NCBI GenBank assembly: GCA_947176235.1
Contig: CAMWPM010000004.1
Coordinates: 1 to 64,000 of the forward strand
Reading direction: 5' to 3'
Origin: an uncultured Bacteroidales bacterium
GTDB lineage: Bacteria > Bacteroidota > Bacteroidia > Bacteroidales > Muribaculaceae
Length of the DNA stretch: 64,000 nucleotides
Program-made: the position numbers and the translations under genes
Notes under the pieces: generated by a model
Told to the model about the DNA's origin: nothing
Database searches by the model: none
Seen by the model: only the letters and a program-made list of their open reading frames with translations
Shown here: one piece after another, positions 1 to 64,000 of the stretch
Layout: each line of letters begins with the position of its first letter
How positions within the stretch are numbered: the stretch's first letter is position 1

Positions 1-548
1 TTGTTGTCCATGTAGAGCATTTGCTTGCCGTCGGGGGTGAATACGGGGTTGTGGGCGGGGGTGGCGAGCACCTGACGGGGGTTGCCTCCGTCGAGACTCA
101 CGGCGTAGAGCTCGGTCATGCGAGCGGAGGGGAAGAGAGCGGAGGATGCCGGATCCTGAATTGAAGCCGAGAAGAGGACTTCCTTGCCGTCGGGGGTGAA
201 TGCTTCGGGGGTCTCGGCGGCGGAGTTGTAGGTGAGGCGACGTGCCTGTCCGCCGGTGGCTGGGACAAGGTAGATGTCAAAGTTGCCAGAGCGGTCGCTG
301 CGGAATGCAATGGAACGGCTGTCGGGCGACCATACGGGAGAAGCCTCGTAGAAGTCGGGGGTGGAGGTGATGCGCAGGGCATTGCCACCTGTGGCGGGGA
401 CAGTGTAGATGTCGCCCATGTAGGTGAAGGCGATTGACGCACCGTCGGGAGAGATGGCTGCGTCGCGCATCCAGAGCGGGGTGACGGCTGAGGCGGAGAT
501 GGAAGCCGATGCCAGGAAGAGTCCCGCTAAGAGTGTAGATTTTTTCAT
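1..548 (-). CDS. S41/tricorn-like exported protein with PD40 propeller, N-terminal part only
   Basis: Runs off the left edge of the window, so only the first 182 residues are visible. It starts with a signal peptide (about residues 1-21, ending SISASA) and then shows TolB/PD40-type beta-propeller repeats, such as WSPDSRSIAFRSDRSG near residue 73 and further copies with the PDG turn near residues 34, 110 and 170. In Bacteroidales this N-terminal layout is typical of tricorn-like S41 peptidases, in which a propeller gates a C-terminal protease. The protease part is outside the window, so the peptidase call is inference; a stand-alone PD40 protein is the alternative. The start codon lies about 37 bases after the terminator of the upstream phosphofructokinase gene, so it is probably a separate unit. 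Confidence 0.65.
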   Translation of the reverse strand, partial: MKKSTLLAGLFLASASISASAVTPLWMRDAAISPDGASIAFTYMGDIYTVPATGGNALRITSTPDFYEASPVWSPDSRSIAFRSDRSGNFDIYLVPATGGQARRLTYNSAAETPEAFTPDGKEVLFSASIQDPASSALFPSARMTELYAVSLDGGNPRQVLATPAHNPVFTPDGKQMLYMDN

Positions 549-584
549 TGCGCTTGAGGTTGTGAAATAATGGTTAGGGAAAAG

Positions 585-641
585 AAAAGCCCCGCCCGGC
601 GCATTCCCGGAGATGAATCCGGAGGGCGCACGGTCGGGGCT
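585..641 (-). terminator. Intrinsic terminator after the PPi-phosphofructokinase gene
   Basis: Read on the minus strand, an AGCCCCGACC...GGGCGGGGCT stem with an inner TCCGGA/TCCGGG stem is followed by TTTTCTTTTCC. It sits 34 bases after the stop codon of the phosphofructokinase gene. Confidence 0.75.
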
Positions 642-674
642 CGATAGATTCAGCGGATGATGAGCGGTGTGGGA

Positions 675-2318
675 TTACTCGTGCTCATAACGGAGGGTGA
701 GGGTGGGCTGATCGCAGACTTCGGAGGGACCGAAATACTGGATGGGACCGGGATAGATGAAGCATACCCCCTTAGCCCATTCGGCACGCTGCTCGGCAAA
801 CATGCGGAAGGGACGACCGTCGAGGCGGACAAGTGCTTTCTGGATAACGGGCTTCATCTCGCCGTGGCGACGCTCCATGTTCATCATCATGGTGACGGGG
901 ATACCGCCGGCGATCCACTCGGATGCGGGCTTGGTGAGGTCGCGGACTGACGACATGTAGCCGGTCACACCAGCCTCGATGAGGCAAGCGGCGTTGAAGC
1001 CGAGTGCATAGCAGTAGTCGGCGTCGAAGTTGGATGGATCGGCGCAACGTCCTTCGTAGCCGAAGAAGTGGTGCATGGGGGAGAATTTGCCTACGTATTT
1101 GCCTTCAGCCTTCATCTCCTTTAGGCGCTTGCCCACCATCTCGGAGAGGAGCTTCTCTGTCTCGATGAGCGAAACCTGAACGTTGCCGTGGGGGTCGCGG
1201 TCGAGCGAGAGCTGACGGGCTACACCCTCGGGGAGAGATGCGTAGACCTCAGCGTTGTCCTTGGAGAGATGGTCGATGATGTACTGACGCTGACCATGGT
1301 GGGGCACAGCGGCAAACTCCTCGGCATTCTTGGCGAGGAGGTCGTTGAGCTCGGCGATGAGTGCCTTCATCGCAGGGATGAATTCGATGAGACCCTCGGG
1401 GATGAGGACTGTACCGAAGTTCATGCCTGCTGCGGCGCGGTCGGCGATAACAGTTGCGATCTCGTCGACGATCTGGGCGAGGGTCATGTTCTTAGCCTCG
1501 ACTTCTTCGGAGATGATGCAGAAGGTGGGCTGAGTCTGGAGCGCGCACTCAAGGGCGATGTGGGATGCGGAGCGGCCCATGAGCTTGATGAAGTGGTAGT
1601 ACTTCTTGGAGGAGTTGCAGTCGCGCTGGATGTTGCCGATCACTTCGGAATAAACCTTGGTGGCGGTGTCGAATCCGAATGATGTCTCGATAAGGTCGTT
1701 CTTGAGGTCGCCGTCGATGGTCTTGGGGCAGCCGATCACCTGCACTCCGGCGTTGATTGCCTTGTAATACTCGGCGAGCACGGCGGCATTGGTGTTGGAG
1801 TCATCTCCGCCGATGATCACGAGTGCTGTGATACCGAGCTCCTTAAGGATCTCGAGACCCTTGTCGAACTGCTCCTTTTTCTCAAGTTTGGTACGACCGG
1901 AACCGATGATGTCGAAGCCGCCTGTGTTGCGATACTCGTCGATGATGGGGGCAGTGAGCTCCATGTACTTATGGTCAACGAATCCGCCGGGACCCATGAG
2001 GAAACCGTAGAGGCGGCTTTCGGGGTTGATTTTCTTGATGCCGTCGAATAGACCGCTGATGACGTTATGACCGCCGGGTGCCTGACCACCAGAAAGGATC
2101 ACACCGACGTTGAGAGGCTTACCGGCGAGGGTGTCACCGGCTTTCTCAAAATGGAGTTCGGGGAGACCGTAGGTGTTGGGGAAGAGTTCCTTAATGGCAG
2201 CCTGATCGGCTACTGACTGAGTGGGACGTCCCTCCACAGCCTTCACACCGCCGGTGAGGACGGCGGGGAGCTTGGGCTGATAGGCGGCACGAGCCTTCTG
2301 CAATGCGCTCTTTTTCAT
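675..2318 (-). CDS. pfp: Diphosphate--fructose-6-phosphate 1-phosphotransferase (PPi-PFK)
   Basis: Cytosolic glycolytic enzyme that interconverts fructose 6-phosphate and fructose 1,6-bisphosphate using pyrophosphate instead of ATP. The 547-residue protein has the long PPi-PFK form. Visible motifs are [10 protein letters not shown] at residues 76-85, GGDDS at 170-174 (the second Asp is the known mark of PPi use; ATP enzymes have Gly there), PKTIDGDL at 198-205 and MGRSAS at 247-252. It is a monocistronic minus-strand gene, with a promoter about 115 bases upstream and a terminator directly after it. The reaction is reversible in this family, which suits anaerobic sugar fermenters. The assignment is firm. 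Confidence 0.95.
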
Positions 2319-2432
2319 TGTCGTAAGAAAAGAAATTGAATATGAATAAGTTATATAAGATAATCAGGTAATGGAGCGAGGAGCACCGGTTCATACCGGG
2401 ATGAACGGTCGCCGCCTTGCTACACTTGTCGG

Positions 2433-2466
2433 CAAAATTACGAAATTTTTTTCAACGGATGTCAAC
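2433..2466 (-). promoter_or_regulatory. Bacteroidetes-type promoter for pfp
   Basis: On the minus strand GTTGAC (2466-2461) is followed after 22 bases by TAATTTTG (2440-2433), matching the TTG/TAnnTTTG consensus. The predicted leader is about 110 bases. Confidence 0.65.
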
Positions 2467-2541
2467 GCCCGAGGGCAAATTTGGGACAAAGTGACACTAA
2501 AAAAATAAAAAAAGCGGCAGTGGGGATCAAATTCGTGCTTT

Positions 2542-2578
2542 TTTGACATATCATGCTTCAAATTTTATGCTATCTTTG
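2542..2578 (+). promoter_or_regulatory. Promoter for the C1 peptidase gene
   Basis: TATCTTTG at 2571-2578 matches the -7 element exactly. A TTTTGACA at 2541-2548 could be the -33 element, but its spacing of 25 is longer than usual. Confidence 0.5.
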
Positions 2579-2636
2579 CGGACAGGAAAACAAACAACAC
2601 CGAAACCCCAAAATATCACATCAATCAGCAAGGATC

Positions 2637-4040
2637 ATGAAGAAACTTTTCATCGTGCCGGCGGTGGCACTGCTGGCAGTGGCGGGACTCAACGCCAAGG
2701 AAAGCAACAAAGGGGGCATCTCCGAGAAGATGCTCAACGAGTTGCGCGAAAGCTATCAGCCTTCGGCATCTGACCGCGCCATCAGCAACGCTCTGGCAAG
2801 CACCGACATCAACACACTCGCCCTCAATCAGGAGCGCAAGAACAACTTCGACACCCACTTCTCCCACAAGGTGAAGAGCAAGGGCATCTCCAACCAGAAA
2901 TCGTCGGGCCGCTGCTGGCTTTTCACGGGACTGAACGTGATCCGCGCCCGCATGATCGAGGACATGAATCTTCCGGCATTCCAGCTGTCGCAGAACTACA
3001 ATTTTTTCTGGGATCAGCTTGAGAAATCGAATCTTTTCCTTCAGTCGATCATCGACACTGCAAATCTTCCTGCCGACGACAAGACCGTGGACTGGCTGTT
3101 TGCCAACCCGATCAGCGACGGAGGTCAGTTCACCGGCGTGAGCGACATCCTGATGAAATACGGCGTGGTGCCGGCTACAGTAATGGCAGAAACCAAATCG
3201 AGCGAATCGACATCGACGATGCGTATGCTTCTTGCCACGAAGCTGCGTCAGTGGGGTCTGGAACTTCGCAAGGCTGCAGCCGACGGTGCCAAACCCGCAC
3301 AGCTCGAAACGATGAAAACCGACATGCTCAAGGAGGTGTACCGCTATCTGGCACTGAACCTCGGCGTACCGCCGACGGAATTCACCTGGACCCGCACCAA
3401 CGCCAAGGGCGAACCCGTGGAGACCAAGACCTACACCCCGAAATCGTTCTACGACGAGTACGTGGGCAAGGATCTGAAAAACGACTTCGTGATGCTGATG
3501 AATGATCCCTCGCGTCCCTACTACCAGACTTACGAGATCGACCTCGACCGCCATGCCTACGACGGCAGAAACTGGACATACGTGAACGTGCCGATGGAGG
3601 AGATCAAGGAGATGGCAATCGCCTCTATCAAGGATTCGACGATGATGTACTTCTCCTGCGACGTAGGCAAATACATGGATCGTCAGCGCGGTGCCCTCGA
3701 CCTTGACACTTACGACTACAACGACCTCTTCGGCACCGACTTCACCGCCATGAACAAGGCCGAACGCATCGCCACCCACGCTTCGGCGTCGTCGCACGCC
3801 ATGACACTCGCGGGTGTGGATCTGGACGAGAACGGCAAGCCGGTGAAGTGGCTCGTGGAAAACAGCTGGGGTCCCGGTGCCAACGACGGACATCTGATCA
3901 TGACTGATCCGTGGTTTGACGAATATATGTTCCGCCTCGTCGTAAACAAGAAATACGCACTCCCGGTTGTGCTTGAGACACTAAAGAAAACACCCGTGAA
4001 GCTCCCGGCATGGGATCCTCTCTTCGCTCCCGAGGACTGA
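2637..4040 (+). CDS. Exported C1B peptidase, aminopeptidase C/bleomycin-hydrolase family
   Basis: Papain-fold cysteine aminopeptidase of the bleomycin hydrolase (PepC) family, 467 residues from the chosen ATG. The catalytic Cys is C93 in SSGRCWLF, preceded by the oxyanion Gln (Q87 of NQKSS). The catalytic His is H387 (SHAMTLAG) and the Asn is N409 (VENSWG). I chose the ATG at 2637 rather than one 84 bases upstream because it begins a clean signal peptide, MKKLFIVPAVALLAVAGLNA, and because the upstream start overlaps the promoter. Classical PepC/bleomycin hydrolases are cytosolic; the signal peptide suggests periplasmic peptide trimming here. It is a single-gene unit with its own promoter and terminator. 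Confidence 0.9.
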   Translation: MKKLFIVPAVALLAVAGLNAKESNKGGISEKMLNELRESYQPSASDRAISNALASTDINTLALNQERKNNFDTHFSHKVKSKGISNQKSSGRCWLFTGLNVIRARMIEDMNLPAFQLSQNYNFFWDQLEKSNLFLQSIIDTANLPADDKTVDWLFANPISDGGQFTGVSDILMKYGVVPATVMAETKSSESTSTMRMLLATKLRQWGLELRKAAADGAKPAQLETMKTDMLKEVYRYLALNLGVPPTEFTWTRTNAKGEPVETKTYTPKSFYDEYVGKDLKNDFVMLMNDPSRPYYQTYEIDLDRHAYDGRNWTYVNVPMEEIKEMAIASIKDSTMMYFSCDVGKYMDRQRGALDLDTYDYNDLFGTDFTAMNKAERIATHASASSHAMTLAGVDLDENGKPVKWLVENSWGPGANDGHLIMTDPWFDEYMFRLVVNKKYALPVVLETLKKTPVKLPAWDPLFAPED

Positions 4041-4061
4041 TCCAACGCCTCCCCCACTAAC

Positions 4062-4110
4062 TGCGACCGCGTCGACACTGATTACTGTGGCTTCGCGGCC
4101 GCACTTTTTT
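4062..4110 (+). terminator. Intrinsic terminator after the C1 peptidase gene
   Basis: TGCGACCGCG pairs, with one mismatch, with CGCGGCCGCA, with an inner CACTG/CTGTG stem, and is followed by CTTTTTT. Confidence 0.65.
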
Positions 4111-4147
4111 CGGGATGAGGGCGTTATTATTAATATAACTAATTAAT

Positions 4148-4741
4148 ATGACAGAACTGATTACCGATGCTCCACTTGAGCGTCACCCCTGGCCCCCCTA
4201 TATTCCCCCGCACGCCCGAATACTGATAATGGGAACGTTCCCGCCGCAGCCCAAGCGCTGGGCTATGGATTTCTATTATCCTAACCGCACTAACGATTTC
4301 TGGAAAATCATGGGACTGATTTTTACGGGCGACGCTACGGCTTTATACAATCCGACGACGCGACAATATGACATCGCCTCAATCAAGCGACTGCTCAATG
4401 ATCACGGAATCGCACTGAATGACACGGCACGCGAGGTGAGACGTCTGGCGGGGAATGCGTCGGATAAGTTTCTGGAGATAGTCACGCCTGTGCCACTGGC
4501 TGACCTGCTGAAAGAGATGCCGGAGTGCCGGACTGTGGCGACGACAGGTGAAAAAGCAGCAGGTGTCGTGGCTGAATTGACCAACACGCCACTCCCGAAG
4601 ATGGGTGAGATGGTGACGGACGGCAAAGGACTCGAAATCTGGCGTATGCCGTCGACATCGCGCGCCTATCCCCTGCCTCTCGAAAAGAAAGCCGAGTACT
4701 ACGAGCAGATGTTCCGCCACATAGGGATAGTGGGGAGATAA
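4148..4741 (+). CDS. Uracil-DNA-glycosylase family protein
   Basis: A 197-residue protein with the signature of the uracil-DNA glycosylase superfamily. ILIMGTFPPQPKRWAMDFYY at residues 26-45 matches the active-site loop (GTFP followed by the Asn-rich segment YPNRTNDFW). The C-terminal MPSTSRAY segment fits the DNA-intercalation/His loop region of the fold, although no HPS motif is present. Family members remove uracil, hypoxanthine or mismatched bases from DNA in the cytosol; the base specificity cannot be read from the sequence. It follows the C1 peptidase terminator, so it is probably its own unit. Fold assignment is good and the exact activity is uncertain. Confidence 0.75.
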   Translation: MTELITDAPLERHPWPPYIPPHARILIMGTFPPQPKRWAMDFYYPNRTNDFWKIMGLIFTGDATALYNPTTRQYDIASIKRLLNDHGIALNDTAREVRRLAGNASDKFLEIVTPVPLADLLKEMPECRTVATTGEKAAGVVAELTNTPLPKMGEMVTDGKGLEIWRMPSTSRAYPLPLEKKAEYYEQMFRHIGIVGR

Positions 4742-4815
4742 GAGTGGAGAGCGGAGAGATAATGAGCTTTTTTCAAAAAAGAGCAAGCAATATTCTATAG
4801 AAAATCGGTTGTTTT

Positions 4816-4924
4816 GCTCCAAATTCGGCTAATTTTGTACTAATCATCAAATCACTATACTTCAACTTGTTACAATCTTAATTTCCAAAGTTGGCGTAGT
4901 TTTGCTTCCAAATTTGGCGTCGTG
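4816..4924 (+). repeat. Three short direct repeats TCCAAA-TT-GGC
   Basis: TCCAAATTCGGC (4818-4829), TCCAAAGTTGGC (4884-4895) and TCCAAATTTGGC (4907-4918) are near-identical 12-mers in the otherwise empty intergenic region. The first two are followed by TAATTTTG and TAGTTTTG, which resemble -7 promoter elements. No gene starts downstream on the plus strand, so their role is unknown. Confidence 0.45.
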
Positions 4925-4946
4925 AGAAAACGTCAAAAGAGATGAT

Positions 4947-4992
4947 GAAAAAAGAAAGGCGAAGGGTCCCGGGTGCGGGACGCTTCGCCTTT
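4947..4992 (-). terminator. Intrinsic terminator after the GH43-GH97 gene
   Basis: On the minus strand AAAGGCGAAGCGTCCCG pairs with CGGGACCCTTCGCCTTT, followed by CTTTTTTC. It is a very strong stem 20 bases after the stop codon. Confidence 0.85.
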
Positions 4993-5012
4993 ATGGTGAT
5001 TCAAGGGTGGGA

Positions 5013-7904
5013 TCAGGGGAGGAGGATAAGTCCGCCGTTGACCGGGATGGTGACTTTGAGGCGGCCTTTGCGGTCGGTGGCGCGGCGGGTGACAGAGCCG
5101 TTGAGGTCGGCATCGTCGGAGTAGACGGTGAGTTCGGTGCGGGGGCTCCAGAAGGAGGAGAGATCGAGGGTCGTCTCCAATGGCTCAGGACCCGCGTTGA
5201 CTGCACCGATGCGCCATGCGTCGCCGTGACGGCGGGCAAGAATGACGTAGCGACCGGGGTAACCGTCGATGAAGCGCGTTTCATCCCAGGCGGTGGGAAC
5301 AGCTTTCATATAGTCAATCGCCCACTCAGGTGCGTCAGTGAGGTTGTTTGGCGCGAGGGCGAAGTTCTGGATGGGATTCTGGAATAGAATCGTGGTGGCA
5401 AGCTCGAATACGTCGGAAGTGCGTCGGGTGTTTCCACCATCGTTGCCTCGGTTGAGGTGCTTGTTGAGGAACGTGCCACCGAACTCCATGCACCCTACGG
5501 CATTGCGGATGAATGGATGTGTGGCAGCATTGCGAGCCTCCTCATCGGCAAAATGCTGGCTGAAATAAATGTTTTCGCTTGCAAGGACAGCCTCGCTGCC
5601 TACATAGTTGGGGTACATGCGTTCCCAGCCGCGCGGAAGGGTGCATCCGTGGAAAATGACCATAATACCGTGGTCGTTGGCGTCGGAGAGGATAGCTTCG
5701 TAGAGGCGCATGGTCTCCTGTTTGTCGCCGCCGAAGAAGTCGACTTTTATGCCCTTGATGCCATTCTTCTGAAGCCATTTCATCTCAGCCTTGCGGGCGA
5801 TGGGATTGTCCATACGGTTGACGGGTCCCTGCACGATGTCGTTCCAATAGCCGCTGGAGCTATACCACACGAGCGGCTCGACACCTTTCGAGCGTGCGTA
5901 GCGGAAGAGATCCTCCATGCCATCGTGCCCGATATTCGTGTCCCACCAGTTGTCAATCAGCGTATGCTCGTAGCCCATGTCGGCGGCAAAGTCGATGTAG
6001 GTGCGTATATCCTCGGGGTTGATACTGTTGTCCTGCCAGAGAATCCAGCTCCACGTGCCGCGTCCGGGCTTATAGTCGGTTGTAGGCTCGTAGAGGGGAT
6101 CCACCACATCCCAGTAGATGGTGCTCTCGACTATGGGAGCAAGAGTGTTGCCGAGAGAAATGGTGCGCCATGGAGTGGCGCCGGGGAGGGAGAATGCCGG
6201 CTCGACGGTGCCGTTGCCGTTGTTCTCCTCGGGCATGGGGAATCCAATGCAATATGCTCCTGAGTTGTCGCGATCGAGTAGACGCGATGCACAATAACGG
6301 CTGTCGACACCCGTCTCGCTCAGAAGCACCCATGCGTCGGCTTCCGGCACCTTGAACAGGCAGGGGAATGTGAATCCATTACCAAAAGCCGAAACGGAAT
6401 CCATCGGAGCATCAAGGACGTATTCCTCCTCGTAGCTCGGCTTTGTGCGTTTCCATCCTACCATAGGCTTGCTCTGCGGGCATAGGAACGTGGTGGTGGA
6501 CTCAGGAAACCGGAAACCGGTTGTCTCAAAGAATACGCGGATACTTCCCGTTTCACCTTCCTTGGGCATAACGTAGCGGAAAGCAATGTCGTTGTCGGCG
6601 ATCATCATCTCGACGTCGATAAGCTGACGATTCCGATTGCGGAACGTGGCAACCAGACGGGTAGCCTTAAAGTCAATGGCGCTCTGCTTGATGCGCGTCT
6701 GGGCGTAGGATTTTTCAACGGGCGCGACCGTGGCGTGAATGAGTTTCATGTCTTCAGCATAGTTGCCTGAGTTGGCGACGAGACCGAGCGGAGAATCCGG
6801 AATCACTTCCTTGCCGTCGAGGCTGACAGAAAATGAGGGATATCCCCCGGGCGTGGAGAGGGTGACGGAGAGGTTGCCGTCGGGACTCGATGCCGTCACG
6901 GTGCCATCGGCAGTGACCAGCGAGGGATACGCAGCCGAAACGCGGTCGATCTCGGCGCGGGTGACGGGGATGATGGTGCCGTGGCGGGGATGGAAATTCA
7001 TCTTCACCTCTCCGGGCAACGGCTCAAAGTGCGCGAGGTCGGAGGTGCGGGTGAACTCGTAGCGCCCTTTCGTGTAGACATCGTACATAAGCACGTAGTC
7101 ATCAGTGCCGTTGAGACGGAACGTCCCTGCACCTTCCACCGGATCCTTTGTGAGCTGCTTATAGTCGGGACTCTCCGTCCACTTCCCGGAGGACAGCGAT
7201 TCGGTGACGGCTACCTTAATGCCGTTGCCGTGACCTTCGGTCTTATAGAACAGATAATATTTTCCGTCCTTCACGACGATGTCGCCGTCAATGCACGACT
7301 TTCCGTCGGCGGGAACGAAGAAGGGGACAGGATCGGTGACGAAGTCGGTGAAATCATCGTTGACGTAAGCACTGTAGATTATGTCAGGACCGTCGGCATG
7401 CTGCATTGACCAATAAATCAAATATTTTCCTGCCTCGGGGTCAAAAATGGTCTGAGGCGCCCAAACACGCTTCAGCCCCTTGCGGAGAGCCGGGAAACGG
7501 TCGGGAATGTGGACGGGAGTTGCGGTCCATGTGACGAGGTCGGGCGACTTGAGGAGCACCATGCCGCGGTTGGAGTCCCAGCCATTATCGCTGATCATGT
7601 CGGTAGCAACCATATAGAACCCCTCTCCATCGACACGGCGGAGGATGTGGGGGTCGCGCAGACCGCCGGTACGGCTGACAGTCCGCGAATCAATAATGGG
7701 CTGATTGTCGTTGAGCGCCGTGAATGTCAGGGCGTCATCGCTGACCGCATAGCAGATGGCTTCGTCGGCAGGTCGGTTGCCCTTGAAATAAACGAACAGG
7801 TAGCCGTCAAGCTCATCGTCGGAAGGGAGGGCGGGAGCGGCGTGAAGCAATCCTGATGAAGAAGTCAGAAGGAGCGTAGCCGCCAACAGTTTCTTGAAAT
7901 TCAT
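5013..7904 (-). CDS. Secreted GH43-GH97 fusion glycoside hydrolase
   Basis: A 963-residue secreted protein joining two glycosidases. After a signal peptide (about 1-22) comes a five-bladed GH43-type domain (about 33-330). Its likely catalytic residues are the base D84 (LRDPHI), the pKa-tuning Asp D206 or D208 (SCIDGDIV) and the acid E257 (PVEGAG). From about 337 to the end is a GH97 domain: N-terminal beta-sandwich, a TIM barrel containing GIKVDFFGGD, where D722 aligns with the nucleophile of retaining GH97 alpha-galactosidases, and a C-terminal beta domain. I chose the ATG at 7904 because the 16 residues encoded before it are not signal-like and overlap the promoter. A single gene flanked by promoter and terminator. 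Inferred role: removal of alpha-galactosyl or alpha-glucosyl and arabinosyl/xylosyl groups from a plant or host glycan. Confidence 0.85.
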   Translation of the reverse strand: MNFKKLLAATLLLTSSSGLLHAAPALPSDDELDGYLFVYFKGNRPADEAICYAVSDDALTFTALNDNQPIIDSRTVSRTGGLRDPHILRRVDGEGFYMVATDMISDNGWDSNRGMVLLKSPDLVTWTATPVHIPDRFPALRKGLKRVWAPQTIFDPEAGKYLIYWSMQHADGPDIIYSAYVNDDFTDFVTDPVPFFVPADGKSCIDGDIVVKDGKYYLFYKTEGHGNGIKVAVTESLSSGKWTESPDYKQLTKDPVEGAGTFRLNGTDDYVLMYDVYTKGRYEFTRTSDLAHFEPLPGEVKMNFHPRHGTIIPVTRAEIDRVSAAYPSLVTADGTVTASSPDGNLSVTLSTPGGYPSFSVSLDGKEVIPDSPLGLVANSGNYAEDMKLIHATVAPVEKSYAQTRIKQSAIDFKATRLVATFRNRNRQLIDVEMMIADNDIAFRYVMPKEGETGSIRVFFETTGFRFPESTTTFLCPQSKPMVGWKRTKPSYEEEYVLDAPMDSVSAFGNGFTFPCLFKVPEADAWVLLSETGVDSRYCASRLLDRDNSGAYCIGFPMPEENNGNGTVEPAFSLPGATPWRTISLGNTLAPIVESTIYWDVVDPLYEPTTDYKPGRGTWSWILWQDNSINPEDIRTYIDFAADMGYEHTLIDNWWDTNIGHDGMEDLFRYARSKGVEPLVWYSSSGYWNDIVQGPVNRMDNPIARKAEMKWLQKNGIKGIKVDFFGGDKQETMRLYEAILSDANDHGIMVIFHGCTLPRGWERMYPNYVGSEAVLASENIYFSQHFADEEARNAATHPFIRNAVGCMEFGGTFLNKHLNRGNDGGNTRRTSDVFELATTILFQNPIQNFALAPNNLTDAPEWAIDYMKAVPTAWDETRFIDGYPGRYVILARRHGDAWRIGAVNAGPEPLETTLDLSSFWSPRTELTVYSDDADLNGSVTRRATDRKGRLKVTIPVNGGLILLP

Positions 7905-7949
7905 GATAGGAATGAAAGGTAAAAAAAAGACTGGTGAAATTCTGTGACA

Positions 7950-7981
7950 CAAAATTACGAAAAAGCAGGGAAAAAATCAAA
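7950..7981 (-). promoter_or_regulatory. Consensus promoter for the GH43-GH97 gene
   Basis: On the minus strand TTTG (7981-7978), 20 bases, then TAATTTTG (7957-7950). This is a full Bacteroidetes consensus, with a leader of about 40 bases. Confidence 0.75.
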
Positions 7982-8035
7982 GCCGCGCGTGATGAAGGGA
8001 AGTGGAATCAGCCCCGGAAAGAGCGGGAGGTAAGA

Positions 8036-9241
8036 TCAGATCCACGTGGCGCGACGCCATACCTGTTCCATTGGTCCGCGGCTGAATCGGGCGAGCCACC
8101 AGCGGCAGAACCAATACTGCACGATGAAGAGCGCAACGCCGGCGAGGAAGCTTGCCGTGATGCCGAGGTAGCGGAAGAGCCCGAATCCCCAGTTGTAGAA
8201 CAGCATGGAGCCGATAATCGACTGCGTGACATAGTTGGTCATGCTCATCCGCCCGTAGGGGATGATGAGTCGCAGGAGTGAAGTCCATGCCGGAACTTTG
8301 TACCATAGCCAGAGTACAGCACTGACGAGCATCAGCATGAAGCAGAACTTCTGGAGCGACCCGGTGATGAGCGTGAGGCGGGAAGCGAGAAGATGGTTGC
8401 CCACAAAGTCAGGAATCATTGCAGTGATGCCGGAGAGGGGGAAATAAAGAGCGATGGCTACGGCAAAAATACGTGCCCAGAATGAAAGATGACTTTTGGC
8501 AAACCACTGCTGTCGGCCGATCAGCATGCCGAGCATGAAGAGTGCAGCCGTCTGGAACACCCTGCCATTATCCCACGCCCATGCGAGCGAAGTGATCTGT
8601 CCTTTCCAGATGTTGACGAGAAGCGTGTCGGTGAATCCGCCCCCTGACTGCGCCACGAAAGCATCCGACCAGTACTGGTAATCCGCAAGCGACATCGGCT
8701 GACAGGCTGGATCAATCAATATTCTCAGTATCTGCCAGAGTGCTACCGGCTGGAGGAGGCAGACTCCGGAAAGAATGAGCAGGGCACGAGTGGAAAGCCG
8801 GCAAGTGAGCACCAGAACGAACCCTACAAGCGAGTAGAGCACCAGAATCTCACCGGTGAAGAAGCAGGCGTTGAAGTTGCCGATGATGAAGAGAAGAAAC
8901 AGACGCCAGCAGAATCGGCGGCGGAAATCATTGCCACGGCGTAGCTGGTTGTCGTCCTGAATGAAAAAACTGAATCCGAACAGGAGCGCGAACACAGCGT
9001 AAGCTTTACCCCCGACGAGGAAGAACATGCCGTCCCAGATGGCACGGTCGAGGAAGTTGAGCCACGCGGGCTGGGCATCAGCAGGCGGGAAACTGTAGAA
9101 ATTGAAATGCTCGATCGAGTGAAGCAGGATGATGCCGAGCACGGCAAGACCGCGGAGCACGTCGGCAACATCGACACGAGGCCGGCGAGCCACCACATCG
9201 GGAACTACATCAGGGAGGGAATCAGTTGATTTCTGTGACAT
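8036..9241 (-). CDS. DUF418 family inner-membrane protein
   Basis: A 401-residue polytopic protein with about ten hydrophobic helices. It begins with the RRPRVDVADVLRGLAVLGI segment typical of the DUF418/YeiB-like family, which is related to acyltransferase-3 membrane proteins. The C-terminal part, GRMSMTNYVTQSIIGSMLFY followed by GLFRYLG, matches the DUF418 domain. I placed the start at 9241, 34 bases after the holA stop; an in-frame ATG at 9301 would overlap holA by 26 bases and adds an unconserved stretch. Substrate and function are unknown; transfer of acyl or similar groups at the inner membrane is only suggested by the fold. It is probably cotranscribed with holA. Confidence 0.8.
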   Translation of the reverse strand: MSQKSTDSLPDVVPDVVARRPRVDVADVLRGLAVLGIILLHSIEHFNFYSFPPADAQPAWLNFLDRAIWDGMFFLVGGKAYAVFALLFGFSFFIQDDNQLRRGNDFRRRFCWRLFLLFIIGNFNACFFTGEILVLYSLVGFVLVLTCRLSTRALLILSGVCLLQPVALWQILRILIDPACQPMSLADYQYWSDAFVAQSGGGFTDTLLVNIWKGQITSLAWAWDNGRVFQTAALFMLGMLIGRQQWFAKSHLSFWARIFAVAIALYFPLSGITAMIPDFVGNHLLASRLTLITGSLQKFCFMLMLVSAVLWLWYKVPAWTSLLRLIIPYGRMSMTNYVTQSIIGSMLFYNWGFGLFRYLGITASFLAGVALFIVQYWFCRWWLARFSRGPMEQVWRRATWI

Positions 9242-9275
9242 TTTTGTAGGATTCTGACGGCTAACGGTGGCGACG

Positions 9276-10319
9276 TCAGAGATTGACATGCCCGCGGGCA
9301 TTGAGGATGTTGAATATCAGTTCGTGAAAGAGGTCGTAGGGATCCATGCGGCTTCCCACACCCTTGCTGCGTGCATCGAATCGCCGGATCTCGGAGATTA
9401 TCTCGATGAGCTGCCATGCCGAGTAATTACGGATTCCTGATCTAATTTCTTTTAGCTGCCATGCTTTTGGAATTCTAAGTGTAGACATAAGAGACTCGTC
9501 GGACTTATCGGGAGTATAGATGGTCACCAACAAATTTGAAAAATAGTTGGCCAGATTCGGAGAAAACAACACGTAGGGGATCTCCTTGGGATTGCGACGG
9601 AAATAGTCGACGATGGTAAATGCCTTCGGAGCGTCACGGAGCGACAGCGCCTTGATAAGTTCAAAAAGATTGTAATCCTTGCTGATGCCGATGTTGCGCT
9701 GGATGCTTTCGGGGGTGATGGTGGCTCCGGGACCGAGCACCATAGCGAGTTTTCCCACCTGATTGTAGATGCGGGAGAGGTCGGTGCCGACAAAATCGCG
9801 GAGCATCTCCTGGGCTTTCGGCTCTATACGAAGCCCGCGCTCCGCCACTACTTCGGCGATAGTGGGGAGGATTGAACGCTCGTTGAGCTTCTTCGATTCA
9901 TAGACGATTCCCCCTCCCTTCTTCATCGCGTCGGTCAGTGCCTTGCATTTAGCCTCGGCTCCACGCGAACAGATGACGAGGACGGTGGAGGGTGACGGGG
10001 CGGCAGCGTAAGGAGCGAGGGCGTTGAGCCAGTTGCCTCCGCAGCCCGACACCTGCGCTTCCTTGACGATGACCACTACACGGTCGCCCATCATCGGACA
10101 TCGCCGGCAGAAGTCGATGACGCGCGAAGGCGAATTCTCAAGTGCGTAAAGGATTGTGCGGTCAAAGGCGCGATCCTCCTCGGGAATCACTTCCTCAAAA
10201 GCCTTGACAAGCTCGTCGATATAGTAGCCCTCATCGCCATGCAGGAGGTAGACGGGTGCAAACTGACGGCTCTCGATGAGGCGTCGGAGTGAACTATATG
10301 TAACGGTTTCGGCTGCCAC
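9276..10319 (-). CDS. holA: DNA polymerase III subunit delta
   Basis: The delta subunit of the clamp loader opens the sliding clamp during replication. The 347-residue protein shows the conserved N-terminus APVYLLHGDEGYYIDELVKA (residues 17-36). The AAA+-like middle region and the C-terminal collar domain follow, with SKDYNLFELIKALSLRD near the linker and a final MDPYDLFHELIFNIL. Length fits the family. The gene is divergent from an HsdR_N-like gene; in Bacteroidetes these two are often neighbours, which supports both calls. No strong promoter was recognised on the minus strand in the 94-base divergent gap. Confidence 0.92.
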   Translation of the reverse strand: MAAETVTYSSLRRLIESRQFAPVYLLHGDEGYYIDELVKAFEEVIPEEDRAFDRTILYALENSPSRVIDFCRRCPMMGDRVVVIVKEAQVSGCGGNWLNALAPYAAAPSPSTVLVICSRGAEAKCKALTDAMKKGGGIVYESKKLNERSILPTIAEVVAERGLRIEPKAQEMLRDFVGTDLSRIYNQVGKLAMVLGPGATITPESIQRNIGISKDYNLFELIKALSLRDAPKAFTIVDYFRRNPKEIPYVLFSPNLANYFSNLLVTIYTPDKSDESLMSTLRIPKAWQLKEIRSGIRNYSAWQLIEIISEIRRFDARSKGVGSRMDPYDLFHELIFNILNARGHVNL

Positions 10320-10401
10320 TGTTTGAAGGAATGTGAATGATGAGGTATCGGTAAATGAATTTTATTGCCTGAGCCATTAGGCTCCGAATGGTATAATTTG
10401 C

Positions 10402-10416
10402 TAACTTTGCGCCATG
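10402..10416 (+). promoter_or_regulatory. -7 element set directly before the start codon
   Basis: TAACTTTG (10402-10409), then CGCC, then ATG at 10414. If this is the active -7 element, transcription would start at or next to the ATG, giving a leaderless or near-leaderless mRNA. Confidence 0.5.
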
Positions 10417-10893
10417 ATGCCCCCGCTAAACCTACCGCCTGCCCGCCTCAACATCCGACGGGATGAACGTAGCGGCGAAGTCAGAGTGTTTGACCGCCTG
10501 CGCCGCAAATGGATCGTGCTTACCCCCGAGGAGTGGGTGCGCCAGCACTTCACGCGGATGCTTATCGACCGGCTTGGTTATCCTGAGGGCAGGATGGCAA
10601 ACGAGGTGTCGCTGACGCTCAACGGTACGGCGCGGAGATGCGATACGGTGGTGTTCGATTCCCGCTGCGAGCCGGAGGTGATAGTGGAGTACAAGGCTCC
10701 GACGGTACCGGTGACACAAGCCGTTTTCGACCAGATAGTGCGCTACAACATGGTGATGAAGGCGCGGATGCTGATCGTGAGCAACGGGATAAACCACTAT
10801 TGCTGCCTGATAGACTACGCTACGCACAGCTACCGGTTTCTGCCCGAAATCCCTGCGTACAGCCACTTCCGGGAACAGGCGGATCAGAAGTAG
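10414..10893 (+). CDS. HsdR N-terminal-domain-like PD-(D/E)xK protein
   Basis: A 159-residue protein made only of a type I restriction enzyme R-subunit N-terminal-like domain (HSDR_N_2). It has the PD-(D/E)xK nuclease core: D77 (RRCDTVV) and E92-x-K94 (VEYKAP), with TPEEWVRQHF near residue 37 before it. There is no helicase domain, no HsdM/HsdS neighbour and no methylase in the window, so it is not a restriction system. In Bacteroidetes this stand-alone protein is commonly next to holA, suggesting a housekeeping DNA role. The last ten bases overlap the tail of the convergent beta-barrel gene. Confidence 0.8.
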   Translation: MMPPLNLPPARLNIRRDERSGEVRVFDRLRRKWIVLTPEEWVRQHFTRMLIDRLGYPEGRMANEVSLTLNGTARRCDTVVFDSRCEPEVIVEYKAPTVPVTQAVFDQIVRYNMVMKARMLIVSNGINHYCCLIDYATHSYRFLPEIPAYSHFREQADQK

Positions 10894-11492
10894 CGGAGAA
10901 GCGTAATGGTCCAGGTGCGGTTCTTGGCGGTGAAGTCGTCGAGAAGCTTTGTCTGGACCGCGGTGGACATGCCCCAGCAGTAGGATGCCTGAAGCTGCCA
11001 GCGGGTCATGATCTCCACTCCGATGCCACACTGCAGTCCGAGTTCGGCAAATGAATAATCAAGTGCAGGGATCTTGCTGTGCCCTAAAAGGAAATCAAAT
11101 GTCGGACCACCGAACACGTAGGGGGCGATGTAATCCTCGAGTCCCTGCATACGGGTCCACTTGAAACGGAGATTGACAGGGATGGACAGGTAGTGGAGCG
11201 ATGACATGGGATTGCCATATTCCTTCCACACTTCTTTTTCGCCGAGGTAGAGCTTGGCACCGCGCAGGGAATAGAACGCACCGAGATCAATACCGAATCC
11301 AATGCCGGGGAACATGAGTTCGCCCATCACACCGGCATGGAATCCGACACGGCTGTCGACTTTGAGGAGGGGCTGATTGAACTTGAGGGTGGTGAAATCC
11401 ACGCCAACGGCGGGAGCGTAGCGGAACTGTGCCGAAGCACTGAACGATGCCAGCGTCAGCACCACCACGATTATTGAAAGAAAACGTCGCAT
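10884..11492 (-). CDS. PorT-family outer-membrane beta-barrel protein
   Basis: A 202-residue protein with a signal peptide (about 1-21, ending ASFSASA) and alternating hydrophobic beta strands that end in Phe (RTWTITLLRYF), as expected for a small outer-membrane barrel. Segments such as GFHAGVMGELMF and LHYLSIPVNLRFKW fit the PorT/OmpA-like beta-barrel (outer membrane protein beta-barrel domain) family. It lies nine bases after hisS, so the two are probably cotranscribed, although no functional link is obvious. The specific role is unknown; PorT itself belongs to type IX secretion, but that is not implied for every family member. Confidence 0.7.
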   Translation of the reverse strand: MRRFLSIIVVVLTLASFSASAQFRYAPAVGVDFTTLKFNQPLLKVDSRVGFHAGVMGELMFPGIGFGIDLGAFYSLRGAKLYLGEKEVWKEYGNPMSSLHYLSIPVNLRFKWTRMQGLEDYIAPYVFGGPTFDFLLGHSKIPALDYSFAELGLQCGIGVEIMTRWQLQASYCWGMSTAVQTKLLDDFTAKNRTWTITLLRYF

Positions 11493-11501
11493 ATTTCAGA
11501 T

Positions 11502-12893
11502 TTATTTAAGTAATGGATTTCCTCCGTTAGCGAAGCAGGCAATAATCTCATCGACCGTGAGAAGCTGCTGGGTGCCTTCCACCATGTTTTTCAAAGTGAT
11601 CTTGCCGGCGGCAAGCTCATCTTCGCCGATTATCGCCACATAAGGGATGGAGAGGGCGTTGGCGTAAGCCATCTGTTTCTTCATCTTCGACGAATCGGGA
11701 TAGATGTCGGTCGGGATACCAGCCTCGCGCATCTTCTTGATGGCTTTCATGGCGGCGACAGCCTCGACAGCACCAAAGTTGGTGAACATCACGGTAGTGC
11801 CGGATTTGACATCGTCGGGATAAAGGTCGAGAGCATTGAGGACGTCGTAGATGCGGTCGGCGCCAAAGGAGATGCCTACGCCTGATACGCCGGGCAATCC
11901 GAAGACTCCCGTAAGGTTGTCGTAGCGGCCTCCACCTGTGATGCTGCCGATCTCTACGTCGAGAGCTTTCACTTCGATGATGGTGCCGGTGTAGTAGTTG
12001 AGTCCGCGTGCAAGCGACACGTCGAGGTCAAGGCGGGCACGGAGTCCGAGAGCCAGACTGCCGTCGATCACCTCGCGCAGCTCCTTGACTCCGAGTGTAC
12101 CGATCTCGGAGGGCGCGAGAAGCTCTGAAAGTTTTTCAAGGCGCTCCTCTGTGGTGCCGTCAATAGCAAGAATGGGCTGAAGCGCCTCAATTGCCTCGGC
12201 TGACAGACCTCGCCCGGCAAGCTCCGCATTGACGTTGTCGATTCCGATTTTGTCGATTTTGTCGATAGCAACGGTTATGTCGATGATCTTGTCGGGTGCT
12301 CCGATAAGCTCGGCGATTCCGGCAAGCACCTTGCGGTTGTTGAGCTTGATGGCGATGTTGATGTGCAGGCGCGAGAACACCTCGTCAATGAGCTGGAGCA
12401 GCTCGATCTCGTTGATCAGCGACGGACTGCCGATGACGTCGGCGTCGCACTGGTAGAACTCGCGGTAGCGCCCTTTCTGGGGTCGGTCGGCACGCCACAC
12501 GGGCTGAATCTGGTAGCGCTTGAAGGGGAACTGGATGTCGGATCGGTGCTGGACGACGTAACGCGCGAAGGGCACGGTGAGGTCGTAGCGCAGACCCTTC
12601 TCGCACAGCTGGGGCGCGAGACGCGCCGTCTCTCCGGCGTCGATAAGCGCACGATCGGCTCCACGGAGGAAGTCGCCGGAATTGAGGATCTTGAAGAGGA
12701 GTTTATCACCTTCCTCGCCGTATTTTCCCATGAGCGTGGAGAGATTCTCCATCGCCGGTGTCTCGATCTGGCTGAAGCCGTAGAGACGGAACACGGTGCG
12801 GATGGTGTCGAAGATGTAGTTGCGGCGCGCCATCTCCACGGGTGAGAAATCGCGCGTCCCCTTTGGAATCGAGGGTTTCTGTATGTTAGCCAT
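11502..12893 (-). CDS. hisS: Histidyl-tRNA synthetase
   Basis: Class II synthetase that charges tRNA-His in the cytosol. The 463-residue protein has motif 1 ([17 protein letters not shown]), motif 2 ([20 protein letters not shown]) and the histidine-specific [14 protein letters not shown] near residues 295-308. A C-terminal anticodon-binding domain follows ([10 protein letters not shown] onwards to about residue 455). It has its own promoter in the gap after cdaA and reads on into the beta-barrel gene. Confidence 0.96.
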
Positions 12894-12924
12894 TTCGCGG
12901 ATGAGGTATTATCGTGAGAAAGTG

Positions 12925-12955
12925 CAAAAATAATGAATTTTCGGGACTCAGGCAA
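12925..12955 (-). promoter_or_regulatory. Promoter for hisS
   Basis: On the minus strand TTG (12955-12953), 20 bases, TATTTTTG (12932-12925), about 30 bases before the start codon. Confidence 0.6.
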
Positions 12956-12970
12956 TGAAGCGCACCGTTA

Positions 12971-13750
12971 TCAGCTGTTAAATCGGAATTGCGACAGGCG
13001 ATGCTCAAGTTCGGTGGAGGTGAGTCGGGTGGAAAGCTGCCCGCGGTGAGCGAGGGAAATGCCTCCCGTCTCCTCCGACACCACGATGGCAACGGCGTCG
13101 GTGGCTTGTGAAATGCCGAGTGCCGAACGGTGGCGCAGTCCAAGGGCGCGTGGCAGGTCGGTGGAGTGGCTGACGGGTAGGATACATCCGGCTGACACGA
13201 GGCGGTCGTGGGCTATGATCAGGGCGCCGTCGTGGAGGGGGGAGTTCTTGAAGAAGATATTCTCGATCAGGCGTGAATTGATGTTGGCGTCGATGATGTC
13301 GCCGGTCTTTTCGTACTCCTCCAGGGGCACTTCCTGCTCGATTACGATGAGGGCGCCGGTCTTGCTCTTAGCCATGTTCATGCAGGCGTAGACCACGGGC
13401 ATGACGTAGCGGCGGTTGTCGGTCAGTTCGTCGCCTTTCTGATGGTGGTGGAGGATGTCGCTCAGCAGTTTCCACCGTTTTTTGGATCCGAGTTCGACAA
13501 GAAAGCGTTTTATCTGGTTCTGAAAGAGAATGACGAGAATCAGCAGACCTATGGACATGAACTTGTCAAGAATCGTGCCTATCAGACGCATGTCGAGGAT
13601 CTCGGATGCGATGACCCAGACGATGATGAAGGCGAGGACGCCGTAGAAGATGTTGATGGTGCCCGACTCCTTCATGAGCTTGTAGAGGGAGTAGAGGAGG
13701 AATGCAACCAGGACGATGTCGAGGATATCTTTTATGCCGAATGAAGCCAT
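12971..13750 (-). CDS. cdaA: Membrane diadenylate cyclase CdaA
   Basis: Makes the second messenger c-di-AMP from two ATP. The 259-residue protein has three N-terminal membrane helices (about 8-25, 33-52 and 58-77) followed by a DAC domain with the active-site DGA (in SPLHDGALII, near residue 173) and RHR (GLRHRSALG, near 206) motifs. It starts three bases after the folP stop, so the two are one operon; this folP-cdaA pairing is common in Bacteroidetes. CdaA-type cyclases usually set c-di-AMP for potassium and cell-wall homeostasis. No phosphodiesterase or c-di-AMP riboswitch is visible in the window. Confidence 0.94.
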   Translation of the reverse strand: MASFGIKDILDIVLVAFLLYSLYKLMKESGTINIFYGVLAFIIVWVIASEILDMRLIGTILDKFMSIGLLILVILFQNQIKRFLVELGSKKRWKLLSDILHHHQKGDELTDNRRYVMPVVYACMNMAKSKTGALIVIEQEVPLEEYEKTGDIIDANINSRLIENIFFKNSPLHDGALIIAHDRLVSAGCILPVSHSTDLPRALGLRHRSALGISQATDAVAIVVSEETGGISLAHRGQLSTRLTSTELEHRLSQFRFNS

Positions 13751-13753
13751 GGA

Positions 13754-14644
13754 TCAGGAGGGAATACTGGAGGAGTGTAAGTTGGGGAATGTGAGGGATA
13801 CAAGGTTGACTGCCTGACGCGCTTCTGCCACGTCGTGGACCCGGAGGATTGACGCTCCGCCGAGAAGGGCGATGGTGTTTGCCACGGTGGTGGCGTTGAG
13901 CGCCTCGGAGGGGGAGAGTGAAAGCGGCTTGGTGAGCATCGACTTGCGAGAGACTCCCACGAGCAGCGGACGCTCAAGGGCGGCGAAAAGGGGCAGTGAG
14001 CGTAGAAGCTCGAGATTCTGACCGGTCGTCTTGCTGAATCCGAAGCCGGGATCGACAATGACGTCGGACACTCCGAGCAGCGAGAGGCGATGGAGCGCGG
14101 GCGCAAGCTCGCGCATGACGGTGGCAGCCACGGCGCCGGGGGAGTAGGCAGTGTCATCCATCATCCGCGCAGGAGTGGCGCCCCGCATGTGCATCAGCAC
14201 GTAGGGCAGGCGACGGTCGGCTGCCAGTCGCCATATATCTTCGCCGGAATGGTTGCCGCCTGAAATGTCGTTGATTATCACCGCGCCATGACGGCTGACG
14301 ATGTCGGATGCAACGGATGCGCGGAACGTATCGACTGATACCGGAATATCGGGGGCTTCGCTGCGGATTACCTCCATCGCGGCATCGAGGCGACGTAACT
14401 CGTCGAAGGCACTGACGTCGGCGCATCCCGGACGTGTGGAATAACCTCCCACGTCGATGATGTCGGCTCCGTCAGCCACCATCTGCCGCACTCTCGCAGC
14501 AAGAAGATCGGGCGCGTCACAGGAATCGACGCGCGATCCCTCGTAGAAGGAGTCGGGAGTGACGTTGATTATGCCCATGACCGCAGGACGCGACCAGGAA
14601 TGGAGGCGCCCGCCGAGACAGATGGAAAATATGGGTGACTGCAT
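13754..14644 (-). CDS. folP: Dihydropteroate synthase
   Basis: Folate-pathway enzyme that joins 6-hydroxymethyl-dihydropterin pyrophosphate and p-aminobenzoate. The 296-residue protein carries the pterin-binding signatures: MGIINVTPDSFYEGSR near residues 23-38, ADIIDVGGYSTRPG near 60, VSVDTFRASVA near 100, and NDISGG near 125. The C-terminal GVSRKSM loop is the sulfonamide-contact region. First gene of a folP-cdaA operon behind a consensus promoter. The SDS start fits the family, with no conserved residues before it. Confidence 0.95.
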   Translation of the reverse strand: MQSPIFSICLGGRLHSWSRPAVMGIINVTPDSFYEGSRVDSCDAPDLLAARVRQMVADGADIIDVGGYSTRPGCADVSAFDELRRLDAAMEVIRSEAPDIPVSVDTFRASVASDIVSRHGAVIINDISGGNHSGEDIWRLAADRRLPYVLMHMRGATPARMMDDTAYSPGAVAATVMRELAPALHRLSLLGVSDVIVDPGFGFSKTTGQNLELLRSLPLFAALERPLLVGVSRKSMLTKPLSLSPSEALNATTVANTIALLGGASILRVHDVAEARQAVNLVSLTFPNLHSSSIPS

Positions 14645-14696
14645 CGCGTGACGGAGGATTGGGTAGGTGGAGGAAACCGATGACCGTTTCGGGGTT

Positions 14697-14728
14697 CAAA
14701 GTTACTGAATTTCCTCCGTTCCACCAAA
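14697..14728 (-). promoter_or_regulatory. Consensus promoter for folP-cdaA
   Basis: On the minus strand TTTG (14728-14725), 20 bases, TAACTTTG (14704-14697). The leader is about 45 bases. Confidence 0.75.
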
Positions 14729-14741
14729 TGCAGGGGGTGAT

Positions 14742-14780
14742 GAAAAATGACAGGCTGCGACTTGTCACGGTCGCAGCCTG
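14742..14780 (-). terminator. Intrinsic terminator after the glucokinase gene
   Basis: A perfect 11-bp stem CAGGCTGCGAC/GTCGCAGCCTG with an 8-base loop, followed on the minus strand by TCATTTTTC. It lies 60 bases after the stop codon and closes the transcript that carries glk. Confidence 0.85.
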
Positions 14781-14839
14781 AAGAGGGGAGAATGGACCGG
14801 GGCGCACAAAGCGCCTGATCCATGCTTATGATGTCAATC

Positions 14840-15841
14840 TTATTTGGCTTCCCAGCCGAGTGCACTTGCACCGAGCACTGCGGCGTCGCTCTCCTTGAGA
14901 TCGCTGAGCAGAATCTTGATCTTGCCGCGGTGCATAGGCATGTTGTTGCGCTCGAATGCCTCGCGGAGGGGACGCATAAGGAGCTCGCCGCTCTTGGATA
15001 GTCCGCCGAAAATGATGAATGCCTCGGGCGATGTGAAGGAAGCGAAGTCGGCGAGTGCCTCGCCGAGAACGCGTCCGGTGAACTCAAATACATCCTTGGC
15101 AATCTTGTCGCCGGCTACAGCTGCGTCGTAGACGTCCTTGGAGGTGATGTCCTCGGCGGGAATGTTGCGGAGGATTGAAGGCTCGTCCTTGCGCGCCTCA
15201 AGGAACTCGCGTGCCGTGCGTGCCACACCGGTGGCTGAACAATACGTCTCAAGGCAGCCTTCACGACCACAACCGCAGAGACGTCCGTTGCGACGTACTA
15301 TCACATGCCCGAGCTCTCCTGCCATACCGTCGGCGCCGTAGACCATCTGACCGTTGACAACCACACCGCTGCCTACGCCGGTGCCGAGAGTGATCATGAT
15401 GAAATCCTTCATGCCTCGTGCCACACCATAGGTCATTTCGCCGATAGCTGCGGCGTTGGCGTCGTTGGTGACGGCGGCAGGTACACCAAACTTCTCGCTG
15501 ATAAGCTTGGTGAGGGGTATGGGTGCAGGCCAGGGCAGATTGACCTGAGTCTCGATCATGCCGTTGTAGTAGTTGCCGTTAGGAGCTCCGATGCCTATGC
15601 CGTGAAGCTTGCCTTCGGCGTTGTGGACTTTAAGAAGTGCTGTGGCGCTCTCATAAAGCTCGTCGATATAGTCCTCGAACTTGGCATGTTTCTGAGTCTT
15701 GATCGAGCCTGTGGCGATTACGGTGCCACGTGCGTCGACGATACCGAATACGGTGTTGGTGCCACCTATGTCAATGCCGAGGACATAGGGCTTGCTCATG
15801 CTTGACGATGTAGCGTCGGTGCTAACGAGTGAAGATGTCAT
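14840..15841 (-). CDS. ROK-family glucokinase
   Basis: Cytosolic sugar kinase of the ROK family, 333 residues. The N-terminal phosphate loop GIDIGGTNTVFGIV, the GTGVGSGVV segment, GELGH and the zinc-binding CGCGREGC motif (about residues 187-196) are present. The set matches Bacteroidetes ROK glucokinases, although mannose- or N-acetylmannosamine-type activity cannot be excluded. Conservation begins at MSKPYVLG, so an ATG at 15799 is a good alternative start; neither start shows a clear Shine-Dalgarno sequence. It follows manA by 19 bases on the same strand, so glucose and mannose phosphate metabolism are probably cotranscribed. Confidence 0.88.
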   Translation of the reverse strand: MTSSLVSTDATSSSMSKPYVLGIDIGGTNTVFGIVDARGTVIATGSIKTQKHAKFEDYIDELYESATALLKVHNAEGKLHGIGIGAPNGNYYNGMIETQVNLPWPAPIPLTKLISEKFGVPAAVTNDANAAAIGEMTYGVARGMKDFIMITLGTGVGSGVVVNGQMVYGADGMAGELGHVIVRRNGRLCGCGREGCLETYCSATGVARTAREFLEARKDEPSILRNIPAEDITSKDVYDAAVAGDKIAKDVFEFTGRVLGEALADFASFTSPEAFIIFGGLSKSGELLMRPLREAFERNNMPMHRGKIKILLSDLKESDAAVLGASALGWEAK

Positions 15842-15860
15842 AGTCGTGAAAATAATATAG

Positions 15861-16841
15861 TTAGTTTTTTAATGGATTAGTTGCGGTAAGAATAGTGGCT
15901 TTGCCTTTTAGATCTATAACCTTAAAACAAGCTGGGATAAGGATTGTTTCGCCTTTAACAGCTTTTAAATCAGTAGCGTCGGGGGCACTGACAGTAAGCT
16001 CGCCATCAATGACCATCAGAATGGTGAAGCTGCCGGGCGCTGCTTGCAATGTGTGGCTGCCGTCAAGCAGCAGGCGGTCGACCGTGAAGTAGGGACAGCT
16101 GACGAGGGTTGCTTCGGGAGCCTGGCGGTCGTAAGCCGTCAGATAGTCGGGATAGACGGTGTAGTCGATGGCTTCGCGCGCCTGTTCGGTGTGGAGTTCG
16201 CGGGGGGTCCCGTCGGCATCTCGGCGGTCGAAATCGTAGACGCGGTAGGTGATGTCGCTGGTCTGCTGTATCTCTGCAAGCAGGTTGCCGGCACCGATGG
16301 CATGGATGCGTCCGGCCGGAAGGAAAAATACGTCGCCGGGGTGCGAGGCGTGACATGCCACGTCGTCCATTATCGTTTTTTCAGCCACGTGGGCTGTGTA
16401 GTCGTCGGGGGTTATCGGGCGTGCGAGTCCGGCATAGATCCTGGCTCCCGGGTCGGCATCGATGATGTACCACATTTCGGTCTTGCCGAAGCTGCCATGA
16501 CGGCGACGGGCAAGCTCGTCGTCGGGATGAACCTGCACGGACAGATCGCCGCGGGCGTCGATGATCTTGACAAGGAGAGGGAATGTGGTGCCGTAGCGGC
16601 TGTAGGTGGTGTCACCGACAAGCTCGCCGCGGTATTCCTCGATAAGTGATGGCAGGCTGCGCCCTGCGAGGGGTCCGTCAGCCACGATACTTTCATGACC
16701 CGGGACGCCGGAAATCTCCCAGCTTTCGCCGACGCTGTTTAGGGACGTGGAGATACCTTTATACGGTGCGATTCGCTCGCCTCCCCAAATCACGGATTTG
16801 AGGTAGGGACGGAAACGCAGAGGATACAATGCTGTGCTCAT
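15861..16841 (-). CDS. manA: Mannose-6-phosphate isomerase, class I
   Basis: Interconverts mannose 6-phosphate and fructose 6-phosphate. The 326-residue protein is the short bacterial type I form. Expected zinc ligands are visible: Gln and His in LSVQVHPDDE (near residue 97), Glu in KTEMWYIID (near 120) and His in PAGRIHAIG (near 177). Arg in TYRVYDFDR is the usual catalytic residue. Its ATG overlaps the TGA of the giant repeat protein upstream (ATGA at 16841-16838), and glucokinase follows. It therefore seems to be read by translational coupling from the surface protein gene, or from a promoter within it that I could not identify. Confidence 0.93.
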   Translation of the reverse strand: MSTALYPLRFRPYLKSVIWGGERIAPYKGISTSLNSVGESWEISGVPGHESIVADGPLAGRSLPSLIEEYRGELVGDTTYSRYGTTFPLLVKIIDARGDLSVQVHPDDELARRRHGSFGKTEMWYIIDADPGARIYAGLARPITPDDYTAHVAEKTIMDDVACHASHPGDVFFLPAGRIHAIGAGNLLAEIQQTSDITYRVYDFDRRDADGTPRELHTEQAREAIDYTVYPDYLTAYDRQAPEATLVSCPYFTVDRLLLDGSHTLQAAPGSFTILMVIDGELTVSAPDATDLKAVKGETILIPACFKVIDLKGKATILTATNPLKN

Positions 16842-19800
16842 TTTATCAGAAGTTTCTGTCGTAGCCGGTCGATCTGAAGGATGTAGACGCCGGGAGGCAA
16901 CTCTCGGTCAAGCGGCTCGCTGATCCGACGTCCGGAGAGATCGTGAAGGCTTAATTGGTAATAGTCTCCAAATATATGTATTTTTCTGTTTGCAACCTCT
17001 ATTCTGACACCATTTTTTATAATTTTTATCAATTGGGTGGCTGTCACGTCTATGGGGACGGTGGTAAGCGTCAGCCATGGATAGCTTGCATGGGTGATGT
17101 GGGCGTGGAGTGAGGAATGGGACGTCAGGAAGGTGTACATGCCGTCGGTGTGCTCGTAATGCTCGTCGGACAGCTGACGGTGATCGGCGTCGTGCCACTC
17201 GATAATGTGACCAAGATAATCGCTGAGATCAATGGTGGCACCGTCGGCTACGAGTTCTATCGGTGACTGGTCGGCGGCTTGTATTCGCATGCACGTCTCG
17301 GGTAGATCCGGAATATGGTCGAAGTCGAGCGCATTACCGCTCAGGTCGATGGAGACGAGAGCCGGGAGGTCGATTATGTCAATGTCGGTCAGACCGATAC
17401 CTGCCACATCAAGCTCCTTGACATTTTCAGGGAAGTTGGCAGCGAGTGTGTACCCCTCGCCAGCCGGGATGCTTATAGTGGCTTCACCATTTACATAGGT
17501 CCCGCAGATGAGGGTCGGGGCGGAGGTGGTAACTCGGATCTCTCCGGGTTCTGTGCGGCTGTAGGTAAGACCGGCAACCGGCGTCTCGCTTACGCGCACT
17601 GATATGGGGCTGGTCTTCATCGTAAGCCAGTCTTTGGACAGGAGGGCATATATGCCGTCGTAATCCTGCGTGAATGTGTAGATGCCTTCGGATTCTTCAT
17701 AACCGTCAATCTCGTTTTCGCCATCGGTCCACGTGACCGTGACGCCGGGGTAGGCTGAGAGATCGACGGCGACGCCATCTACTCCTATCGTGATGGTACG
17801 CTCATTCTCGATCTCGACGTTGCATCCCGACGGGATGACGGGGAGATGGTCGAAACTAAGATCGTCGCCATAGAGTGTCAGTTTTTGGAACGAGGGCATG
17901 TGCTTTGCCTCCAGATGGGTCAGACCGATGCCTTTTATGGTCAGGCCAATGATTCGTTCGGGGTGATTGGTGGTGAGCGTGAGCTTTTTCCCGGCAGGAA
18001 GAGTTATCACGCCTTTCCCGTCCACTTCCTTGTCGTTGATTACAGTCGGGCCGGACGTGGTAATGCCGATTTCTCCGGGAGCGTCGAGTGCGTATGACAG
18101 TTCGGCTGCTTCGTAGGAGAAGATATCGATAGTTACCGGTACGGTGGTACGTGTCAGCCAGTCGCGAGTCACCACCGCATAGAGTCCCTCAAGATTGTCG
18201 AAGAAAGTGTAGACGCCGCTTTTCAGATCAAAATCATTGAATGGCTCGTCGCAGAGCATCCAGCTGATTTTGGCGTCGAGATAGTAGGGTGTCATGTCGA
18301 TGTTTGCGCCGTCAGCCCTTATTTCCAGTGGTTTCTGATTGTCGGCGATGACCTCGCATTCCTCGGGGATGATGGGTAAGCTTTCGAATCCAAGCTCGTT
18401 TTCGCTCAGATCGAGTTTCTTCATGTTTGGCAGGCGGAATACTGCCATCTCCCTTAACCCAATGTTGCGCAAAGACAGTTCGGCGATGTTTTCGGGATGA
18501 TTGGCTGTCAGCAGATAACTCTCACCTGCAGGCAGGACGGCTTTTGCGGTGCCGCTCATCTCTACGCCGTTGATTATCGTAGGGGCTGACAATGTGTAGA
18601 TGATGATTCCCGGCTCGTCGAGATGATAGCTTATGGCTGCCACATCGCTCTCCACCACGTCGATGGTTATTTCACTGGTCTTGACTGCCAACCAGCTTTT
18701 TGTCAGTTCTGCATGTAGTCCGGCGAAGTTCTTCTTGAACGTGTAGATTCCGTCTTTCACCGTGTAGTCGTTCACGGTGATGTAGTTCTGTTTCCAGACG
18801 ATTTTTGCATCTTGATATTTTGAAAGGTCCACGGAAGCTCCCACTGCTTCAATCTCAATGGACTTCTGGTTATTAGCAGTCACATCGCAATCCTTGGGAA
18901 GTATTGGTAGCGGAGCTTCAATGTCAAGTGCGTTATCATTGAGATTTAGTGCCTTAAGCTTTGGAAGATCGGCGAGATCTATTCGTGTGAGACCGATTCC
19001 GCTCAGATCCAGTCCAATGATATTCTCGGGATGGTTTGCAGTCAACGTGAACTCGCTTCCTGCGGACAGGTCAATCGTGCCTTCTCCATTTATCTCTTTG
19101 CCATTTACAAGTGTAGGTTGATTGGTGGTAACACTGATCGTCTTTGGCTCTGCGAGTTCGTATGCCAACGCCGCTGCCGTCGATTCAAGAGTATTGATAG
19201 AGATTTTGGTAGTCGTCAGAGTCAGTTCGCCCTTTGTCAGTTCCGCATGAATCCCCTCAAGATTTTCAGTGAAGGCATAGACGCCGTTATTTATGGTGTA
19301 TTTGTCTGCTGAAACAACAGTCTCGCCTTGTTTCCAAACAATAGTTGCGTCAGCATATTTCGATAGGTCGACAGTAGCACCGTTAGCCTTGATTTCAACA
19401 GGTTCCTGAGTCCCGTATGTCACCTTGCACCCTTCCGGCACAGTTGGCATCGTCTCGAATGTCAGCGCGTTGTCGCTTACGTCAAGCGCCTTAAGCCCAG
19501 GCAGATTCTCAATCTCAATGGCTGTCAAACCGATCCCGCTCACATCCAGTCCGATGATATTCTCGGGATGGTTTGCAGTCAACGTGAACTCGCTTCCTGC
19601 GGGCAACTCGATCGAGCCCTCGCCATCTATCTCCTTGCCATTTACAAGTGTCGGCGCAGAGGTCTTTATCGTAATCAGCTTCGGTTCTTTTAACTCGCAG
19701 GTCAATGTCGCGGCAAGTGATTCAAGAGTATTGATAGAGATTTTGGTAGTCGTCAGAGTCAGTTCGCCCTTTGTCAGTTCCGCATGAATCCCCTCAAGAT

Positions 19801-22003
19801 TTTCAGTGAAGGCATAGACGCCGTTATTTATGGTGTATTTGTCTGCTGAAACAACAGTCTCGCCTTGTTTCCAAACAATAGTTGCGTCAGCATATTTCGA
19901 TAGGTCGACAGTAGCACCGTTAGCCTTGATTTCAACAGGTTCCTGAGTCCCGTATGTCACCTTGCACCCTTCCGGCACAGTTGGCATCGTCTCGAATGTC
20001 AGCGCGTTGTCGCTTACGTCAAGCGCCTTAAGCCCAGGCAGATTCTCAATCTCAATGGCGGTCAAACCGATTCCGCTCAGATCCAGTCTGATGATATTCT
20101 CAGGATGGTTGGCAGTCAACGTGAACTCGCTTACTGCGGGCAAGTCGATCGTACCTTCTTCATTTATCTCCTTGCCATTTATGAGCGTCGGTTGATTGGT
20201 GGAAATGGTAATTGTTTTGGATTCCGAAAGCTCGTAGGTCAACGTTGCTGCCGTCGATTCAACACTATTAATCGAAATATCGGTAGTACTAATCTTAAGT
20301 CCACCTTTTGAAATTTCTGCATGGATATTGTCGTAATTCGCTGCAAAAGAATATTTGCCTCCGTCCGCATCATAAGCGGTAATCTCTTCTCCATTACTTT
20401 TCAACCACCTTACTGTAAATCCCTCACCATAGTCCGACAGATCTACTGAATTCCCCACTACTGAAATCCCGATCTTTTTTTGATTATCAGCAGTCAGTTT
20501 ACAGTCATCCGGCAGTGCCTTATCAAGAATATCAAAACAAAGAGAATTATCACTGACGTCAAGCGACTTAAGTTTCTGTAAGCTTATGATTACAAAGTCC
20601 GTAAGTCCAACACCGTTTATTTTCAGTCCAACGATATTCTCAGGATGATTGGCTGTCAGCGTGAACTCGTTTCCTGCAGGCAAAACGATATCCCCGGTTT
20701 CTATAATATTTTCTCCATTGACAATCGTGGGAGCCGAGACTGTCACATGTATGATTCCCGGTTTAAAAAGCTCATATTTTAGCGAAACAACATCCTCTTC
20801 AACATCATCGATAGTAACTGCGGATGTGCACAACTTCAACCAGTCACGGTTTTTATCCGTCAATTCCGCATGGATTCCTTCATAATTCTTTGTAAAAAAA
20901 TATTTGCCGTTCGACTGCTGGTAATCAGTAGCCGGAACCGCGTCTTCCCCCTTTTTCCAAACGATATTTGCACTATCCACATAATTTGATAAATCCACAG
21001 TTACCCCGTCAGCAATAATTGGAATTATTGCCTGATTATCAGCAATTATCTTACAGCCGTCCGGCACCACTACCTCACTGGCAAACGTCAGATTATTCCC
21101 AGACAGATCAAGCGTTTTCAACCCAGTCAGTTTCTCGCCATTAAATCCCGTAACACCCGCATCCTTCAGCACAATCCCCTCAATCGCCTCCGGAACATTA
21201 GAGAAAAAAGTGTAATTCTCCGATGAAATATTAAACTCATTAAAACCTTGTGATAATTTACTTTCAAGAAATGGAGTTAGAGAGACAATCGAGATCTCAT
21301 TTATTGTATTAATATTTATTGTCGATATCTCCTTCTTATTACTTATAAAGGAGAAAACTTTTGTAAGCTTCTCAGGTATTCCTATAACTATGCAATCGTC
21401 ATATATTTGTCCCCAAAAAGAATTAAACCAAAAGTCATAATCACTGTCCGCATTGATGTATACTTTGATTTTTTCTTCCATGAATTCTTTTACAAATTCT
21501 TCTTTATTATTATCAAGAACAACAATTTCAGGGCAAGAATTATCAATTATTATTCTTTTTAAGGACGGACAATTTTTAAAGAAACCAACCTCAATCTTCA
21601 AATTTTGATTAACATAATTCGAGAAATGAATTGTATGAAGATTTGGGCAATCAAAAAAAGCATTTTCACAAACCTTTGTTAGATTATACGCATCAATTGT
21701 AACTGAATATAAATCCTTACACTTATTAAAAGCATAGGGTGAAATTTCAGTGATATTTGTTGTTTCAAGACCTGCAGGAGTAATTACATCAGGGATGGCG
21801 ATATCACCACTATATAGATTTCCCCTATCTTGAGCATCTGTACTTCCAACTATAAAATAACCAGCATTGTACTCCTGCACATATTTATAATAAACTGGAA
21901 TACCATCTACATTGTTGACTACATAGTCAGCATCAGCCGCATAAAGGGTTATTGAATTTGCAGCAAAAATTATTGCAACAAAAAGTAATAGTAATTTTTT
22001 CAT
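16838..22003 (-). CDS. Giant exported repeat protein with BspA-like LRR start and about seven 179-residue repeats
   Basis: A 1721-residue exported protein. After a signal peptide (MKKLLLLFVAIIFAANSITL, about 1-23) comes a BspA-type leucine-rich region (about 75-165, with ITEISPYAFNKC and CENAFFDCPNL). Then come one partial and seven full units of about 179 residues. Each unit has a beta-rich part (TLTANHPENIIGL), one LRR-like step (LPGLKALDVSDNALTF), a VDLSKY...IVWKQG part and a YAFTENLEGIHAEL part. The last 55 residues (LHDLSGRR, LPPGVYILQI, KLLIK) look like a type A C-terminal secretion tail. Probably a surface adhesin or binding protein; the ligand is unknown. The ATG at 22003 starts a cleaner signal peptide than the one at 22018. 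The 5' half is much more AT-rich than the 3' half. Confidence 0.85.
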   Translation of the reverse strand: MKKLLLLFVAIIFAANSITLYAADADYVVNNVDGIPVYYKYVQEYNAGYFIVGSTDAQDRGNLYSGDIAIPDVITPAGLETTNITEISPYAFNKCKDLYSVTIDAYNLTKVCENAFFDCPNLHTIHFSNYVNQNLKIEVGFFKNCPSLKRIIIDNSCPEIVVLDNNKEEFVKEFMEEKIKVYINADSDYDFWFNSFWGQIYDDCIVIGIPEKLTKVFSFISNKKEISTININTINEISIVSLTPFLESKLSQGFNEFNISSENYTFFSNVPEAIEGIVLKDAGVTGFNGEKLTGLKTLDLSGNNLTFASEVVVPDGCKIIADNQAIIPIIADGVTVDLSNYVDSANIVWKKGEDAVPATDYQQSNGKYFFTKNYEGIHAELTDKNRDWLKLCTSAVTIDDVEEDVVSLKYELFKPGIIHVTVSAPTIVNGENIIETGDIVLPAGNEFTLTANHPENIVGLKINGVGLTDFVIISLQKLKSLDVSDNSLCFDILDKALPDDCKLTADNQKKIGISVVGNSVDLSDYGEGFTVRWLKSNGEEITAYDADGGKYSFAANYDNIHAEISKGGLKISTTDISINSVESTAATLTYELSESKTITISTNQPTLINGKEINEEGTIDLPAVSEFTLTANHPENIIRLDLSGIGLTAIEIENLPGLKALDVSDNALTFETMPTVPEGCKVTYGTQEPVEIKANGATVDLSKYADATIVWKQGETVVSADKYTINNGVYAFTENLEGIHAELTKGELTLTTTKISINTLESLAATLTCELKEPKLITIKTSAPTLVNGKEIDGEGSIELPAGSEFTLTANHPENIIGLDVSGIGLTAIEIENLPGLKALDVSDNALTFETMPTVPEGCKVTYGTQEPVEIKANGATVDLSKYADATIVWKQGETVVSADKYTINNGVYAFTENLEGIHAELTKGELTLTTTKISINTLESTAAALAYELAEPKTISVTTNQPTLVNGKEINGEGTIDLSAGSEFTLTANHPENIIGLDLSGIGLTRIDLADLPKLKALNLNDNALDIEAPLPILPKDCDVTANNQKSIEIEAVGASVDLSKYQDAKIVWKQNYITVNDYTVKDGIYTFKKNFAGLHAELTKSWLAVKTSEITIDVVESDVAAISYHLDEPGIIIYTLSAPTIINGVEMSGTAKAVLPAGESYLLTANHPENIAELSLRNIGLREMAVFRLPNMKKLDLSENELGFESLPIIPEECEVIADNQKPLEIRADGANIDMTPYYLDAKISWMLCDEPFNDFDLKSGVYTFFDNLEGLYAVVTRDWLTRTTVPVTIDIFSYEAAELSYALDAPGEIGITTSGPTVINDKEVDGKGVITLPAGKKLTLTTNHPERIIGLTIKGIGLTHLEAKHMPSFQKLTLYGDDLSFDHLPVIPSGCNVEIENERTITIGVDGVAVDLSAYPGVTVTWTDGENEIDGYEESEGIYTFTQDYDGIYALLSKDWLTMKTSPISVRVSETPVAGLTYSRTEPGEIRVTTSAPTLICGTYVNGEATISIPAGEGYTLAANFPENVKELDVAGIGLTDIDIIDLPALVSIDLSGNALDFDHIPDLPETCMRIQAADQSPIELVADGATIDLSDYLGHIIEWHDADHRQLSDEHYEHTDGMYTFLTSHSSLHAHITHASYPWLTLTTVPIDVTATQLIKIIKNGVRIEVANRKIHIFGDYYQLSLHDLSGRRISEPLDRELPPGVYILQIDRLRQKLLIK
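19182..19522 (-). repeat. 341-bp exact direct repeat, copy 1
   Basis: Identical base for base, by eye, to 19719-20059, at an offset of 537 bases (179 codons), inside the giant repeat gene. Other units of the same protein differ strongly, so this pair is recent. Confidence 0.9.
19719..20059 (-). repeat. 341-bp exact direct repeat, copy 2
   Basis: Second copy of the exact repeat at 19182-19522. The first mismatch on one side is at 20060 (G against T at 19523). Flanking bases remain similar but diverge. Confidence 0.9.
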
Positions 22004-22015
22004 GACAGGAATTAA

Positions 22016-22033
22016 CAAATTTAAGCAAATTTA
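22016..22033 (-). promoter_or_regulatory. Two tandem TAAATTTG boxes before the giant repeat gene
   Basis: On the minus strand TAAATTTG occurs at 22033-22026 and again at 22023-22016, ten bases apart. Each matches the -7 consensus TAnnTTTG, but no well-spaced -33 element was found. Confidence 0.4.
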
Positions 22034-22171
22034 ATTAATCGTCCCAATATATGAAAGAATTATCACAAAAATAATTTCAATAGTAACAATAATTAATGTG
22101 AGTTCGATATAAGAAATCCCTCATTCAACAATAGAGAAATCAGTTAATTAGCATCAAGCTAAGTTGCTTGT

Positions 22172-23377
22172 TCAGGATTCCGTCAGGAATTGTCGGAGTG
22201 ACATTAATTTGATGCCGTCGAAAGTATTTGGCGCGGAATCATGAAGCGTGACAACGATTTTCTCAAAATTATCTGAAATATCTGCTAGATTTCCAAACTC
22301 CCGGTCCGCCGTAGAGGTGTTATTTACGTTTACGGCTACCTGTATATATCGGCGTTCGTTATTTTTTTCAGCTATGAAATCAATTTCGCGACCTGATATC
22401 AATGTGCCAACTTTAACTTCGTTGCCGTCGGATATTAGTTTATTGTAGACGACATTTTCCAGCAGTCCTCCTATGTCCATCGGGCGGTAACCGATAATTG
22501 CGTTTCGGATTCCCAGATCTTCAAAGTAATATTTTTCACCTATTTCAAAATACTTTTTACCCTCTATATCCCATCTCCTGACTCTGTTTATCAAATATGC
22601 TTCACAGATATAATCTACGTACGTCTGTACGCTCGTCACAGTCCCCTTGATACGTTGTGATTTCAGATAGTCTGCTATTTTTTTTGCTGTAAAAATCTGC
22701 CCGATATTGTCAGCGAGAAAAAGCATCATCCGCTGTAGAAAGTCATTGTTTCGTATAGAGTGGCGGCTCACTATATCGCGGTATACCAATGCTTCCGAAA
22801 TTCCAGTAAGGTATTCCATCCATGTCTCGTGTGAAGGTAAATTCCTCAGGTATGGCATACCTCCGTGACGTAGGTATAAATCAAGACTTATATCCGAATC
22901 TGAAAAAGAATGGAACTCTAAAAATTCAGTGTACGAAAGAGGATGTACTCGGATTTCAATACTCCTTCCTGCAAGTTTCGATGCAATCTCCGACGATAAC
23001 ATAGCCGAATTACTTCCTGTAACGTATATATCGTTCCGCGAGTCAAGATTAAGAGATCTTACAACTTTTTCAAAACCGTCAACTTCCTGAATCTCATCAA
23101 TAAAAATGTAATTTTTTCGATCCGAGGAGTAATTAGCCATTATTTCTGTATGGAGAGCGTCGGCATCGATAATATGGGAGAATGTGTAATCCTCCAGATT
23201 TATTGTAATGAAATTTGCGTTAGGATTCTGACGGCGGATTTCTTGTTCAACCGAATTAAGAATATAACTTTTCCCTACCCGTCGTTGCCCGGTTAGAATC
23301 TTTATCAGACCGCTATTGACGTAAGGAAGAATCTTTTTCAGATAATGAGGCCGAGGTATGTTTGCGAGAGTTTCCAT
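22172..23377 (-). CDS. AAA_14/DUF4143 ATP-binding protein
   Basis: A 401-residue ATPase. Visible are a Walker A motif LTGQRRVGKSYIL (about residues 29-41), a Walker B motif YIFIDEIQEV (near 93), a sensor-like VTGSNSAML, and a C-terminal DUF4143 domain that ends with a nuclease-like GREIDFIAEKN segment. Such proteins are very common in Bacteroidales and vary between strains; their function is not settled. The chosen ATG lies inside the first unit of an 80-bp tandem repeat. Translation from a non-ATG codon 60 bases upstream is possible but would read repeat sequence. Low GC compared with most of the window suggests acquisition by transfer. Confidence 0.85.
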   Translation of the reverse strand: METLANIPRPHYLKKILPYVNSGLIKILTGQRRVGKSYILNSVEQEIRRQNPNANFITINLEDYTFSHIIDADALHTEIMANYSSDRKNYIFIDEIQEVDGFEKVVRSLNLDSRNDIYVTGSNSAMLSSEIASKLAGRSIEIRVHPLSYTEFLEFHSFSDSDISLDLYLRHGGMPYLRNLPSHETWMEYLTGISEALVYRDIVSRHSIRNNDFLQRMMLFLADNIGQIFTAKKIADYLKSQRIKGTVTSVQTYVDYICEAYLINRVRRWDIEGKKYFEIGEKYYFEDLGIRNAIIGYRPMDIGGLLENVVYNKLISDGNEVKVGTLISGREIDFIAEKNNERRYIQVAVNVNNTSTADREFGNLADISDNFEKIVVTLHDSAPNTFDGIKLMSLRQFLTES

Positions 23378-23553
23378 TATATCATAAACTTTTTGCAAAA
23401 ATAATAAAAGTTTCCAATATACTGGAAGCTTTTCCAAAATTCTCTCAAAGCTTCCATTATATCATAAACTTTTTGCAAAAATAATAAAAGTTCCCAATAT
23501 ACTGGAAACTTTTCCAAAATTCTCTCAAAGCTTCCATTATATCAGAAACTTTC
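23372..23553 (-). repeat. 80-bp tandem repeat, 2.2 copies, over the ATPase start
   Basis: Units at 23372-23451 and 23452-23531 differ at about two bases, and a partial third begins at 23532. Each full unit has, on the minus strand, TATTTTTG (a -7 match) and an ATG with GATATA just before it. The ATG of the first unit is the start of the ATPase gene. From each ATG of units 2 and 3 a 26-codon ORF (MEALREFWKSFQ..., ending KKFMI) runs to a TAA that overlaps the next ATG as TAATG. No further gene was seen between the repeat and the lipoprotein gene at 23686. Confidence 0.85.
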
Positions 23554-23685
23554 TTATGCTTTATTATGGTCAAATAAAAAAAATTATATAGTTTTGATGA
23601 AATATAAGACGTTTAACAACCTATCAGTCACAATTATCAATATCTAAACATTCTTGATATAAGTTTGTGTATAAATTTGGATTGG

Positions 23686-24099
23686 TTATCTTCTAACTAA
23701 TTTTAAGACAGCTGCATAGGAATTGTTTCGGAGAAGATATATCACATTTTTATTGAATTTTATTACGTCATACACACCTCCATCTGACGTGTATAACACA
23801 TCGTCAATAATTTCCCAATCCCACTCGGTTTTATCACCATTGTAGTAGATGTCATAACCCTTACCATCGGACTTGAACGTAAAATACATATAGTGCTCAG
23901 TAATGCGATTATCATTTAAATCAAGATTATCAATATCGTCGTATGACATCGTTCCGAGAAATTCAGAGTCCCATTCTCCAATGATTATTTTGCTAATCGT
24001 TGTAGTTCCTGGATCTTTGTCATCATCATTACATGATGTTAATCCCATACAAACGGCGATTCCAAGAAGTAAGCTAAAAAAGAGTTGTATTTTTTTCAT
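23686..24099 (-). CDS. Small lipoprotein, lipocalin-like
   Basis: A 137-residue protein with a lipoprotein signal (MKKIQLFFSLLLGIAVCMGL then TSCND; the Cys is at residue 23). The mature part starts with a short acidic linker followed by strands such as IIIGEWDSEFLG, MYFTFKSDGKGYDIYY and EWDWEIIDDVLYT. These resemble the lipocalin-like lipoproteins common in Bacteroidales, anchored to the outer or inner membrane. No function can be named. It sits alone in the AT-rich island behind the ATPase gene, and may or may not be related to it. Confidence 0.75.
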   Translation of the reverse strand: MKKIQLFFSLLLGIAVCMGLTSCNDDDKDPGTTTISKIIIGEWDSEFLGTMSYDDIDNLDLNDNRITEHYMYFTFKSDGKGYDIYYNGDKTEWDWEIIDDVLYTSDGGVYDVIKFNKNVIYLLRNNSYAAVLKLVRR

Positions 24100-24840
24100 T
24101 TTCGTAATAGTTAAAATTTCTACTGATTGAGTATATCGTCCCCGTAAATTTTCTTTAAGGGAAGCTCAAGACTAATGACTAAATGTTGATGATTGTGATT
24201 GATAGGTGCTAAACGAAAACTTGAGGTATTTAGCAAGTTATAGTTGCTACGATTGATTTTTTATACTCTATCCATGATTTATGGATAGTATAATTCTCTC
24301 ATCATATCATACAAAAATAAAAAACATTGATAGCATTTTTCATAAGATTTTGTTGCTATTGGCCCCCCGACATTAGCAGTGGATAAGAAAAAGAAAACGT
24401 GAGAGCCGTACTACATTGCCCATTCCGCTTTCTGAGGCCCTGGAATTGCCTTTCGTAGTAGAACGAGCAAAACTTGCAGAGGCCTCACGCTGAATATGTG
24501 TAAATTATCCAAAAGCAGACTCTCCCAAGCCTGCAATCAGAGTGCTATACATATTCACAAAGGCATCTACTGTTTGCTACATTCTTGACTACGATTGAAA
24601 TTTTCCAGGTTTCAGAAAGCCAAGAAAGAGCGTCGAGTAAACGCTTTCTATATGTCCTGCCGACTTTACTTGAACTTAATATACAATCGGCAGTTACAAA
24701 GATATAATAATTATTTTACTTCTCAATAAAATCTCAAAAAGAATCAAGAAAAAGACATTTTATTAATTCTGAAATTGGTCTAAAAGAATTCGTTTTTTTT
24801 AACTTAGATTACCAGGTTAGATCAATGTATCGATTATAAC

Positions 24841-24874
24841 AATTCCTCCCTGCCGCGGACGGGCGGGGAGGAAT
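24841..24874 (-). terminator. Hairpin after the OPT transporter gene
   Basis: ATTCCTCCC pairs with GGGGAGGAAT around a GC-rich loop, about 75 bases after the stop codon. The U tract after it is weak (TTGTTATAAT). Confidence 0.5.
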
Positions 24875-24891
24875 CGCTTTAGGTGTATTCC

Positions 24892-24928
24892 CTTAGGGGG
24901 AGAGGGTTGTCTCTCTTAGGGGGAGAGG
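24892..24928. repeat. Direct repeat CTTAGGGGGAGAGG
   Basis: Two exact 14-base copies (24892-24905 and 24915-24928), 23 bases apart, just after the OPT gene. Confidence 0.6.
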
Positions 24929-24949
24929 AATTATTTCTCTCCGGGGGGA

Positions 24950-26950
24950 TTATTTCTTTTTGGCGGAGAGGGAGTCGAGGGTCAGGTAGAGGATGATCGC
25001 CACGTAAGCCACGATGCCGAGACCCTGAAGCGTTGAGGTAGACAGTCCGCAACTGTACTCGAATCCGAAGAAGCGCGTGAGGGCGGCGAAAACTCCGAAC
25101 AGGGCACCGCCGGCTATCAGACCAGAAGCCACGAGCGTGCCGCGGTCACGACGGGCGTCGTTCACGGCCTTGTCCTTCGAGCGTGAGCCAACAAACCACG
25201 CGATCGCACCGCCCACGAGCAGCGGAGTGTTGAGCGACAGCGGGATAAACATTCCGAGGCAGAAGGCGAGAGCGGGGACGCCGAGCCAGTTGAGCAGCAG
25301 CGCGAGCACCACGCCCACCATGTAGAGAATCCACGGAGTGTCACCGCCCATCATCAGCGGCTCAATCACGTTAGCCATGGCGTTGGCTTGCGGAGCAACA
25401 AGCGCATTGGGACCCGAAAATCCGTAAACGCGGTTGAGCACCATAATCACACCGCCCACGGTGGCTGCCGACACAAGCGTGCCGAGGAACTTCCAGCTCT
25501 CCTGCTTGCGGGGGGTGGAGCCGAGCCAGTAGCCTACCTTAAGGTCGGTCACGAAGCCGCCTGCCATTGAAAGAGCCGTGCACACCACACCGCCGATCAC
25601 CATCGACGCCACGATGCCCGAGGTGCCGTTAAGCCCGATTCCCACGAAGATAGCCGAAGCAATGATCAGTGTCATCAGCGTCATGCCCGACACGGGATTC
25701 GTTCCCACGATAGCGATGGCGTTGGCTGCCACGGTGGTGAAGAGGAAGGCGATGACGGTAACAACCACCCATGCCACGAGTGCCTGCCAGAACGTGGAGA
25801 TCACGCCGAAGTAGAAGAACAGCAGTACAGCCACAAGGGCGATGGCGATGAAGAATGTGATGTGCTTCATCGAGATGTCGTGCTGCCAGCGGATAGGCTT
25901 CGCACCGTCGGCTGAGCCTTTGAATTCGCGTGTGGCAAGACCCACAGCCTGGCGGATGATGCCCCACGACTTGATGATGCCGATCACGCCTGCCATAGCG
26001 ATGCCGCCGATACCGATCGAGCGGGCGTAGCCCGAGAATATCTCGTCGGGAGCCATGGCGGCGATAGCATCGTTGCCGTAGGTACCCATCAGCGGGATCA
26101 GCACCCACCAGACGAACAGCGAGCCGGCAGTGATGATAAAGGCGTAGCGTATGCCGATGATATAGCCGAGACCTAAGAGCGCGGCGCCGGTATTGACCGA
26201 AAACACAAGGCGTGTCTTTTCAGCGATAGCCGAGCCCCACGACGTCAGAGCCGTGTTAAGTGTGCCTGCCCACCAGCCGAATGTCTCCACGATATAGTCG
26301 TAGGCACCGCCGATCACCGAAGCAATCACCAGCGTGCGGGCCTGTCCGGCTGAGTCGCCGCCTGCCGAGTTGCCTGAAGCGAGCACCTGAGTGGTGGCGG
26401 TTGCCTCCGGGAAGGGATATTTGCCGTGCATGTCCTTCACGAAATAGCGGCGGAAAGGGATGAAGAAGAGGATGCCAAGCACGCCGCCGAGCAGCGAGCT
26501 GAGGAATATCTCCATGAAGCTAACGGTGATTTCCGGGTACTTCCCCTGCAGGATGTAGAGGGCGGGGAGAGTGAAGATAGCGCCGGCGACGATCACGCCC
26601 GAGCATGAGCCGATCGACTGGATGATCACGTTCTGCCCCAGAGGGTTCTTCAGTTTCATGGCTCCTGACAGACCCACGGCGATGATGGCGATCGGAATTG
26701 CCGCCTCAAACACCTGGCCTACCTTCAGTCCCAGATACGCAGCTGCCGCGCTGAACACTACGGCAAGCAGCAGACCCATTCCCACCGAGTAAGGCGTCAC
26801 TTCCTGATAATCACGCGCCGGGTGCATAAGCGGGCGATAAGTCTCGTCAGCCGCAAGCTCCCTGAACGCATTCTCCGGCAGATCCGCCGGATCAACGTCG
26901 GCTATCGGGGGCATCCCCGTCAGCTTTTCGTCAAGTTGTTCTTTTTTCAT
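24950..26950 (-). CDS. OPT-family oligopeptide transporter
   Basis: A 666-residue inner-membrane protein with about 16 hydrophobic helices. The start PYSVGMGLLLAVVFSAAAAY followed by LGLKVGQVFEAAIPIAI is typical of prokaryotic OPT transporters, as is KYPFPEATATTQVLASG near residue 175. Members import oligopeptides or metal chelates coupled to protons; the substrate cannot be told. The N-terminus (residues 1-45) is soluble and acidic. It is one of three peptide- or amino-acid-type transporter classes in the window (with NSS and POT), in line with a peptide-using gut bacterium. Transcribed alone from a consensus promoter, divergent from the NSS cluster. Confidence 0.92.
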   Translation of the reverse strand: MKKEQLDEKLTGMPPIADVDPADLPENAFRELAADETYRPLMHPARDYQEVTPYSVGMGLLLAVVFSAAAAYLGLKVGQVFEAAIPIAIIAVGLSGAMKLKNPLGQNVIIQSIGSCSGVIVAGAIFTLPALYILQGKYPEITVSFMEIFLSSLLGGVLGILFFIPFRRYFVKDMHGKYPFPEATATTQVLASGNSAGGDSAGQARTLVIASVIGGAYDYIVETFGWWAGTLNTALTSWGSAIAEKTRLVFSVNTGAALLGLGYIIGIRYAFIITAGSLFVWWVLIPLMGTYGNDAIAAMAPDEIFSGYARSIGIGGIAMAGVIGIIKSWGIIRQAVGLATREFKGSADGAKPIRWQHDISMKHITFFIAIALVAVLLFFYFGVISTFWQALVAWVVVTVIAFLFTTVAANAIAIVGTNPVSGMTLMTLIIASAIFVGIGLNGTSGIVASMVIGGVVCTALSMAGGFVTDLKVGYWLGSTPRKQESWKFLGTLVSAATVGGVIMVLNRVYGFSGPNALVAPQANAMANVIEPLMMGGDTPWILYMVGVVLALLLNWLGVPALAFCLGMFIPLSLNTPLLVGGAIAWFVGSRSKDKAVNDARRDRGTLVASGLIAGGALFGVFAALTRFFGFEYSCGLSTSTLQGLGIVAYVAIILYLTLDSLSAKKK

Positions 26951-27002
26951 TGCTGTCTGTTTCGATAAGAGAAAAAATGTGATTTCTTCGGTTTATACAT
27001 TG

Positions 27003-27034
27003 CAAAAATACTCTTTTTGCCCTGCAAGTCCAAA
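27003..27034 (-). promoter_or_regulatory. Consensus promoter for the OPT gene
   Basis: On the minus strand TTTG (27034-27031), 20 bases, TATTTTTG (27010-27003), with a leader of about 45 bases. Confidence 0.75.
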
Positions 27035-27083
27035 AAGTCGTCAAATTTTTTGTTTTTCGTTACTCTTACCGCCCGAAAAGTTG

Positions 27084-27091
27084 TAATTTTG
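27084..27091 (+). promoter_or_regulatory. -7 element for the NSS transporter cluster
   Basis: TAATTTTG matches the -7 consensus, about 115 bases before the first NSS start. No -33 element with usual spacing was seen. Confidence 0.45.
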
Positions 27092-27206
27092 CACTTCATT
27101 TACATCTATTCCTGCTAATGTGTCAGCCTGCGGTGATCCGGCACCATACGCCGTCACGCTTCTCCGGCACGTCAGGGGAACAATCCCACATCATCGTCAC
27201 ATCATC

Positions 27207-28553
27207 ATGAGTGAAAAAGTCAATTTTGGTTCAAAGATAGGGTTGATTGCAGCCACAGTCGGTTCGGCAGTCGGGCTCGGCAACATCTGGCGCTTCCCCG
27301 CCGAAGCGCAGGCTAACGGCGGCGCGGCGTTCCTCCTCGTCTACGTCGCGTGTGTCTTTCTCCTTGGCATCCCCGTTATGGTCAGTGAATTTGCACTTGG
27401 TCGAGGCGGACGCTCCGACGCCGTCGGTGTCTACCGCAATCTTTCCCCTCGTCGTCCCTGGTGGCTCATCGGTGCGCTTGCCATCATCGCAAGCTACTGC
27501 ATCCTCTGTTTCTATATGGTAGTGGCAGGCTGGACGCTTGAATATCTCGTGCAGTCAGTCACCGGCGCACTGTTCTCCGATGGTTCCGACTTCCGCGCCA
27601 AGATGGTAGAGTGCGTCCAGGGCTCCACGGGTCCGCTCGTCAACACCTATCTGATGATCGGTCTCAACCTCGTCGTACTCCTCGGAGGCGTACGCAAGGG
27701 TATCGAGCGTCTTTCCAATTTCCTTATGCCGCTCCTGTTTATCCTACTGGTCATCTTTATCGTCGCCGCACTTTCCCTCCCCGCCGCCTCCGACGGGCTC
27801 CGTTATTTCCTCTATCCCGACTTCTCCAAGGTCACCCCCAAGGTGGTGATCGACGCCCTCGGACAGGCATTCTTCTCCCTATCCCTCGGCATGGGCATCC
27901 TCGTCACCTATGCAAGCTATTATCCCGCATCCACCCGCCTCACCCGCACAGCCGTCACCGTCTCCCTTCTCGACATGCTCGTGGCAGTGATGATGGGTAT
28001 CATCATTTTCCCCGCCATCATGTCGTTCGGACTCTCTGACGAAAGTCTCGAGGGTGCCACTCTCGTGTTCGTCACCCTTCCCGAGGTGTTCAACCACATG
28101 CCAGCTCCCCAACTCTGGGCTATCCTCTTCTTCCTTCTTCTCATGGTTGCCGCTCTGACGTCCACCATCTCCATCGCCGAAGTCACCATCGCTTTCTTCC
28201 AGGACCGCTGCCGGATGTCGCGTGTAAAAGCCACGCTGTTCGCAATTTTGCCCCTCTTGATTTTCAGTACGTTATGTTCGCTCTCTCTGACACCCGACAG
28301 CACCTTGACAATAGGAGGACGGACACTTTTTGACACCCTTGACACCGTGGCTACCAACGTGTTACTGCCGATCGGCGCACTCGGTATGTGCCTCTACATG
28401 GGCTGGGGCGCCCCCTCCTCCCTCCTCCGCAACCAGATCACAAACGACGGCTCGCTCCACTCCTGGGTGCTCCGTCCTGTCGGCGTGATCATCCGCTGGA
28501 TAGCTCCTGTCCTGATCGCGCTGATCCTTGTATCTCAATTTGTTAAATTCTGA
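27207..28553 (+). CDS. Sodium-dependent NSS-family transporter, first copy
   Basis: Neurotransmitter:sodium symporter family member, 448 residues, about 11-12 helices, expected to import amino acids with sodium at the inner membrane. The helix 1 signature GLIAATVGSAVGLGNIWRFP (residues 11-30) with its unwound substrate and sodium site is intact, as is GQAFFSLSLGMG in helix 6. I chose the ATG at 27207 because an in-frame ATG 87 bases upstream gives a non-hydrophobic tail not seen in the family. It is followed by a one-helix protein and a second NSS gene in one operon. Confidence 0.93.
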   Translation: MSEKVNFGSKIGLIAATVGSAVGLGNIWRFPAEAQANGGAAFLLVYVACVFLLGIPVMVSEFALGRGGRSDAVGVYRNLSPRRPWWLIGALAIIASYCILCFYMVVAGWTLEYLVQSVTGALFSDGSDFRAKMVECVQGSTGPLVNTYLMIGLNLVVLLGGVRKGIERLSNFLMPLLFILLVIFIVAALSLPAASDGLRYFLYPDFSKVTPKVVIDALGQAFFSLSLGMGILVTYASYYPASTRLTRTAVTVSLLDMLVAVMMGIIIFPAIMSFGLSDESLEGATLVFVTLPEVFNHMPAPQLWAILFFLLLMVAALTSTISIAEVTIAFFQDRCRMSRVKATLFAILPLLIFSTLCSLSLTPDSTLTIGGRTLFDTLDTVATNVLLPIGALGMCLYMGWGAPSSLLRNQITNDGSLHSWVLRPVGVIIRWIAPVLIALILVSQFVKF

Positions 28554-28579
28554 ATGAAGGGTCTTTAACGGTCAGGTGA

Positions 28580-28927
28580 ATGTCGAATCTCGGTCCCGGA
28601 AATCATCGAGCATGGCGTGGGATGCTTGCTCTCGCTGCACTTCTCACCCTCCTCGTGGCATTTTCTCTTTTTTCCTCCCGCCTCCTTCCCCATTGCACCG
28701 GATCCGACGCACCCCCTTATCTTTCCGATTCGATAGTCCGCCTTGATTCGATAGTGAGAGAGCGGGCTAAGGCAGATTCAATAGCCCGTGCGGAGCGACG
28801 TAATTTCCGTCGCGCATCACGTCCAAAAAAGTCAGCCGCTCCCCGACGTTCCTCCCGCAAGTCCGCCGCTACTGCTGACACTTTCCCTCCCGATTCACCA
28901 CATAATCACCCCATATCCTCGCACTAA
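28580..28927 (+). CDS. One-helix membrane protein between two NSS genes
   Basis: A 115-residue protein with a single membrane helix (about 15-33, LALAALLTLLVAFSLFSSRL) and a charged, probably helical tail with SIV/SIA-type repeats (DSIVRLDSIVRERAKADSIA), then a basic and a Pro/Ser-rich end. Its stop TAA overlaps the ATG of the next NSS gene (TAATG), so translation is coupled. I do not recognise its family. The position recalls the small subunit MetS of the two-part NSS transporter MetPS in Corynebacterium, but no sequence match to it is claimed. The ORF could also be partly fortuitous, though length, overlap and the clean helix argue for a gene. Confidence 0.6.
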   Translation: MSNLGPGNHRAWRGMLALAALLTLLVAFSLFSSRLLPHCTGSDAPPYLSDSIVRLDSIVRERAKADSIARAERRNFRRASRPKKSAAPRRSSRKSAATADTFPPDSPHNHPISSH

Positions 28928-30279
28928 TGAAACAATCCTCCCCACGTTCTCTTTTCGCCACACGCCTCGGAGTTATCGCTACGACTGTCGGTTCGGCAGT
29001 AGGGCTTGGCAATATCTGGCGTTTCCCCTATGAAGCCGGTGTGCATGGCGGGGGTGCATTCCTCATTCTCTACATAGCGTTCATCCTCATTCTCGGTGTC
29101 CCTGTGCTATGTGCCGAGTTTGCCCTGGGGCGTTCCACCCATCGTGGCATTTTCGGTGCGTTCAGCAGCATCCGACCCAATTCACGCTGGCGTTGGGGCG
29201 GAATAATCGGGGTTGTGGCTTCACTCATGATCCTCAGCTTCTATTCGGTGGTGGCAGGATGGACGATGGAGTATTTCATCGTCTCGGTCAAGGGCGGACT
29301 GTCAGGGCTGTCCGACGCCGAACTTCATGCTTCCTTCTCGTCATTTCTCGTAGGATGGCGCCCGGTCGGGTGGACAATAGTGTTTCTTCTCATCAACTAT
29401 TTTGTGACTGCGCGGGGTGTGCAGAAAGGTGTGGAACGCATTTCCAACATCTTGACACCCATGCTTTTCGTCCTGATTATAGCATTCTGCATCAATTCGT
29501 TGTTGCTCCCGGGAGCATCGGAAGGGCTTGCATTCCTCTTCCATCCCGATTTTTCAAAAATCACTCCTTCCGTCGTAATTGGTGCGATGGGACAGGCGTT
29601 TTTCTCCCTCTCCCTCGGCATCGGAGTAATGCTCACCTATGCGAGCTACTTCACTGACCGAACGCCCATCGTACGCTCGGCGATGATCACCGCGTCACTT
29701 GACACTCTCATCGCGCTCCTTTCGGGCATACTGATTTTTCCAGCCGTATTCACCTATGGCGTTTCCCCCGCCGAGGGCCCCACTCTTGTCTTTGAAGTCC
29801 TCCCGTCCATCTTCAACCGTCTGCCGGGCGGAATGATCTGGTCGGCGCTATTTTTCTTCATGCTGTTCCTTGCATCACTGACTTCCACCATGTCGATGAG
29901 CGAATGTGTGGTTACTTACTTCGTTGAAGAGAAAGGCATGAAACGCAAAAGTGCCACGGCTCTCACGATTGCCGTGGCGGTAGTGTTCGGCATCCTTTGC
30001 GCTCTGTCTTTCAGTTCGCTTTCTGATCTGACACTCCCGTTCATCGGAAGCTTCAATATCTTTAATTTCTTCGACTACACATCCAGCAACATTCTCCTAC
30101 CTGTAGGTGGTATTCTGATTTCTGTTTTCGTGGGCAGAATCATGTCACGCAGTTTGCTCACGAAGCAGCTTTCCTCCCGCCCTTCAGGCGCGCCGTCATT
30201 TGCCGCTCGCGTCATTCCGTTCATCCTTAGCTGGGTAGCTCCGGTTCTCATCACCATAATTTTCCTCGTAAATCTTTGA
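28927..30279 (+). CDS. Sodium-dependent NSS-family transporter, second copy
   Basis: A 450-residue paralogue of the first NSS protein, with the same helix 1 motif VIATTVGSAVGLGNIWRFPY (about residues 16-35) and GQAFFSLSLGIGVMLTYASY in helix 6. The two differ in the approach to the substrate site (PYEAGVHGGGAF here, PAEAQANGGAAF in the first), which suggests different substrates. It is the last gene of the three-gene cluster; a strong 9-bp inverted repeat follows it. The transported amino acid is unknown. Confidence 0.93.
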   Translation: MKQSSPRSLFATRLGVIATTVGSAVGLGNIWRFPYEAGVHGGGAFLILYIAFILILGVPVLCAEFALGRSTHRGIFGAFSSIRPNSRWRWGGIIGVVASLMILSFYSVVAGWTMEYFIVSVKGGLSGLSDAELHASFSSFLVGWRPVGWTIVFLLINYFVTARGVQKGVERISNILTPMLFVLIIAFCINSLLLPGASEGLAFLFHPDFSKITPSVVIGAMGQAFFSLSLGIGVMLTYASYFTDRTPIVRSAMITASLDTLIALLSGILIFPAVFTYGVSPAEGPTLVFEVLPSIFNRLPGGMIWSALFFFMLFLASLTSTMSMSECVVTYFVEEKGMKRKSATALTIAVAVVFGILCALSFSSLSDLTLPFIGSFNIFNFFDYTSSNILLPVGGILISVFVGRIMSRSLLTKQLSSRPSGAPSFAARVIPFILSWVAPVLITIIFLVNL

Positions 30280-30301
30280 TCCGTCGGTATTACGGCGTCG
30301 A

Positions 30302-30335
30302 GCGTTCGCCTGAACCGCAGGGCGAACGCAATTGT
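30302..30335 (+). terminator. Hairpin after the NSS cluster
   Basis: Perfect 9-bp arms GCGTTCGCC/GGCGAACGC around a 10-base loop, 22 bases after the stop. The tail AATTGTT is only moderately U-rich, so termination may be partial. Confidence 0.55.
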
Positions 30336-30339
30336 TGTA

Positions 30340-30355
30340 TTCGTAAACTTACGAA
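30340..30355. promoter_or_regulatory. Palindrome before the hydroxysteroid dehydrogenase gene, possible operator
   Basis: TTCGTAAACTTACGAA has perfect 7-base arms TTCGTAA/TTACGAA with a 2-base centre, 11 bases before the ATG. Position and size fit a repressor site; no regulator gene is adjacent. Confidence 0.5.
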
Positions 30356-30366
30356 ATACACACTTT

Positions 30367-31143
30367 ATGAATACTGAATCTCTTTTTGATCTTACCGGAA
30401 AGGTGGCGGTGGTCACCGGAGGTGGTGACGGAATCGGACGTGGCTCATGCGAAATTCTTGCTGCGGCAGGAGCATCCGTTGTAGTGAGTGATATATCGCT
30501 CGAAAAGGCTCAGCAGGTGGCTGACGGGATAGTAGGAGCCGGCGGAAAGGCTGTGGCGGTGGCATGCAATGTGCTTCTGGAGGATGACCTCACCAACCTC
30601 ATTGACAGTGCTGTCAAAGCATTTGGCACGGTAAACATTCTTGTCAATAACGCTGGAATGGGCGGGGGAGGAAGGGAGAATCCGTTCAGCATCGACCGCG
30701 CATACGTGGAGCGCATATACGCCATCAATGTGTTTGCCCCCTGGCAACTGTCGAAGCTTGCAGCCCCTCACATGCAGAAGTCGGGCTACGGAAGCATCGT
30801 CAACATCACTTCAATGAGCAGCGTCAACAACAGTCCGTCGATGGCTATTTACGGCTCTTCGAAGGCGGCACTCAACCACATGGCATCAAATCTGGCATTC
30901 GATTACGGTCCGATGGGAATACGTGTAAATAACGTAGGTCCGGGTGCTACACGTACCCACGCCCTCTCCACGGTCCTCACGCCTGAGATTGAAGCGAGAA
31001 TGCTCGCCCACACACCCATACATCGTCTCGGTGAGGTTTCCGACATCGCCGGAGCTGTCCTCTATTTCGCATCGCCTGTCTCGGCATGGGTCAGCGGACA
31101 GACCCTTATGGTCAACGGAGGAGGAGTCCAGACACTCGACTGA
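30367..31143 (+). CDS. hdhA: 7-alpha-hydroxysteroid-dehydrogenase-like SDR
   Basis: A 258-residue classical short-chain dehydrogenase. NAD(P)-binding TGGGDGIGRG (17-26), NNAG (94-97), catalytic S149 and Y162-x-x-x-K166 (YGSSK). Long stretches match, as I recall it, E. coli 7-alpha-HSDH: AAGASVVVSDI, NITSMSS, the VLTPEIEARMLAHTPIHRLG region and the end WVSGQTLMVNGGGVQTLD. Asp42 after the second strand suggests NAD rather than NADP. The enzyme would oxidise the 7-alpha hydroxyl of cholate-type bile acids, a known activity of gut Bacteroidales. It is a single gene with a palindrome next to its start and a terminator after it. Another hydroxysteroid or alcohol substrate remains possible. Confidence 0.8.
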   Translation: MNTESLFDLTGKVAVVTGGGDGIGRGSCEILAAAGASVVVSDISLEKAQQVADGIVGAGGKAVAVACNVLLEDDLTNLIDSAVKAFGTVNILVNNAGMGGGGRENPFSIDRAYVERIYAINVFAPWQLSKLAAPHMQKSGYGSIVNITSMSSVNNSPSMAIYGSSKAALNHMASNLAFDYGPMGIRVNNVGPGATRTHALSTVLTPEIEARMLAHTPIHRLGEVSDIAGAVLYFASPVSAWVSGQTLMVNGGGVQTLD

Positions 31144-31167
31144 TTTTTTTCAGGAAACAAGGAAAAT

Positions 31168-31210
31168 GAATACCCCGGATGCTTCAAACGAGCAGACCGG
31201 GGTATTCTTT
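31168..31210. terminator. Bidirectional terminator between hdhA and the cupin gene
   Basis: Perfect 11-bp stem GAATACCCCGG/CCGGGGTATTC. T-rich tails lie on both sides (TTT AAC on plus, ATTTTCC on minus), between two convergent genes. Confidence 0.8.
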
Positions 31211-31229
31211 AACTTGTGCGTTCAGTTGA

Positions 31230-31559
31230 TTATGCCTTCATTTTGGTGAGCATTACCTTTGAGTCAGTATTAGCGGTGACGCTGTGGGGCACGCCTTCGC
31301 CCACAAGCATAAATTCTCCCGCACGTATAGTGTGAGGTTTGTCAATGACGGTAAATACGATTTCACCTTCAAGCACCGTCACCATCAATTCGGCAGGAGC
31401 GAGATGTTCGTCGAGTTTCTGACCTGCCTTGAAAGCGAGAAGCGATACCCCACCGTTACCGGTATTGACAATCTGTTTGAAATGTACGCGGTCATTACCG
31501 CTCTCGATCTGGTCGGCGAGTTTATGGACTTCGCTGAATTTGTAGTCTGTTTCGAGCAT
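31230..31559 (-). CDS. Small cupin-domain protein
   Basis: A 109-residue single-domain cupin. The barrel motifs are visible as AGQKLDEHLAPAELMVTVLEGE (the His and Glu metal ligands) and GEFMLVGEGVPHSVTA (the second His). No DNA-binding domain is attached. Such small cupins can be metal-dependent isomerases or sugar-phosphate binders; the substrate is unknown. The start at 31559 was chosen because conservation begins at MLETDYKFSEV; the 30 codons upstream have no domain character. Divergent from the DUF488 gene. Confidence 0.8.
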   Translation of the reverse strand: MLETDYKFSEVHKLADQIESGNDRVHFKQIVNTGNGGVSLLAFKAGQKLDEHLAPAELMVTVLEGEIVFTVIDKPHTIRAGEFMLVGEGVPHSVTANTDSKVMLTKMKA

Positions 31560-31717
31560 AATATTTAGTTTTAAGATAGTTGGTTTTATTCGGCTATTGT
31601 GTGCCGTTTTTCTATTATCTGAAACGCCGTAGTCAGTCTGAATGTTCACTTCCCGAAGTTGTCCCTAACTGCCAACTTTCGTGCTTACAAAATTGTTTGA
31701 TAAGTAAAACACACACT

Positions 31718-32074
31718 ATGAAACAGGAAATTACAATTAAACGCGCCTATGATCCCGCTTCGCCCACCGACGGTTACCGGGTCTATATCGACCGCCTCTG
31801 GCCGCGCGGGTTATCGCATGAGACATTTCATTACGATGTATGGGATAAGGATGTGGCACCCTCCACCGCGCTCCGGCAGTGGTTTCACGAGAATCCTTCA
31901 GCCGAATGGGCGGAATTTGAAGAGCGTTATCGGGCTGAGCTGCTTGCCAATCCTGCCTTCAGCGCTCTGAGACAGTCGTTGGCTGACAAGCCGCGCGTCA
32001 CCCTTCTTTTCTCCTCCCGCGACATAATCCACAATAATGCTGTGGTGCTTCGGGACCTTCTCACAGAGAAGTAA
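31718..32074 (+). CDS. DUF488 family protein
   Basis: A 118-residue protein with the DUF488 signature: ITIKRAYDPASPTDGYRVYI then DRLWPRGL (residues 5-33), a central DVAPSTALRQWF and a final VTLLFSSRDIIHNNAVVLRD. The family is widespread and has no settled function. The ATG at 31718 begins the conserved region; upstream in-frame sequence overlaps the cupin promoter region and is not conserved. It converges on the fructokinase operon. Confidence 0.85.
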   Translation: MKQEITIKRAYDPASPTDGYRVYIDRLWPRGLSHETFHYDVWDKDVAPSTALRQWFHENPSAEWAEFEERYRAELLANPAFSALRQSLADKPRVTLLFSSRDIIHNNAVVLRDLLTEK

Positions 32075-32090
32075 TAGAACTGAATTGATC

Positions 32091-32127
32091 AAAAAATCCC
32101 CGCTCCAAGTCTGGCTTAGGGCGGGGA
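32091..32127 (-). terminator. Terminator of the GH32-permease-fructokinase operon
   Basis: TCCCCGC pairs with GCGGGGA over a 17-base loop and is followed on the minus strand by TTTTTTGATC, 45 bases after the fructokinase stop. Confidence 0.85.
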
Positions 32128-32172
32128 CTCACGTATTTATAGGAGAGAGAGGGACATGAAAACGTGGCGTGA

Positions 32173-33060
32173 TCAGTCAGTGAGGGAGGGGGGGAGCTGA
32201 GGCATGGCGCCGTTACATGTGCAGACGAAAGCAGAAACGTCAACCGCACGCTTATGAGCCTCGGCGATCGATTTGCCCTTGATGATCGAAGAGATGAATG
32301 CTGCGGTGAAGGAATCGCCAGCTCCAACGGTGTCGGCTACCTCCACGGTGGGAGTGGGCTGGAAGGAGACGTTGCCGGGGGTGAATACGTAGCTGCCGTT
32401 GATTCCACAAGTGAGTATCAGCATCTTGAGATTGTATTTACCCAGTAGAATCCAGCATTTGTCCTGGAGGTCGATGCCGGGATAACCGAACATGCGGCTG
32501 ACGGTCACAAGTTCTTCGTCGTTGATCTTAAGGACGTTGCAGCGGTTCATGGAATTGCAGAGAATTTCCTTGTTGTAGAATCCCTGACGGAGATTGACGT
32601 CAAACACCACCAGACTCTCGTCGGTCTGCGGCATTGCGTCGAGGAAGCGGTTGATGGTGGTGCGGGAGACGACCGAACGCTGTGCGAGGGAGCCGAAGCA
32701 GACGGCGCGGGTGCGCTCTGCCACCGTTTCGAGTGCGGCGGTGTAGGGAATATTGTCCCATGCCACATTCTCCTTGATTTCATATTGCGGGATGCCTGCC
32801 TGGTCGATCTCTACCTGAACGGTTCCTGTGGGATATGCCACCTTGTCGATGAGGCGGTTGACATTCTTGTCGTTGAGCTGAGTGATGATTTCGTCGCCGA
32901 GCTGGTCACGGCCTATGGCGCTCACCACCATGCTGTCGAGTCCGAACTGCGACACATGATAGGCGAAATTGGCGGGTGCGCCGCCCAGCTTCTTCCCTTC
33001 GGGGAGCATGTCCCAGAGCGCTTCGCCGATACCGACGATGAGATTCTTTTTGTTTTCCAT
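32173..33060 (-). CDS. Fructokinase, PfkB family
   Basis: A 295-residue PfkB-type sugar kinase that should convert fructose to fructose 6-phosphate. The substrate-site start IVGIGEALWDMLPEG and KLGGAPANFAYHVSQ (residues 24-38) and the C-terminal DTVGAGDSFTAAF with its catalytic Asp are intact. It is the last gene of the GH32-permease-fructokinase operon, corresponding to BT1757 in the Bacteroides thetaiotaomicron levan locus, which supports fructose as substrate. The feed into PPi-phosphofructokinase closes the pathway to glycolysis. Confidence 0.92.
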   Translation of the reverse strand: MENKKNLIVGIGEALWDMLPEGKKLGGAPANFAYHVSQFGLDSMVVSAIGRDQLGDEIITQLNDKNVNRLIDKVAYPTGTVQVEIDQAGIPQYEIKENVAWDNIPYTAALETVAERTRAVCFGSLAQRSVVSRTTINRFLDAMPQTDESLVVFDVNLRQGFYNKEILCNSMNRCNVLKINDEELVTVSRMFGYPGIDLQDKCWILLGKYNLKMLILTCGINGSYVFTPGNVSFQPTPTVEVADTVGAGDSFTAAFISSIIKGKSIAEAHKRAVDVSAFVCTCNGAMPQLPPSLTD

Positions 33061-33091
33061 GTTGTTATGTTGTTTTTGATTTTTTATCGGA

Positions 33092-34288
33092 TCAGTTGGA
33101 TTTTTTGATTTTCAGAGTGTAGAACGCAAGGTAGAGCACGCCCACTGTCATTACAGCGATGGCACCGTGCTGACCGCCGAAGCCGTCGCTTGCCAGACCC
33201 ATGGCGAGGGGGAAGATCGTGCCGCCGAATAGTCCCATGATCATAAGTCCGGACACTTCGTTCTGAGCCTCGGGGGTGTGGTTGAGAGCCTGTGCGAAGA
33301 TGATGGAGAAGATGTTGGAGTTGCCGTAGCCGATGAGGGCGATGCAGGTGTAGAGGGCGATGAGGGAGTCGCACACGAAGAGGCTGCACATCGCCACAAG
33401 CATCATGATGACGCTGATTGCGAAGAACAGGCGGGCGGAAATAGCACGGAGAATGAAGGCGCCGGTGAAGCAACCTGCGGTGCGGAAGATGAAATAGAGC
33501 GAAGTGGCGAATCCAGCCTCTTCAAGAGTCAGAGCCTGACGTTCCATGAGGAGCTTGGGCGCGGTAGTGTTGGTGCCAACGTCGATGCCCACATGACACA
33601 TGATGCCGAGGAAGCAGAGCAGGATGAAGGGGCGGCCGAGAAGTTTGAGACAAGCCAGGAAACCGGACGCCTTGTCAGGTCGTGCTTCCTCGATGGGGGT
33701 GGCGCCGAGCATTGCGATCGAGAGGACGCAGACGGCTGCGTAGATCGGAAAGAGGACGCGCCAGCCGAGTCCGAGGCTCATGCCGATGGTGGTGGCGCCC
33801 CATGCTGCAAGGATAGGAGCAAGGAAGGATGCGATTGCTTTCACAAACTGTCCGAAGGTGAGGGTGGAGGCAAGGCGTGAGGGTGCGATGAGGTTGCTTA
33901 CGAGAGGATTAAGTGAGGTCTGCATCAGAGCGTTGCCTATGCCCAGAAGCGAGAAAGCGATGAGCATGGTGCCGAAGCTGTCGCCCCAGATAGGGATGAT
34001 GAGGGAGACGAGCGTGATGGCGAGCGAGAGGAGCACCGTGCGTTTGCGCCCGATGCGGTTCATCAGTAGTCCGGTGGGTACTGAGAATATCAGGAACCAG
34101 AAGAAGACGAGCGAGGGGAAGAGGTTGGCTTGAGCGTCGGTCAGTCCCATGTCTTTCTGCACATAGTTGGAGGCGGTGCCCACCAGGTCCACGAAGCCCA
34201 TTGCAAAGAAGCAGAGCATTACGGGGATTATCTGTGCGAGGGTGGATTTCTTGGAAGATGTCATGGTTGAATTTATTTCCATGGTCAA
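33092..34288 (-). CDS. MFS sugar permease, FHS-like, probable fructose importer
   Basis: A 398-residue transporter with 12 predicted helices of the major facilitator superfamily, FucP-like. The loop 2-3 motif is present as GLLMNRIGRKRTVL (about residues 78-91). It lies between GH32 and fructokinase with about 30 bases on each side, which matches the place of BT1758, the fructose permease of the B. thetaiotaomicron fructan locus. It should carry free fructose made in the periplasm across the inner membrane. Start codons at 34288, 34282 or 34264 are all possible; conservation begins after them (AQIIPVMLCFFAMGFVDLVG). Confidence 0.88.
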   Translation of the reverse strand: MTMEINSTMTSSKKSTLAQIIPVMLCFFAMGFVDLVGTASNYVQKDMGLTDAQANLFPSLVFFWFLIFSVPTGLLMNRIGRKRTVLLSLAITLVSLIIPIWGDSFGTMLIAFSLLGIGNALMQTSLNPLVSNLIAPSRLASTLTFGQFVKAIASFLAPILAAWGATTIGMSLGLGWRVLFPIYAAVCVLSIAMLGATPIEEARPDKASGFLACLKLLGRPFILLCFLGIMCHVGIDVGTNTTAPKLLMERQALTLEEAGFATSLYFIFRTAGCFTGAFILRAISARLFFAISVIMMLVAMCSLFVCDSLIALYTCIALIGYGNSNIFSIIFAQALNHTPEAQNEVSGLMIMGLFGGTIFPLAMGLASDGFGGQHGAIAVMTVGVLYLAFYTLKIKKSN

Positions 34289-34318
34289 AAATTTAGAATT
34301 GTGATTGGTGAGAGAAAT

Positions 34319-36169
34319 TTATTTGTTGAGTGCCAGAGCGGGGTCGAGCTGGAAAATGTCGAGATTGTCAATGCGAGTCTTTCCGTCCTCGCTTACGAGA
34401 GTAAGGGTTGTGTAGGGCTCTTTGGGGAATACGAGGTTGGTCATGGCGAAATTGCCGTCACCGTCAAATGCTTCGATCGAGCAGCGGTCGATGAAGAGGC
34501 GGAGCGTACCTTTTGAGGAGCGGGAGAGGGTGGGGGCGACGGTTGTGGTGGGGAAGTGGCGGGAGAATTTGGTCAGTCCGCTTTCCTGACGGTCCATCAG
34601 GAAGGTGTGCTTGCGGGGATCATATTTCATAGTCACCTTTTCACCCTTTGCATTGGAGAGGATGATGGTGAGCCCTTTGGCATCCTTGAGGTTGTAGCCG
34701 AGGTCGATTTCGCACACGCCGTCGTTGGCTACGGGTAGGGAGTAGCTCACGGAGTCGGCGAGAGTGAATGCGGAGTGAGATTCCCTTGATCCGCGCATGG
34801 CGTTGACTTCAGGCGAGGGGACTACCGACAGATAAAGATCGCCGTCGGGAGCACGGAAGAGGGAGAGATCGCGGGGGAGAGTATTGGCGGAACGATACTG
34901 CATGGTGGGGACTTCGTTGGCATACTGCCAGTTGCTCATCCATCCGAGAGCCACAGTGCGGTTGTCGGGGGCATTGTGCCATGTGACGGTGGCGTAGTGG
35001 TCCTTGCCGTAGTCCATCCAACGAGTGTCGTTCACGGCATTGTCGCAGGTGAACTTGTGACCGTCAAAGTCGCCCACGAAGTATTGTGCGGCACTACCGC
35101 CGAAGGGACCACCGGGATTAATGTTGCAGATAAGTACCCACTTTTCTTTTTTCGATCCCTTGACGGGGAGCTTGATGAGGTCGGGACATTCCCACACTCC
35201 GTCCTGACCGCCGTAACCGCGTCCGAACGAACTTTCGTAAGTCCAGTTGACAAGGTCGGGGGAGGAGTGGATCTCCATCTCATGGTTGAGTGCGGCGGCG
35301 AGCATCATGATCCAGCGTTGAGTCCCCTCGTGCCAGAACACTTTGGGATCGCGCGCTTCGTGAGTGTTCGGAATGACAGGGTTCCCTGCATAGTTAGTGA
35401 AGGTCATGCCGCCGTCCTTACTGACCGCCATGCTCTGCACCTGGCTCGCTGCAGCCGATGTGTAAAACGCCACTACTGCATCGACGCCGAAACCTCCGGT
35501 GTTGCCGGAATCAATAACCGCGCTGCCGCTGAATATACTTCCAAGTCCGTTAGGGCGGATAGCTACCGGTTCATGATCCCAGTTGACGAGATCGCGAGAG
35601 GTAGAGTGTCCCCACGACATATTCTGCCATTTTGATCCATAGGGATTGTACTGATAGTAGAGATGCCATGTGCCGTCCTTGTAGAACATTCCGTTGGGGT
35701 CGTTCATCCAGCCGTAGAGGGGAGTGTGGTGGAAGAGAGGACGGTACTTTTCAGTATTGGAAGTATCAAAGCTGTCAGAAAGCTTCATTTCCTCCCAGCA
35801 GATGAAGTCCTGGGCATCGCGTGAGTAGGAGCGGTCGATGGGATTGACGATATTGAGCACCACGTTGCCTTTCGATGTGTAGGGCGTGAGATCGAATGGT
35901 ACTGTGTAGTCAATCTCATTGCAAGCAAGTTTCACATGGAATGTGTGTGCGATTTCGCCGTTGACAAGGACGTCGATCCGTGCATCGGGCACGCGCTCCT
36001 CCACCGGCAGAATCAGATATTTCTGCGTCGGGTCAGTGATGCGCACCATGGTGTTGCTCTCGCCTAAAGACATCACCGTGATACCTTCAGGAGGAGCGTC
36101 AGTCGCTCCGGCAGAGAATGCCGAAGTGGCGGCGAGTGTGAGAATTACTTTTTTCAGAGTCGTTTTCAT
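34319..36169 (-). CDS. GH32 fructanase (levanase/inulinase type)
   Basis: A complete 616-residue GH32 enzyme that should release fructose from levan, inulin or sucrose. It has a signal peptide (1-22), an N-terminal beta domain like DUF4980 (about 25-135), the five-bladed propeller with nucleophile D157 in WMNDPNG, the transition-state D274 in EARDPKV and the acid E327 in WECPD, and a C-terminal beta-sandwich (from about 480). There is no lipoprotein Cys, so the enzyme is probably periplasmic and exo-acting. First gene of a three-gene operon with the permease and fructokinase, under a long leader and divergent from the fructose-sensing regulator. Confidence 0.93.
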   Translation of the reverse strand: MKTTLKKVILTLAATSAFSAGATDAPPEGITVMSLGESNTMVRITDPTQKYLILPVEERVPDARIDVLVNGEIAHTFHVKLACNEIDYTVPFDLTPYTSKGNVVLNIVNPIDRSYSRDAQDFICWEEMKLSDSFDTSNTEKYRPLFHHTPLYGWMNDPNGMFYKDGTWHLYYQYNPYGSKWQNMSWGHSTSRDLVNWDHEPVAIRPNGLGSIFSGSAVIDSGNTGGFGVDAVVAFYTSAAASQVQSMAVSKDGGMTFTNYAGNPVIPNTHEARDPKVFWHEGTQRWIMMLAAALNHEMEIHSSPDLVNWTYESSFGRGYGGQDGVWECPDLIKLPVKGSKKEKWVLICNINPGGPFGGSAAQYFVGDFDGHKFTCDNAVNDTRWMDYGKDHYATVTWHNAPDNRTVALGWMSNWQYANEVPTMQYRSANTLPRDLSLFRAPDGDLYLSVVPSPEVNAMRGSRESHSAFTLADSVSYSLPVANDGVCEIDLGYNLKDAKGLTIILSNAKGEKVTMKYDPRKHTFLMDRQESGLTKFSRHFPTTTVAPTLSRSSKGTLRLFIDRCSIEAFDGDGNFAMTNLVFPKEPYTTLTLVSEDGKTRIDNLDIFQLDPALALNK

Positions 36170-36623
36170 GTCGTTATGTGGTATTTAGATATTTCGATGT
36201 TGGGATTATCTTGTCAGGAAAAATGCCTTTCCTGTGGAATTCAAGTAATAATTGCAAAGTATAATGGCATCACTATGCCCTGAGAATTACCAATCTTAAG
36301 TGACCGAAGAAACTGTACCGACTTCTCAGCCTTGAGGAAAAATTATGTTCCTTCATTCCTTAAACCTAATCATTCTTGTAACCTAACCTAATCAACTGCC
36401 GGCCGGATACGGAGACTTCGGGCGTCTCTCCGACCGAATGCGATGCAAAGATAGCCACGTGGGGAAAAAGCCGCATAGCAATTAAAGTGCATCAGGTTGA
36501 AAAATCCTATCAGTGTATCAAATTTTATAGTTTATGAAACAAATTTAGCATATATCGGAGCTACGTATTGCACCATTCGTCAAAGATTTATATCTTTGTC
36601 GACGAAAAACTTGCAGTAATGCC
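36170..36623. other. Divergent control region between GH32 operon and hybrid regulator
   Basis: A 454-base spacer. On the minus strand TATCTTTG at 36453-36446 is a likely -7 element of the GH32 operon, giving an unusually long leader of about 270 bases; no -33 element is well placed, as expected for an activated promoter. A hairpin GGAGAC/GTCTCTCC lies at about 36409-36433 in that leader. On the plus strand is the promoter of the regulator. No gene was seen inside. Confidence 0.5.
36568..36598 (+). promoter_or_regulatory. Promoter for the hybrid two-component regulator
   Basis: TTG (36568-36570), 20 bases, TATCTTTG (36591-36598), about 25 bases before the ATG. Confidence 0.65.
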
Positions 36624-39470
36624 ATGAATCAAAAATTATTATATTTTCTGTTGACTCTGCTGGCTTCCATCTCTCTCTCCTCATGTGGCGGGAGCGGGGA
36701 GCGGATCTACAGAATCGGTGTGTCACAATGTTCGTCGGACGACTGGCGGGAGAAAATGAATGAAGAAATACGCCGGGAAAAGCTTTTCCATGACAATGTG
36801 GAGGTAACGATCGTGTCGGCAGACGATAACATCGAGAAACAGATTGCCGACATTGACTCAATGAGGAGGGCGAAGATGGATGTGATTGTCGTCGCACCGA
36901 TCGAGGCTGAGGCTATCACTCCGGCAATCCGCAAGGCTCATGACTCGGGCGTGAAAGTTGTGGTGTTCGACCGCGATACGAGCGAACCGTGTTACGATGC
37001 CTTTCAGGGAGCCGATAACAAGGAGATCGGACGTCAGGCAGCCCGTCTGGCTGTCAGTCAGCTCGGCGCAAAGCTCAACATTATCGAGATCTCCGGACTG
37101 CCCGGATCCTCACCTGCAAAAATGCGTTATCTCGGATTTCATGAAGTTATTGATTCCATGCCCGGATGCCGGGTAATAGCATCAGTACCTGCCAACTGGC
37201 TTCAGGAGGATGCCGAGCGAGTGACGGATTCCCTGCTTGCCATCTATCCGGACGTAGATCTCATTTTCTCCCACAATGACCGTATGGCAATCGGCGCCGC
37301 TAACGTAGCTCAGCGCATGAAGCGCGACGGGATAACTTTCTACGGTATTGACGCTGCACCTGAAATCGGACTCAAGGCTGTGGCTGAAAAGAAGATCGAC
37401 GCTACTTTCCTATACCCCACCGAAGGAGAGCGACTGCTTCGCACTGCAATTCATATTGCTAAGAATGAACCATTTGACTCGCTGTTCACGCTAAAATCCC
37501 CCGCGCCCATCACCATCTCCAATGCTCCGCTGATGCTTCTACAGAGTGAGGCGCTCGCTGATGAAACTGACAAAATCGAATATCTGCACGAGAAGGTGAA
37601 CAGTGCCCTAATACGCTATACGTCACAACATACTCTGCTGACGTTTGCGGCAACGATCATTGTGCTGCTTGCACTCTTGATTTTCGGTCTTCTTCGCCTC
37701 TTCTGGACGCACCGGCGCCACCGCCTGCAGCTTGATCAGAAGAATTATGAGCTTGATGCCAAGAATCGTGAGCTTGACTCAAAGAACCACGAACTTGTGG
37801 AACGCAGCTCGCAGCTTGAACGAAGTCATTCCGAACTGGATAAACTCTATCATCAGCTCAACGAAGCCACGAGCAGTAAGCTGACTTTCTATACCAACGT
37901 CTCCCATGATCTGCGCACTCCTCTCACGCTGATCGCCGATCCTGTGGCACAGCTTGCCGGGGCTGAAAACCTCACCGGTCAGCAGCGTAGGCTGATGCAG
38001 CTTGCCGACAAGAATGTGAAAGTGTTGCTCCGCCTGGTCAATCAGATTCTCGATTTCCGCAGAGCAGAATCGGGAATGCTCCAGATGAGATTGACGGAGG
38101 AGAATCTTCCTCAGCTGATCGGGGAGTGGAGCGAACTTTTTGTGGCGGCTGCACGCCGTCATCTGATCAATCTGAAAGTGGAACGTTCGACTCCTGCCGG
38201 ATTCACGATGGGTGTGGACAGAGAGAAGATGGAGCGAGTCTTTTTCAATCTGCTCTCCAATGCTTTCAAGCACACCGGACCTAACGGTGACGTCACGGTG
38301 ACGGTGACGGGCAGCAGTGACACATTCACCCTGACGGTCAGCGATACGGGGGAGGGAATACCGGCGTCGGATCTCACTAACATCTTCGAACGCTTCTTCC
38401 AGAGCGACAAGATCAATCCCAACGGATCGGGTATCGGACTTGCCCTGACAAAGACTTTTGTAGAGATGCATGGCGGCAGCATCACGGTGGACAGCACGCT
38501 CGGAAAAGGATCGGTGTTCACTGTCACGATTCCGGTGATCCACGTGGAGGAGGAAGCGTCAGAGGCTCCCAACGTGATTTCGGAAGAGACAATTACGGAG
38601 GAACTTACGGATGTGGAACCGGTTGCTCCCGCAAACATCGACTCCTCCGCCCCCACGGTTCTCATCATCGACGATAATCCTGATATCCGTGCCCTTGTGT
38701 CGACGATTCTTGCCGACGACTACACCGTGATTCAGGCGGAATCGGGAGCCAAGGGCATCCGACTTGCCTCACTTTATCAGCCCGACCTTGTGATATGCGA
38801 CGTGATGATGCCGGGAATGGACGGGATGGAGACGACTTCACGCCTCAAGTCGGAAGCGACTACCTCCGGTATTCCTGTGCTGATGCTTACTGCCTGCAGT
38901 GATGATGAGCAACGAGCCAAGGGGTACGAGGCGGGGGTGGACGGTTACCTGTCGAAACCATTCAATTCCGACGTTTTGAGGGCGCGTATCAAGTCATTGA
39001 TAGCTAATAGAAAACGTACCGGTGCTGAAGATACACAATCTATTCCTGATAGAGGGTTGAACTTCCTTCAACGTTCTGATGCTAAAGAACTTGCGGACAA
39101 TCAGGCGTCGCCCGCCTCCCCCGCACCCCTCTCCCAAATTGACGATGATCTGTTCCGCAGATTTCTTGCTTTACTGAAAGAAAGAATGTCAGAATCAGAG
39201 CTTTCCGTCGATGACATGGCATCGGAACTCGGATTGAGCCGAGTGCAGTTCTACCGCCGCATCAAGCAGGTGAGCAATTACTCTCCCGCCGAGCTTCTTA
39301 AGATATATCGTCTGCGGCGCGCCGACCAACTGCTGCGTACGACTGCCTCAACCGTCTCGGAAGTGGCATACGCCGTGGGATTTGCATCGCCGAGTTATTT
39401 CACCAAGTGCTATAGAGAGGCTTACGGCGAAGCACCGACATCCGTGCAGAACCGCACTTCAAAAATCTGA
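36624..39470 (+). CDS. Hybrid two-component regulator with fructose-type periplasmic sensor
   Basis: A 948-residue one-protein sensor and activator. In order: signal sequence with a lipobox-like LSSC (Cys21); a ribose-binding-protein-like periplasmic domain (about 28-305, with ADNKEIGRQAA and SHNDRMAIGAANVA); a membrane helix (about 336-360); a coiled coil with Leu every seven residues (370-412); histidine kinase with H428 in NVSHDLRTPL; ATPase (about 535-640); receiver with D726 (ICDVMMPGMDG) and K778; and an AraC-type HTH (about 855-942). This is the layout of B. thetaiotaomicron BT1754, which binds fructose directly. Located between the GH32 operon and the susCD genes, it very probably activates both when fructose appears in the periplasm. 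Confidence 0.93.
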   Translation: MNQKLLYFLLTLLASISLSSCGGSGERIYRIGVSQCSSDDWREKMNEEIRREKLFHDNVEVTIVSADDNIEKQIADIDSMRRAKMDVIVVAPIEAEAITPAIRKAHDSGVKVVVFDRDTSEPCYDAFQGADNKEIGRQAARLAVSQLGAKLNIIEISGLPGSSPAKMRYLGFHEVIDSMPGCRVIASVPANWLQEDAERVTDSLLAIYPDVDLIFSHNDRMAIGAANVAQRMKRDGITFYGIDAAPEIGLKAVAEKKIDATFLYPTEGERLLRTAIHIAKNEPFDSLFTLKSPAPITISNAPLMLLQSEALADETDKIEYLHEKVNSALIRYTSQHTLLTFAATIIVLLALLIFGLLRLFWTHRRHRLQLDQKNYELDAKNRELDSKNHELVERSSQLERSHSELDKLYHQLNEATSSKLTFYTNVSHDLRTPLTLIADPVAQLAGAENLTGQQRRLMQLADKNVKVLLRLVNQILDFRRAESGMLQMRLTEENLPQLIGEWSELFVAAARRHLINLKVERSTPAGFTMGVDREKMERVFFNLLSNAFKHTGPNGDVTVTVTGSSDTFTLTVSDTGEGIPASDLTNIFERFFQSDKINPNGSGIGLALTKTFVEMHGGSITVDSTLGKGSVFTVTIPVIHVEEEASEAPNVISEETITEELTDVEPVAPANIDSSAPTVLIIDDNPDIRALVSTILADDYTVIQAESGAKGIRLASLYQPDLVICDVMMPGMDGMETTSRLKSEATTSGIPVLMLTACSDDEQRAKGYEAGVDGYLSKPFNSDVLRARIKSLIANRKRTGAEDTQSIPDRGLNFLQRSDAKELADNQASPASPAPLSQIDDDLFRRFLALLKERMSESELSVDDMASELGLSRVQFYRRIKQVSNYSPAELLKIYRLRRADQLLRTTASTVSEVAYAVGFASPSYFTKCYREAYGEAPTSVQNRTSKI

Positions 39471-39473
39471 TAG

Positions 39474-40178
39474 TCACAAAAACGGTCGGGACAGAACCCA
39501 CTTCTTCTCGCCGGAGCCTTCAACCGGAAGCTGAAACAGATCGGGACACTCCCACGAACGCTCCGAATCACCCATCGGCCCAAACTCACTCAGCCATGTC
39601 CAGTGCTTGAGATCATCTGAGCCGTAGAAGGCGATTTTCTTCTCAAGAGCCTTTGCCACAAGCATGATCCAGCGTCCTGACTGTTCGTCGCGGATCACAG
39701 TGGGATCGCGGAATTCCGTGCTCCAGATGTCAATTACGGGATTGAGATCGTAGTAGGTGAACGTCGTCCCGCCGTCACGGCTGAATGCGATGCTCTGAGA
39801 TTGCTTTTTGGAATCCTCATCGAATGAAGTGAATGCGGCGATCAGTGCGTCGGATCCATAGCCGGCAGAATTGTTGCGGTCGACAACCACGCTGCCCGTA
39901 AAAGTGGAAATACGCGGTGGGAGACCCTGAATGGCGTGGCCATTGATTTCCTTCCAGTGGACAAGATCTTCGGACTCCGCTGCTCCCCAGCTGTAGGCAA
40001 GATAACGCCCGTCGTGAACGATCGTGCCGCAGGGATCGCCGATCCAGCGGTGAGCGGGGGTGAAGTGGACGCGGGGGCGATATTTCTCGTGGTAAAGGGT
40101 GGTGTCGGTGGAGTGAATTCCTGCGTATGCAGCCGTGAAAGAGATGAGAACCAGGGTAGTGAACAGAATGTTTCGCAT
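39474..40178 (-). pseudogene. Truncated GH32, N-terminal propeller part only
   Basis: A 234-residue GH32 remnant. Signal peptide (1-19) and the first blades are intact, and all three catalytic acids are in place: D48 in WIGDPCG (changed from the usual WMNDPNG), D158 in EFRDPT and E210 in WECPD. It stops at KWVLSRPFL, where the complete GH32 continues with the last blade and the beta-sandwich; about 300 residues are missing. The stop lies three bases from the end of the convergent regulator gene, so a deletion probably removed the 3' part. The propeller cannot close, so enzyme activity is unlikely; a retained binding role cannot be excluded. It follows susD on the same strand, past a strong hairpin. 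Confidence 0.75.
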
Positions 40179-40194
40179 GACGGGGATATAACAA

Positions 40195-40235
40195 GGGCAG
40201 TGGATCGTAGCTCAGGAGAGGCAAATCCACTGCCC
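40195..40235 (-). terminator. Strong hairpin between susD and the truncated GH32
   Basis: Perfect 11-bp arms GGGCAGTGGAT/ATCCACTGCCC over a 19-base loop, followed on the minus strand by TTGTTATATC. The weak U tract suggests partial termination, lowering expression after susCD. Confidence 0.6.
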
Positions 40236-40289
40236 GAATAATCAGGTGACGATTAAATAAACTTTATTTCAATAATCTACTGAAGAAGA

Positions 40290-42068
40290 TCAGAATGCGG
40301 GGTAGCCGGGATTCTGAACGTAGATGCCTCCGGAGAAGTTGTACTGTGCGACGGGAACGGGGAAGTACTCCTCACCGGTTTCGAAGGAGGCAGTCTGGTA
40401 GTAGATGCGGTTGTCCTTTTCGGCGGCAAAGAATTTGTTCATAGTCTCCTTGGCGATGCCCCAGCGTACGAGGTCGAAGAAACGCTCGCCTTCCATTGCC
40501 TTCTCAAGACGCATCTCGGTGCGGAGAGCCTTGCGTGCGTAGTCCTGATTCCAGCCTGCTGCGGGATAGAGACCGATCTTGTAGTTGGCGGCATCCTTAG
40601 AAGGATCGTTGAAGTCCTTGACATAGGCACTCTGCTGTGCGCGCTCACGCACACGGTTGATAAGCTGACGGGCTGTCTCCAGATCCTCGCCGATTTCAAT
40701 GAGCGCTTCTGCCTTGTAGAGGAGAAGGTCGGCGTAGCGGATGATCTGCCAGTTGAGGGCAGAAGCTCCCCAGGGCCATCCCTGAGTAGCGTCGGGCGAC
40801 TCGGGTGAGAGCCAGAAACGCTTCGTGTTGTTGTAGCCGTAGACGTCGGAATTGCGAACCCAAAGACCGCAGGCACTACCGGTGTACGTCTTGTAGCGGA
40901 TGGTGGGACGACCGATCACGAAGTCGAGGCGGGGATCGACGTTGCCGTCAACATTGTCAAGAGAATATGAGCCATCCTCGGCGAATTTTACGCTACCGTA
41001 GTCGGGGAGTGACTGATAGTCGAAGAGGGGCAGACCGTTTGCATCGGTCTGATATGCATTGATGAGGTCCTGCGAGGGGAGGAAGAATCCGTCGCCCTGC
41101 CAGGGGCAGCCGGGACCGGTCATCGAGTTGAGGAGCATCGACCAGTTGATACGGCCCACGCCGCTTGACTCGTCGTCCTTCGAGAACTGAATCGCAAACA
41201 CTGATTCCACTCCATTCTCATATTCAAGAAGGTCGAGGTGCTGGAAGTCGGAGAGAAGGTTGTAGCCCTGCACGCGGTCGATGAGGCTCACCACTTCCTT
41301 CAGAAGGGGCTTGTTGACAGAGGTGACAGCGTTAGTCTCGGGATTCTCCTCGTAAGCCTGATAAAGTTTCACCTTAGCGGCATAAGCGAGAGCGATGTTG
41401 CGGTTGATGCGTCCCACCTGATCCTGACGCTCGGGAAGAGCCTCGGCAGCTTCGAGAAGATCGGCTGCGATGCGTGCGAGATGCTGCTCGCGGGTAAATT
41501 CATCGTTGCGTACGTTGGTATATTCAATCTCGGGCAGGTCGATGTCCATGTAGGGGATGCGGTTGAAGAGACGGACGAGCTCGAAATACCAGTGGTCGCG
41601 GATCACGCGGACTTCGGCGATGCGGATGTCGCGTGCGGGGTTGGATTCGAGGTCAACCTTCTGAAGAGCACGGATGGCGGAATTACAGCGGGAGATACCG
41701 CAATAGACGTTGAACCACTTTCCGTCGAGGAATCCGTTGTTGGGCTGGATTTTTGCGGTCTCCATGTCATGGATTTCCCATGCGTCGGTCTCGCCGCCGC
41801 CACCTTTGTAGGCGTTGTCGGCACGGACTTCGCCGTAGCTCCAGTTGGTGACGGGGAACCAGTGGGGATCGTTGGAATCGGCGTAGCGGCATCCGAATGT
41901 AGCGTAGGCGCTCGTGACGAGGAGGTCAACTGCCTCCGGGTCGTTCATATTGCCCTCTGAGAGAGTGCCCTGCGGCTTGTTCTCAAGGAAGTCGTCGGAG
42001 CAGGCTGCGAGTGAGCTGACGCACAGACCGGCAACCAAAATATTGCTGAAAAATTTATTGAGTGTCAT
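40290..42068 (-). CDS. SusD-family outer-membrane lipoprotein, fructan binding
   Basis: A 592-residue RagB/SusD protein that caps the SusC pore and binds glycan at the cell surface. The lipoprotein signal ends at LAACSDD (Cys23). SusD features are the N-terminal DDFLENKPQGTLSE, the TPR-rich alpha core (YWFELVRLFNRIPYMDIDLPE-like segment near residue 165) and the C-terminal KAMEGERFFDLVRWG. It lies 39 bases after susC on the same transcript. Inferred ligand is levan or inulin from the GH32 and regulator neighbours; the sequence alone does not tell which. Confidence 0.93.
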   Translation of the reverse strand: MTLNKFFSNILVAGLCVSSLAACSDDFLENKPQGTLSEGNMNDPEAVDLLVTSAYATFGCRYADSNDPHWFPVTNWSYGEVRADNAYKGGGGETDAWEIHDMETAKIQPNNGFLDGKWFNVYCGISRCNSAIRALQKVDLESNPARDIRIAEVRVIRDHWYFELVRLFNRIPYMDIDLPEIEYTNVRNDEFTREQHLARIAADLLEAAEALPERQDQVGRINRNIALAYAAKVKLYQAYEENPETNAVTSVNKPLLKEVVSLIDRVQGYNLLSDFQHLDLLEYENGVESVFAIQFSKDDESSGVGRINWSMLLNSMTGPGCPWQGDGFFLPSQDLINAYQTDANGLPLFDYQSLPDYGSVKFAEDGSYSLDNVDGNVDPRLDFVIGRPTIRYKTYTGSACGLWVRNSDVYGYNNTKRFWLSPESPDATQGWPWGASALNWQIIRYADLLLYKAEALIEIGEDLETARQLINRVRERAQQSAYVKDFNDPSKDAANYKIGLYPAAGWNQDYARKALRTEMRLEKAMEGERFFDLVRWGIAKETMNKFFAAEKDNRIYYQTASFETGEEYFPVPVAQYNFSGGIYVQNPGYPAF

Positions 42069-42107
42069 GATATATCAGTTGGAGATATTGTGGAAAGAAT
42101 TGATGAA

Positions 42108-45100
42108 TTAGAAACCGAACTGGATGCCGAACGTGTACTGGCGGGGGAGGGCGTAGGGATAGCCGAGACCCTCGGGATCAGCACCGGAATAGTTGGTGAT
42201 GGTGAAGAGATTCTGAGCCTGGAAGTAGATGCGTGCGCTTGCAAGGTGAAGCTTTGCGCGGACGCTCTCGGGGAGTGAGTAGCCGAGGGAGAGGGTCTTC
42301 AGGCGTAGGAATGAACCGTCTTCGATGTAGTACTCCGAGCCTTCGTTCTCGCGGTTATTGTTGTCGATGGCAGGCGCGGGGACGGAAGAATTGTAGACAC
42401 CGGTGGTGAGATACTTCTCGTAGGCGTTGGCAGCCGAGAGGAGCTGGGTGCCGTGGTTGCCGGTCCAGAGGGGGAAGAAGTCGGTGTAGTACTTCGAATT
42501 GTTCCATGCGTCGCGGATGATGCTGTTGAAGAAGAGGCTTAGATCAAATCCTTTCCATGTAGCACCGAGGTTGATGCCGAACTGAGCCTTCGGGAGGTCG
42601 CAGCCGAGCCACGTGCGGTCGCGGTCGGAGATCTCGCCGTCACCATTGGTGTCGACGTAGCGGACACGACCTACAGCGGGATCGCCGAAAGAGATGCGGT
42701 ACTTTTCGCGGTAGGCGTCAACTTCAGCCTGAGTGCGGAAGATTCCGTCGGTCTTGTAACCCATCCATGATCCGAGTGACTGACCTACGATACTCTTGTC
42801 AATACCGTTGCCGCCTCCCCAGGTGTAGTAGATGTCGTCCATAAGGTCGGTGACCTTATTCTTCATTGCGGTGACATTCACGCCCACGCTGTAGCTGAAG
42901 TCGCGGTTGACCTGAGTGCGCCATTCGGCAGTGATCTCCACGCCTTTGTTGGTCATCTTACCGCCGTTGTACCAGCAGTAGCCACCTTCGCCGATGGTGG
43001 CGATATAGGGCTTCTCAACGAGCATGTCCTTTGTCTTTTTGTAGAAGTAGTCGAATGAGAGGTTGAGTCGGCCGTTGAAGAAGGAGGCGTCGAAGCCTAC
43101 GTTGGTCTGTGCGGTCTTTTCCCATGTCAGGTCGGGGTTGGTGGAGCGGTAGCGGAGCGCGCCGGGAGCGAGTGAATTTCCACCGCCCATAGCGTAGGCG
43201 GCGCGGTCGAGGTCCATCGAGTACTTGGCGTAGAAGGCGTCGTTGGCGATAATGTCGTTACCATTGATGCCGAAAGCACCGCGGATCTTGAGGTCGCTGA
43301 GCCATGAACGGGTTGCCTCCATGAAGCGTTCCTGAGAGATACGCCAGCCCGCAGAAACCGAGGGGAACCAGTCATAATTGTGGGAAGAGGAGAGGCGGGA
43401 GGAAGCGTCGCGGCGGAGTGTGAAGGAGAGTAGGTACTTGTTGTCCCAGGTGTAGTTGATCTTACCGAATACGGAGAACATGGAGTAGTTGCTTGCTCCG
43501 GAACCTGTGTTGCGGTTGTAGGTGGTATTGCCGAGGTAAAGGTAGTTGGGATCCTCGATCTCAAGTCCCTTGCCTTCGCCGAACATATCCTCAAAGTGGT
43601 TGCGCTTTGCCTCTACACCAAGAAGAGCCATGATGGAGTTGCGGCCGAAGTCGGCGTTGTACTGAGCTGTGTTGGTCCACACCCAGTCAACAGTCTTTGA
43701 GGAATACTGATAGAGATTGTTGGTGTTGTCACGGAGATTGGCGGGGGTGAAATTCTTGTCGGTGCCGTTGTGGTAGTTGATACCGAAGTTGGTCTTGATA
43801 ATGAGGTTTTTGACAGGCTCGACAGAGAGGTAGGCGTTGCCGAACACGCGCCAGTACTCGTGCTTGTTGCGGCTTTCCTCGCTGATCTGTCGGACGATGT
43901 TGGGGGTGTCGTTGAGACCGAATGCTACCTGATCGTTATAGTTGCCTTCGGAGTCGAAGACGGTGCGTGCGGGGTGCATCTTGATTGCATTCTCCTCGAC
44001 GCCGCCGGGAGCGTTGTGCTGACGCCACCAGTTAACGGTTACAGCGCCTCCGGCACGCAGACGATTGTTGAGATAGCCGTAGTCGGAGCTAAAACGTGCG
44101 TTGGCTTTCTGGAAGTCGGATCCCTTGATGATACCGTCGTGGTCGAGCCAGCTGATCGAGAGAGAGGAAGATCCGTTTTCATCACCCTTGGAGAGACCGA
44201 CGCTGTAGGTCTGCATCAGTGCGGTGCGGTGGATCTCGTCTTCCCAGTTGGTATTCTGCGGGTTGACGATTACACCGTTGAGGTTGACGTAGGGCTGGAG
44301 AACGGGGATCGCACCATTGCCGTAAAGCTCGGAGTTGGGAGTTTCGCCGTAGCTGTACTTGTGGGCAGCCCAATAGACCTGACCCCACTGGTCGGCATTA
44401 AGCATCGACAGACCGCTGTTGTAGGTCTGGGCAGTGAGGGTGGCGTCGAAAGTCACGCGACATTCACCCTTTTTGGCACGCTTGGTGGTGATGATGATTA
44501 CGCCGTTGGCAGCCTGTGCGCCATAGATTGAAGCGGATGCGGCATCTTTAAGGACCTGGATTGACTCGACGTCGTTGGAGTTGAGGATGGTGCCGGGGTT
44601 CTCACGGGTCATCACACCGTCAATTACATATAGGGGCCCGTTAGCCTCGCCACGGAATGATGATGCACCGCGGATTGAAGTGCCGGTGCTCAGACCGCCG
44701 GGTGTACCGTCGGTTGTCACGTTCATGCCGGCAACGCGACCCTGAAGCGACTGGATGACGTTGCCGGTGGGTGTGTCGGCTACATCTTTCATCTTGACGA
44801 CCGAAACAGAGCCTGTAAGGTCGCTTTTCTTCTCGGCGGAGTAGCCTACAACGACTACTTCGTCGAGTACTTCGGAATTTTCTTCAAGGTAAATGGTCAT
44901 TTCGGGCTGCGCCTCAAGTGTGCGGGTGACATAGCCGACGTAGGAAACGGTAATTTTTGAGCCCTGAGGAACGGTGATGTGAAATTCACCGTCGAAATCG
45001 GTCGCCGCACCGGTCTTGGTAGCTTCGGAAAGAACCGAGGCGCCGATGAGAGGCTCATTGTCAGTCTTGGAGATTACAGTTCCATGCACTTCGATGTTCT

Positions 45101-45161
45101 GGGCATGGAGAGATACTGTCATCATGAAGCAGAGCAGTATCGACAAGATTGTTTTTGTCAT
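42108..45161 (-). CDS. SusC-family TonB-dependent receptor, fructan import
   Basis: A 1017-residue outer-membrane importer. After the signal peptide (1-21) comes a carboxypeptidase-D-like domain (about 22-105, VHGTVISKTDNEPLIGASVL), a TonB-box-like VLDEVVVVGYS, the plug with TPGGLSTGTSIRGAS and LYVIDGV, and a 22-stranded barrel ending in Phe (YTFGIQFGF). First gene of the susC-susD unit. The regulator next door and the GH32 genes point to fructo-oligosaccharide uptake powered by TonB. Typical length for the family. Confidence 0.94.
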   Translation of the reverse strand: MTKTILSILLCFMMTVSLHAQNIEVHGTVISKTDNEPLIGASVLSEATKTGAATDFDGEFHITVPQGSKITVSYVGYVTRTLEAQPEMTIYLEENSEVLDEVVVVGYSAEKKSDLTGSVSVVKMKDVADTPTGNVIQSLQGRVAGMNVTTDGTPGGLSTGTSIRGASSFRGEANGPLYVIDGVMTRENPGTILNSNDVESIQVLKDAASASIYGAQAANGVIIITTKRAKKGECRVTFDATLTAQTYNSGLSMLNADQWGQVYWAAHKYSYGETPNSELYGNGAIPVLQPYVNLNGVIVNPQNTNWEDEIHRTALMQTYSVGLSKGDENGSSSLSISWLDHDGIIKGSDFQKANARFSSDYGYLNNRLRAGGAVTVNWWRQHNAPGGVEENAIKMHPARTVFDSEGNYNDQVAFGLNDTPNIVRQISEESRNKHEYWRVFGNAYLSVEPVKNLIIKTNFGINYHNGTDKNFTPANLRDNTNNLYQYSSKTVDWVWTNTAQYNADFGRNSIMALLGVEAKRNHFEDMFGEGKGLEIEDPNYLYLGNTTYNRNTGSGASNYSMFSVFGKINYTWDNKYLLSFTLRRDASSRLSSSHNYDWFPSVSAGWRISQERFMEATRSWLSDLKIRGAFGINGNDIIANDAFYAKYSMDLDRAAYAMGGGNSLAPGALRYRSTNPDLTWEKTAQTNVGFDASFFNGRLNLSFDYFYKKTKDMLVEKPYIATIGEGGYCWYNGGKMTNKGVEITAEWRTQVNRDFSYSVGVNVTAMKNKVTDLMDDIYYTWGGGNGIDKSIVGQSLGSWMGYKTDGIFRTQAEVDAYREKYRISFGDPAVGRVRYVDTNGDGEISDRDRTWLGCDLPKAQFGINLGATWKGFDLSLFFNSIIRDAWNNSKYYTDFFPLWTGNHGTQLLSAANAYEKYLTTGVYNSSVPAPAIDNNNRENEGSEYYIEDGSFLRLKTLSLGYSLPESVRAKLHLASARIYFQAQNLFTITNYSGADPEGLGYPYALPRQYTFGIQFGF

Positions 45162-45540
45162 GATATAGTTAATAATTGGTTTTAAATATTATCGCTTTCG
45201 GTGTGACAAGGCAGATTGTTCATGGTCTATTTAGTTGTTGCCGGAAGCCGAAGATTGGCTGAAAGTCACGATGCAAAATTACAAGCGATAATATTGGAGA
45301 GTGAAAAATTGTGTTACATCCGATATTATTTTTTGAACAATGATACAAAATTATAATATTTTGAAACAATAGCAATAGGTTGTAACTCACTGATGTAGTT
45401 AAAAATGTGATTTAACAATGTGAAATTTGTTCCAATACAAATGAGAGTAGTAAAAAAAGCGCAACCCTCCGGGGCTGCGCGATGAAATAAAATTGCTATT
45501 AGAGACCGTGCGTGAAATGGAAAATTTAAGGCTATTTGCG
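45162..45540. other. Upstream region of susC
   Basis: A 379-base AT-rich spacer. TAATTTTG on the minus strand (45281-45274) is a -7 match about 113 bases before the susC ATG, but the positions about 20 bases further up hold no TTG. A missing -33 element fits a promoter that needs the hybrid regulator. The rest holds the terminator of the plus-side neighbour; no gene was seen. Confidence 0.5.
45452..45481 (-). terminator. Terminator after the tail-bearing exported protein
   Basis: Stem CGCGCAGCCC/GGGTTGCGC (minus strand) with loop CGGA and seven T's after it, 60 bases past the stop codon at 45541. Confidence 0.85.
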
Positions 45541-46305
45541 TCAGCGGACAACTATCTTTTCCGACACATTTCCTTGCCGACGCACATAGATGCCCGGAGC
45601 GGCGCCACTGATGTCGACTTTCGTTCCCTGAAGATTATAGTAGATCACGGGGGCATCGGAAGATACCCCTGCTTCGATCTCTTCAATTCCTGAACGAGGG
45701 GCATTTGGTAGAGCAAAAGACATTTCGATGTATTCGTCCCTTTCTAATGAGAAGCCATCGGTGTAAGGGCGCACGAGCATCCGGCAATACCACTTGGCAG
45801 AAGCACTTTCTCCATCCTTAGTGATGAAGGATAGGGGCGATTCTTTCTCAGTCTCGAGAATTATGCAAAGATATGCAACGGGAAACTCCGTTTCGTCTTC
45901 ATAATAAAACGTCCCGTCAATAAGATTGCTTCCGTCAAGAACGTAGGCGTCGGCAATCCAATAGGATTCACCCGGACTCTCCGTCACTCTTGCTCCAATA
46001 ATTTTAACAGGGTATTTGCCGTCAGCGACTTCTGCTTTATCATCGACTGTGATTGTAACGGGACATCCAGAGTTGGCAAAGTCAGCAATTGTGAAAGAGC
46101 CGTCAGTATTTTCACTGATACTGGTGAATAAACTCTTAAGCTGCACGGACTCTTCGCCCTTGTGAAGGACACATAGAAATTCAGTGGCATCAGAAGCCCC
46201 GGACTGATCAGCAGCGGATAATCCCGGACAGGGTGATGCGTAGGCAGAAATGAATGTGGCAACAAAAAGTGAAAATCCTGAGCAAAATAATGTCCGTACG
46301 TTCAT
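45541..46305 (-). CDS. Exported protein with C-terminal sorting-type tail, function unknown
   Basis: A 254-residue protein, not recognised. Signal peptide (about 1-24, ending FISAYAS). The mature part has two beta-rich regions (SFTIADFANSGCPVTITVDD; KYPVKIIGARVTESPGESYW). The last 35 residues, with VIYYNLQGTKVD, APGIYVRRQG and EKIVVR, match the short C-terminal tails of many exported Bacteroidales proteins, similar to type A sorting domains. The ATG at 46305 starts the signal peptide; an earlier ATG at 46350 lies in an AT-rich leader. It is a single gene between susC and the DUF4249 gene. The giant repeat protein has a comparable tail. Confidence 0.7.
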   Translation of the reverse strand: MNVRTLFCSGFSLFVATFISAYASPCPGLSAADQSGASDATEFLCVLHKGEESVQLKSLFTSISENTDGSFTIADFANSGCPVTITVDDKAEVADGKYPVKIIGARVTESPGESYWIADAYVLDGSNLIDGTFYYEDETEFPVAYLCIILETEKESPLSFITKDGESASAKWYCRMLVRPYTDGFSLERDEYIEMSFALPNAPRSGIEEIEAGVSSDAPVIYYNLQGTKVDISGAAPGIYVRRQGNVSEKIVVR

Positions 46306-46491
46306 AATGATAAATTTATAAGTGTGAAATGTGAAGAATTGTAATCGCAAATATAGTGATAATTATCCCAAATGTTGCGATTAAATTAAAATTTTTTAAA
46401 ATTTCACACTTCTACAGGATGATTTTTCCGTAAATATCCAAAAGTAAGCTGATCAGAATTCCTGTGCGGGTTATTTCTCAGAGGAGGGTGA

Positions 46492-47307
46492 TCAGGGATG
46501 GAAGGTGATGGCGGATGAGGAGGGAGTGGCGGGGAGGAAGTAGCCGAGTGCGCGGGGTCCGGTGAACATGGCGGGACCGCTACTGTCGGCAGCGAGAGCC
46601 TGCAGGTAGTCGTACATGTCGCGTGATATGCTTACGACTGTGGCGGTGATGACATCGCCGTCGAAAAGGACAGTATCATCGTCCTCCTCGTCGGTGTCGC
46701 GGCGCGTGGTGAAGAATACCTCATAGACGGTGCCGTCAATTGCCGTATCGTCCTTTACGGTGTTCCACATGTACGCTTCGCCGTTGCGGTAGAGCCGAAC
46801 CCAGTAGCAATTGCCTGGCGAGAGGGGATCGACGTCGGCGAAAGCTACCTGAAGGAGGGCTACCTGATCGTAAGGCATATTGATCCAGCTGAATTCAAGA
46901 CCTTCGATGGTGACAGGCGGTTGCATCACAGCCTGAGAGGAATAGGTGGCGCCGTCGCGGATGACGTCAAGCTGATAGAGGTGACCTACTTCACCGGGAA
47001 TTGCAGATGTGAAGTAGCCTTCGGAGTCGGGCGACAGGCAGATGGGGGAGGAGGATAGGGTGAGATCGGAGAGGGTGACCTGAGCGTCGGTGAGGAGTGT
47101 GAGGTCGAGAGGCTCGTCCATTGGTGTGGAAAGTCGGATGGCAACGGATGCTCCGGTGTCGGTGAGAGAGGCTTCGATGACAGTGAGAGGGGGGATGTGG
47201 TCGTAAGGAAGATGAAGTGTCTTCTCGCATGACGATAAGACAAGAGATAAGACCGCTGAGATGAGAATGCGGAGGATATGGCGGGAATAGGTGATTGGGT
47301 CAGGCAT
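46492..47307 (-). CDS. DUF4249 outer-membrane lipoprotein
   Basis: A 271-residue lipoprotein (lipobox LSSC, Cys27) of the DUF4249 family. It begins with the typical LPPLTVIEASLTDTGASVAI-like strand series (near residues 39-58) and continues as beta-rich extracellular-type sequence. It starts nine bases after a TonB-dependent receptor gene, the usual setting of this family, where the lipoprotein is thought to help the receptor at the cell surface in the way SusD helps SusC. The ligand is unknown. Confidence 0.82.
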   Translation of the reverse strand: MPDPITYSRHILRILISAVLSLVLSSCEKTLHLPYDHIPPLTVIEASLTDTGASVAIRLSTPMDEPLDLTLLTDAQVTLSDLTLSSSPICLSPDSEGYFTSAIPGEVGHLYQLDVIRDGATYSSQAVMQPPVTIEGLEFSWINMPYDQVALLQVAFADVDPLSPGNCYWVRLYRNGEAYMWNTVKDDTAIDGTVYEVFFTTRRDTDEEDDDTVLFDGDVITATVVSISRDMYDYLQALAADSSGPAMFTGPRALGYFLPATPSSSAITFHP

Positions 47308-47316
47308 GGGCGGGAT

Positions 47317-49410
47317 TCAGAAGGAAAGAGTGAAGGAAACTGACGGAATGACACCGAAAAGCGACTGCTGGACGGCGCGTGTGCCGGAGGGGGATGACGG
47401 GTCGTCCTGAAAATAGATTATAAAGGGATTGTAACGGCAGTAGGCGTTGTAGAGCCCAAAAGCCCATTGGCGGGTGAATCGAGCTCCGCGGCGGGTGTAG
47501 GTGGCGGATAGGTCGAGACGGTGAGTGGGGGGAGTGCGGTAGCCGTTGCGACGAGAGTAGTAATAGCACGTAGTGCCGCTGAGATCATACTTGACGTCGG
47601 GAGCGGTGAGCGGTTTGCCTGAGGCGTAGATCCAGGAAGCCGACAAATTCCAACGATCGTTCAGAGCGAAGATGGCTACGGCAGAGAAATCATTGCGGCG
47701 GTCATTGTTGGCGTCGAACCATCTGTCGTCGTTAATTCCCGGAACGCGTGACAGGGTGTGGGAGAGGGTATATGAAATCCAGCCGGTGAGTCGTCCGGTG
47801 TTCTTGCGCGCCATCAGTTCGATGCCGTAGGATCTGCCTCTGCCTCGTGCGATAAGCGATTCGAGATTTACGCCCGAGAACATCCCGTAGCCGTCGCGGA
47901 ACTCGTAGATGTCGTGCATGTCCTTGTAATACAGGTCGGCACTCCAGTCGTAATCACCTCCGCTGACACCTCCGACATAGCCGACGGCATACTGGCGGCA
48001 TCTTTCGGGACGAACGACGTCGGAGGTGATTGCATAGCGGTCGAAGGGGAAGGAGGTGGTGGAGGTGCGGAGGGAGTGGAGATTCTGGGAGGTGAGGGAA
48101 ACTCCCGCCCTGACGCTGTGGATGTCGGAGAAAAAGTAACCGACGGAGATGCGAGGCTCAGGGGTGAACCACGTGCGGGGGGAAAAGTCGGGATAAGGCT
48201 CGTCAGTTGCCTCGAAACGATGGAAGGCGCTTCCGGAGAGTGCAGAGAAAGTGGAAACTCGCAAGCCGGCATCGAGGGTGAGGCGCGGGAGTGGTCTGCC
48301 TGAGTAGGAAATCCAAATGGCATTAGCCCAACCGGAACGCATCTCGATCTGACGGGTTTCGTTCACCTCCATCTCAGCAGACTTGACCCGAAATAACTCG
48401 GAACGTAGTCCAAATTCAAGAGACTGGGTAGGGGAGAGAACGAGGGTGGCTTTTTCGTTGACCGAATAGGTGTGGATAAACTCACGGACAAGCTGATCTG
48501 ATTTCATCATGGTCATGTCCATGCGCGGATCATAATGATCAAGGGCTGCGGTGGTGAGGAAGGAGAGGCGGGAGGACGCGCGGGCAAACCAGTTGGCGGA
48601 GGCGCCGAGATTGCCCCAGTACATGCCCATGACGTTGTGGATCGCCATGTTGTCGCGTGCGGAGAAGAAAGAGACGTCGATATAGTCGGAGGCGCGGGGG
48701 ATGAATCGGAGTTTTGCGGTGACGTCGTAGAAGTTCATGACCGTCTTGCGATATTTGGGAACCATCTGCAGAAATGCGTCGACATACGAGCGTCGGGCGG
48801 CAACCGCAAATGACAGTCGATCCCGAACAATCGGACCGGAAGCGGACAGTTTGGCAAGCAGAATGCCGATTGAAGCACTTCCGTGGTAATTTTCCATCTC
48901 CCCTGGCGAGAGAGAGGCGTCGAGAGCGGCGGATGAGGCGCCGCCGAATGATGCCGGGAGTGGACCTTTGAAGAGTGTGGCGCGGGAGAGTGCGTCGTCG
49001 TTGAACGTGGAAAATATGCCCATTACGTGGGCAGGATTGTAGAGCGTAATGCCGTCGAGGAGAATAAGATTGCGGTCGGATGTGCCTCCGCGGACTTCAA
49101 ATCCCCCTCCTCCTTCGCCCTCGGAATGGACTCCAGGGAGGAGTGAGAGGGATTTTATGATGTCGGCTTCTCCGCCGAATGAGGGGGTGAGGGCGAGACG
49201 TGCCAGTTCGAGGCGTTCGGCGCCGAGCTGTGGGGCGGAGAGGCGGCGTAATGCCGGATTGTCGGAAATCACGACTTCCGATAGGGTGACGGATCCTATG
49301 GAATCAGGGGGTGACTGTCGTGAGACAGAAACGGAATCGACCGCACCTGCCGACATTGACAGAGCAGATACAACACAAAAACAGATGAATACTACACGGA
49401 ATAAGCGCAT
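47317..49410 (-). CDS. TonB-dependent receptor, partner of DUF4249 protein
   Basis: A 697-residue outer-membrane receptor. Signal peptide (1-23), a TonB-box-like VTLSEVVISD near residue 42, a plug domain with GGGGFEVRGGTSDRNLILLD (about 100-119), then a 22-stranded barrel ending in FTLSF. It lacks the long carboxypeptidase-D-like domain of SusC-type proteins. It follows lpxB by 27 bases and runs into the DUF4249 gene, so the three may share a transcript. The transported compound cannot be told; iron complexes or small glycans are possible. Confidence 0.88.
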   Translation of the reverse strand: MRLFRVVFICFCVVSALSMSAGAVDSVSVSRQSPPDSIGSVTLSEVVISDNPALRRLSAPQLGAERLELARLALTPSFGGEADIIKSLSLLPGVHSEGEGGGGFEVRGGTSDRNLILLDGITLYNPAHVMGIFSTFNDDALSRATLFKGPLPASFGGASSAALDASLSPGEMENYHGSASIGILLAKLSASGPIVRDRLSFAVAARRSYVDAFLQMVPKYRKTVMNFYDVTAKLRFIPRASDYIDVSFFSARDNMAIHNVMGMYWGNLGASANWFARASSRLSFLTTAALDHYDPRMDMTMMKSDQLVREFIHTYSVNEKATLVLSPTQSLEFGLRSELFRVKSAEMEVNETRQIEMRSGWANAIWISYSGRPLPRLTLDAGLRVSTFSALSGSAFHRFEATDEPYPDFSPRTWFTPEPRISVGYFFSDIHSVRAGVSLTSQNLHSLRTSTTSFPFDRYAITSDVVRPERCRQYAVGYVGGVSGGDYDWSADLYYKDMHDIYEFRDGYGMFSGVNLESLIARGRGRSYGIELMARKNTGRLTGWISYTLSHTLSRVPGINDDRWFDANNDRRNDFSAVAIFALNDRWNLSASWIYASGKPLTAPDVKYDLSGTTCYYYSRRNGYRTPPTHRLDLSATYTRRGARFTRQWAFGLYNAYCRYNPFIIYFQDDPSSPSGTRAVQQSLFGVIPSVSFTLSF

Positions 49411-49437
49411 AGATGAGGACGTAGAAACTGACCTGAA

Positions 49438-50610
49438 TCAGTGGATAAGGCGGGGAGTGACTGCTCCTGACTGATGCTGGATGTCGATGAGATCGCTGTA
49501 GATAGATTCGGCAGTGACCTGTGCGGCAGAAGATTTTCCGAGCAGACGGCGCATGTCGGCGTAACCGTCGATCATCTCGTTGCGGCGGTTGCCTCCCGGA
49601 AGTATGGTCTCGAGTTCGGCGGCAACATTTTCGGGAGTGCAACGGTGGAATAGCAGTTCGCTCACGATCGGGCGTCCGGCGATCAGATTAGGAAGCGAGA
49701 CCCAGGGGGTGCGGATGAGCGGACGGCCGAGCGTGTAGATAATGCGGGAGCCATTGTTGCGGTAGAGCACAACCTGAGGAGTGCCTATCAGGGCTGTCTC
49801 AAGGGTGGCTGTTCCGCTTGTGACGAGAGCGGCGATGGATGATGCGAGGAGCTCGAACGTGCAGTCCTTCACAACGGGAATATCTTCGGCGAAACGGTCA
49901 TAATAATCAAGCTCAATACCCGGCGCCGCAGCAATGACGGGGGTCAGGTCGGGGAACCGCACCATCGCCTCAACCATTACAGGAAGATTCTGACGAATTT
50001 CGGCACGTCGGCTGCCCGGAACGAGAGCAACGATGCGAGAGTCGGCAGGGAGGTTGTGGGCGTAGCAGAATGTCTGCCTCGGGCTCATAATTTCGTCGAG
50101 ACGGGAATCAACTTCCTCGACGGATGGATTGCCGGCATAGGTGATGTCGTAGTCGTGGCGGGCGTAGAACGGGACTTCGAAGGGGAGAATGGAGTAGAGA
50201 TGGCGTACGAGGCGCTTGATGGACTTGACGCGATACTCTTTCCATGCCCACACTTTAGGTGAGATGTAGTAGTAGACGGGAATACCGAGCTTAGCAGCAG
50301 TCTTGGCGAGTTTGAGGTTGAACGACGGGTAGTCGACAAGAATCAGCGCATCGGGGCGCTCTTTCTCGATTGCGCGCCGTGCTGCCGAGAGATTGCCGAG
50401 GACTTTGGGAAGATGCCGCGCCACTTCGACGAATCCCATGAATGCCATGTCGCGGTAGTGGATGAGGGGATCATGACCTGCCTCGGCAGCCATAAGATCG
50501 CCACCGAGGAAAGTGAAACGGGCGTGGGAATCAACCTCACGCAGTGAGCGGATTAATGCGGCGGCGTGGATATCGCCCGACGCTTCGCCGACCGAAATGA
50601 AGTAATTCAT
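49438..50610 (-). CDS. lpxB: Lipid-A-disaccharide synthase
   Basis: Glycosyltransferase family 19 enzyme that joins two acylated glucosamine units in lipid A synthesis, at the cytosolic face of the inner membrane. The 390-residue protein has the N-terminal VGEASGDIHAAALIRSLRE (residues 7-25), the YYISPKVWAWKEYR segment (about 140), VPGSRRAEI near residue 195 and the TSGTATLETALIG nucleotide site (about 265). Its start codon lies four bases after a -7-like TACCTTTG, as for the HsdR_N-like gene. lpxA lies 12 kb away on the same strand. Confidence 0.94.
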   Translation of the reverse strand: MNYFISVGEASGDIHAAALIRSLREVDSHARFTFLGGDLMAAEAGHDPLIHYRDMAFMGFVEVARHLPKVLGNLSAARRAIEKERPDALILVDYPSFNLKLAKTAAKLGIPVYYYISPKVWAWKEYRVKSIKRLVRHLYSILPFEVPFYARHDYDITYAGNPSVEEVDSRLDEIMSPRQTFCYAHNLPADSRIVALVPGSRRAEIRQNLPVMVEAMVRFPDLTPVIAAAPGIELDYYDRFAEDIPVVKDCTFELLASSIAALVTSGTATLETALIGTPQVVLYRNNGSRIIYTLGRPLIRTPWVSLPNLIAGRPIVSELLFHRCTPENVAAELETILPGGNRRNEMIDGYADMRRLLGKSSAAQVTAESIYSDLIDIQHQSGAVTPRLIH

Positions 50611-50622
50611 GGCGCAAAGGTA
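50608..50622 (-). promoter_or_regulatory. -7 element set directly before the lpxB start codon
   Basis: On the minus strand TACCTTTG (50622-50615), CGCC, then ATG. The geometry and the 11-mer TTTGCGCCATG are the same as at 10406-10416. No -33 element was seen. Confidence 0.45.
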
Positions 50623-50647
50623 AGAAAAAAAGATGAGATGGGGAAAA

Positions 50648-50683
50648 AGAAAGAGGCCGCGCGGAAAGCGCGACCTCTTTATG
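50648..50683 (-). terminator. Terminator after secDF
   Basis: On the minus strand AAAGAGGTCGCGC pairs with GCGCGGCCTCTTT over a short TTTCC loop, then CTTTTTCCCC. It is 24 bases past the stop codon. Confidence 0.85.
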
Positions 50684-50706
50684 GAGTGTGTGAGAACCGG
50701 ATCGGA

Positions 50707-53592
50707 TTATGCCTTGGCAACGGTCTTGCCAGACTTGCGGCGACGATCGGTGAGGTAAGCCACGGGGGCAGCCACGTAGATGGTGGCGAGGGTACCGATG
50801 ATCACGCCGAAAATCATAGCGAAGATGAAGCTGCGGAGGGAATCACCACCGAGCACGAAGATGCAGAGGAGCACGAGGAGTGTGGATCCGGATGTCATGA
50901 TCGTACGGCTGAGGGTGGAGTTGATTGAGTGGTTGATGGTGGTGAAGAAGTCCTGCTTGGGATAAAGCTTGGTGTTCTCACGCACACGGTCAAACACAAC
51001 CACGGTGTCGTTGATCTGATAACCGATAACGGTCAGGATAGCCGCGATGAACGTCTGGTCAATCTCCATTGCGAAGGGCAGAATACCCCAGAAGAGGGAG
51101 TAGAAGCCGATGATGGAGAATGCCGTGAATGCTACGGCAGCAAGAGCACCGAGCGAGAAGGCTACGTTGCGGAAGCGGAGAAGGATGTAAAGGAACATGG
51201 CGATGAGCGAGAGCACGACTGCGATGTAAGCGTCGTTGCGCATGTCGTCAGCCACGGTCGGACCTACCTTCTGCGACGAGAGGATACCCTGGGTCTCGTC
51301 GGTTGTGGAGAATTCCTCGGGTGTCATGCCGTCACGGAGCTCGGGAGCAAGAACCTTGAACAGCTTGCCAGTGATTTCGTCCTCGACGTCGGCAGCATCG
51401 TTGGTGATCTTATAGTTGGTGGAGATACGCACCTGGTTGCTGCTCTCGATAGTGATTACAGAAACAGAGGCGTCGGGGAACTCGGGTGCAAGCTTAGCCT
51501 GAAGCTCGGCGGTGTTGACAGGCTTGTCGAGCTTGACAACATAGTTGCGACCACCTGAGAAGTCGATACCCTGGTTGAGACCGCGCATGAAGAGGGATGC
51601 GATGACAACGATGATGAACACTCCGCAGACGGTGAAGGAAATCTTGCGCTGACCGAGGAAGTTGACGTGGGTGTTGACGAGGAAGTTGCGCGACAGCTTG
51701 GTGTCGAACGTAAGCTTCTCGAAGGGCTTGGACTTAGCACCGAGGATGAAGACGATGCGGGTGAGGTAGACTGCGGTGAAGAAGGAGCAGACGATACCGA
51801 TGATGAGGGTGGTGGCGAAGCCCTTGATAGGACCGGTGCCGTAGAGAAGGAGGATGACGCCGGTGATGATTGACGTGAGGTTGGAGTCGAAGATGGCGGA
51901 GAATGCGTTGCTGTAACCATCGGCGATGGCTGTGCGGATGTTCTTGCCGGCACGAAGTTCCTCCTTGGTGCGCTCGAAGATAAGCACGTTGGCGTCGACC
52001 GCCATACCGAGGGCAAGCACGATACCGGCGATACCGGAGAGCGTGAGGACTGCCTGGAATGAGGCGAGGATACCGAATGTGAAGAAGAGGTTGCAGATCA
52101 GACCGAAGTCAGCCACAAGACCGGGGATGATGCCGTAGATGCAACCCATGAAGATCATGAGGAGGACGAGGGCGAGGATGAACGACATGAATCCAGCCTC
52201 GATAGCCTGCTGACCGAGCGAAGGACCGATCACCATGTCGGAGATGATGTCGACCTTGGCGGTCATCTTACCGCTCTTGAGGACGTTGGCAAGGTCCTGA
52301 GCCTCCTCGACGGAGAATCCGCCGGTGATCTGCGAGCGACCGCCTTCGATGGCGGTGTTGACGCGGGGGAAGGAGTAGACGTAGTCATCAAGCACGATCG
52401 CAACAGAGTTGCCGATGTTGTTGCCGGTGACACGAGCCCACTGCTTGGCGCCCTCGTTGTTCATAGTCATGGAAACGACGTTGCCCTGCAGATTGTCAAA
52501 GTCGCTTGTGGCGGCGATGACGCAGGAGCCGTCGAGTGCGGGCTTGCCGTTGTTGCTCTTGAGGGCGATGAGCTGATAAAGCTCAACGTTCTTGCCGTCG
52601 GCAGCAGGAACAACTTCGGGCTTCACGGTCCAGCGGAGCTTGAGGTTGGAGGGGAGAAGCTGCTTGGCATGTGCGGAAGCGAGCATCTGATCAACGCGGT
52701 CGCGGTTGGCGGAAGTGGCGTAGCCTACGATGGGCGATCCCTGATTGTCGACAGAAAGGACGTCGAAGAGAGCCACACCAGCGAAAGCTGAGTCAGCTGC
52801 GATAGCCTGGTTGAGACGGTTGAGGTCGTTGAAGATCTCGTTGCTCTTATATGTCTCGTAGAACTCAAGGTTGGCGGAGCGCTGGAGGAGCTCACGCACG
52901 CGCTGGTGCTCCTTGACGCCTGGAAGCTCGAGAAGAATCTGACCGTCCTTGCCCTGAAGCACCTGGATGTTGGGCGAAACGACACCGTAGGCGTCGATAC
53001 GTGAACGGAGGACGTTGGTTGCAGAATTGTTGACGCGGTCCTTGACTTCGTCCTTGAGGGTGGAAGCTACAGCCTTGTCGTCGGCTCCGCGCTTGATGAT
53101 TCCGTTGAATACTACGGAATAGTCGGCTGATGGATTAAGTTTGCGATATTCCTGAGTGAAAGTGCCGACATAGTCATCGCTGATGTGATGCCCGACGATA
53201 GAGTCGGTGTTAGCGATAGCGAGATCGAAATCAGGGTCGGGATCGGCGTTTTTCATCGAACGAAGGATGTCGGGCATTGAAACCTGAAGAATGACGTTCA
53301 TACCGCCCTTGAGGTCGAGGCCGAGGCCTACACCCCATTTCTGCACTTCGTTGTAGTTGTAACCCATGTAGATGGGTTCCTTGCTGATGGAGTCGATGAA
53401 GGCTTTGTAAGCCTTGTTGTACTGTTCGGAGTTCACTCCGGCGTCGCCAGCGATCTTGGCAGCGTGGTCGGCTGCCTTGCCTTCATAGTGGTTGCTGACC
53501 ACTGAGAAAGAAAGGTAGAAAAGACACACCAATACCAGGAAAACGGCGATTACACCGGCAATGATGCTACCCAAAGTTCCTTTGTTTTGCAT
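50707..53592 (-). CDS. secDF: Fused protein translocase subunit SecDF
   Basis: A 961-residue fusion of SecD and SecF, which uses the proton gradient to help SecYEG move proteins through the inner membrane. One N-terminal helix (10-32) precedes the periplasmic P1 domain (GLGLDLKGGMNVIL near residue 90). The SecD membrane part has the DANVLIFERTKEELRAG loop (about 545), and the SecF part begins near residue 640 with GLNQGIDFSGGRNYVVKL and ends with NDTVVVFDRVRE (about 885). Fusion of the two is normal in Bacteroidetes. Single gene with its own promoter and terminator. Confidence 0.96.
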   Translation of the reverse strand: MQNKGTLGSIIAGVIAVFLVLVCLFYLSFSVVSNHYEGKAADHAAKIAGDAGVNSEQYNKAYKAFIDSISKEPIYMGYNYNEVQKWGVGLGLDLKGGMNVILQVSMPDILRSMKNADPDPDFDLAIANTDSIVGHHISDDYVGTFTQEYRKLNPSADYSVVFNGIIKRGADDKAVASTLKDEVKDRVNNSATNVLRSRIDAYGVVSPNIQVLQGKDGQILLELPGVKEHQRVRELLQRSANLEFYETYKSNEIFNDLNRLNQAIAADSAFAGVALFDVLSVDNQGSPIVGYATSANRDRVDQMLASAHAKQLLPSNLKLRWTVKPEVVPAADGKNVELYQLIALKSNNGKPALDGSCVIAATSDFDNLQGNVVSMTMNNEGAKQWARVTGNNIGNSVAIVLDDYVYSFPRVNTAIEGGRSQITGGFSVEEAQDLANVLKSGKMTAKVDIISDMVIGPSLGQQAIEAGFMSFILALVLLMIFMGCIYGIIPGLVADFGLICNLFFTFGILASFQAVLTLSGIAGIVLALGMAVDANVLIFERTKEELRAGKNIRTAIADGYSNAFSAIFDSNLTSIITGVILLLYGTGPIKGFATTLIIGIVCSFFTAVYLTRIVFILGAKSKPFEKLTFDTKLSRNFLVNTHVNFLGQRKISFTVCGVFIIVVIASLFMRGLNQGIDFSGGRNYVVKLDKPVNTAELQAKLAPEFPDASVSVITIESSNQVRISTNYKITNDAADVEDEITGKLFKVLAPELRDGMTPEEFSTTDETQGILSSQKVGPTVADDMRNDAYIAVVLSLIAMFLYILLRFRNVAFSLGALAAVAFTAFSIIGFYSLFWGILPFAMEIDQTFIAAILTVIGYQINDTVVVFDRVRENTKLYPKQDFFTTINHSINSTLSRTIMTSGSTLLVLLCIFVLGGDSLRSFIFAMIFGVIIGTLATIYVAAPVAYLTDRRRKSGKTVAKA

Positions 53593-53648
53593 GTGGTAAA
53601 GTTGGTAAATTATAACAGGTTTAGAAAATTCGATTATTTTTCAGCCTG

Positions 53649-53680
53649 CAAATATAGCTATTTACTTTGTCTTAAGCAAA
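53649..53680 (-). promoter_or_regulatory. Consensus promoter for secDF
   Basis: On the minus strand TTTG (53680-53677), 20 bases, TATATTTG (53656-53649), with a leader of about 50 bases. Confidence 0.75.
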
Positions 53681-53750
53681 CAAAAACTTTTAAAAGGGGT
53701 AAAAAACGGCGTGGGGGAGGGGGATGGCGAGGGAAAGAGGTGGCGGGAGA

Positions 53751-55049
53751 TCAGCGGGATGAGCGTCGGGCCTGGGACGCGAGGATGCGGTGACCGAGAC
53801 GGCAGTAGAGGCATTTACGTGTCTCGCAGTAGGAGCGCCGGAGGCGTAGGAGTGCCTGTGAAGTGAATGCGTCGGGACAGGGGATGCCTGCGCGGGAGAA
53901 AAGAGCTACGATGGAGTTGCGCTCGGGGGCGAGCGCCTGAAGGATAGAGAAGGCGCGAGCCACGTGTGTGTCGGATCCCGTGGACTGACCGTAGGCGTGG
54001 AGGAGGGGAACTACGACATTGATGACGAGGAGATGGATGGAGGCGCGGGAGAGTGATGCGGGGGCGGAAACGGGAGCGCCGCTGAACGTGTAGTGTTCGT
54101 GCCAGAAGCCGGAAAGTCCGGCAGAGAACAGAGCGGCGGCTTCGTCGGGGGTGGTGACGGCGAGCAGGCGTGACATAAGGCGGAATCCTCCGTGGAGCAT
54201 TGCGGCGAGCAGGGCGATGCGTCGGTGAGGAAAGTTCTGGGGGCGCATCCTCGACATTTTCCATCCGAGCGACTGCGGTTGCTGCAATCCGAACTTCGCG
54301 GCGTAGAACCGATAGTCGGTGACGAGTCGGGAGAGGTAGGGATGGGAGAGATCGGTGAGGGAGTCGAGCAACCCAGCCTGTCCGAAGAGGATGGCTTCAA
54401 GAGCGGGGAGAGAGTCGGAGTGCTTGCGGAGCGCGCGGAGGGGGAGGGAGAGGGCGAGGCGTTGGAAGGCATCGGCGTTGATACCGAATCCGAGGGCGCG
54501 TGCGAGGGTGACGTAGCACGTCTCCTCCCAGTCGCCGGTGAAGCGGGAGTGGAGCGAGAGGGCGCGGTCGGATTTCTCGTAGACGCGCTCGTAGGCGAGA
54601 GCGGAAATCCAGTCGTTGACGTAGATCGGGGGGATGGATGCGAGACGATCGGCACATGCAAGCTCGGATGCGGGATGATTGATCATGGCAGCGTAGCGGT
54701 CGGCGAAGTCGGGGGCACAAGGCATGATGAGCTGCGGGATGATCTCGGAAGAGCTGCCACGGCGGCGGACAGGCATGTCGTCGCGGTCCACGACGTGGAG
54801 AATTACGGAATCGTAGGCGGGGTCGGAGTCGTGGTGATGGCGGAACCAGTCGCTTGCGCGGACGTGGATCTCGACGTTGCCTACCCATGTGCGACCGTCG
54901 ATGCGGATCTTGGCGTTGAAGAAGTCGGGTCCGGCGTCGGTGTTGAGCAGCCCCGGGTCGATGACCTGAACGACCCTGCCATCGACAGTGCGCATGTCGG
55001 GGGCGAGCCAAAGGCGATGCTGCCAGACGTATTGCATAAGACGCTCCAT
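53751..55049 (-). CDS. DUF2851 family protein
   Basis: A 432-residue protein of the DUF2851 family, which is almost confined to Bacteroidetes and has no known function. The conserved start MERLMQYVWQHRLW leads into DPGLLNTDAGPDFFNAKI and VGNVEIHVRASDW (about residues 32-65), which has the look of a nuclease-type or sugar-binding beta core; the rest is mostly alpha-helical, with a Cys-containing end (RKCLYCRLGHRI). I chose the ATG at 55049 because the 77 codons upstream are unlike any family member and cover the promoter. Divergent from the WYL regulator. Confidence 0.8.
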   Translation of the reverse strand: MERLMQYVWQHRLWLAPDMRTVDGRVVQVIDPGLLNTDAGPDFFNAKIRIDGRTWVGNVEIHVRASDWFRHHHDSDPAYDSVILHVVDRDDMPVRRRGSSSEIIPQLIMPCAPDFADRYAAMINHPASELACADRLASIPPIYVNDWISALAYERVYEKSDRALSLHSRFTGDWEETCYVTLARALGFGINADAFQRLALSLPLRALRKHSDSLPALEAILFGQAGLLDSLTDLSHPYLSRLVTDYRFYAAKFGLQQPQSLGWKMSRMRPQNFPHRRIALLAAMLHGGFRLMSRLLAVTTPDEAAALFSAGLSGFWHEHYTFSGAPVSAPASLSRASIHLLVINVVVPLLHAYGQSTGSDTHVARAFSILQALAPERNSIVALFSRAGIPCPDAFTSQALLRLRRSYCETRKCLYCRLGHRILASQARRSSR

Positions 55050-55101
55050 AGAAACAGGCGGGGCTTGGGGGTGAGACAAAACCGGTGAGAGAACTTCAAC
55101 G

Positions 55102-55109
55102 CAAAGATA
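55102..55109 (-). promoter_or_regulatory. -7 element for the DUF2851 gene
   Basis: TATCTTTG on the minus strand, about 53 bases before the start codon. No clear -33 element. Confidence 0.45.
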
Positions 55110-55233
55110 GTGAAATAAACGGAAAAAGCGGAAATTAAAATACTTTAACAAGCGAGTACCTGATAACGGCTCGTAAAAATAGTAATTTAGCGGACAGAAA
55201 AACCGGCAGCAAAAACGAGATGATAAAATAGAA

Positions 55234-56139
55234 ATGGCAAAAGACCTATTTGAAAGATACCTCTGGATTCTTGAGATCATACAGCGATACGGGCGAGTGA
55301 CCCGTCAGGAGTTTGATGCGCGGTGGGTGCGTTCGAAGTTTGGTGACCGCGGACCGCTCCCTCGCCGTACGTTCTACAACTACCGCCAGGCGATCGCCGA
55401 CCTCTTCAAGGTGGAGATCATGTATGACCCGACAACATTCGAATACTACATAGAGGATGAAAGCCGCCATCATGAAGCCGTGACCAACTGGCTCCTGAAC
55501 GCTTCGGCGGTGAATGACGTGCTGAGCGACTCGCGGGAGATAGCGGGCCGAGTGTTCCTGGAGGATGTGCCATCGGCACGTGAATATCTGCATGTGGTGA
55601 TGGATGCCGTGAAAGAGAATCATCCGGTGAAATTCGACTATGCGCCGTACACGCGTGTGAATCCGAAGCGCGGCGTGGTGGTGGAACCGTACTTTCTGAA
55701 ACTATTCAAGCAACGGTGGTATCTGACGGGACGTAATGTAGATGACAACGCAATCAAGACGTACGCGCTCGACCGTATGCTGGGCGTGAAGCTGCTGAGC
55801 GAAAAATTCGAGATGCCAGAGGACTTTGACGCCGAATCATTCGTTGCCGACTCCTTCGGCATCATCTTCAATCAGGGTGAGGTGAAGCGCGTGACGCTGA
55901 AGGTGGAAAGCCGCCAGGCAAAATATCTTCGCGCACTCCCGCTGCATCCGAGTCAGGAAGAATTCATGCACGATTCGTTCTCCCTCTTCCATTACCGGCT
56001 GCGACTGACTCCCGACTTCGTGCAGGAGCTGCTGTCAAAGGGTCCACAGGTGACGGTGGTGGAGCCGCCGGAGCTGAAGGCAATGGTGGTGAGCCAGCTT
56101 AAGGAAGCCCTTGCCAACTACGAATCAGATAACAAATGA
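55234..56139 (+). CDS. WYL-domain transcriptional regulator
   Basis: A 301-residue regulator. The N-terminal part (1-70, LFERYLWILEIIQRYGRVTR) has the winged-helix pattern of these proteins. The WYL domain (about 120-200) has FDYAPYTRVNPKRGVVVEPY then FLKLFKQRWYLTGRNVDD, where the WYL triad reads WYL exactly. A C-terminal extension follows (KRVTLKVESRQAKYLRALPL). WYL domains bind nucleic acid or nucleotide ligands, and many such regulators control DNA-damage or phage defence genes; no defence genes are near, so its targets are unknown. It may control the genes downstream or its divergent neighbour. Confidence 0.9.
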   Translation: MAKDLFERYLWILEIIQRYGRVTRQEFDARWVRSKFGDRGPLPRRTFYNYRQAIADLFKVEIMYDPTTFEYYIEDESRHHEAVTNWLLNASAVNDVLSDSREIAGRVFLEDVPSAREYLHVVMDAVKENHPVKFDYAPYTRVNPKRGVVVEPYFLKLFKQRWYLTGRNVDDNAIKTYALDRMLGVKLLSEKFEMPEDFDAESFVADSFGIIFNQGEVKRVTLKVESRQAKYLRALPLHPSQEEFMHDSFSLFHYRLRLTPDFVQELLSKGPQVTVVEPPELKAMVVSQLKEALANYESDNK

Positions 56140-56194
56140 CGGATACGAGGGGCTGACACAATAAAGAAAGGCGCACGCGCGTTAATACTACATC

Positions 56195-57226
56195 ATGATA
56201 CAGACAATAAGACCAATCAGACACATACTCGCCGCGGCAGCAATGACGATAGCGGCGACGTGGGGCGCATCGGGCGAAACGCTGAGCCGGGAAGCTTTCT
56301 CCTCCATCGGACAGGAGACCGCTGTGAAAGCTCCAGCCGACAGCAGCGCCACAGTAATGACGATCGACGGCACCGACATCAGTCTTGCCGATTACCTCTA
56401 CCTTTACAACAAGAACCGCGACCAGCAGCTGACTCCCATGAGCCGCCGCGACTATCTGGATCTCTTCGTGCTCTACAAACTGAAAGTGGCAGAAGCGCGC
56501 GAGCAGGGTCTCGACACAACCGCCGCCTTCGTGAACGAGCTTAAGGGCTACCGCCGCCAGCTGTCATTGCAGTACATTCCCGAACGGCGTCTTCGCCAGA
56601 TCGCCAAATCCGGAGGCGGCCGCATCACTTACTTAGCCATAGACAGGGAATGTGACAGCCTTGAAGCCGCGGAACCCGCTTATCGCCGCCTGCTTGAAGA
56701 ATACCATGAAGGAATGCTTCTCTTCGAGATCAGCGACAGGATGGTGTGGCAGCGCGCGCGTGACGACCGTGACGGAATGACCGCCTTCTACGAGTCCAAC
56801 ATCGATTCATACAAATGGGACGAACCCCGCATCAAGGGCTACGTGATCTGGACCGAAAATGACTCGACGGCACAGGCTGTGGCGGTGACGGTGAACACAC
56901 TTGCCGACACCGATGACATGGAAGCCGTGAAAGAGATCAGGAAGCGGCACGGGCGCCGCGTGAAAATCGAGCACTACCTCGTGAAGCGTGGAGAGAATCC
57001 GTCAATCGACGCCCTCTATGCCGGCAAGCCGGCGTCAGGACCTGAAAAACGCTGGACCCATGGCGTGGCAATGCGCCTGAGACTCGTGGCACAGCCTGAG
57101 GGAATAGCCGACGTGAGGGGGAAACTGACAAATGACTATCAGGAATATCTCGCCAAAAACTGGGAGACGGCGTTGCGCCGCCGCCACACGGTGATGGTGG
57201 ACTACAACGTGCTCGATGAAGAATAA
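56195..57226 (+). CDS. Exported SurA-like fold protein without a PPIase domain
   Basis: A 343-residue exported protein. After a signal peptide (about 1-27) there is a SurA/PrsA-type N-terminal helical domain with YLDLFVLYKLKVAEAREQGL (about 88-107) followed by AFVNELKGYRRQLSLQYI. This is typical of periplasmic peptidyl-prolyl isomerase-family chaperones of Bacteroidetes. Further on come GMLLFEISDRMVWQRA and EPRIKGYVIW, also conserved in that family. I see no rotamase (parvulin) domain with its usual HI and IPxxW-type motifs, so it may act only as a chaperone. It overlaps the next gene by 11 bases. Confidence 0.65.
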   Translation: MIQTIRPIRHILAAAAMTIAATWGASGETLSREAFSSIGQETAVKAPADSSATVMTIDGTDISLADYLYLYNKNRDQQLTPMSRRDYLDLFVLYKLKVAEAREQGLDTTAAFVNELKGYRRQLSLQYIPERRLRQIAKSGGGRITYLAIDRECDSLEAAEPAYRRLLEEYHEGMLLFEISDRMVWQRARDDRDGMTAFYESNIDSYKWDEPRIKGYVIWTENDSTAQAVAVTVNTLADTDDMEAVKEIRKRHGRRVKIEHYLVKRGENPSIDALYAGKPASGPEKRWTHGVAMRLRLVAQPEGIADVRGKLTNDYQEYLAKNWETALRRRHTVMVDYNVLDEE

Positions 57227-58085
57227 AATTCTTATAAGCCTTGCGGCGCCAATAATGCTGCTGAGCGCCGGCTGCCACAAAGACCCGACGGGGATGAAGG
57301 TGGGTGACGGTACAGCCGTGGCGCGTGTAGCCGACGACTTCCTGACCGTGGACGAGGTGAAAGCCGCAATCCCTGCAGGCGTGACCGGAGAAGACTCGCT
57401 GACCATAGCGAGAGCCTACATGCGCAACTGGATAGAGGAGCATCTGATCGGTCGCATCGCCGTGAAAAATATCCCGGACATGGCTGAGATAGACAGAATG
57501 GTGAATGACTACCGCAACCAGTTGATAATGTGGGAATACAGACGCCGGATGTACGAAGAGAACGAGGGCGACATGAATTTCAGCCGCGAGGCGGTGGATG
57601 CCTACTACGTGCGTCACCGCGACGAACTGAAACTGCAGCGTCCCGTGGTGAAGGGCATTTATCTCAAGGTGCCCGATGACAATCCCAATCTCGCCATGAT
57701 CAAGCGGCTCTACCGATCGCGCAAGACTGACGACATCGACAAGCTTGAGAAACTGCTGCAGGGCGTGGTAGCCTACGATCATTTCCGCGACCGCTGGGTG
57801 GACTGGGGACAGGTGGAGCAGCGTATTCCATTGGATGAGCTCGATGCCAACCCCGACGCATACCTCGCCAGCCATGATTTCATAGAAACGAGCACCGACG
57901 GATTCACATATCTGCTCGACATTTCCGACAAGGCGATGACCGGCACCACGATGCCCATAGACTATGCCCGCGGCTACATTCAGGACGCGCTTACCCGCGA
58001 GAACCGACTCAATTACGACCGCAGGCTTATACGCCAGCTCTACGAGGACGCCCTGAATGACGGCGATGTGGAAGTGGGAGAGTAA
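57216..58085 (+). CDS. SurA-like chaperone lipoprotein
   Basis: A 289-residue lipoprotein (MKNKILISLAAPIMLLSAGC, Cys20). The mature part has ARVADDFLTVDEVKAAIPAG, then helices (YMRNWIEEHLIGRIAVKNI) like the N-terminal chaperone part of SurA-type proteins, and ends with NYDRRLIRQLYEDALNDG. Like its upstream partner it lacks a clear parvulin domain. The 11-base overlap means the pair is translated together. They probably aid folding of outer-membrane proteins in the periplasm; this is inferred from fold and context. Confidence 0.65.
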   Translation: MKNKILISLAAPIMLLSAGCHKDPTGMKVGDGTAVARVADDFLTVDEVKAAIPAGVTGEDSLTIARAYMRNWIEEHLIGRIAVKNIPDMAEIDRMVNDYRNQLIMWEYRRRMYEENEGDMNFSREAVDAYYVRHRDELKLQRPVVKGIYLKVPDDNPNLAMIKRLYRSRKTDDIDKLEKLLQGVVAYDHFRDRWVDWGQVEQRIPLDELDANPDAYLASHDFIETSTDGFTYLLDISDKAMTGTTMPIDYARGYIQDALTRENRLNYDRRLIRQLYEDALNDGDVEVGE

Positions 58086-58114
58086 ATTATTTTTCTCCCT
58101 TTTTTAAGGAAAGG

Positions 58115-58145
58115 TTGGGGAAAAGGAAATAAAGTTGTAACTTTG
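58115..58145 (+). promoter_or_regulatory. Consensus promoter for the glutaminyl cyclase gene
   Basis: TTG (58115-58117), 20 bases, TAACTTTG (58138-58145), eight bases before the ATG, so the leader is very short. Confidence 0.7.
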
Positions 58146-58153
58146 GGGGGACA

Positions 58154-59179
58154 ATGAAATCAATCTGCATGAAAATGGCGCTTGCAGCTGTCGTGACGGC
58201 TGCGCTCACCGGTTGCGGAAACCGGGGAAACGCCGCTGCGTCGACTGTCGGTCCTGAATCGAGACAGCCTCAGGAAAATTCTGCCGGGAAGGTGACATTC
58301 GACGCCGACTCGGCATTCAAGTATGTGAAGGCACAGACCGATTTCGGACCCCGCGTGCCCGGCACTGAAGCCCATCGCCGCTGCGGCGCGATGCTCGCCG
58401 CCGAGCTGAAACGCCTGGGCGCGGACACGGTGCTGACGCAGGAAGCCACAGTGACAGCTTTTGACGGCACCCGGCTGCCGATCGTCAACATAATGGGGCG
58501 CTTCAATCCGGAAGCTCCGATGAGAGTGCTTCTGGCGGCACACTGGGATTCGCGTCCGTGGGCTGACAGCGAGGAGGACGAGACCGCACGCCTGAAACCG
58601 ATAGACGGTGCAAATGACGGAGCCAGCGGCACGGGAGTGCTGATGGAAGTGGCGCGACAGCTTGCCTCGAATCCTCTACCCGCCGGACTCGGCGTGGACA
58701 TCCTGATGGTGGATGCCGAAGATTACGGGACTCCGTCGGACAGCCCGCGACAGGATGAGGATTCATGGTGTCTGGGTACACAATATTTCATCGAACACAT
58801 GCCTTATAAGCCTACTCAGCTGCCGATCTACGGCATAGTGCTCGACATGGTGGGAGGGCGCGACGCGAAATTCCATCGTGAATATTTCTCGCAACGACTT
58901 GCCTACCCCGTGGTGAACCGGGTGTGGGCGGAGGCAATAGCCGCGGGGTATGGCGACCGCTTCATCAACAGCACCGGCGGGGCTATTACCGACGATCATA
59001 TCTATCTGAATAAAGCGGGTATTCCCACCATCGACATCATAGAGAACGATAACGAGCTTACAGGATCTTTCAACCCGACCTGGCATACGCTCGACGACAC
59101 AATAGAAAACATCGACCCGGCGACGCTCGGCGTGGTGGGGCAGACGGTGCTCAATACAATCTACAATACAAAGAAATGA
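58154..59179 (+). CDS. Glutaminyl-peptide cyclotransferase-like M28 lipoprotein
   Basis: A 341-residue lipoprotein (TALTGC, Cys21) of the M28 zinc peptidase fold. The likely metal ligands are H130 and D132 in AAHWDSRPWAD, D155 in DGANDGASGTG, E189 in MVDAEDYG and the His in PTWHTLDDT near the end. The pattern with a single zinc and the WDSRPWAD segment matches bacterial glutaminyl cyclases, which form N-terminal pyroglutamate on proteins exported by Bacteroidales; an aminopeptidase role is the alternative. The stop overlaps the sufE start (ATGA). Confidence 0.82.
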   Translation: MKSICMKMALAAVVTAALTGCGNRGNAAASTVGPESRQPQENSAGKVTFDADSAFKYVKAQTDFGPRVPGTEAHRRCGAMLAAELKRLGADTVLTQEATVTAFDGTRLPIVNIMGRFNPEAPMRVLLAAHWDSRPWADSEEDETARLKPIDGANDGASGTGVLMEVARQLASNPLPAGLGVDILMVDAEDYGTPSDSPRQDEDSWCLGTQYFIEHMPYKPTQLPIYGIVLDMVGGRDAKFHREYFSQRLAYPVVNRVWAEAIAAGYGDRFINSTGGAITDDHIYLNKAGIPTIDIIENDNELTGSFNPTWHTLDDTIENIDPATLGVVGQTVLNTIYNTKK

Positions 59180-59613
59180 CAATAAACGAGACACAGGACG
59201 AGATAATCGAGGAATTCAGCGAGATCGATGACTGGATGGACCGCTACGCCTACATCATCGACCTCGGCAACGCGCTGGAGGGTGTGGACGAATCCGTAAA
59301 GACCCCCGACCACCTGATCGAAGGATGCCAGAGCCGTGTGTGGCTTGACGCAAAGCTGACCGACGACGGGAAGGTGGAGTACGCAGCCGAGAGCGACGCC
59401 ATCATAGTGAAGGGCATCATATCGCTGCTGATAAAGGTGCTTTCGGGCCACACGCCTGATGAAATACTCGGCGCCGACCTCTATTTTATTCCGAAAATCG
59501 GGCTCTCAGAGCATCTGTCGCCGACGCGCAGCAACGGATTGCTGGCGATGGTGAAGCAGATGCGGCTTTACGCGCTCGCCTTCAAGGAGCTCCAGGAGAA
59601 GAACAAGGCATGA
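59176..59613 (+). CDS. sufE: SufE-family cysteine desulfurase activator
   Basis: A 145-residue cytosolic protein that accepts sulfur from the cysteine desulfurase SufS and passes it to the SufBCD scaffold for iron-sulfur cluster building. The active Cys is C51 in LIEGCQSRVW, at the same position as in E. coli SufE. The tail SNGLLAMVKQMRLYA also fits. No other suf gene is in the window. ATGA overlap with the cyclase gene before it suggests shared translation. Confidence 0.93.
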   Translation: MTINETQDEIIEEFSEIDDWMDRYAYIIDLGNALEGVDESVKTPDHLIEGCQSRVWLDAKLTDDGKVEYAAESDAIIVKGIISLLIKVLSGHTPDEILGADLYFIPKIGLSEHLSPTRSNGLLAMVKQMRLYALAFKELQEKNKA

Positions 59614-59649
59614 AAAACTAATATTCACAAATAAAACCAATCATCAGTC

Positions 59650-61353
59650 ATGTTTAAAAATCAACCGGCAGGCCTCTACGTGCTATCGCTCGCCAACACA
59701 GGCGAACGCTTCGGCTACTACACCATGCTTGCCATCTTCCTGCTCTTCCTGCAGGCAAAGTTCGGACTGGACGCCACGGTGTCGGGTCAGATCTATGCGG
59801 GCTTCCTTGCCCTGGTCTATTTCATGCCTCTCATCGGCGGCTGGGTAGCTGACAAATGGAGCTTCTCGAAGTGTGTGGTGACGGGTATCGCAGTGATGTT
59901 TGCCGGCTACGCCATCATGTCAATTCCGACCGACATCCGCTCCACATCGTCGCTTGTGATCCTTGTCGGCGCGCTCATTCTTATCGCCGCGGGTACGGGA
60001 CTGTTCAAGGGCAATCTCCAGGTAATGGTAGGTGACCTCTATAATGAAGCGAAGTACAGCGGACAGCGTGACGCCGCCTTCTCTCTCTTCTATATGGCAA
60101 TCAACATCGGCTCGATGTTTGCGCCGATGGCAGCTACGGCAATGTGCAACATGGCATTGAAAGCCAAGGGGCTGACCTACGTGTCATCACTTCCGGCACT
60201 GTGCAACGCCTATCTTGACGGCGCCACCGACAAGGCGCAGGAAATCGCCACGATCGCTTCAGAAAACGGCATGGCAGCAGGCGCCGACATGGCTGAATGG
60301 GCAAACAATTACATCACGACCCTTACGACGGGCTACTCCTACGCATTTGCGATCGCGTGTGGTTCGCTGATAGTGTCGTTCCTCATCTACTTCCTCGGCC
60401 GCAAGACCTTCGCCCACATCATCAAGGACAAGAAGGCTCCGGCAGCTGCCGCCAAGGCAGGCAACGCCGCTCCGGTGAAGGAACTTTCGGCAGCGCAGAC
60501 GAAGCAGCGAATCGTAGCGCTCCTGCTGGTGTTTGCGGTGGTGATCTTCTTCTGGATGGTGTTCCATCAGAACGGAGCCACGCTGACCGAATTTGCGAAG
60601 AGCTGCACCAACCCCGAGGCATCGGGCTGGACCCGCATCGGCTTCAACGTGTGGGCACTGCTGAGCATAGCCGTGGGCGTGTATGCCGCCTTCAACCTGT
60701 TCCAGAGCAAGGGCACCGTGAGCCGTGTGGTCTCGGTGGTGCTTCTCGGTCTGGTGGCATGGGCTCTCTGCTATTTCTACAACAGCACTCCTGATCCGCT
60801 GCAGGGCATTCAGCCACAGCAGTACCAGCAGTTCAATCCCTTCTATGTAGTGGCACTGACGCCGTTCTCGCTCGCCATCTTCGGCTGGCTCGCCAAGAAA
60901 AAGAAGGAGCCTTCGGCACCGCGCAAGATCGGCTACGGCATGATCATGGCAGCCGTGGCTTACGGGGTGATGGCTATCGGCTCGCTTGCAATCGTAGGCA
61001 CACAGGCATCCGTGTCGCCCAACTGGCTTATCTCGACGTATCTGCTTCTGACGTTTGCGGAGCTTCTGCTGTCGCCTATGGGCATATCGTTCGTATCGAA
61101 GGTGGCTCCTCCGAAGTACAAAGGCTCGATGATGGGCGGATGGTTTGCCGCAACTGCCATCGGCAACTATCTCGTGTCGATCCCGATGCTGCTCTGGGGC
61201 AAGATCTCGGTGATGGCACTATGGTGCATTCTCATCGCTATCTGCCTTGTGTCGGCTCTGTTCATCTTCTCCATCATGAAGAAGCTTGAAGCCGCTACGT
61301 CCGATGATGCCGAGCCGGCATCGATCGAGAATGTGGAGGATGATGCAATCTGA
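59650..61353 (+). CDS. POT-family peptide transporter
   Basis: A 567-residue proton-coupled oligopeptide transporter with 12-14 helices that should import di- and tripeptides. Signature segments are ANTGERFGYYTMLA (residues 15-28), GGWVADKW (about 72) and LLTFAELLLSPMGISFVSKV (near 465). In the usual ExxERFxYY motif of helix 1 the first Glu is replaced by Asn (N16-T-G-E19-R20-F21-G-Y23-Y24). It follows sufE by 36 bases and ends at a strong terminator. Confidence 0.92.
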   Translation: MFKNQPAGLYVLSLANTGERFGYYTMLAIFLLFLQAKFGLDATVSGQIYAGFLALVYFMPLIGGWVADKWSFSKCVVTGIAVMFAGYAIMSIPTDIRSTSSLVILVGALILIAAGTGLFKGNLQVMVGDLYNEAKYSGQRDAAFSLFYMAINIGSMFAPMAATAMCNMALKAKGLTYVSSLPALCNAYLDGATDKAQEIATIASENGMAAGADMAEWANNYITTLTTGYSYAFAIACGSLIVSFLIYFLGRKTFAHIIKDKKAPAAAAKAGNAAPVKELSAAQTKQRIVALLLVFAVVIFFWMVFHQNGATLTEFAKSCTNPEASGWTRIGFNVWALLSIAVGVYAAFNLFQSKGTVSRVVSVVLLGLVAWALCYFYNSTPDPLQGIQPQQYQQFNPFYVVALTPFSLAIFGWLAKKKKEPSAPRKIGYGMIMAAVAYGVMAIGSLAIVGTQASVSPNWLISTYLLLTFAELLLSPMGISFVSKVAPPKYKGSMMGGWFAATAIGNYLVSIPMLLWGKISVMALWCILIAICLVSALFIFSIMKKLEAATSDDAEPASIENVEDDAI

Positions 61354-61433
61354 TAGCCCGTGACATCGAAATAACGACGAAAGCAATCAAACGAAATCAG
61401 ATATTTCAATTCCAATGTATATTTGCAATCGGA

Positions 61434-61471
61434 AGCCGTTGCCCGTGAGGGTGGCGGCTTTATTTTTTTGT
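61434..61471 (+). terminator. Terminator after the POT transporter gene
   Basis: AAGCCG and inner GCCC pair with GGGT and CGGCTT over a GTGA loop, followed by TATTTTTTT. Confidence 0.85.
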
Positions 61472-61563
61472 AAAAACGGCGCCTGACGAGGACCGTCGTG
61501 ATATCCGAGCGGTGAAAATTATGACATTTTGAGGCAAAAAGAGATAAAAATCAGGGATTTTGA

Positions 61564-61593
61564 TTGACATTTAAATAAATTTGCTTAACTTTG
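61564..61593 (+). promoter_or_regulatory. Consensus promoter for the aquaporin gene
   Basis: TTG (61564-61566, in TTGACA), 19 bases, TAACTTTG (61586-61593), about 32 bases before the start of transcription-to-ATG leader end at 61633. Confidence 0.75.
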
Positions 61594-61632
61594 AGAACAA
61601 ACATATTTTTAAATTTAACTAATCAATCAATT

Positions 61633-62322
61633 ATGAAAAAATTCATCGCTGAAGGCGTGGGCACAATGTTCCTCGTCCTGCTTGCTTGCGGTAGCGCCGT
61701 CCTGGCGGGTCCGCACATCGGAGTACTCGGAATCGGTCTTTGCTTTGGGCTCGTGCTCGTGTGTCTGTGCTATTGCATCGGCAACATTTCAGGCTGCCAC
61801 GTTAACCCCGCAGTATCATTCGCAATGCTTATCGCCGGCAAGATGACCGGCAAGGATTTCATCGGTTACGTAGTGGCACAGCTTATCGGCGCTACGATCG
61901 GTGCAGGCTTCCTCTACTGGTTTGTGGACATGGCTCCGGAATATGTGTTCGGTGGCGTGACCGGCACGAACAATCTCGCAACAAACGTGCTTCAGCCCGG
62001 TGCAACCAGCGGCATGGCACTCTTCGCCGAGATTCTTCTCACGTTCTTCTTCGTGATGGTGATCCTGGGCGCCACCGATTCGAAGCTCGGCTTCGGCAAG
62101 TTTGCCGGTCTGGCTATCGGTCTGGCACTCGGACTGGTGAATATCGTAGGTATTCCCGTTGATAACTGTTCGGTGAACCCTGCACGTAGCTTCGGTCCGG
62201 CAGTATTCTCACCCGACGCATGGGGCGACATGTGGATCATGGTGGTTGGCCCGCTCGTTGGTGCCGCTATCGCCGTTCTCTGCTGGAAGGTCGTTTCGGG
62301 CAGTAAGGCAGGTGTGGAATAA
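61633..62322 (+). CDS. aqpZ: Aquaporin, AqpZ-like
   Basis: A 229-residue MIP-family water channel with six helices. Both NPA loops are intact: SGCHVNPAVSF (NPA at 58-60) and CSVNPARSFGPAVF (near 180-193). The Phe of GLCFGLVL and the Arg after the second NPA fit the narrow selectivity filter of water channels, not glycerol channels. The ATG at 61633 was chosen because an upstream in-frame ATG overlaps the promoter and adds non-conserved residues. Own consensus promoter; no terminator between its stop and the small RNA region that follows. Confidence 0.9.
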   Translation: MKKFIAEGVGTMFLVLLACGSAVLAGPHIGVLGIGLCFGLVLVCLCYCIGNISGCHVNPAVSFAMLIAGKMTGKDFIGYVVAQLIGATIGAGFLYWFVDMAPEYVFGGVTGTNNLATNVLQPGATSGMALFAEILLTFFFVMVILGATDSKLGFGKFAGLAIGLALGLVNIVGIPVDNCSVNPARSFGPAVFSPDAWGDMWIMVVGPLVGAAIAVLCWKVVSGSKAGVE

Positions 62323-62356
62323 TCCCCACCCGAGTAAAATATCGAAAACTCACGAA

Positions 62357-62385
62357 TTGACTGTGTCTTGGCTGAACAATATTTG
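62357..62385 (+). promoter_or_regulatory. Possible promoter of the small RNA
   Basis: TTG (62357-62359, in TTGACT), 18 bases, AATATTTG (62378-62385), one mismatch from TAnnTTTG. Confidence 0.45.
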
Positions 62386-62401
62386 TAACACGGTTGTTAC
62401 A
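62384..62401. promoter_or_regulatory. 18-bp perfect dyad TGTAACA-CGGT-TGTTACA
   Basis: TGTAACACGGTTGTTACA has 7-base arms and a 4-base centre. It covers the predicted transcription start of the RNA. It could be a regulator site of Crp/Fnr style, or a stem-loop if transcription begins upstream. Confidence 0.5.
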
Positions 62402-62591
62402 TTATCAAAAGCCAGTAATCAGGTCGGGCATCGAGCCCGGAGGATCGAAATCCTCACAATGATATCAGCTAAGGGTGTTGGAAGTTGACACCACTTGAAG
62501 CTCGGCCAAGGCGACAGAAACAATATCTCTTGAACGAAAAAACCGGTGAATCGGTGACGCTGCAGCGCACCAGTCACCGGTCTTTTTTTTT
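62392..62591 (+). ncRNA. Candidate structured small RNA, about 200 nt
   Basis: No coding potential. Clear stems are CGGGC/GCCCG (62425-62439), GAGGAT-CGAA-ATCCTC (62440-62455) and GGTGT/ACACC (62474-62492), and the region ends in a very strong terminator. A promoter-like sequence lies 7-35 bases upstream of the predicted start. I could not match it to tmRNA, SRP RNA or RNase P; a 6S-like RNA was considered but the ends do not pair well. It could instead be a structured 3' UTR of aqpZ. Confidence 0.5.
62541..62591 (+). terminator. Strong terminator of the small RNA or aqpZ transcript
   Basis: ACCGGTGA...TCACCGGT with an inner GGTG/CACC and CGCTGCAGCG stem, followed by CTTTTTTTTT. Confidence 0.9.
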
Positions 62592-62669
62592 GTTGAGAGT
62601 TGAGAGTCGAGAGTTGAGAGTTGAGGGTGGAGAGTTGAGGGTGGAGAGTTGAGGGTGGAGAGTTGAGGC
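62592..62669. repeat. Minisatellite of GAGAGTT / GTTGAGGGTGGAGA units
   Basis: Seven-base GAGAGTT-like units run into three tandem copies of the 14-mer GTTGAGGGTGGAGA (with minor changes), directly after the terminator. Confidence 0.75.
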
Positions 62670-62731
62670 TCCAAGGCTATAACGCGCCCCTGCTGCAAGC
62701 GCTAAAGCTGTGTCGCGGCATAAGGCGTGTA

Positions 62732-62771
62732 GAAAAAGAGGGGCGCCGGTCCGTGGAATGGATGGCGCCCC
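62732..62771 (-). terminator. Terminator after lpxA
   Basis: Perfect 8-bp stem GGGGCGCC/GGCGCCCC over a 16-base loop, followed on the minus strand by TCTTTTTCT, 36 bases past the stop. Confidence 0.8.
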
Positions 62772-62806
62772 GTGGTGGTGTGAGGTTCTTTTCCCTATGT
62801 CGGTGA

Positions 62807-63592
62807 TTATTCGAGGTCGACGGTTGTGGCTACGATTCGGTTGTTGTTGAGGCGGATGAATGCCACGATCTCGTCGCGCACGTCGCCGGGGCGTACATCG
62901 TTCTCGACGCGCTGCAGGGCGTTGAACACGGATGTGCCGCTCTGATAGATGTGGCGGTAGGCTTTGGCTACGTCGTCGATTGTCTCTTCGTCAAATCCGC
63001 CTTTGCGCATCACGTAGGCGTTGATGCCGAAGTAGGTGGCGGGATTGTGGGCGATGATCACATAGGGGGGGACGTTGCCGGTGATGCGGCATCCACCTTT
63101 GATGAGCACCCATTTGCCGACTTTGGAGCCTTCGTGAAGGATGCAGTTGGATGACAGGATGGTGTTCTCATCGACTTCGACGCCGCCGCCGAATGTCGCT
63201 CCGTTGCCGATCACGTCGTTGCCTTTGATGCGGCAGTCGTGGCCGATGTGGACGTTAGCCATGATGAAGCAATCGTTGCCGATAACGGTGCCTTCGTCGG
63301 ATGAGAATCCTCGGTTGATGATTACGTGCTCGCGGATGACGTTGTTGTCGCCGACGGTGCAGAATGAGGGCTTGCCTTTCCAACGGAAGTCCTGGGGATC
63401 GGCACCGACGATGGCTCCCTGATAGATGCGGTTGCCGCGACCGATGCGTGTGCCGCGGATGATGCTTGCGTAGGGCATTATCTCACAGCCGTCGCCGATC
63501 ACGACGTCGGCGTCGACAAAGGCGAATGGATGGATGGTGACGTTCTCGCCGATACGGGCGGAGGGGTCGACATGAGCTAATGGGCTGATCAT
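62807..63592 (-). CDS. lpxA: Acyl-ACP--UDP-N-acetylglucosamine O-acyltransferase
   Basis: First enzyme of lipid A synthesis, which adds a hydroxy-fatty acid to UDP-GlcNAc in the cytosol. The 261-residue protein has left-handed beta-helix hexapeptide repeats through about residue 185 (IGENVTIHPFAFVDADVVIG at the start) and the catalytic His region IMANVHIGHDC (about 115), then a helical C-terminal domain. Here it is not next to an lpxC-fabZ gene, as is common in Bacteroidetes; it lies 45 bases after a TolC-type gene. A second copy elsewhere in the genome is possible. Confidence 0.92.
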   Translation of the reverse strand: MISPLAHVDPSARIGENVTIHPFAFVDADVVIGDGCEIMPYASIIRGTRIGRGNRIYQGAIVGADPQDFRWKGKPSFCTVGDNNVIREHVIINRGFSSDEGTVIGNDCFIMANVHIGHDCRIKGNDVIGNGATFGGGVEVDENTILSSNCILHEGSKVGKWVLIKGGCRITGNVPPYVIIAHNPATYFGINAYVMRKGGFDEETIDDVAKAYRHIYQSGTSVFNALQRVENDVRPGDVRDEIVAFIRLNNNRIVATTVDLE

Positions 63593-63637
63593 AGCGTTGG
63601 GGAATTTACATGGATGGATTTAAAGTGAGGGGAATAA

Positions 63638-64000
63638 TCAGTCTTCTTCGATTCCACCGCCACCAAGCGACTGGTAGACGTTGATGACTGACTGGGACTG
63701 GGTGAGGCGGCAGTTGATGAATGACATCTGAGCCTGCAGAAGTCCTGTCTGTGAAGTGAGCACCTCAAGATAGGTTGAGGATCCGGCGGCGAAGAGCTCG
63801 GCGGTGTAATCGACAGCTTTCTCAAGGTCATCGACTTGCTTGGCGAGGAGTCCGGCTTTCTCACGGTTCTTCTCGTAGGAAGTGAGCGCGTTGGATACGT
63901 CGGCTGAAGCGCTGAGGAGCTTGTAACGGAAGGAGTTCATCGCCTGTTCCTGCTGTGCGCGTGTGGCTTCGAGGCGTGCGATGTTCTGGCCGCGTGCGAA
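63638..64000 (-). CDS. TolC-family efflux outer-membrane protein, C-terminal part only
   Basis: Runs off the right edge; the last 120 residues are visible. The helical pattern with VDYTAELFAAGSSTYLEVLT and QTGLLQAQMSFINCRLTQSQ is the conserved C-terminal hairpin of TolC/NodT-type outer-membrane factors of RND efflux pumps. The open frame continues through the window edge (FARGQNIARLEATRAQQEQA), so the internal ATG at 63940 is not the start. RND pump genes are expected just outside the window. lpxA follows 45 bases downstream on the same strand. Confidence 0.88.
   Translation of the reverse strand, partial: FARGQNIARLEATRAQQEQAMNSFRYKLLSASADVSNALTSYEKNREKAGLLAKQVDDLEKAVDYTAELFAAGSSTYLEVLTSQTGLLQAQMSFINCRLTQSQSVINVYQSLGGGGIEED

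Follow-up and report, generated by a model that had tools for sequence, protein, structure and literature searches.

An apparently secreted Muribaculaceae protein with eight tandem short cap-LRR-Ig units

A 1,721-residue protein from a gut-type Bacteroidales bacterium, apparently secreted, carries eight tandem units of 177–181 residues. Each unit is a shortened form of a wider module, in which a cap and an immunoglobulin-like (Ig) part accompany a variable array of leucine-rich repeats (LRRs), here multiplied to eight copies. The anatomy of the unit and its homology to the longer module are clear, and its predicted fold is a confident one. We consider it somewhat probable (about 0.55) that the protein is an exported, surface-displayed modular rod, with a stalk of units anchored through the type IX secretion system (T9SS) and a BspA-like head at its tip. 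A literature search of titles and abstract openings found neither a description of the unit nor an experiment on it.

The gene and its repeat units

The open frame occupies positions 16838–22003 on the reverse strand of the window (the whole analysed stretch of 64,000 nucleotides), with an ATG at 22003 and the frame end at 16838; upstream of the ATG, a TTG at 22018 is a second in-frame start candidate. Residues 1–24 (21932–22003) read from the sequence as a signal-peptide-like start. They are followed by a head (residues 25–224; 21332–21931) that matches the BspA-type LRR_5 domain (Pfam PF13306) at approximately residues 83–159, scoring 45.4 bits against a cut-off of 27.7, which bears out the BspA-like start proposed in the preliminary description. 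The likeness to BspA-type LRR proteins is limited to these ~75 residues of the head, and LRR_5 was found in none of the eight units at E ≤ 1.

The units cover residues 225–1654. In the self-comparison of the protein at lags of 100–259 residues, lag 179 alone exceeded 14% identity, reaching 20.6%, and the seven copies of the motif L[TA][AT]N[HF]PE[NR] lie 180, 179, 179, 178, 178 and 177 residues apart, in agreement with the repeat length of 179 residues given in the preliminary description. The same description counted seven full units and a partial one, a count that is now corrected to eight, since unit 0 (residues 225–405; 20789–21331) is of full length; it lacks TLTANHPEN and its first half is degenerate, and it also matches a profile that was itself built from these units. 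The other seven are unit 1 (residues 406–585; 20249–20788), unit 2 (586–764; 19712–20248), unit 3 (765–943; 19175–19711), unit 4 (944–1121; 18641–19174), unit 5 (1122–1299; 18107–18640), unit 6 (1300–1476; 17576–18106) and unit 7 (1477–1654; 17042–17575). The C-terminal tail (residues 1655–1721; 16841–17041) completes the protein.

Nineteen columns are invariant across all eight units, which are 29–60% identical to each other at the protein level. The exception is the pair of units 2 and 3, which are 91% identical and joined by an identical run of 341 bases, and are thus the product of a recent duplication or conversion. In the eight of 15 sub-domain comparisons that yielded a dS value, dN was lower than dS. 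The last unit was considered as the ancestral one and dropped as a candidate, since the best scores against relatives belong to units 2 and 3, not to unit 7. Along the gene, the GC content at fourfold sites rises from 0.16 in the head to 0.66–0.74 in the last units (0.74 in unit 6), and this rise is spread across several units.

Predicted fold of the unit

Only the LRR parts of the protein have a name in Pfam and NCBIfam; none was found in either collection for the cap or the Ig part, in line with the preliminary description. Genes of this kind are therefore probably annotated only as leucine-rich-repeat proteins. The Pfam model LRR_4 scores 75.2 bits over the whole protein (cut-off 27) in seven stretches, covering about two LRR steps per unit.

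A two-unit AlphaFold2 model of units 3 and 4 (model residues 1–179 and 180–357), computed from an alignment of window units and relatives, reached a pLDDT of 93.7 and a pTM of 0.73. In this model each unit consists of a small beta cap, an LRR arc of three to four strands and an Ig-like domain, and the modelled LRR region comprises four strands per unit. The prediction of a compact repeated fold that combines an LRR part with two beta-rich parts thus holds, and so does the interruption of the LRRs: the LRR strands are confined to ~50 of each 179 residues, with Ig and cap parts in between, and the units contain no continuous solenoid of many LRR steps. The single LRR-like step of the preliminary description is slightly too low a figure, given the four modelled strands and the two steps covered by LRR_4. 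An earlier single-sequence fold of the same two units (pLDDT 56), for which all fold matches were LRR proteins, is superseded by the alignment-based model.

Model residues ~103–175 superpose on Ig domains with an rmsd of ~3 over ~70 residues and Z of 5–6 among the matches listed, where every match to the model stays below Z 8. No solved protein with this repeat is among the best 50 matches of each fold list, which is not evidence of a new fold. When a profile of the LRR and Ig parts was compared with the PDB, the best stretches among the best 60 of 236 matches began in LRR positions. The carbohydrate-binding domain model CBM_X2 (PF03442) is a weak lead for the identity of the Ig part: it matches the Ig part of two relatives below its cut-off of 28.9 bits (L040, 20.6 bits; L034, 16.0 bits) and none of the eight window units at E ≤ 1.

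Relatives and the wider module

The unit profile matches 79 of 297 genomes of the family, the source genome included, and the cap-LRR-Ig module also occurs in Prevotella and other Bacteroidota. Its usual form has a period of ~330–380 residues and many more LRR steps than the window unit. A profile built from relatives only, searched with filters off and restricted to the eight window units, matches all of them with best-domain E-values from 4.7e-25 to 1.3e-11. Periods of 204, 224 and 244 residues lie between the 179-residue unit and the long form, indicating a continuum with the window unit at its minimal end. Relatives of the repeat therefore exist, as the preliminary description had expected of a new repeat family, but they are mostly of the long-LRR form and the unit is not a kind of its own.

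The long-LRR proteins of Muribaculaceae and other Bacteroidota (e.g., L032, L038 and L041), for which no family name was found, possess the same three-part module, homologous by profile, and share with the window units the Ig-part motifs VDLS, W and G.[YF].F. They differ in having two to three modules in those read, whereas the window protein has eight copies of 179 residues with three to four LRR strands, and in carrying Cys and CxMTNxxFP in the Ig part, where the window units have AELT or similar without that Cys. Beyond this protein, clearly reduced units turned up in just three genomes, all of one other genus, at one or two per protein; contig ends truncate two of these frames. A 918-residue protein from a sister genus in the family (L076 in genome G046) resembles the window protein in having a BspA head (LRR_5, 95 bits against the cut-off of 27.7), a reduced unit and a similar tail. 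It has one unit instead of eight, and between its head and this unit lies additional sequence that Big_2 matches below its cut-off (16.6 bits against 22.8).

A whole-protein scan of the genome contigs returned 65 stretches, among which no relative was confirmed, and no match was found in plasmids, phages and viral contigs. We do not claim a spread to Firmicutes on the basis of three records so named (L034, L036 and L038); the names of L034 and L036 are taken as wrong, since the same protein segments are present in genomes placed in the family of the window (L007 and L022).

Among better known proteins, the Listeria internalins have cap, LRR and Ig parts in the order predicted for the unit. The internalin cap is helical, whereas the window protein has a beta cap, a tiny LRR and eight tandem units, and it contains no LPxTG motif corresponding to the internalin LPXTG anchor. 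The alignments of InlH, InlB and InlC span the model but are loose (Z 5.4–6.0, rmsd 17.7–22.5 among the matches listed), with InlH at Z 6.0 over 197 residues and rmsd 17.7. The NCBIfam internalin J model matches three relatives at 78.1, 45.9 and 36.7 bits, all under its cut-off of 1700. Within Bacteroidota, AdpC and AdpF of Prevotella intermedia and InlJ of Porphyromonas gingivalis are LRR surface proteins linked to adhesion or internalisation, according to reference titles in PMC11969387 and to PMC5915736.

We give even odds to a broader proposal, that Bacteroidota possess a family of surface modules, as yet without a name, whose LRR array is flanked by a beta cap and an Ig-like end piece and can take any length from about three strands. 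To adjust reach and specificity, lineages would either extend the array or, as in this protein, reduce it to a minimum and multiply the whole unit behind a BspA head. A name for the module would help studies of how the Muribaculaceae, which are common in the gut, adhere to their environment, and the eight-unit protein offers a small foldable test of whether a three- to four-strand LRR flanked by two beta domains can be stable and still bind.

Proposed export and possible role

The genome encodes SprA, the T9SS translocon (SprA_N, 608 bits, E 6.4e-183), which makes export of the window protein by this system plausible. No sorting domain was matched in the protein by Pfam or NCBIfam at E ≤ 10, Por_Secre_tail (PF18962) included, which matches elsewhere in the genome, at one place on contig C8. 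The sorting tail of the preliminary description thus survives as short sorting-like motifs and small profile matches, without a Por_Secre_tail. The tail reads LHDLSGRR...PGVYIL...KLLIK, and its order of LHDLSGRR, PGVYI and KLLIK fits the layout of short sorting signals (motifs B, D and E) reported for P. intermedia in PMC11969387. A profile of relatives' tails matches residues 1683–1721 at E 4e-5, its training tails having been picked by a motif that the window tail shares, and a profile of 41 tails not so picked, some of them from cut frames, gives E 0.0074 overall and 0.054 for the best domain. These matches lend weak support to a sorting role.

In the stalk-and-tip reading, the units, cut-down copies of the Bacteroidota module, would have been multiplied by recombination, and the eight near-equal units with short linkers would form the stalk. 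The tail would direct export and anchoring, most likely by T9SS. With the C-terminus anchored, the N-terminal BspA-like LRR head would sit at the distal end of the rod and could there make contact with other bacteria, glycoproteins of the host or polymers from the diet. Weak, repeated ligand binding by the units may add to this. We infer the export route, the orientation, the division of labour between stalk and tip, and adhesion itself.

A less likely, though serious, alternative is that binding resides in the units: every short LRR face, together with its Ig partner, would bind the same repeated ligand, such as a glycan or mucin, so that the units act as a multivalent array and the head does no more than cap it. 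Motif positions are conserved in all eight units, and such modules make up most of the long-form relatives, LRR_5 being absent from six relatives' frames at E ≤ 1 (some of them cut) and from L032 and L041 at E ≤ 0.1. The sub-threshold CBM_X2 matches in relatives also point this way, but the window units have none, an arc of three to four strands offers little surface, no binding pocket is apparent, and G046 in a second genus pairs a reduced unit with a BspA head. Mean identity between units is 43% for the cap, 45% for the LRR and 41% for the Ig part; such nearly equal conservation does not distinguish a stalk from a binding array.

It is improbable that the protein is a structural surface-layer or matrix component, with long repeats assembling side by side. 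The protein's length, its repeats and its beta structure, together with SprA in the genome, would suit this role, but it has a single match in its own genome, none of the other genomes among 397 of the family has more than two (E ≤ 1e-10), and the neighbouring gene differs in six relatives as judged by eye. Least probable is a chimaeric gene, an AT-rich 5' part having been joined to older repeats through recombination or during assembly: the fourfold-site GC values of head and unit 6 and the identical run in units 2 and 3, which short reads could mis-resolve, would fit it, but the single frame is intact without a stop, dN is below dS, the GC rise extends over several units, and the head-unit-tail order is the same in G046.

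Repeat units and their parts

The giant gene (16838–22003, reverse strand; ATG at 22003, TGA ending at 16838) encodes 1,721 residues, of which 225–1654 are filled by eight tandem units of 177–181 aa each. The preliminary description of 179-residue units is sound in its period, since self-comparison of the protein gave 20.6% identity at lag 179, the only lag above 14% among those checked (100–259), whereas its count becomes eight tandem units, the first of which (unit 0) lacks TLTANHPEN and is degenerate in its first half. The units share 19 invariant alignment columns and 29–60% protein identity, except for units 2 and 3 (19175–20248), which are 91% identical. The latter two are identical along 341 bases that take in most of the LRR and the Ig part, and their caps differ, which points to a recent duplication or conversion. 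Copy number in such a run could be misjudged by short-read assembly. Conservation is similar among the parts of the unit (cap 43%, LRR 45%, Ig 41%), and dS exceeded dN in all eight of the fifteen sub-domain comparisons that yielded dS, the other seven being saturated. The window's own genome contains one match to the giant protein.

Pfam recognized LRR_4, LRR_8 and LRR_1 above cut-off in the whole protein and LRR_5 in its head, in agreement with the BspA-like start proposed earlier. Among the eight units scanned singly, the best Pfam match was LRR_4 (E 1.3e-4), and none of the three window half-units among the matches listed exceeded 23.3 bits (cut-off 27). No Pfam family convincingly covered the cap or the Ig part in the whole protein, units or half-units, and NCBIfam produced solely matches far under cut-off, which justifies the earlier doubt that the unit is a named domain. 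Sequence search of the PDB led to LRR proteins, with the best rows matching at LRR positions.

AlphaFold2 with an alignment of seven overlapping window unit pairs and eight relatives' segments (A4) modelled units 3–4 with a mean pLDDT of 93.7 and a pTM of 0.73, compared with a pLDDT of 56 for the same pair without alignment. The repeated compact fold anticipated in the preliminary description is thus predicted for this pair as a cap (strands within 2–43 of the modelled first unit), an LRR region (strands 52–56, 62–66, 75–77 and 96–98) and an Ig-like strand set extending to ~172, with the following cap from 177. Model residues ~103–175 match Ig domains (Z 5–6, rmsd ~3 over ~70 residues). The top structural match (Z 6.6, 127 aligned, rmsd 12.6) pairs both Ig parts with two Ig domains; internalins aligned across the two-unit model (Z 5.4–6.0, rmsd 17.7–22.5); Foldseek with this model returned no match at E ≤ 0.001. 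These comparisons support the predicted class of fold and nothing finer.

A broader cap-LRR-Ig module and its length continuum

Profile A1, built from the eight units, has matches in 79 of 297 family genomes, spread over 18 of 30 genera (E ≤ 0.001, window's own counted); in the window units and the relatives scanned, no Pfam or NCBIfam name turned up for the cap and Ig parts. Many matches are proteins of ~1,190–1,260 aa, in which the Ig part and the end of the LRR array are matched. Those long-form proteins that were examined share a common order of beta cap, several LRR steps and Ig part; the cap often carries VDWGDG or similar, and the Ig part the motifs VDLS..., W and DYT...GVFTF...C.MTN..FP.L.L.T. 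The unit suspected to be a new repeat family is therefore unnamed but not separate, as it belongs to this broader cap-LRR-Ig module.

Scanning the contigs of named genomes with a further profile (A3) revealed ten loci, assigned to Muribaculaceae (2), Bacteroidales (2), Bacteroides, Bacteroidaceae, Prevotella multiformis and three Firmicutes-named records. The last three, named Pseudoflavonifractor, Lachnospiraceae and Clostridium (L034, L036 and L038), encode Muribaculaceae-type proteins, and the Firmicutes names of L034 and L036 are probably wrong. At the order level A1 matched 5 of 393 genomes (E ≤ 1e-6), and at the phylum level an LRR-Ig profile (A5) matched 15 of 395 (E ≤ 1e-5), the window's genome counted in both; these thresholds are stricter than in the family search, so the rates are not directly comparable. 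One LRR-Ig profile match (L053, G956:C2:47445-47834) lies within an open frame of 5,626 aa from a different family of the phylum.

The period, measured between starts of successive Ig matches (unit lengths in the window), ranges from 177–181 aa in the window through 204 aa in G046, a genome of another genus of the family (g26), 224 aa at locus L040, and 244 and 372 aa at L044, to ~329–381 aa at L032, L034–L039, L041, L042 and L043. Within this continuum the minimal form is that of the window. Outside the window, reduced units occur in three of four g26 genomes: G046 has a protein with two such units and a second protein with one, and G066 and G083 have one each in frames that hit contig ends, where more units are possible. 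A 918-aa protein of G046 has its parts in the order of the window protein: a BspA head (LRR_5 95 bits, cut-off 27.7) is followed by a single reduced unit and by a tail like that of the window protein. A second family search of 397 genomes, overlapping the first set and scoring at most eight candidates per genome, matched 14 genomes at E ≤ 1e-10, window's own counted; only the window's genome gave more than two matches.

Export signals and tail

The N-terminus reads as signal-peptide-like, and SprA is encoded in the window's genome. The tail, with LHDLSGRR followed by PGVYIL and KLLIK, is similar to the short T9SS sorting signals reported for Prevotella intermedia (PMC11969387). A profile of tails picked by a GxY-type motif matches residues 1683–1721 (whole-protein E 4e-5; best of 200 shuffled control tails, E 1.8). 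Because this selection favours a match to the window tail, the search was repeated with 41 distinct module-frame ends, some of them cut; the whole-protein E was then 0.0074 and the best-domain E 0.054, with the best shuffled tail at 1. The sorting tail described earlier thus has a similar motif order and a weak profile match, but the Pfam tail model had no match in the giant protein. The Prevotella multiformis relative (L041:1614-5603) matches DUF6383 at its end (30.9 bits, cut-off 23.7); this domain, which is not among the Pfam matches of the giant protein, may, as a guess, mark a sorting tail. Export of the giant protein by the T9SS is likely but unproven.

Genomic setting and composition

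The stop of the giant gene and the start of its downstream neighbour, which we take to be phosphomannose-isomerase-like, share four bases (ATGA, 16838–16841), and translational coupling between the two genes is possible. In six relatives compared by eye, the gene upstream of the phosphomannose-isomerase-like gene differs, and therefore this site looks like a variable slot.

Fourfold-site GC increases overall, although not strictly monotonically, along the giant gene: 0.16 in the head, 0.46, 0.40, 0.51, 0.51, 0.48, 0.59, 0.74 and 0.66 in units 0–7, and 0.46 in the tail. At third positions of unchanged amino acids, there are 137 AT→GC and 39 GC→AT changes from units 0–1 to units 5–7, summed over six non-independent pairs (P < 0.05 in five). 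From first to last fifth the gene rises from 0.27 to 0.62, more steeply than all 25 other picked window frames, the nearest being 53751–55280 (0.48 to 0.72). In eight proteins of relatives the value is often smaller in the first fifth than in the last (e.g., 0.60 against 0.77, and 0.31 against 0.47), and none matches this rise. GC3 is 0.59–0.76 in fifteen other, hand-picked window genes and 0.33–0.38 in the genes of an AT-rich island (22172–24099) upstream of the giant gene, which adjoins its low-GC end. The island comprises a small lipoprotein-like gene, with no Pfam match at E ≤ 0.01, and an AAA_14/DUF4143 ATPase gene, whose frame has an 80-base tandem repeat at its start (23372–23552; 2.3 copies, 97% alike).

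Follow-up and report, generated by a model that had tools for sequence, protein, structure and literature searches.

The DNA that follows the aquaporin gene aqpZ in this Muribaculaceae MAG (the title that its relatives carry) raises the question of whether it encodes an RNA of its own or is simply the end of the aqpZ message. Within the 64,000-nucleotide stretch analysed here (the window), the first-pass annotation had picked out 62357–62591 as noncoding, stably folding DNA, and both direct reading of the sequence and a shuffle test upheld this; the three compact stems that it described, one of them with a CGAA loop, are likewise present. The next gene past the RNA is lpxA-like and lies on the opposite strand, and the window holds no same-strand gene downstream of the RNA, which disfavours a riboswitch. 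The stretch is best explained, with support from the analysis, as an unassigned structured RNA gene, favoured by the lack of an Rfam match, a conserved promoter, compensatory changes in two hairpins and a terminator. The features of the locus are as follows.

61633–62322, + strand: aqpZ, MIP family (Pfam PF00230), the upstream neighbour of the RNA
62408–62591, + strand: predicted small RNA of about 180 nt, fold z −4.4, without an Rfam match
62411–62506, + strand: predicted outer helix P1, GCCAGU..UCAGGU with ACUUGA.GCU.GGC, which closes the junction (MFE and centroid folds)
62425–62439, + strand: hairpin 1, CGGGC-AUCGA-GCCCG, from the fold; not conserved among relatives
62440–62455, + strand: hairpin 2 (hp2), GAGGAU-CGAA-AUCCUC, with homologous hairpins in genomes G013, G184, G197 and G120
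62474–62492, + strand: hairpin 3 (hp3), GGUGUUG-GAAGU-UGACACC, with an invariant apex GUUGGAAG..GAC; homologous in four other genomes
62542–62591, + strand: intrinsic terminator, ACCGGTGA..TCACCGGT, C, T9, from a folding-energy ranking of hairpin-plus-T6 sites

Fold, terminator and database searches

The predicted RNA out-folded 200 of 200 dinucleotide shuffles (z −4.4). Its body minus the terminator reached only about z −2.0, so that much of the full figure is due to the terminator. Pairing is predicted from about nucleotide 4, leaving a 5′ tail of only about 3 nt ahead of the first helix. Outer helices comparable to P1 are predicted in G013 and G120 with differing sequences, and P1 had no covariation support among the relatives. 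A long helix pairing 62361–62375 with 62503–62517 gave a fold z of −5.9, yet 6% of shuffled pairs equalled it and it was rejected as chance; it would moreover require transcription through the promoter, and it is absent in the relatives G025a and G184.

The terminator consists of a hairpin at 62542–62581 and a stretch of nine T's at 62583–62591; no other T run in the 64 kb is that long. By folding energy the hairpin ranks fourth among the 53 window sites with T6 or more, in keeping with its earlier description as one of the strongest terminators in the window, with nine T's; a simple terminator scan passed over it on account of its apex, which forms a branched structure of 24 nt. The RNAs of G013, G184, G120 and G025 likewise finish in terminator hairpins. 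The A6 before the stem and the T9 after it (62537–62591) mean that the terminator could also work on the − strand, where transcription coming from the lpxA-like gene could be stopped. Directly 3′ of the T9 lies a tandem array (62592–62668) of 5.5 copies of a 14-base unit (GTTGAGGGTGGAGA / GTTGAGAGTTGAGA); an AT-rich tandem repeat elsewhere in the window (23372–23552; period 80, 2.3 copies, 97% matches) is unrelated to the RNA.

No Rfam 15 family reached its gathering threshold anywhere in the window, and at E 10 there was no meaningful match in the RNA region. The Rfam models of 6S, tmRNA, SRP and RNase P did not match the window RNA, so the statement that it resembles none of the common housekeeping RNAs was borne out at gathering and permissive thresholds alike. 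Among the loci of the relatives, the only match above gathering score was a tRNA.

Relatives of the RNA and their genomic neighbours

The window itself was the sole match in blastn across 99 relatives and again in an order-wide pattern search of 393 genomes. A single-sequence covariance model (R1) run on 397 family genomes gave, besides the window, one weak match, in G025 and via the promoter part (46 nt, 39 identical, to window 62373–62418); this pointed to a promoter block, overall TGAAC-N18-GTTAYA-nTATCAAA (62373–62409), that is common to the relatives. Pattern and profile searches with this block located it at RNA genes in G013, G184 and, in two copies, G025. The bodies of the G013 and G184 RNAs are > 90% identical in their aligned parts, leaving out a G184 insertion of about 80 nt; this insertion lies between hp2 and hp3 (L114 1570–1650) and part of it resembles the flanking hp2 region.

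A body-only covariance model (R3), built from G013 and G184 with promoter and terminator excluded, found G197 (E 0.002) and G120 (E 0.004), both of another genus. At both loci GAAC-N18-GTTAYA sits correctly upstream, though absent from the model, in independent agreement with R3. A further match (L162, E 0.08) was without hp3 and was discarded as chance. On the window RNA R3 gave no hit (at most 5.2 bits when 281 bases were scanned), meaning that a covariance model from the other members alone does not recover it; the homology of the window body therefore rests on hp2 and hp3 together with the promoter. The window RNA does have hp2 with its GAA loop followed by hp3 with the conserved apex, and the window contains a single instance of the looser pattern GAAATC-N3..30-TTGGAAG, within the RNA, against 0.08 expected.

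The compensatory base changes that the first-pass annotation had named as a check were found. In a hand-trimmed alignment of hp2 and hp3 from five loci (the window, G013, G184, G197 and G120, two of them close), 60 of 60 pair cells were standard and five pairs had changed on both sides, two in hp2 and three in hp3. Their covariation score was reached by 0 of 500 shuffles; slid controls gave covariation near zero, with 33–43% paired. A descriptor of hp3 matched exactly five loci in 940,857 fetched bases, each with the promoter ≤ 260 nt upstream, and at four of the five hp2 lay within 70 nt of hp3, the exception being G184, where the insertion separates them. Chance folding of an intergenic stretch, with promoter DNA as the only conserved part and the rest noise, would fit the modest z of the terminator-free body and the finding that the RNA bodies apart from hp2 and hp3 are not conserved; given that these hairpins covary and, in the DNA scanned, occur only together with the promoter, however, we regard it as extremely improbable.

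The copies found amount to one RNA per genome, and two of a short form in G025. The latter are closely similar RNA-like genes, each about 100 nt long and separated by 12 kb, on C34 of that genome (L033/L116; L121 1400–1554, − strand), and both end in an identical GAGCGACCGTGAGGCCGCTC terminator; they have the block in common with the window RNA, though hp2 and hp3 are absent from them. A phage, plasmid or viral origin was considered and dropped, as similar DNA was not found: a loose hp2/hp3 pattern led to 15 viral contigs, but at the loci scanned none of these had the hairpin descriptor.

The location of the RNA after aqpZ is correct as adjacency, but it is incidental. At 80 aqpZ loci of Muribaculaceae relatives (aqpZ identity 69–87%) the RNA was not found in the vicinity, which ruled out synteny of the two, and the relatives of the RNA adjoin different genes, following recA, purB or a TPM-like gene or lying elsewhere. 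The element thus appears, from these comparisons, to be a free-standing RNA gene rather than a 3′ feature of aqpZ. Were it only a long 3′ UTR of aqpZ with its terminator, the role of the stems would be to protect the aqpZ message or to terminate it, and there would be no separate RNA. Read-through from aqpZ into the RNA is possible, and would take in the stems, since no strong terminator lies between them and that at 62542 is the first after aqpZ; but the absence of the element behind aqpZ in the relatives, its varied neighbours and the conservation of the promoter block at its own 5′ end make a mere 3′ UTR very unlikely. The aqpZ gene of one relative carries a promoter-like site, GAAC-N18-GTTATA, about 48 nt before its start (L035 209–256), where the window aqpZ carries a TAACTTTG site instead.

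The promoter block and its occurrence at other genes

A promoter-like sequence had been noted at the locus and one does exist, though not as it was first read. Its conserved elements are these.

62373–62377, + strand: TGAAC, upstream (−30/−35-like) element, from ungapped alignment A3
62395–62401, + strand: TGTTACA, −10-like element, aligned in the relatives; right arm of a palindrome
62402–62410, + strand: TTATCAAAA, conserved block round the predicted transcription start, with invariant alignment columns

In the window copy TGAAC is separated by N18 from GTTACA (62396–62401), and the ungapped alignment reads TnAACnA, then TTGTAACAC, then TGTTAYAnTATCAAA. GAAC-N18-GTTAYA is present at every full RNA locus, with AAAC as the variant in G184, and its occurrence upstream of the window RNA is the only one in the window. 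A TAnnTTTG-like −7 box overlaps the block (AATATTTG at 62378–62385; TATTTTTG in G025), and a canonical promoter of this kind with a start at 62392 was considered. Despite that near match, the spacing of the conserved elements, together with G197 and G120, favours GAAC-N18-GTTAYA, so that the site is probably not a sigma-70/TAnnTTTG promoter starting at 62392. From the published −10/−30 spacing of the PM2 promoter motif, we infer a transcription start near 62408 (PMC7366714); the discrete 5′ end formerly placed near 62392 is then probably some 16 nt too early.

PM2, the second promoter motif of Bacteroides thetaiotaomicron, is nearly palindromic and has its elements at −10 and −30; it lies ahead of 75 coding genes, among which oxidative-stress functions are enriched, and the sRNA GibS is expressed from it (PMC7366714). 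It has TGTT at about −10, and the ECF sigma factors SigH-1 and SigW-1 have been proposed as its readers (PMC12596196). Compared by description rather than by logo, GAACA-N16-TGTTA of the window fits the verbal account of PM2, and the block may accordingly be read as PM2-type.

The block also contains a palindrome, TGTAACA-N4-TGTTACA (arms 62384–62390 and 62395–62401), and could instead be the operator of a transcription factor acting under the housekeeping sigma factor, with no alternative sigma factor involved. The overlapping TAnnTTTG-like box is in line with this, as is conservation of the left arm, within the spacer TTGTAACAC, in the window, G025a/b, G184 and G013. The spacer is not conserved in G197 and G120 (g22 relatives), however, and there, as at many protein-gene sites, the left arm is missing and conservation is confined to GAAC and GTTAYA; furthermore, the palindrome occurs once in its own genome, which leaves no regulon of the palindrome there and led us to reject an operator of that kind. 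An HcpR/CRP-type site, prompted by the palindrome, found no support. Taken together, we hold an operator possible but doubtful, and continue with an alternative-sigma promoter.

A promoter sequence model trained on the RNA genes only (R2) identified, often among its weaker hits, sites before orthologous DUF308 membrane protein genes in different genomes (L127, L130 and L145), outer-membrane protein genes (L128, L136 and L140), small membrane protein genes (L133 and L135), and flavodoxin and thioredoxin-like protein genes; these envelope- and redox-type genes lie in other genera. Many of the protein-gene sites have GAAC and GTTATA separated by an unconserved spacer of about 18 nt, an arrangement that looks like an alternative-sigma promoter, and the genes with R2 sites in several Muribaculaceae are a candidate regulon of one sigma factor. 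The weak R2 matches (E 0.001–1) are a mixture, some of them not real: the downstream side held an ORF at 17 of 27, and the opposite side at 10 of 27. In the own genome of the RNA the sole significant site was its promoter; the next best (E 0.14) preceded an ORF of 360 aa whose N-terminus is lipoprotein-like. The strict motif is rare: across the aqpZ loci of relatives (549 kb) there were three GAAC-N18-GTTAYA sites against 0–3 at neighbouring spacings, and hence no clear enrichment.

A putative trans-acting small RNA

In enterobacteria a stress or envelope sigma factor, sigma-E, drives the small RNAs RybB, MicA and MicL alongside stress genes; we propose the same regulatory logic for the window RNA, the sequences being unrelated. 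With 6S and other housekeeping RNAs the likeness is one of length class only, 6S being a long bulged rod whereas the window RNA is a predicted branched junction.

Closer parallels come from Bacteroides. GibS and the window RNA are both intergenic, from gut Bacteroidales, with a non-canonical −10/−30 promoter (a predicted one for the window RNA) and an intrinsic terminator (PMC7366714). GibS, of about 145 nt, has little structure for most of its length, and its seeds lie in a conserved 5′ region (1–38) that is single-stranded (PMC7366714); by comparison with this description, the conserved parts of the window RNA are two hairpins, and its predicted fold has no extended single-stranded 5′ region of the GibS/FopS kind. 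The FopS RNAs are paralogous, 65–70 nt long, with a canonical sigma-ABfr promoter and 12–15 copies (PMC11697453); the two short RNAs of G025 are reminiscent of this family, whose members have a 5′ region in common and occur several times in a genome. Unlike FopS, the window-type RNA was found once per genome and the short G025 form twice.

Taking these lines together, we consider it likely that the locus is an sRNA gene of about 180 nt, driven by an alternative sigma factor, with hp2 and hp3 held in a junction and a trans-acting product. It probably represents a new and narrowly distributed sRNA family. An alternative sigma factor, probably ECF-type and PM2-like, would recognise TGAAC-N18-GTTACA, and transcription would begin near 62408 under stress or starvation, or in stationary phase. 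The RNA would fold as a closed junction that encloses hp2 and hp3, ending at the 62542–62591 terminator; its working parts may be the GAA loop of hp2 and the apex of hp3 (GUUGGAAG..GAC), which is invariant, and it would act in trans by binding target mRNAs or a protein.

As to which of these it binds, we give base pairing or an unspecified trans action a larger share than protein binding at the hp3 apex. The RNA could alternatively act as a CsrB/RsmZ-like sponge, its hp3, with GGA in the apex, docking a protein in place of base pairing. The strongest conservation does fall on that hairpin apex and its covarying stem rather than on a long single-stranded seed, and hp2 is conserved in its loop too. 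A single conserved GGA hairpin is nevertheless few for a sponge, and CsrA is, to our knowledge, generally absent from Bacteroidota. RbpB, the studied RNA-binding protein of Bacteroides, prefers single-stranded regions (PMC11697453). Protein binding in this manner is thus unlikely, and so, to a like degree, is the broader proposal of a new class of stress-sigma-driven RNAs whose GUUGGAAG..GAC hairpin docks an RNA-binding protein, making the RNA a protein-sequestering global regulator.

Muribaculaceae are a dominant mouse-gut family, and a search of open-access papers retrieved no work on their small RNAs. With its conserved promoter block, covarying hairpins and candidate co-regulated envelope- and redox-type genes, the RNA gives a concrete handle both on such small RNAs and on a non-canonical Bacteroidales promoter that is without a firmly assigned sigma factor; it predicts which genes share a regulator and which part of the RNA is needed for function. 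In this phylum neither the classical RNA chaperones nor CsrA are, as far as we know, the rule and, if the hp3 apex does bind a protein, it would point to a new RNA-binding regulator there.
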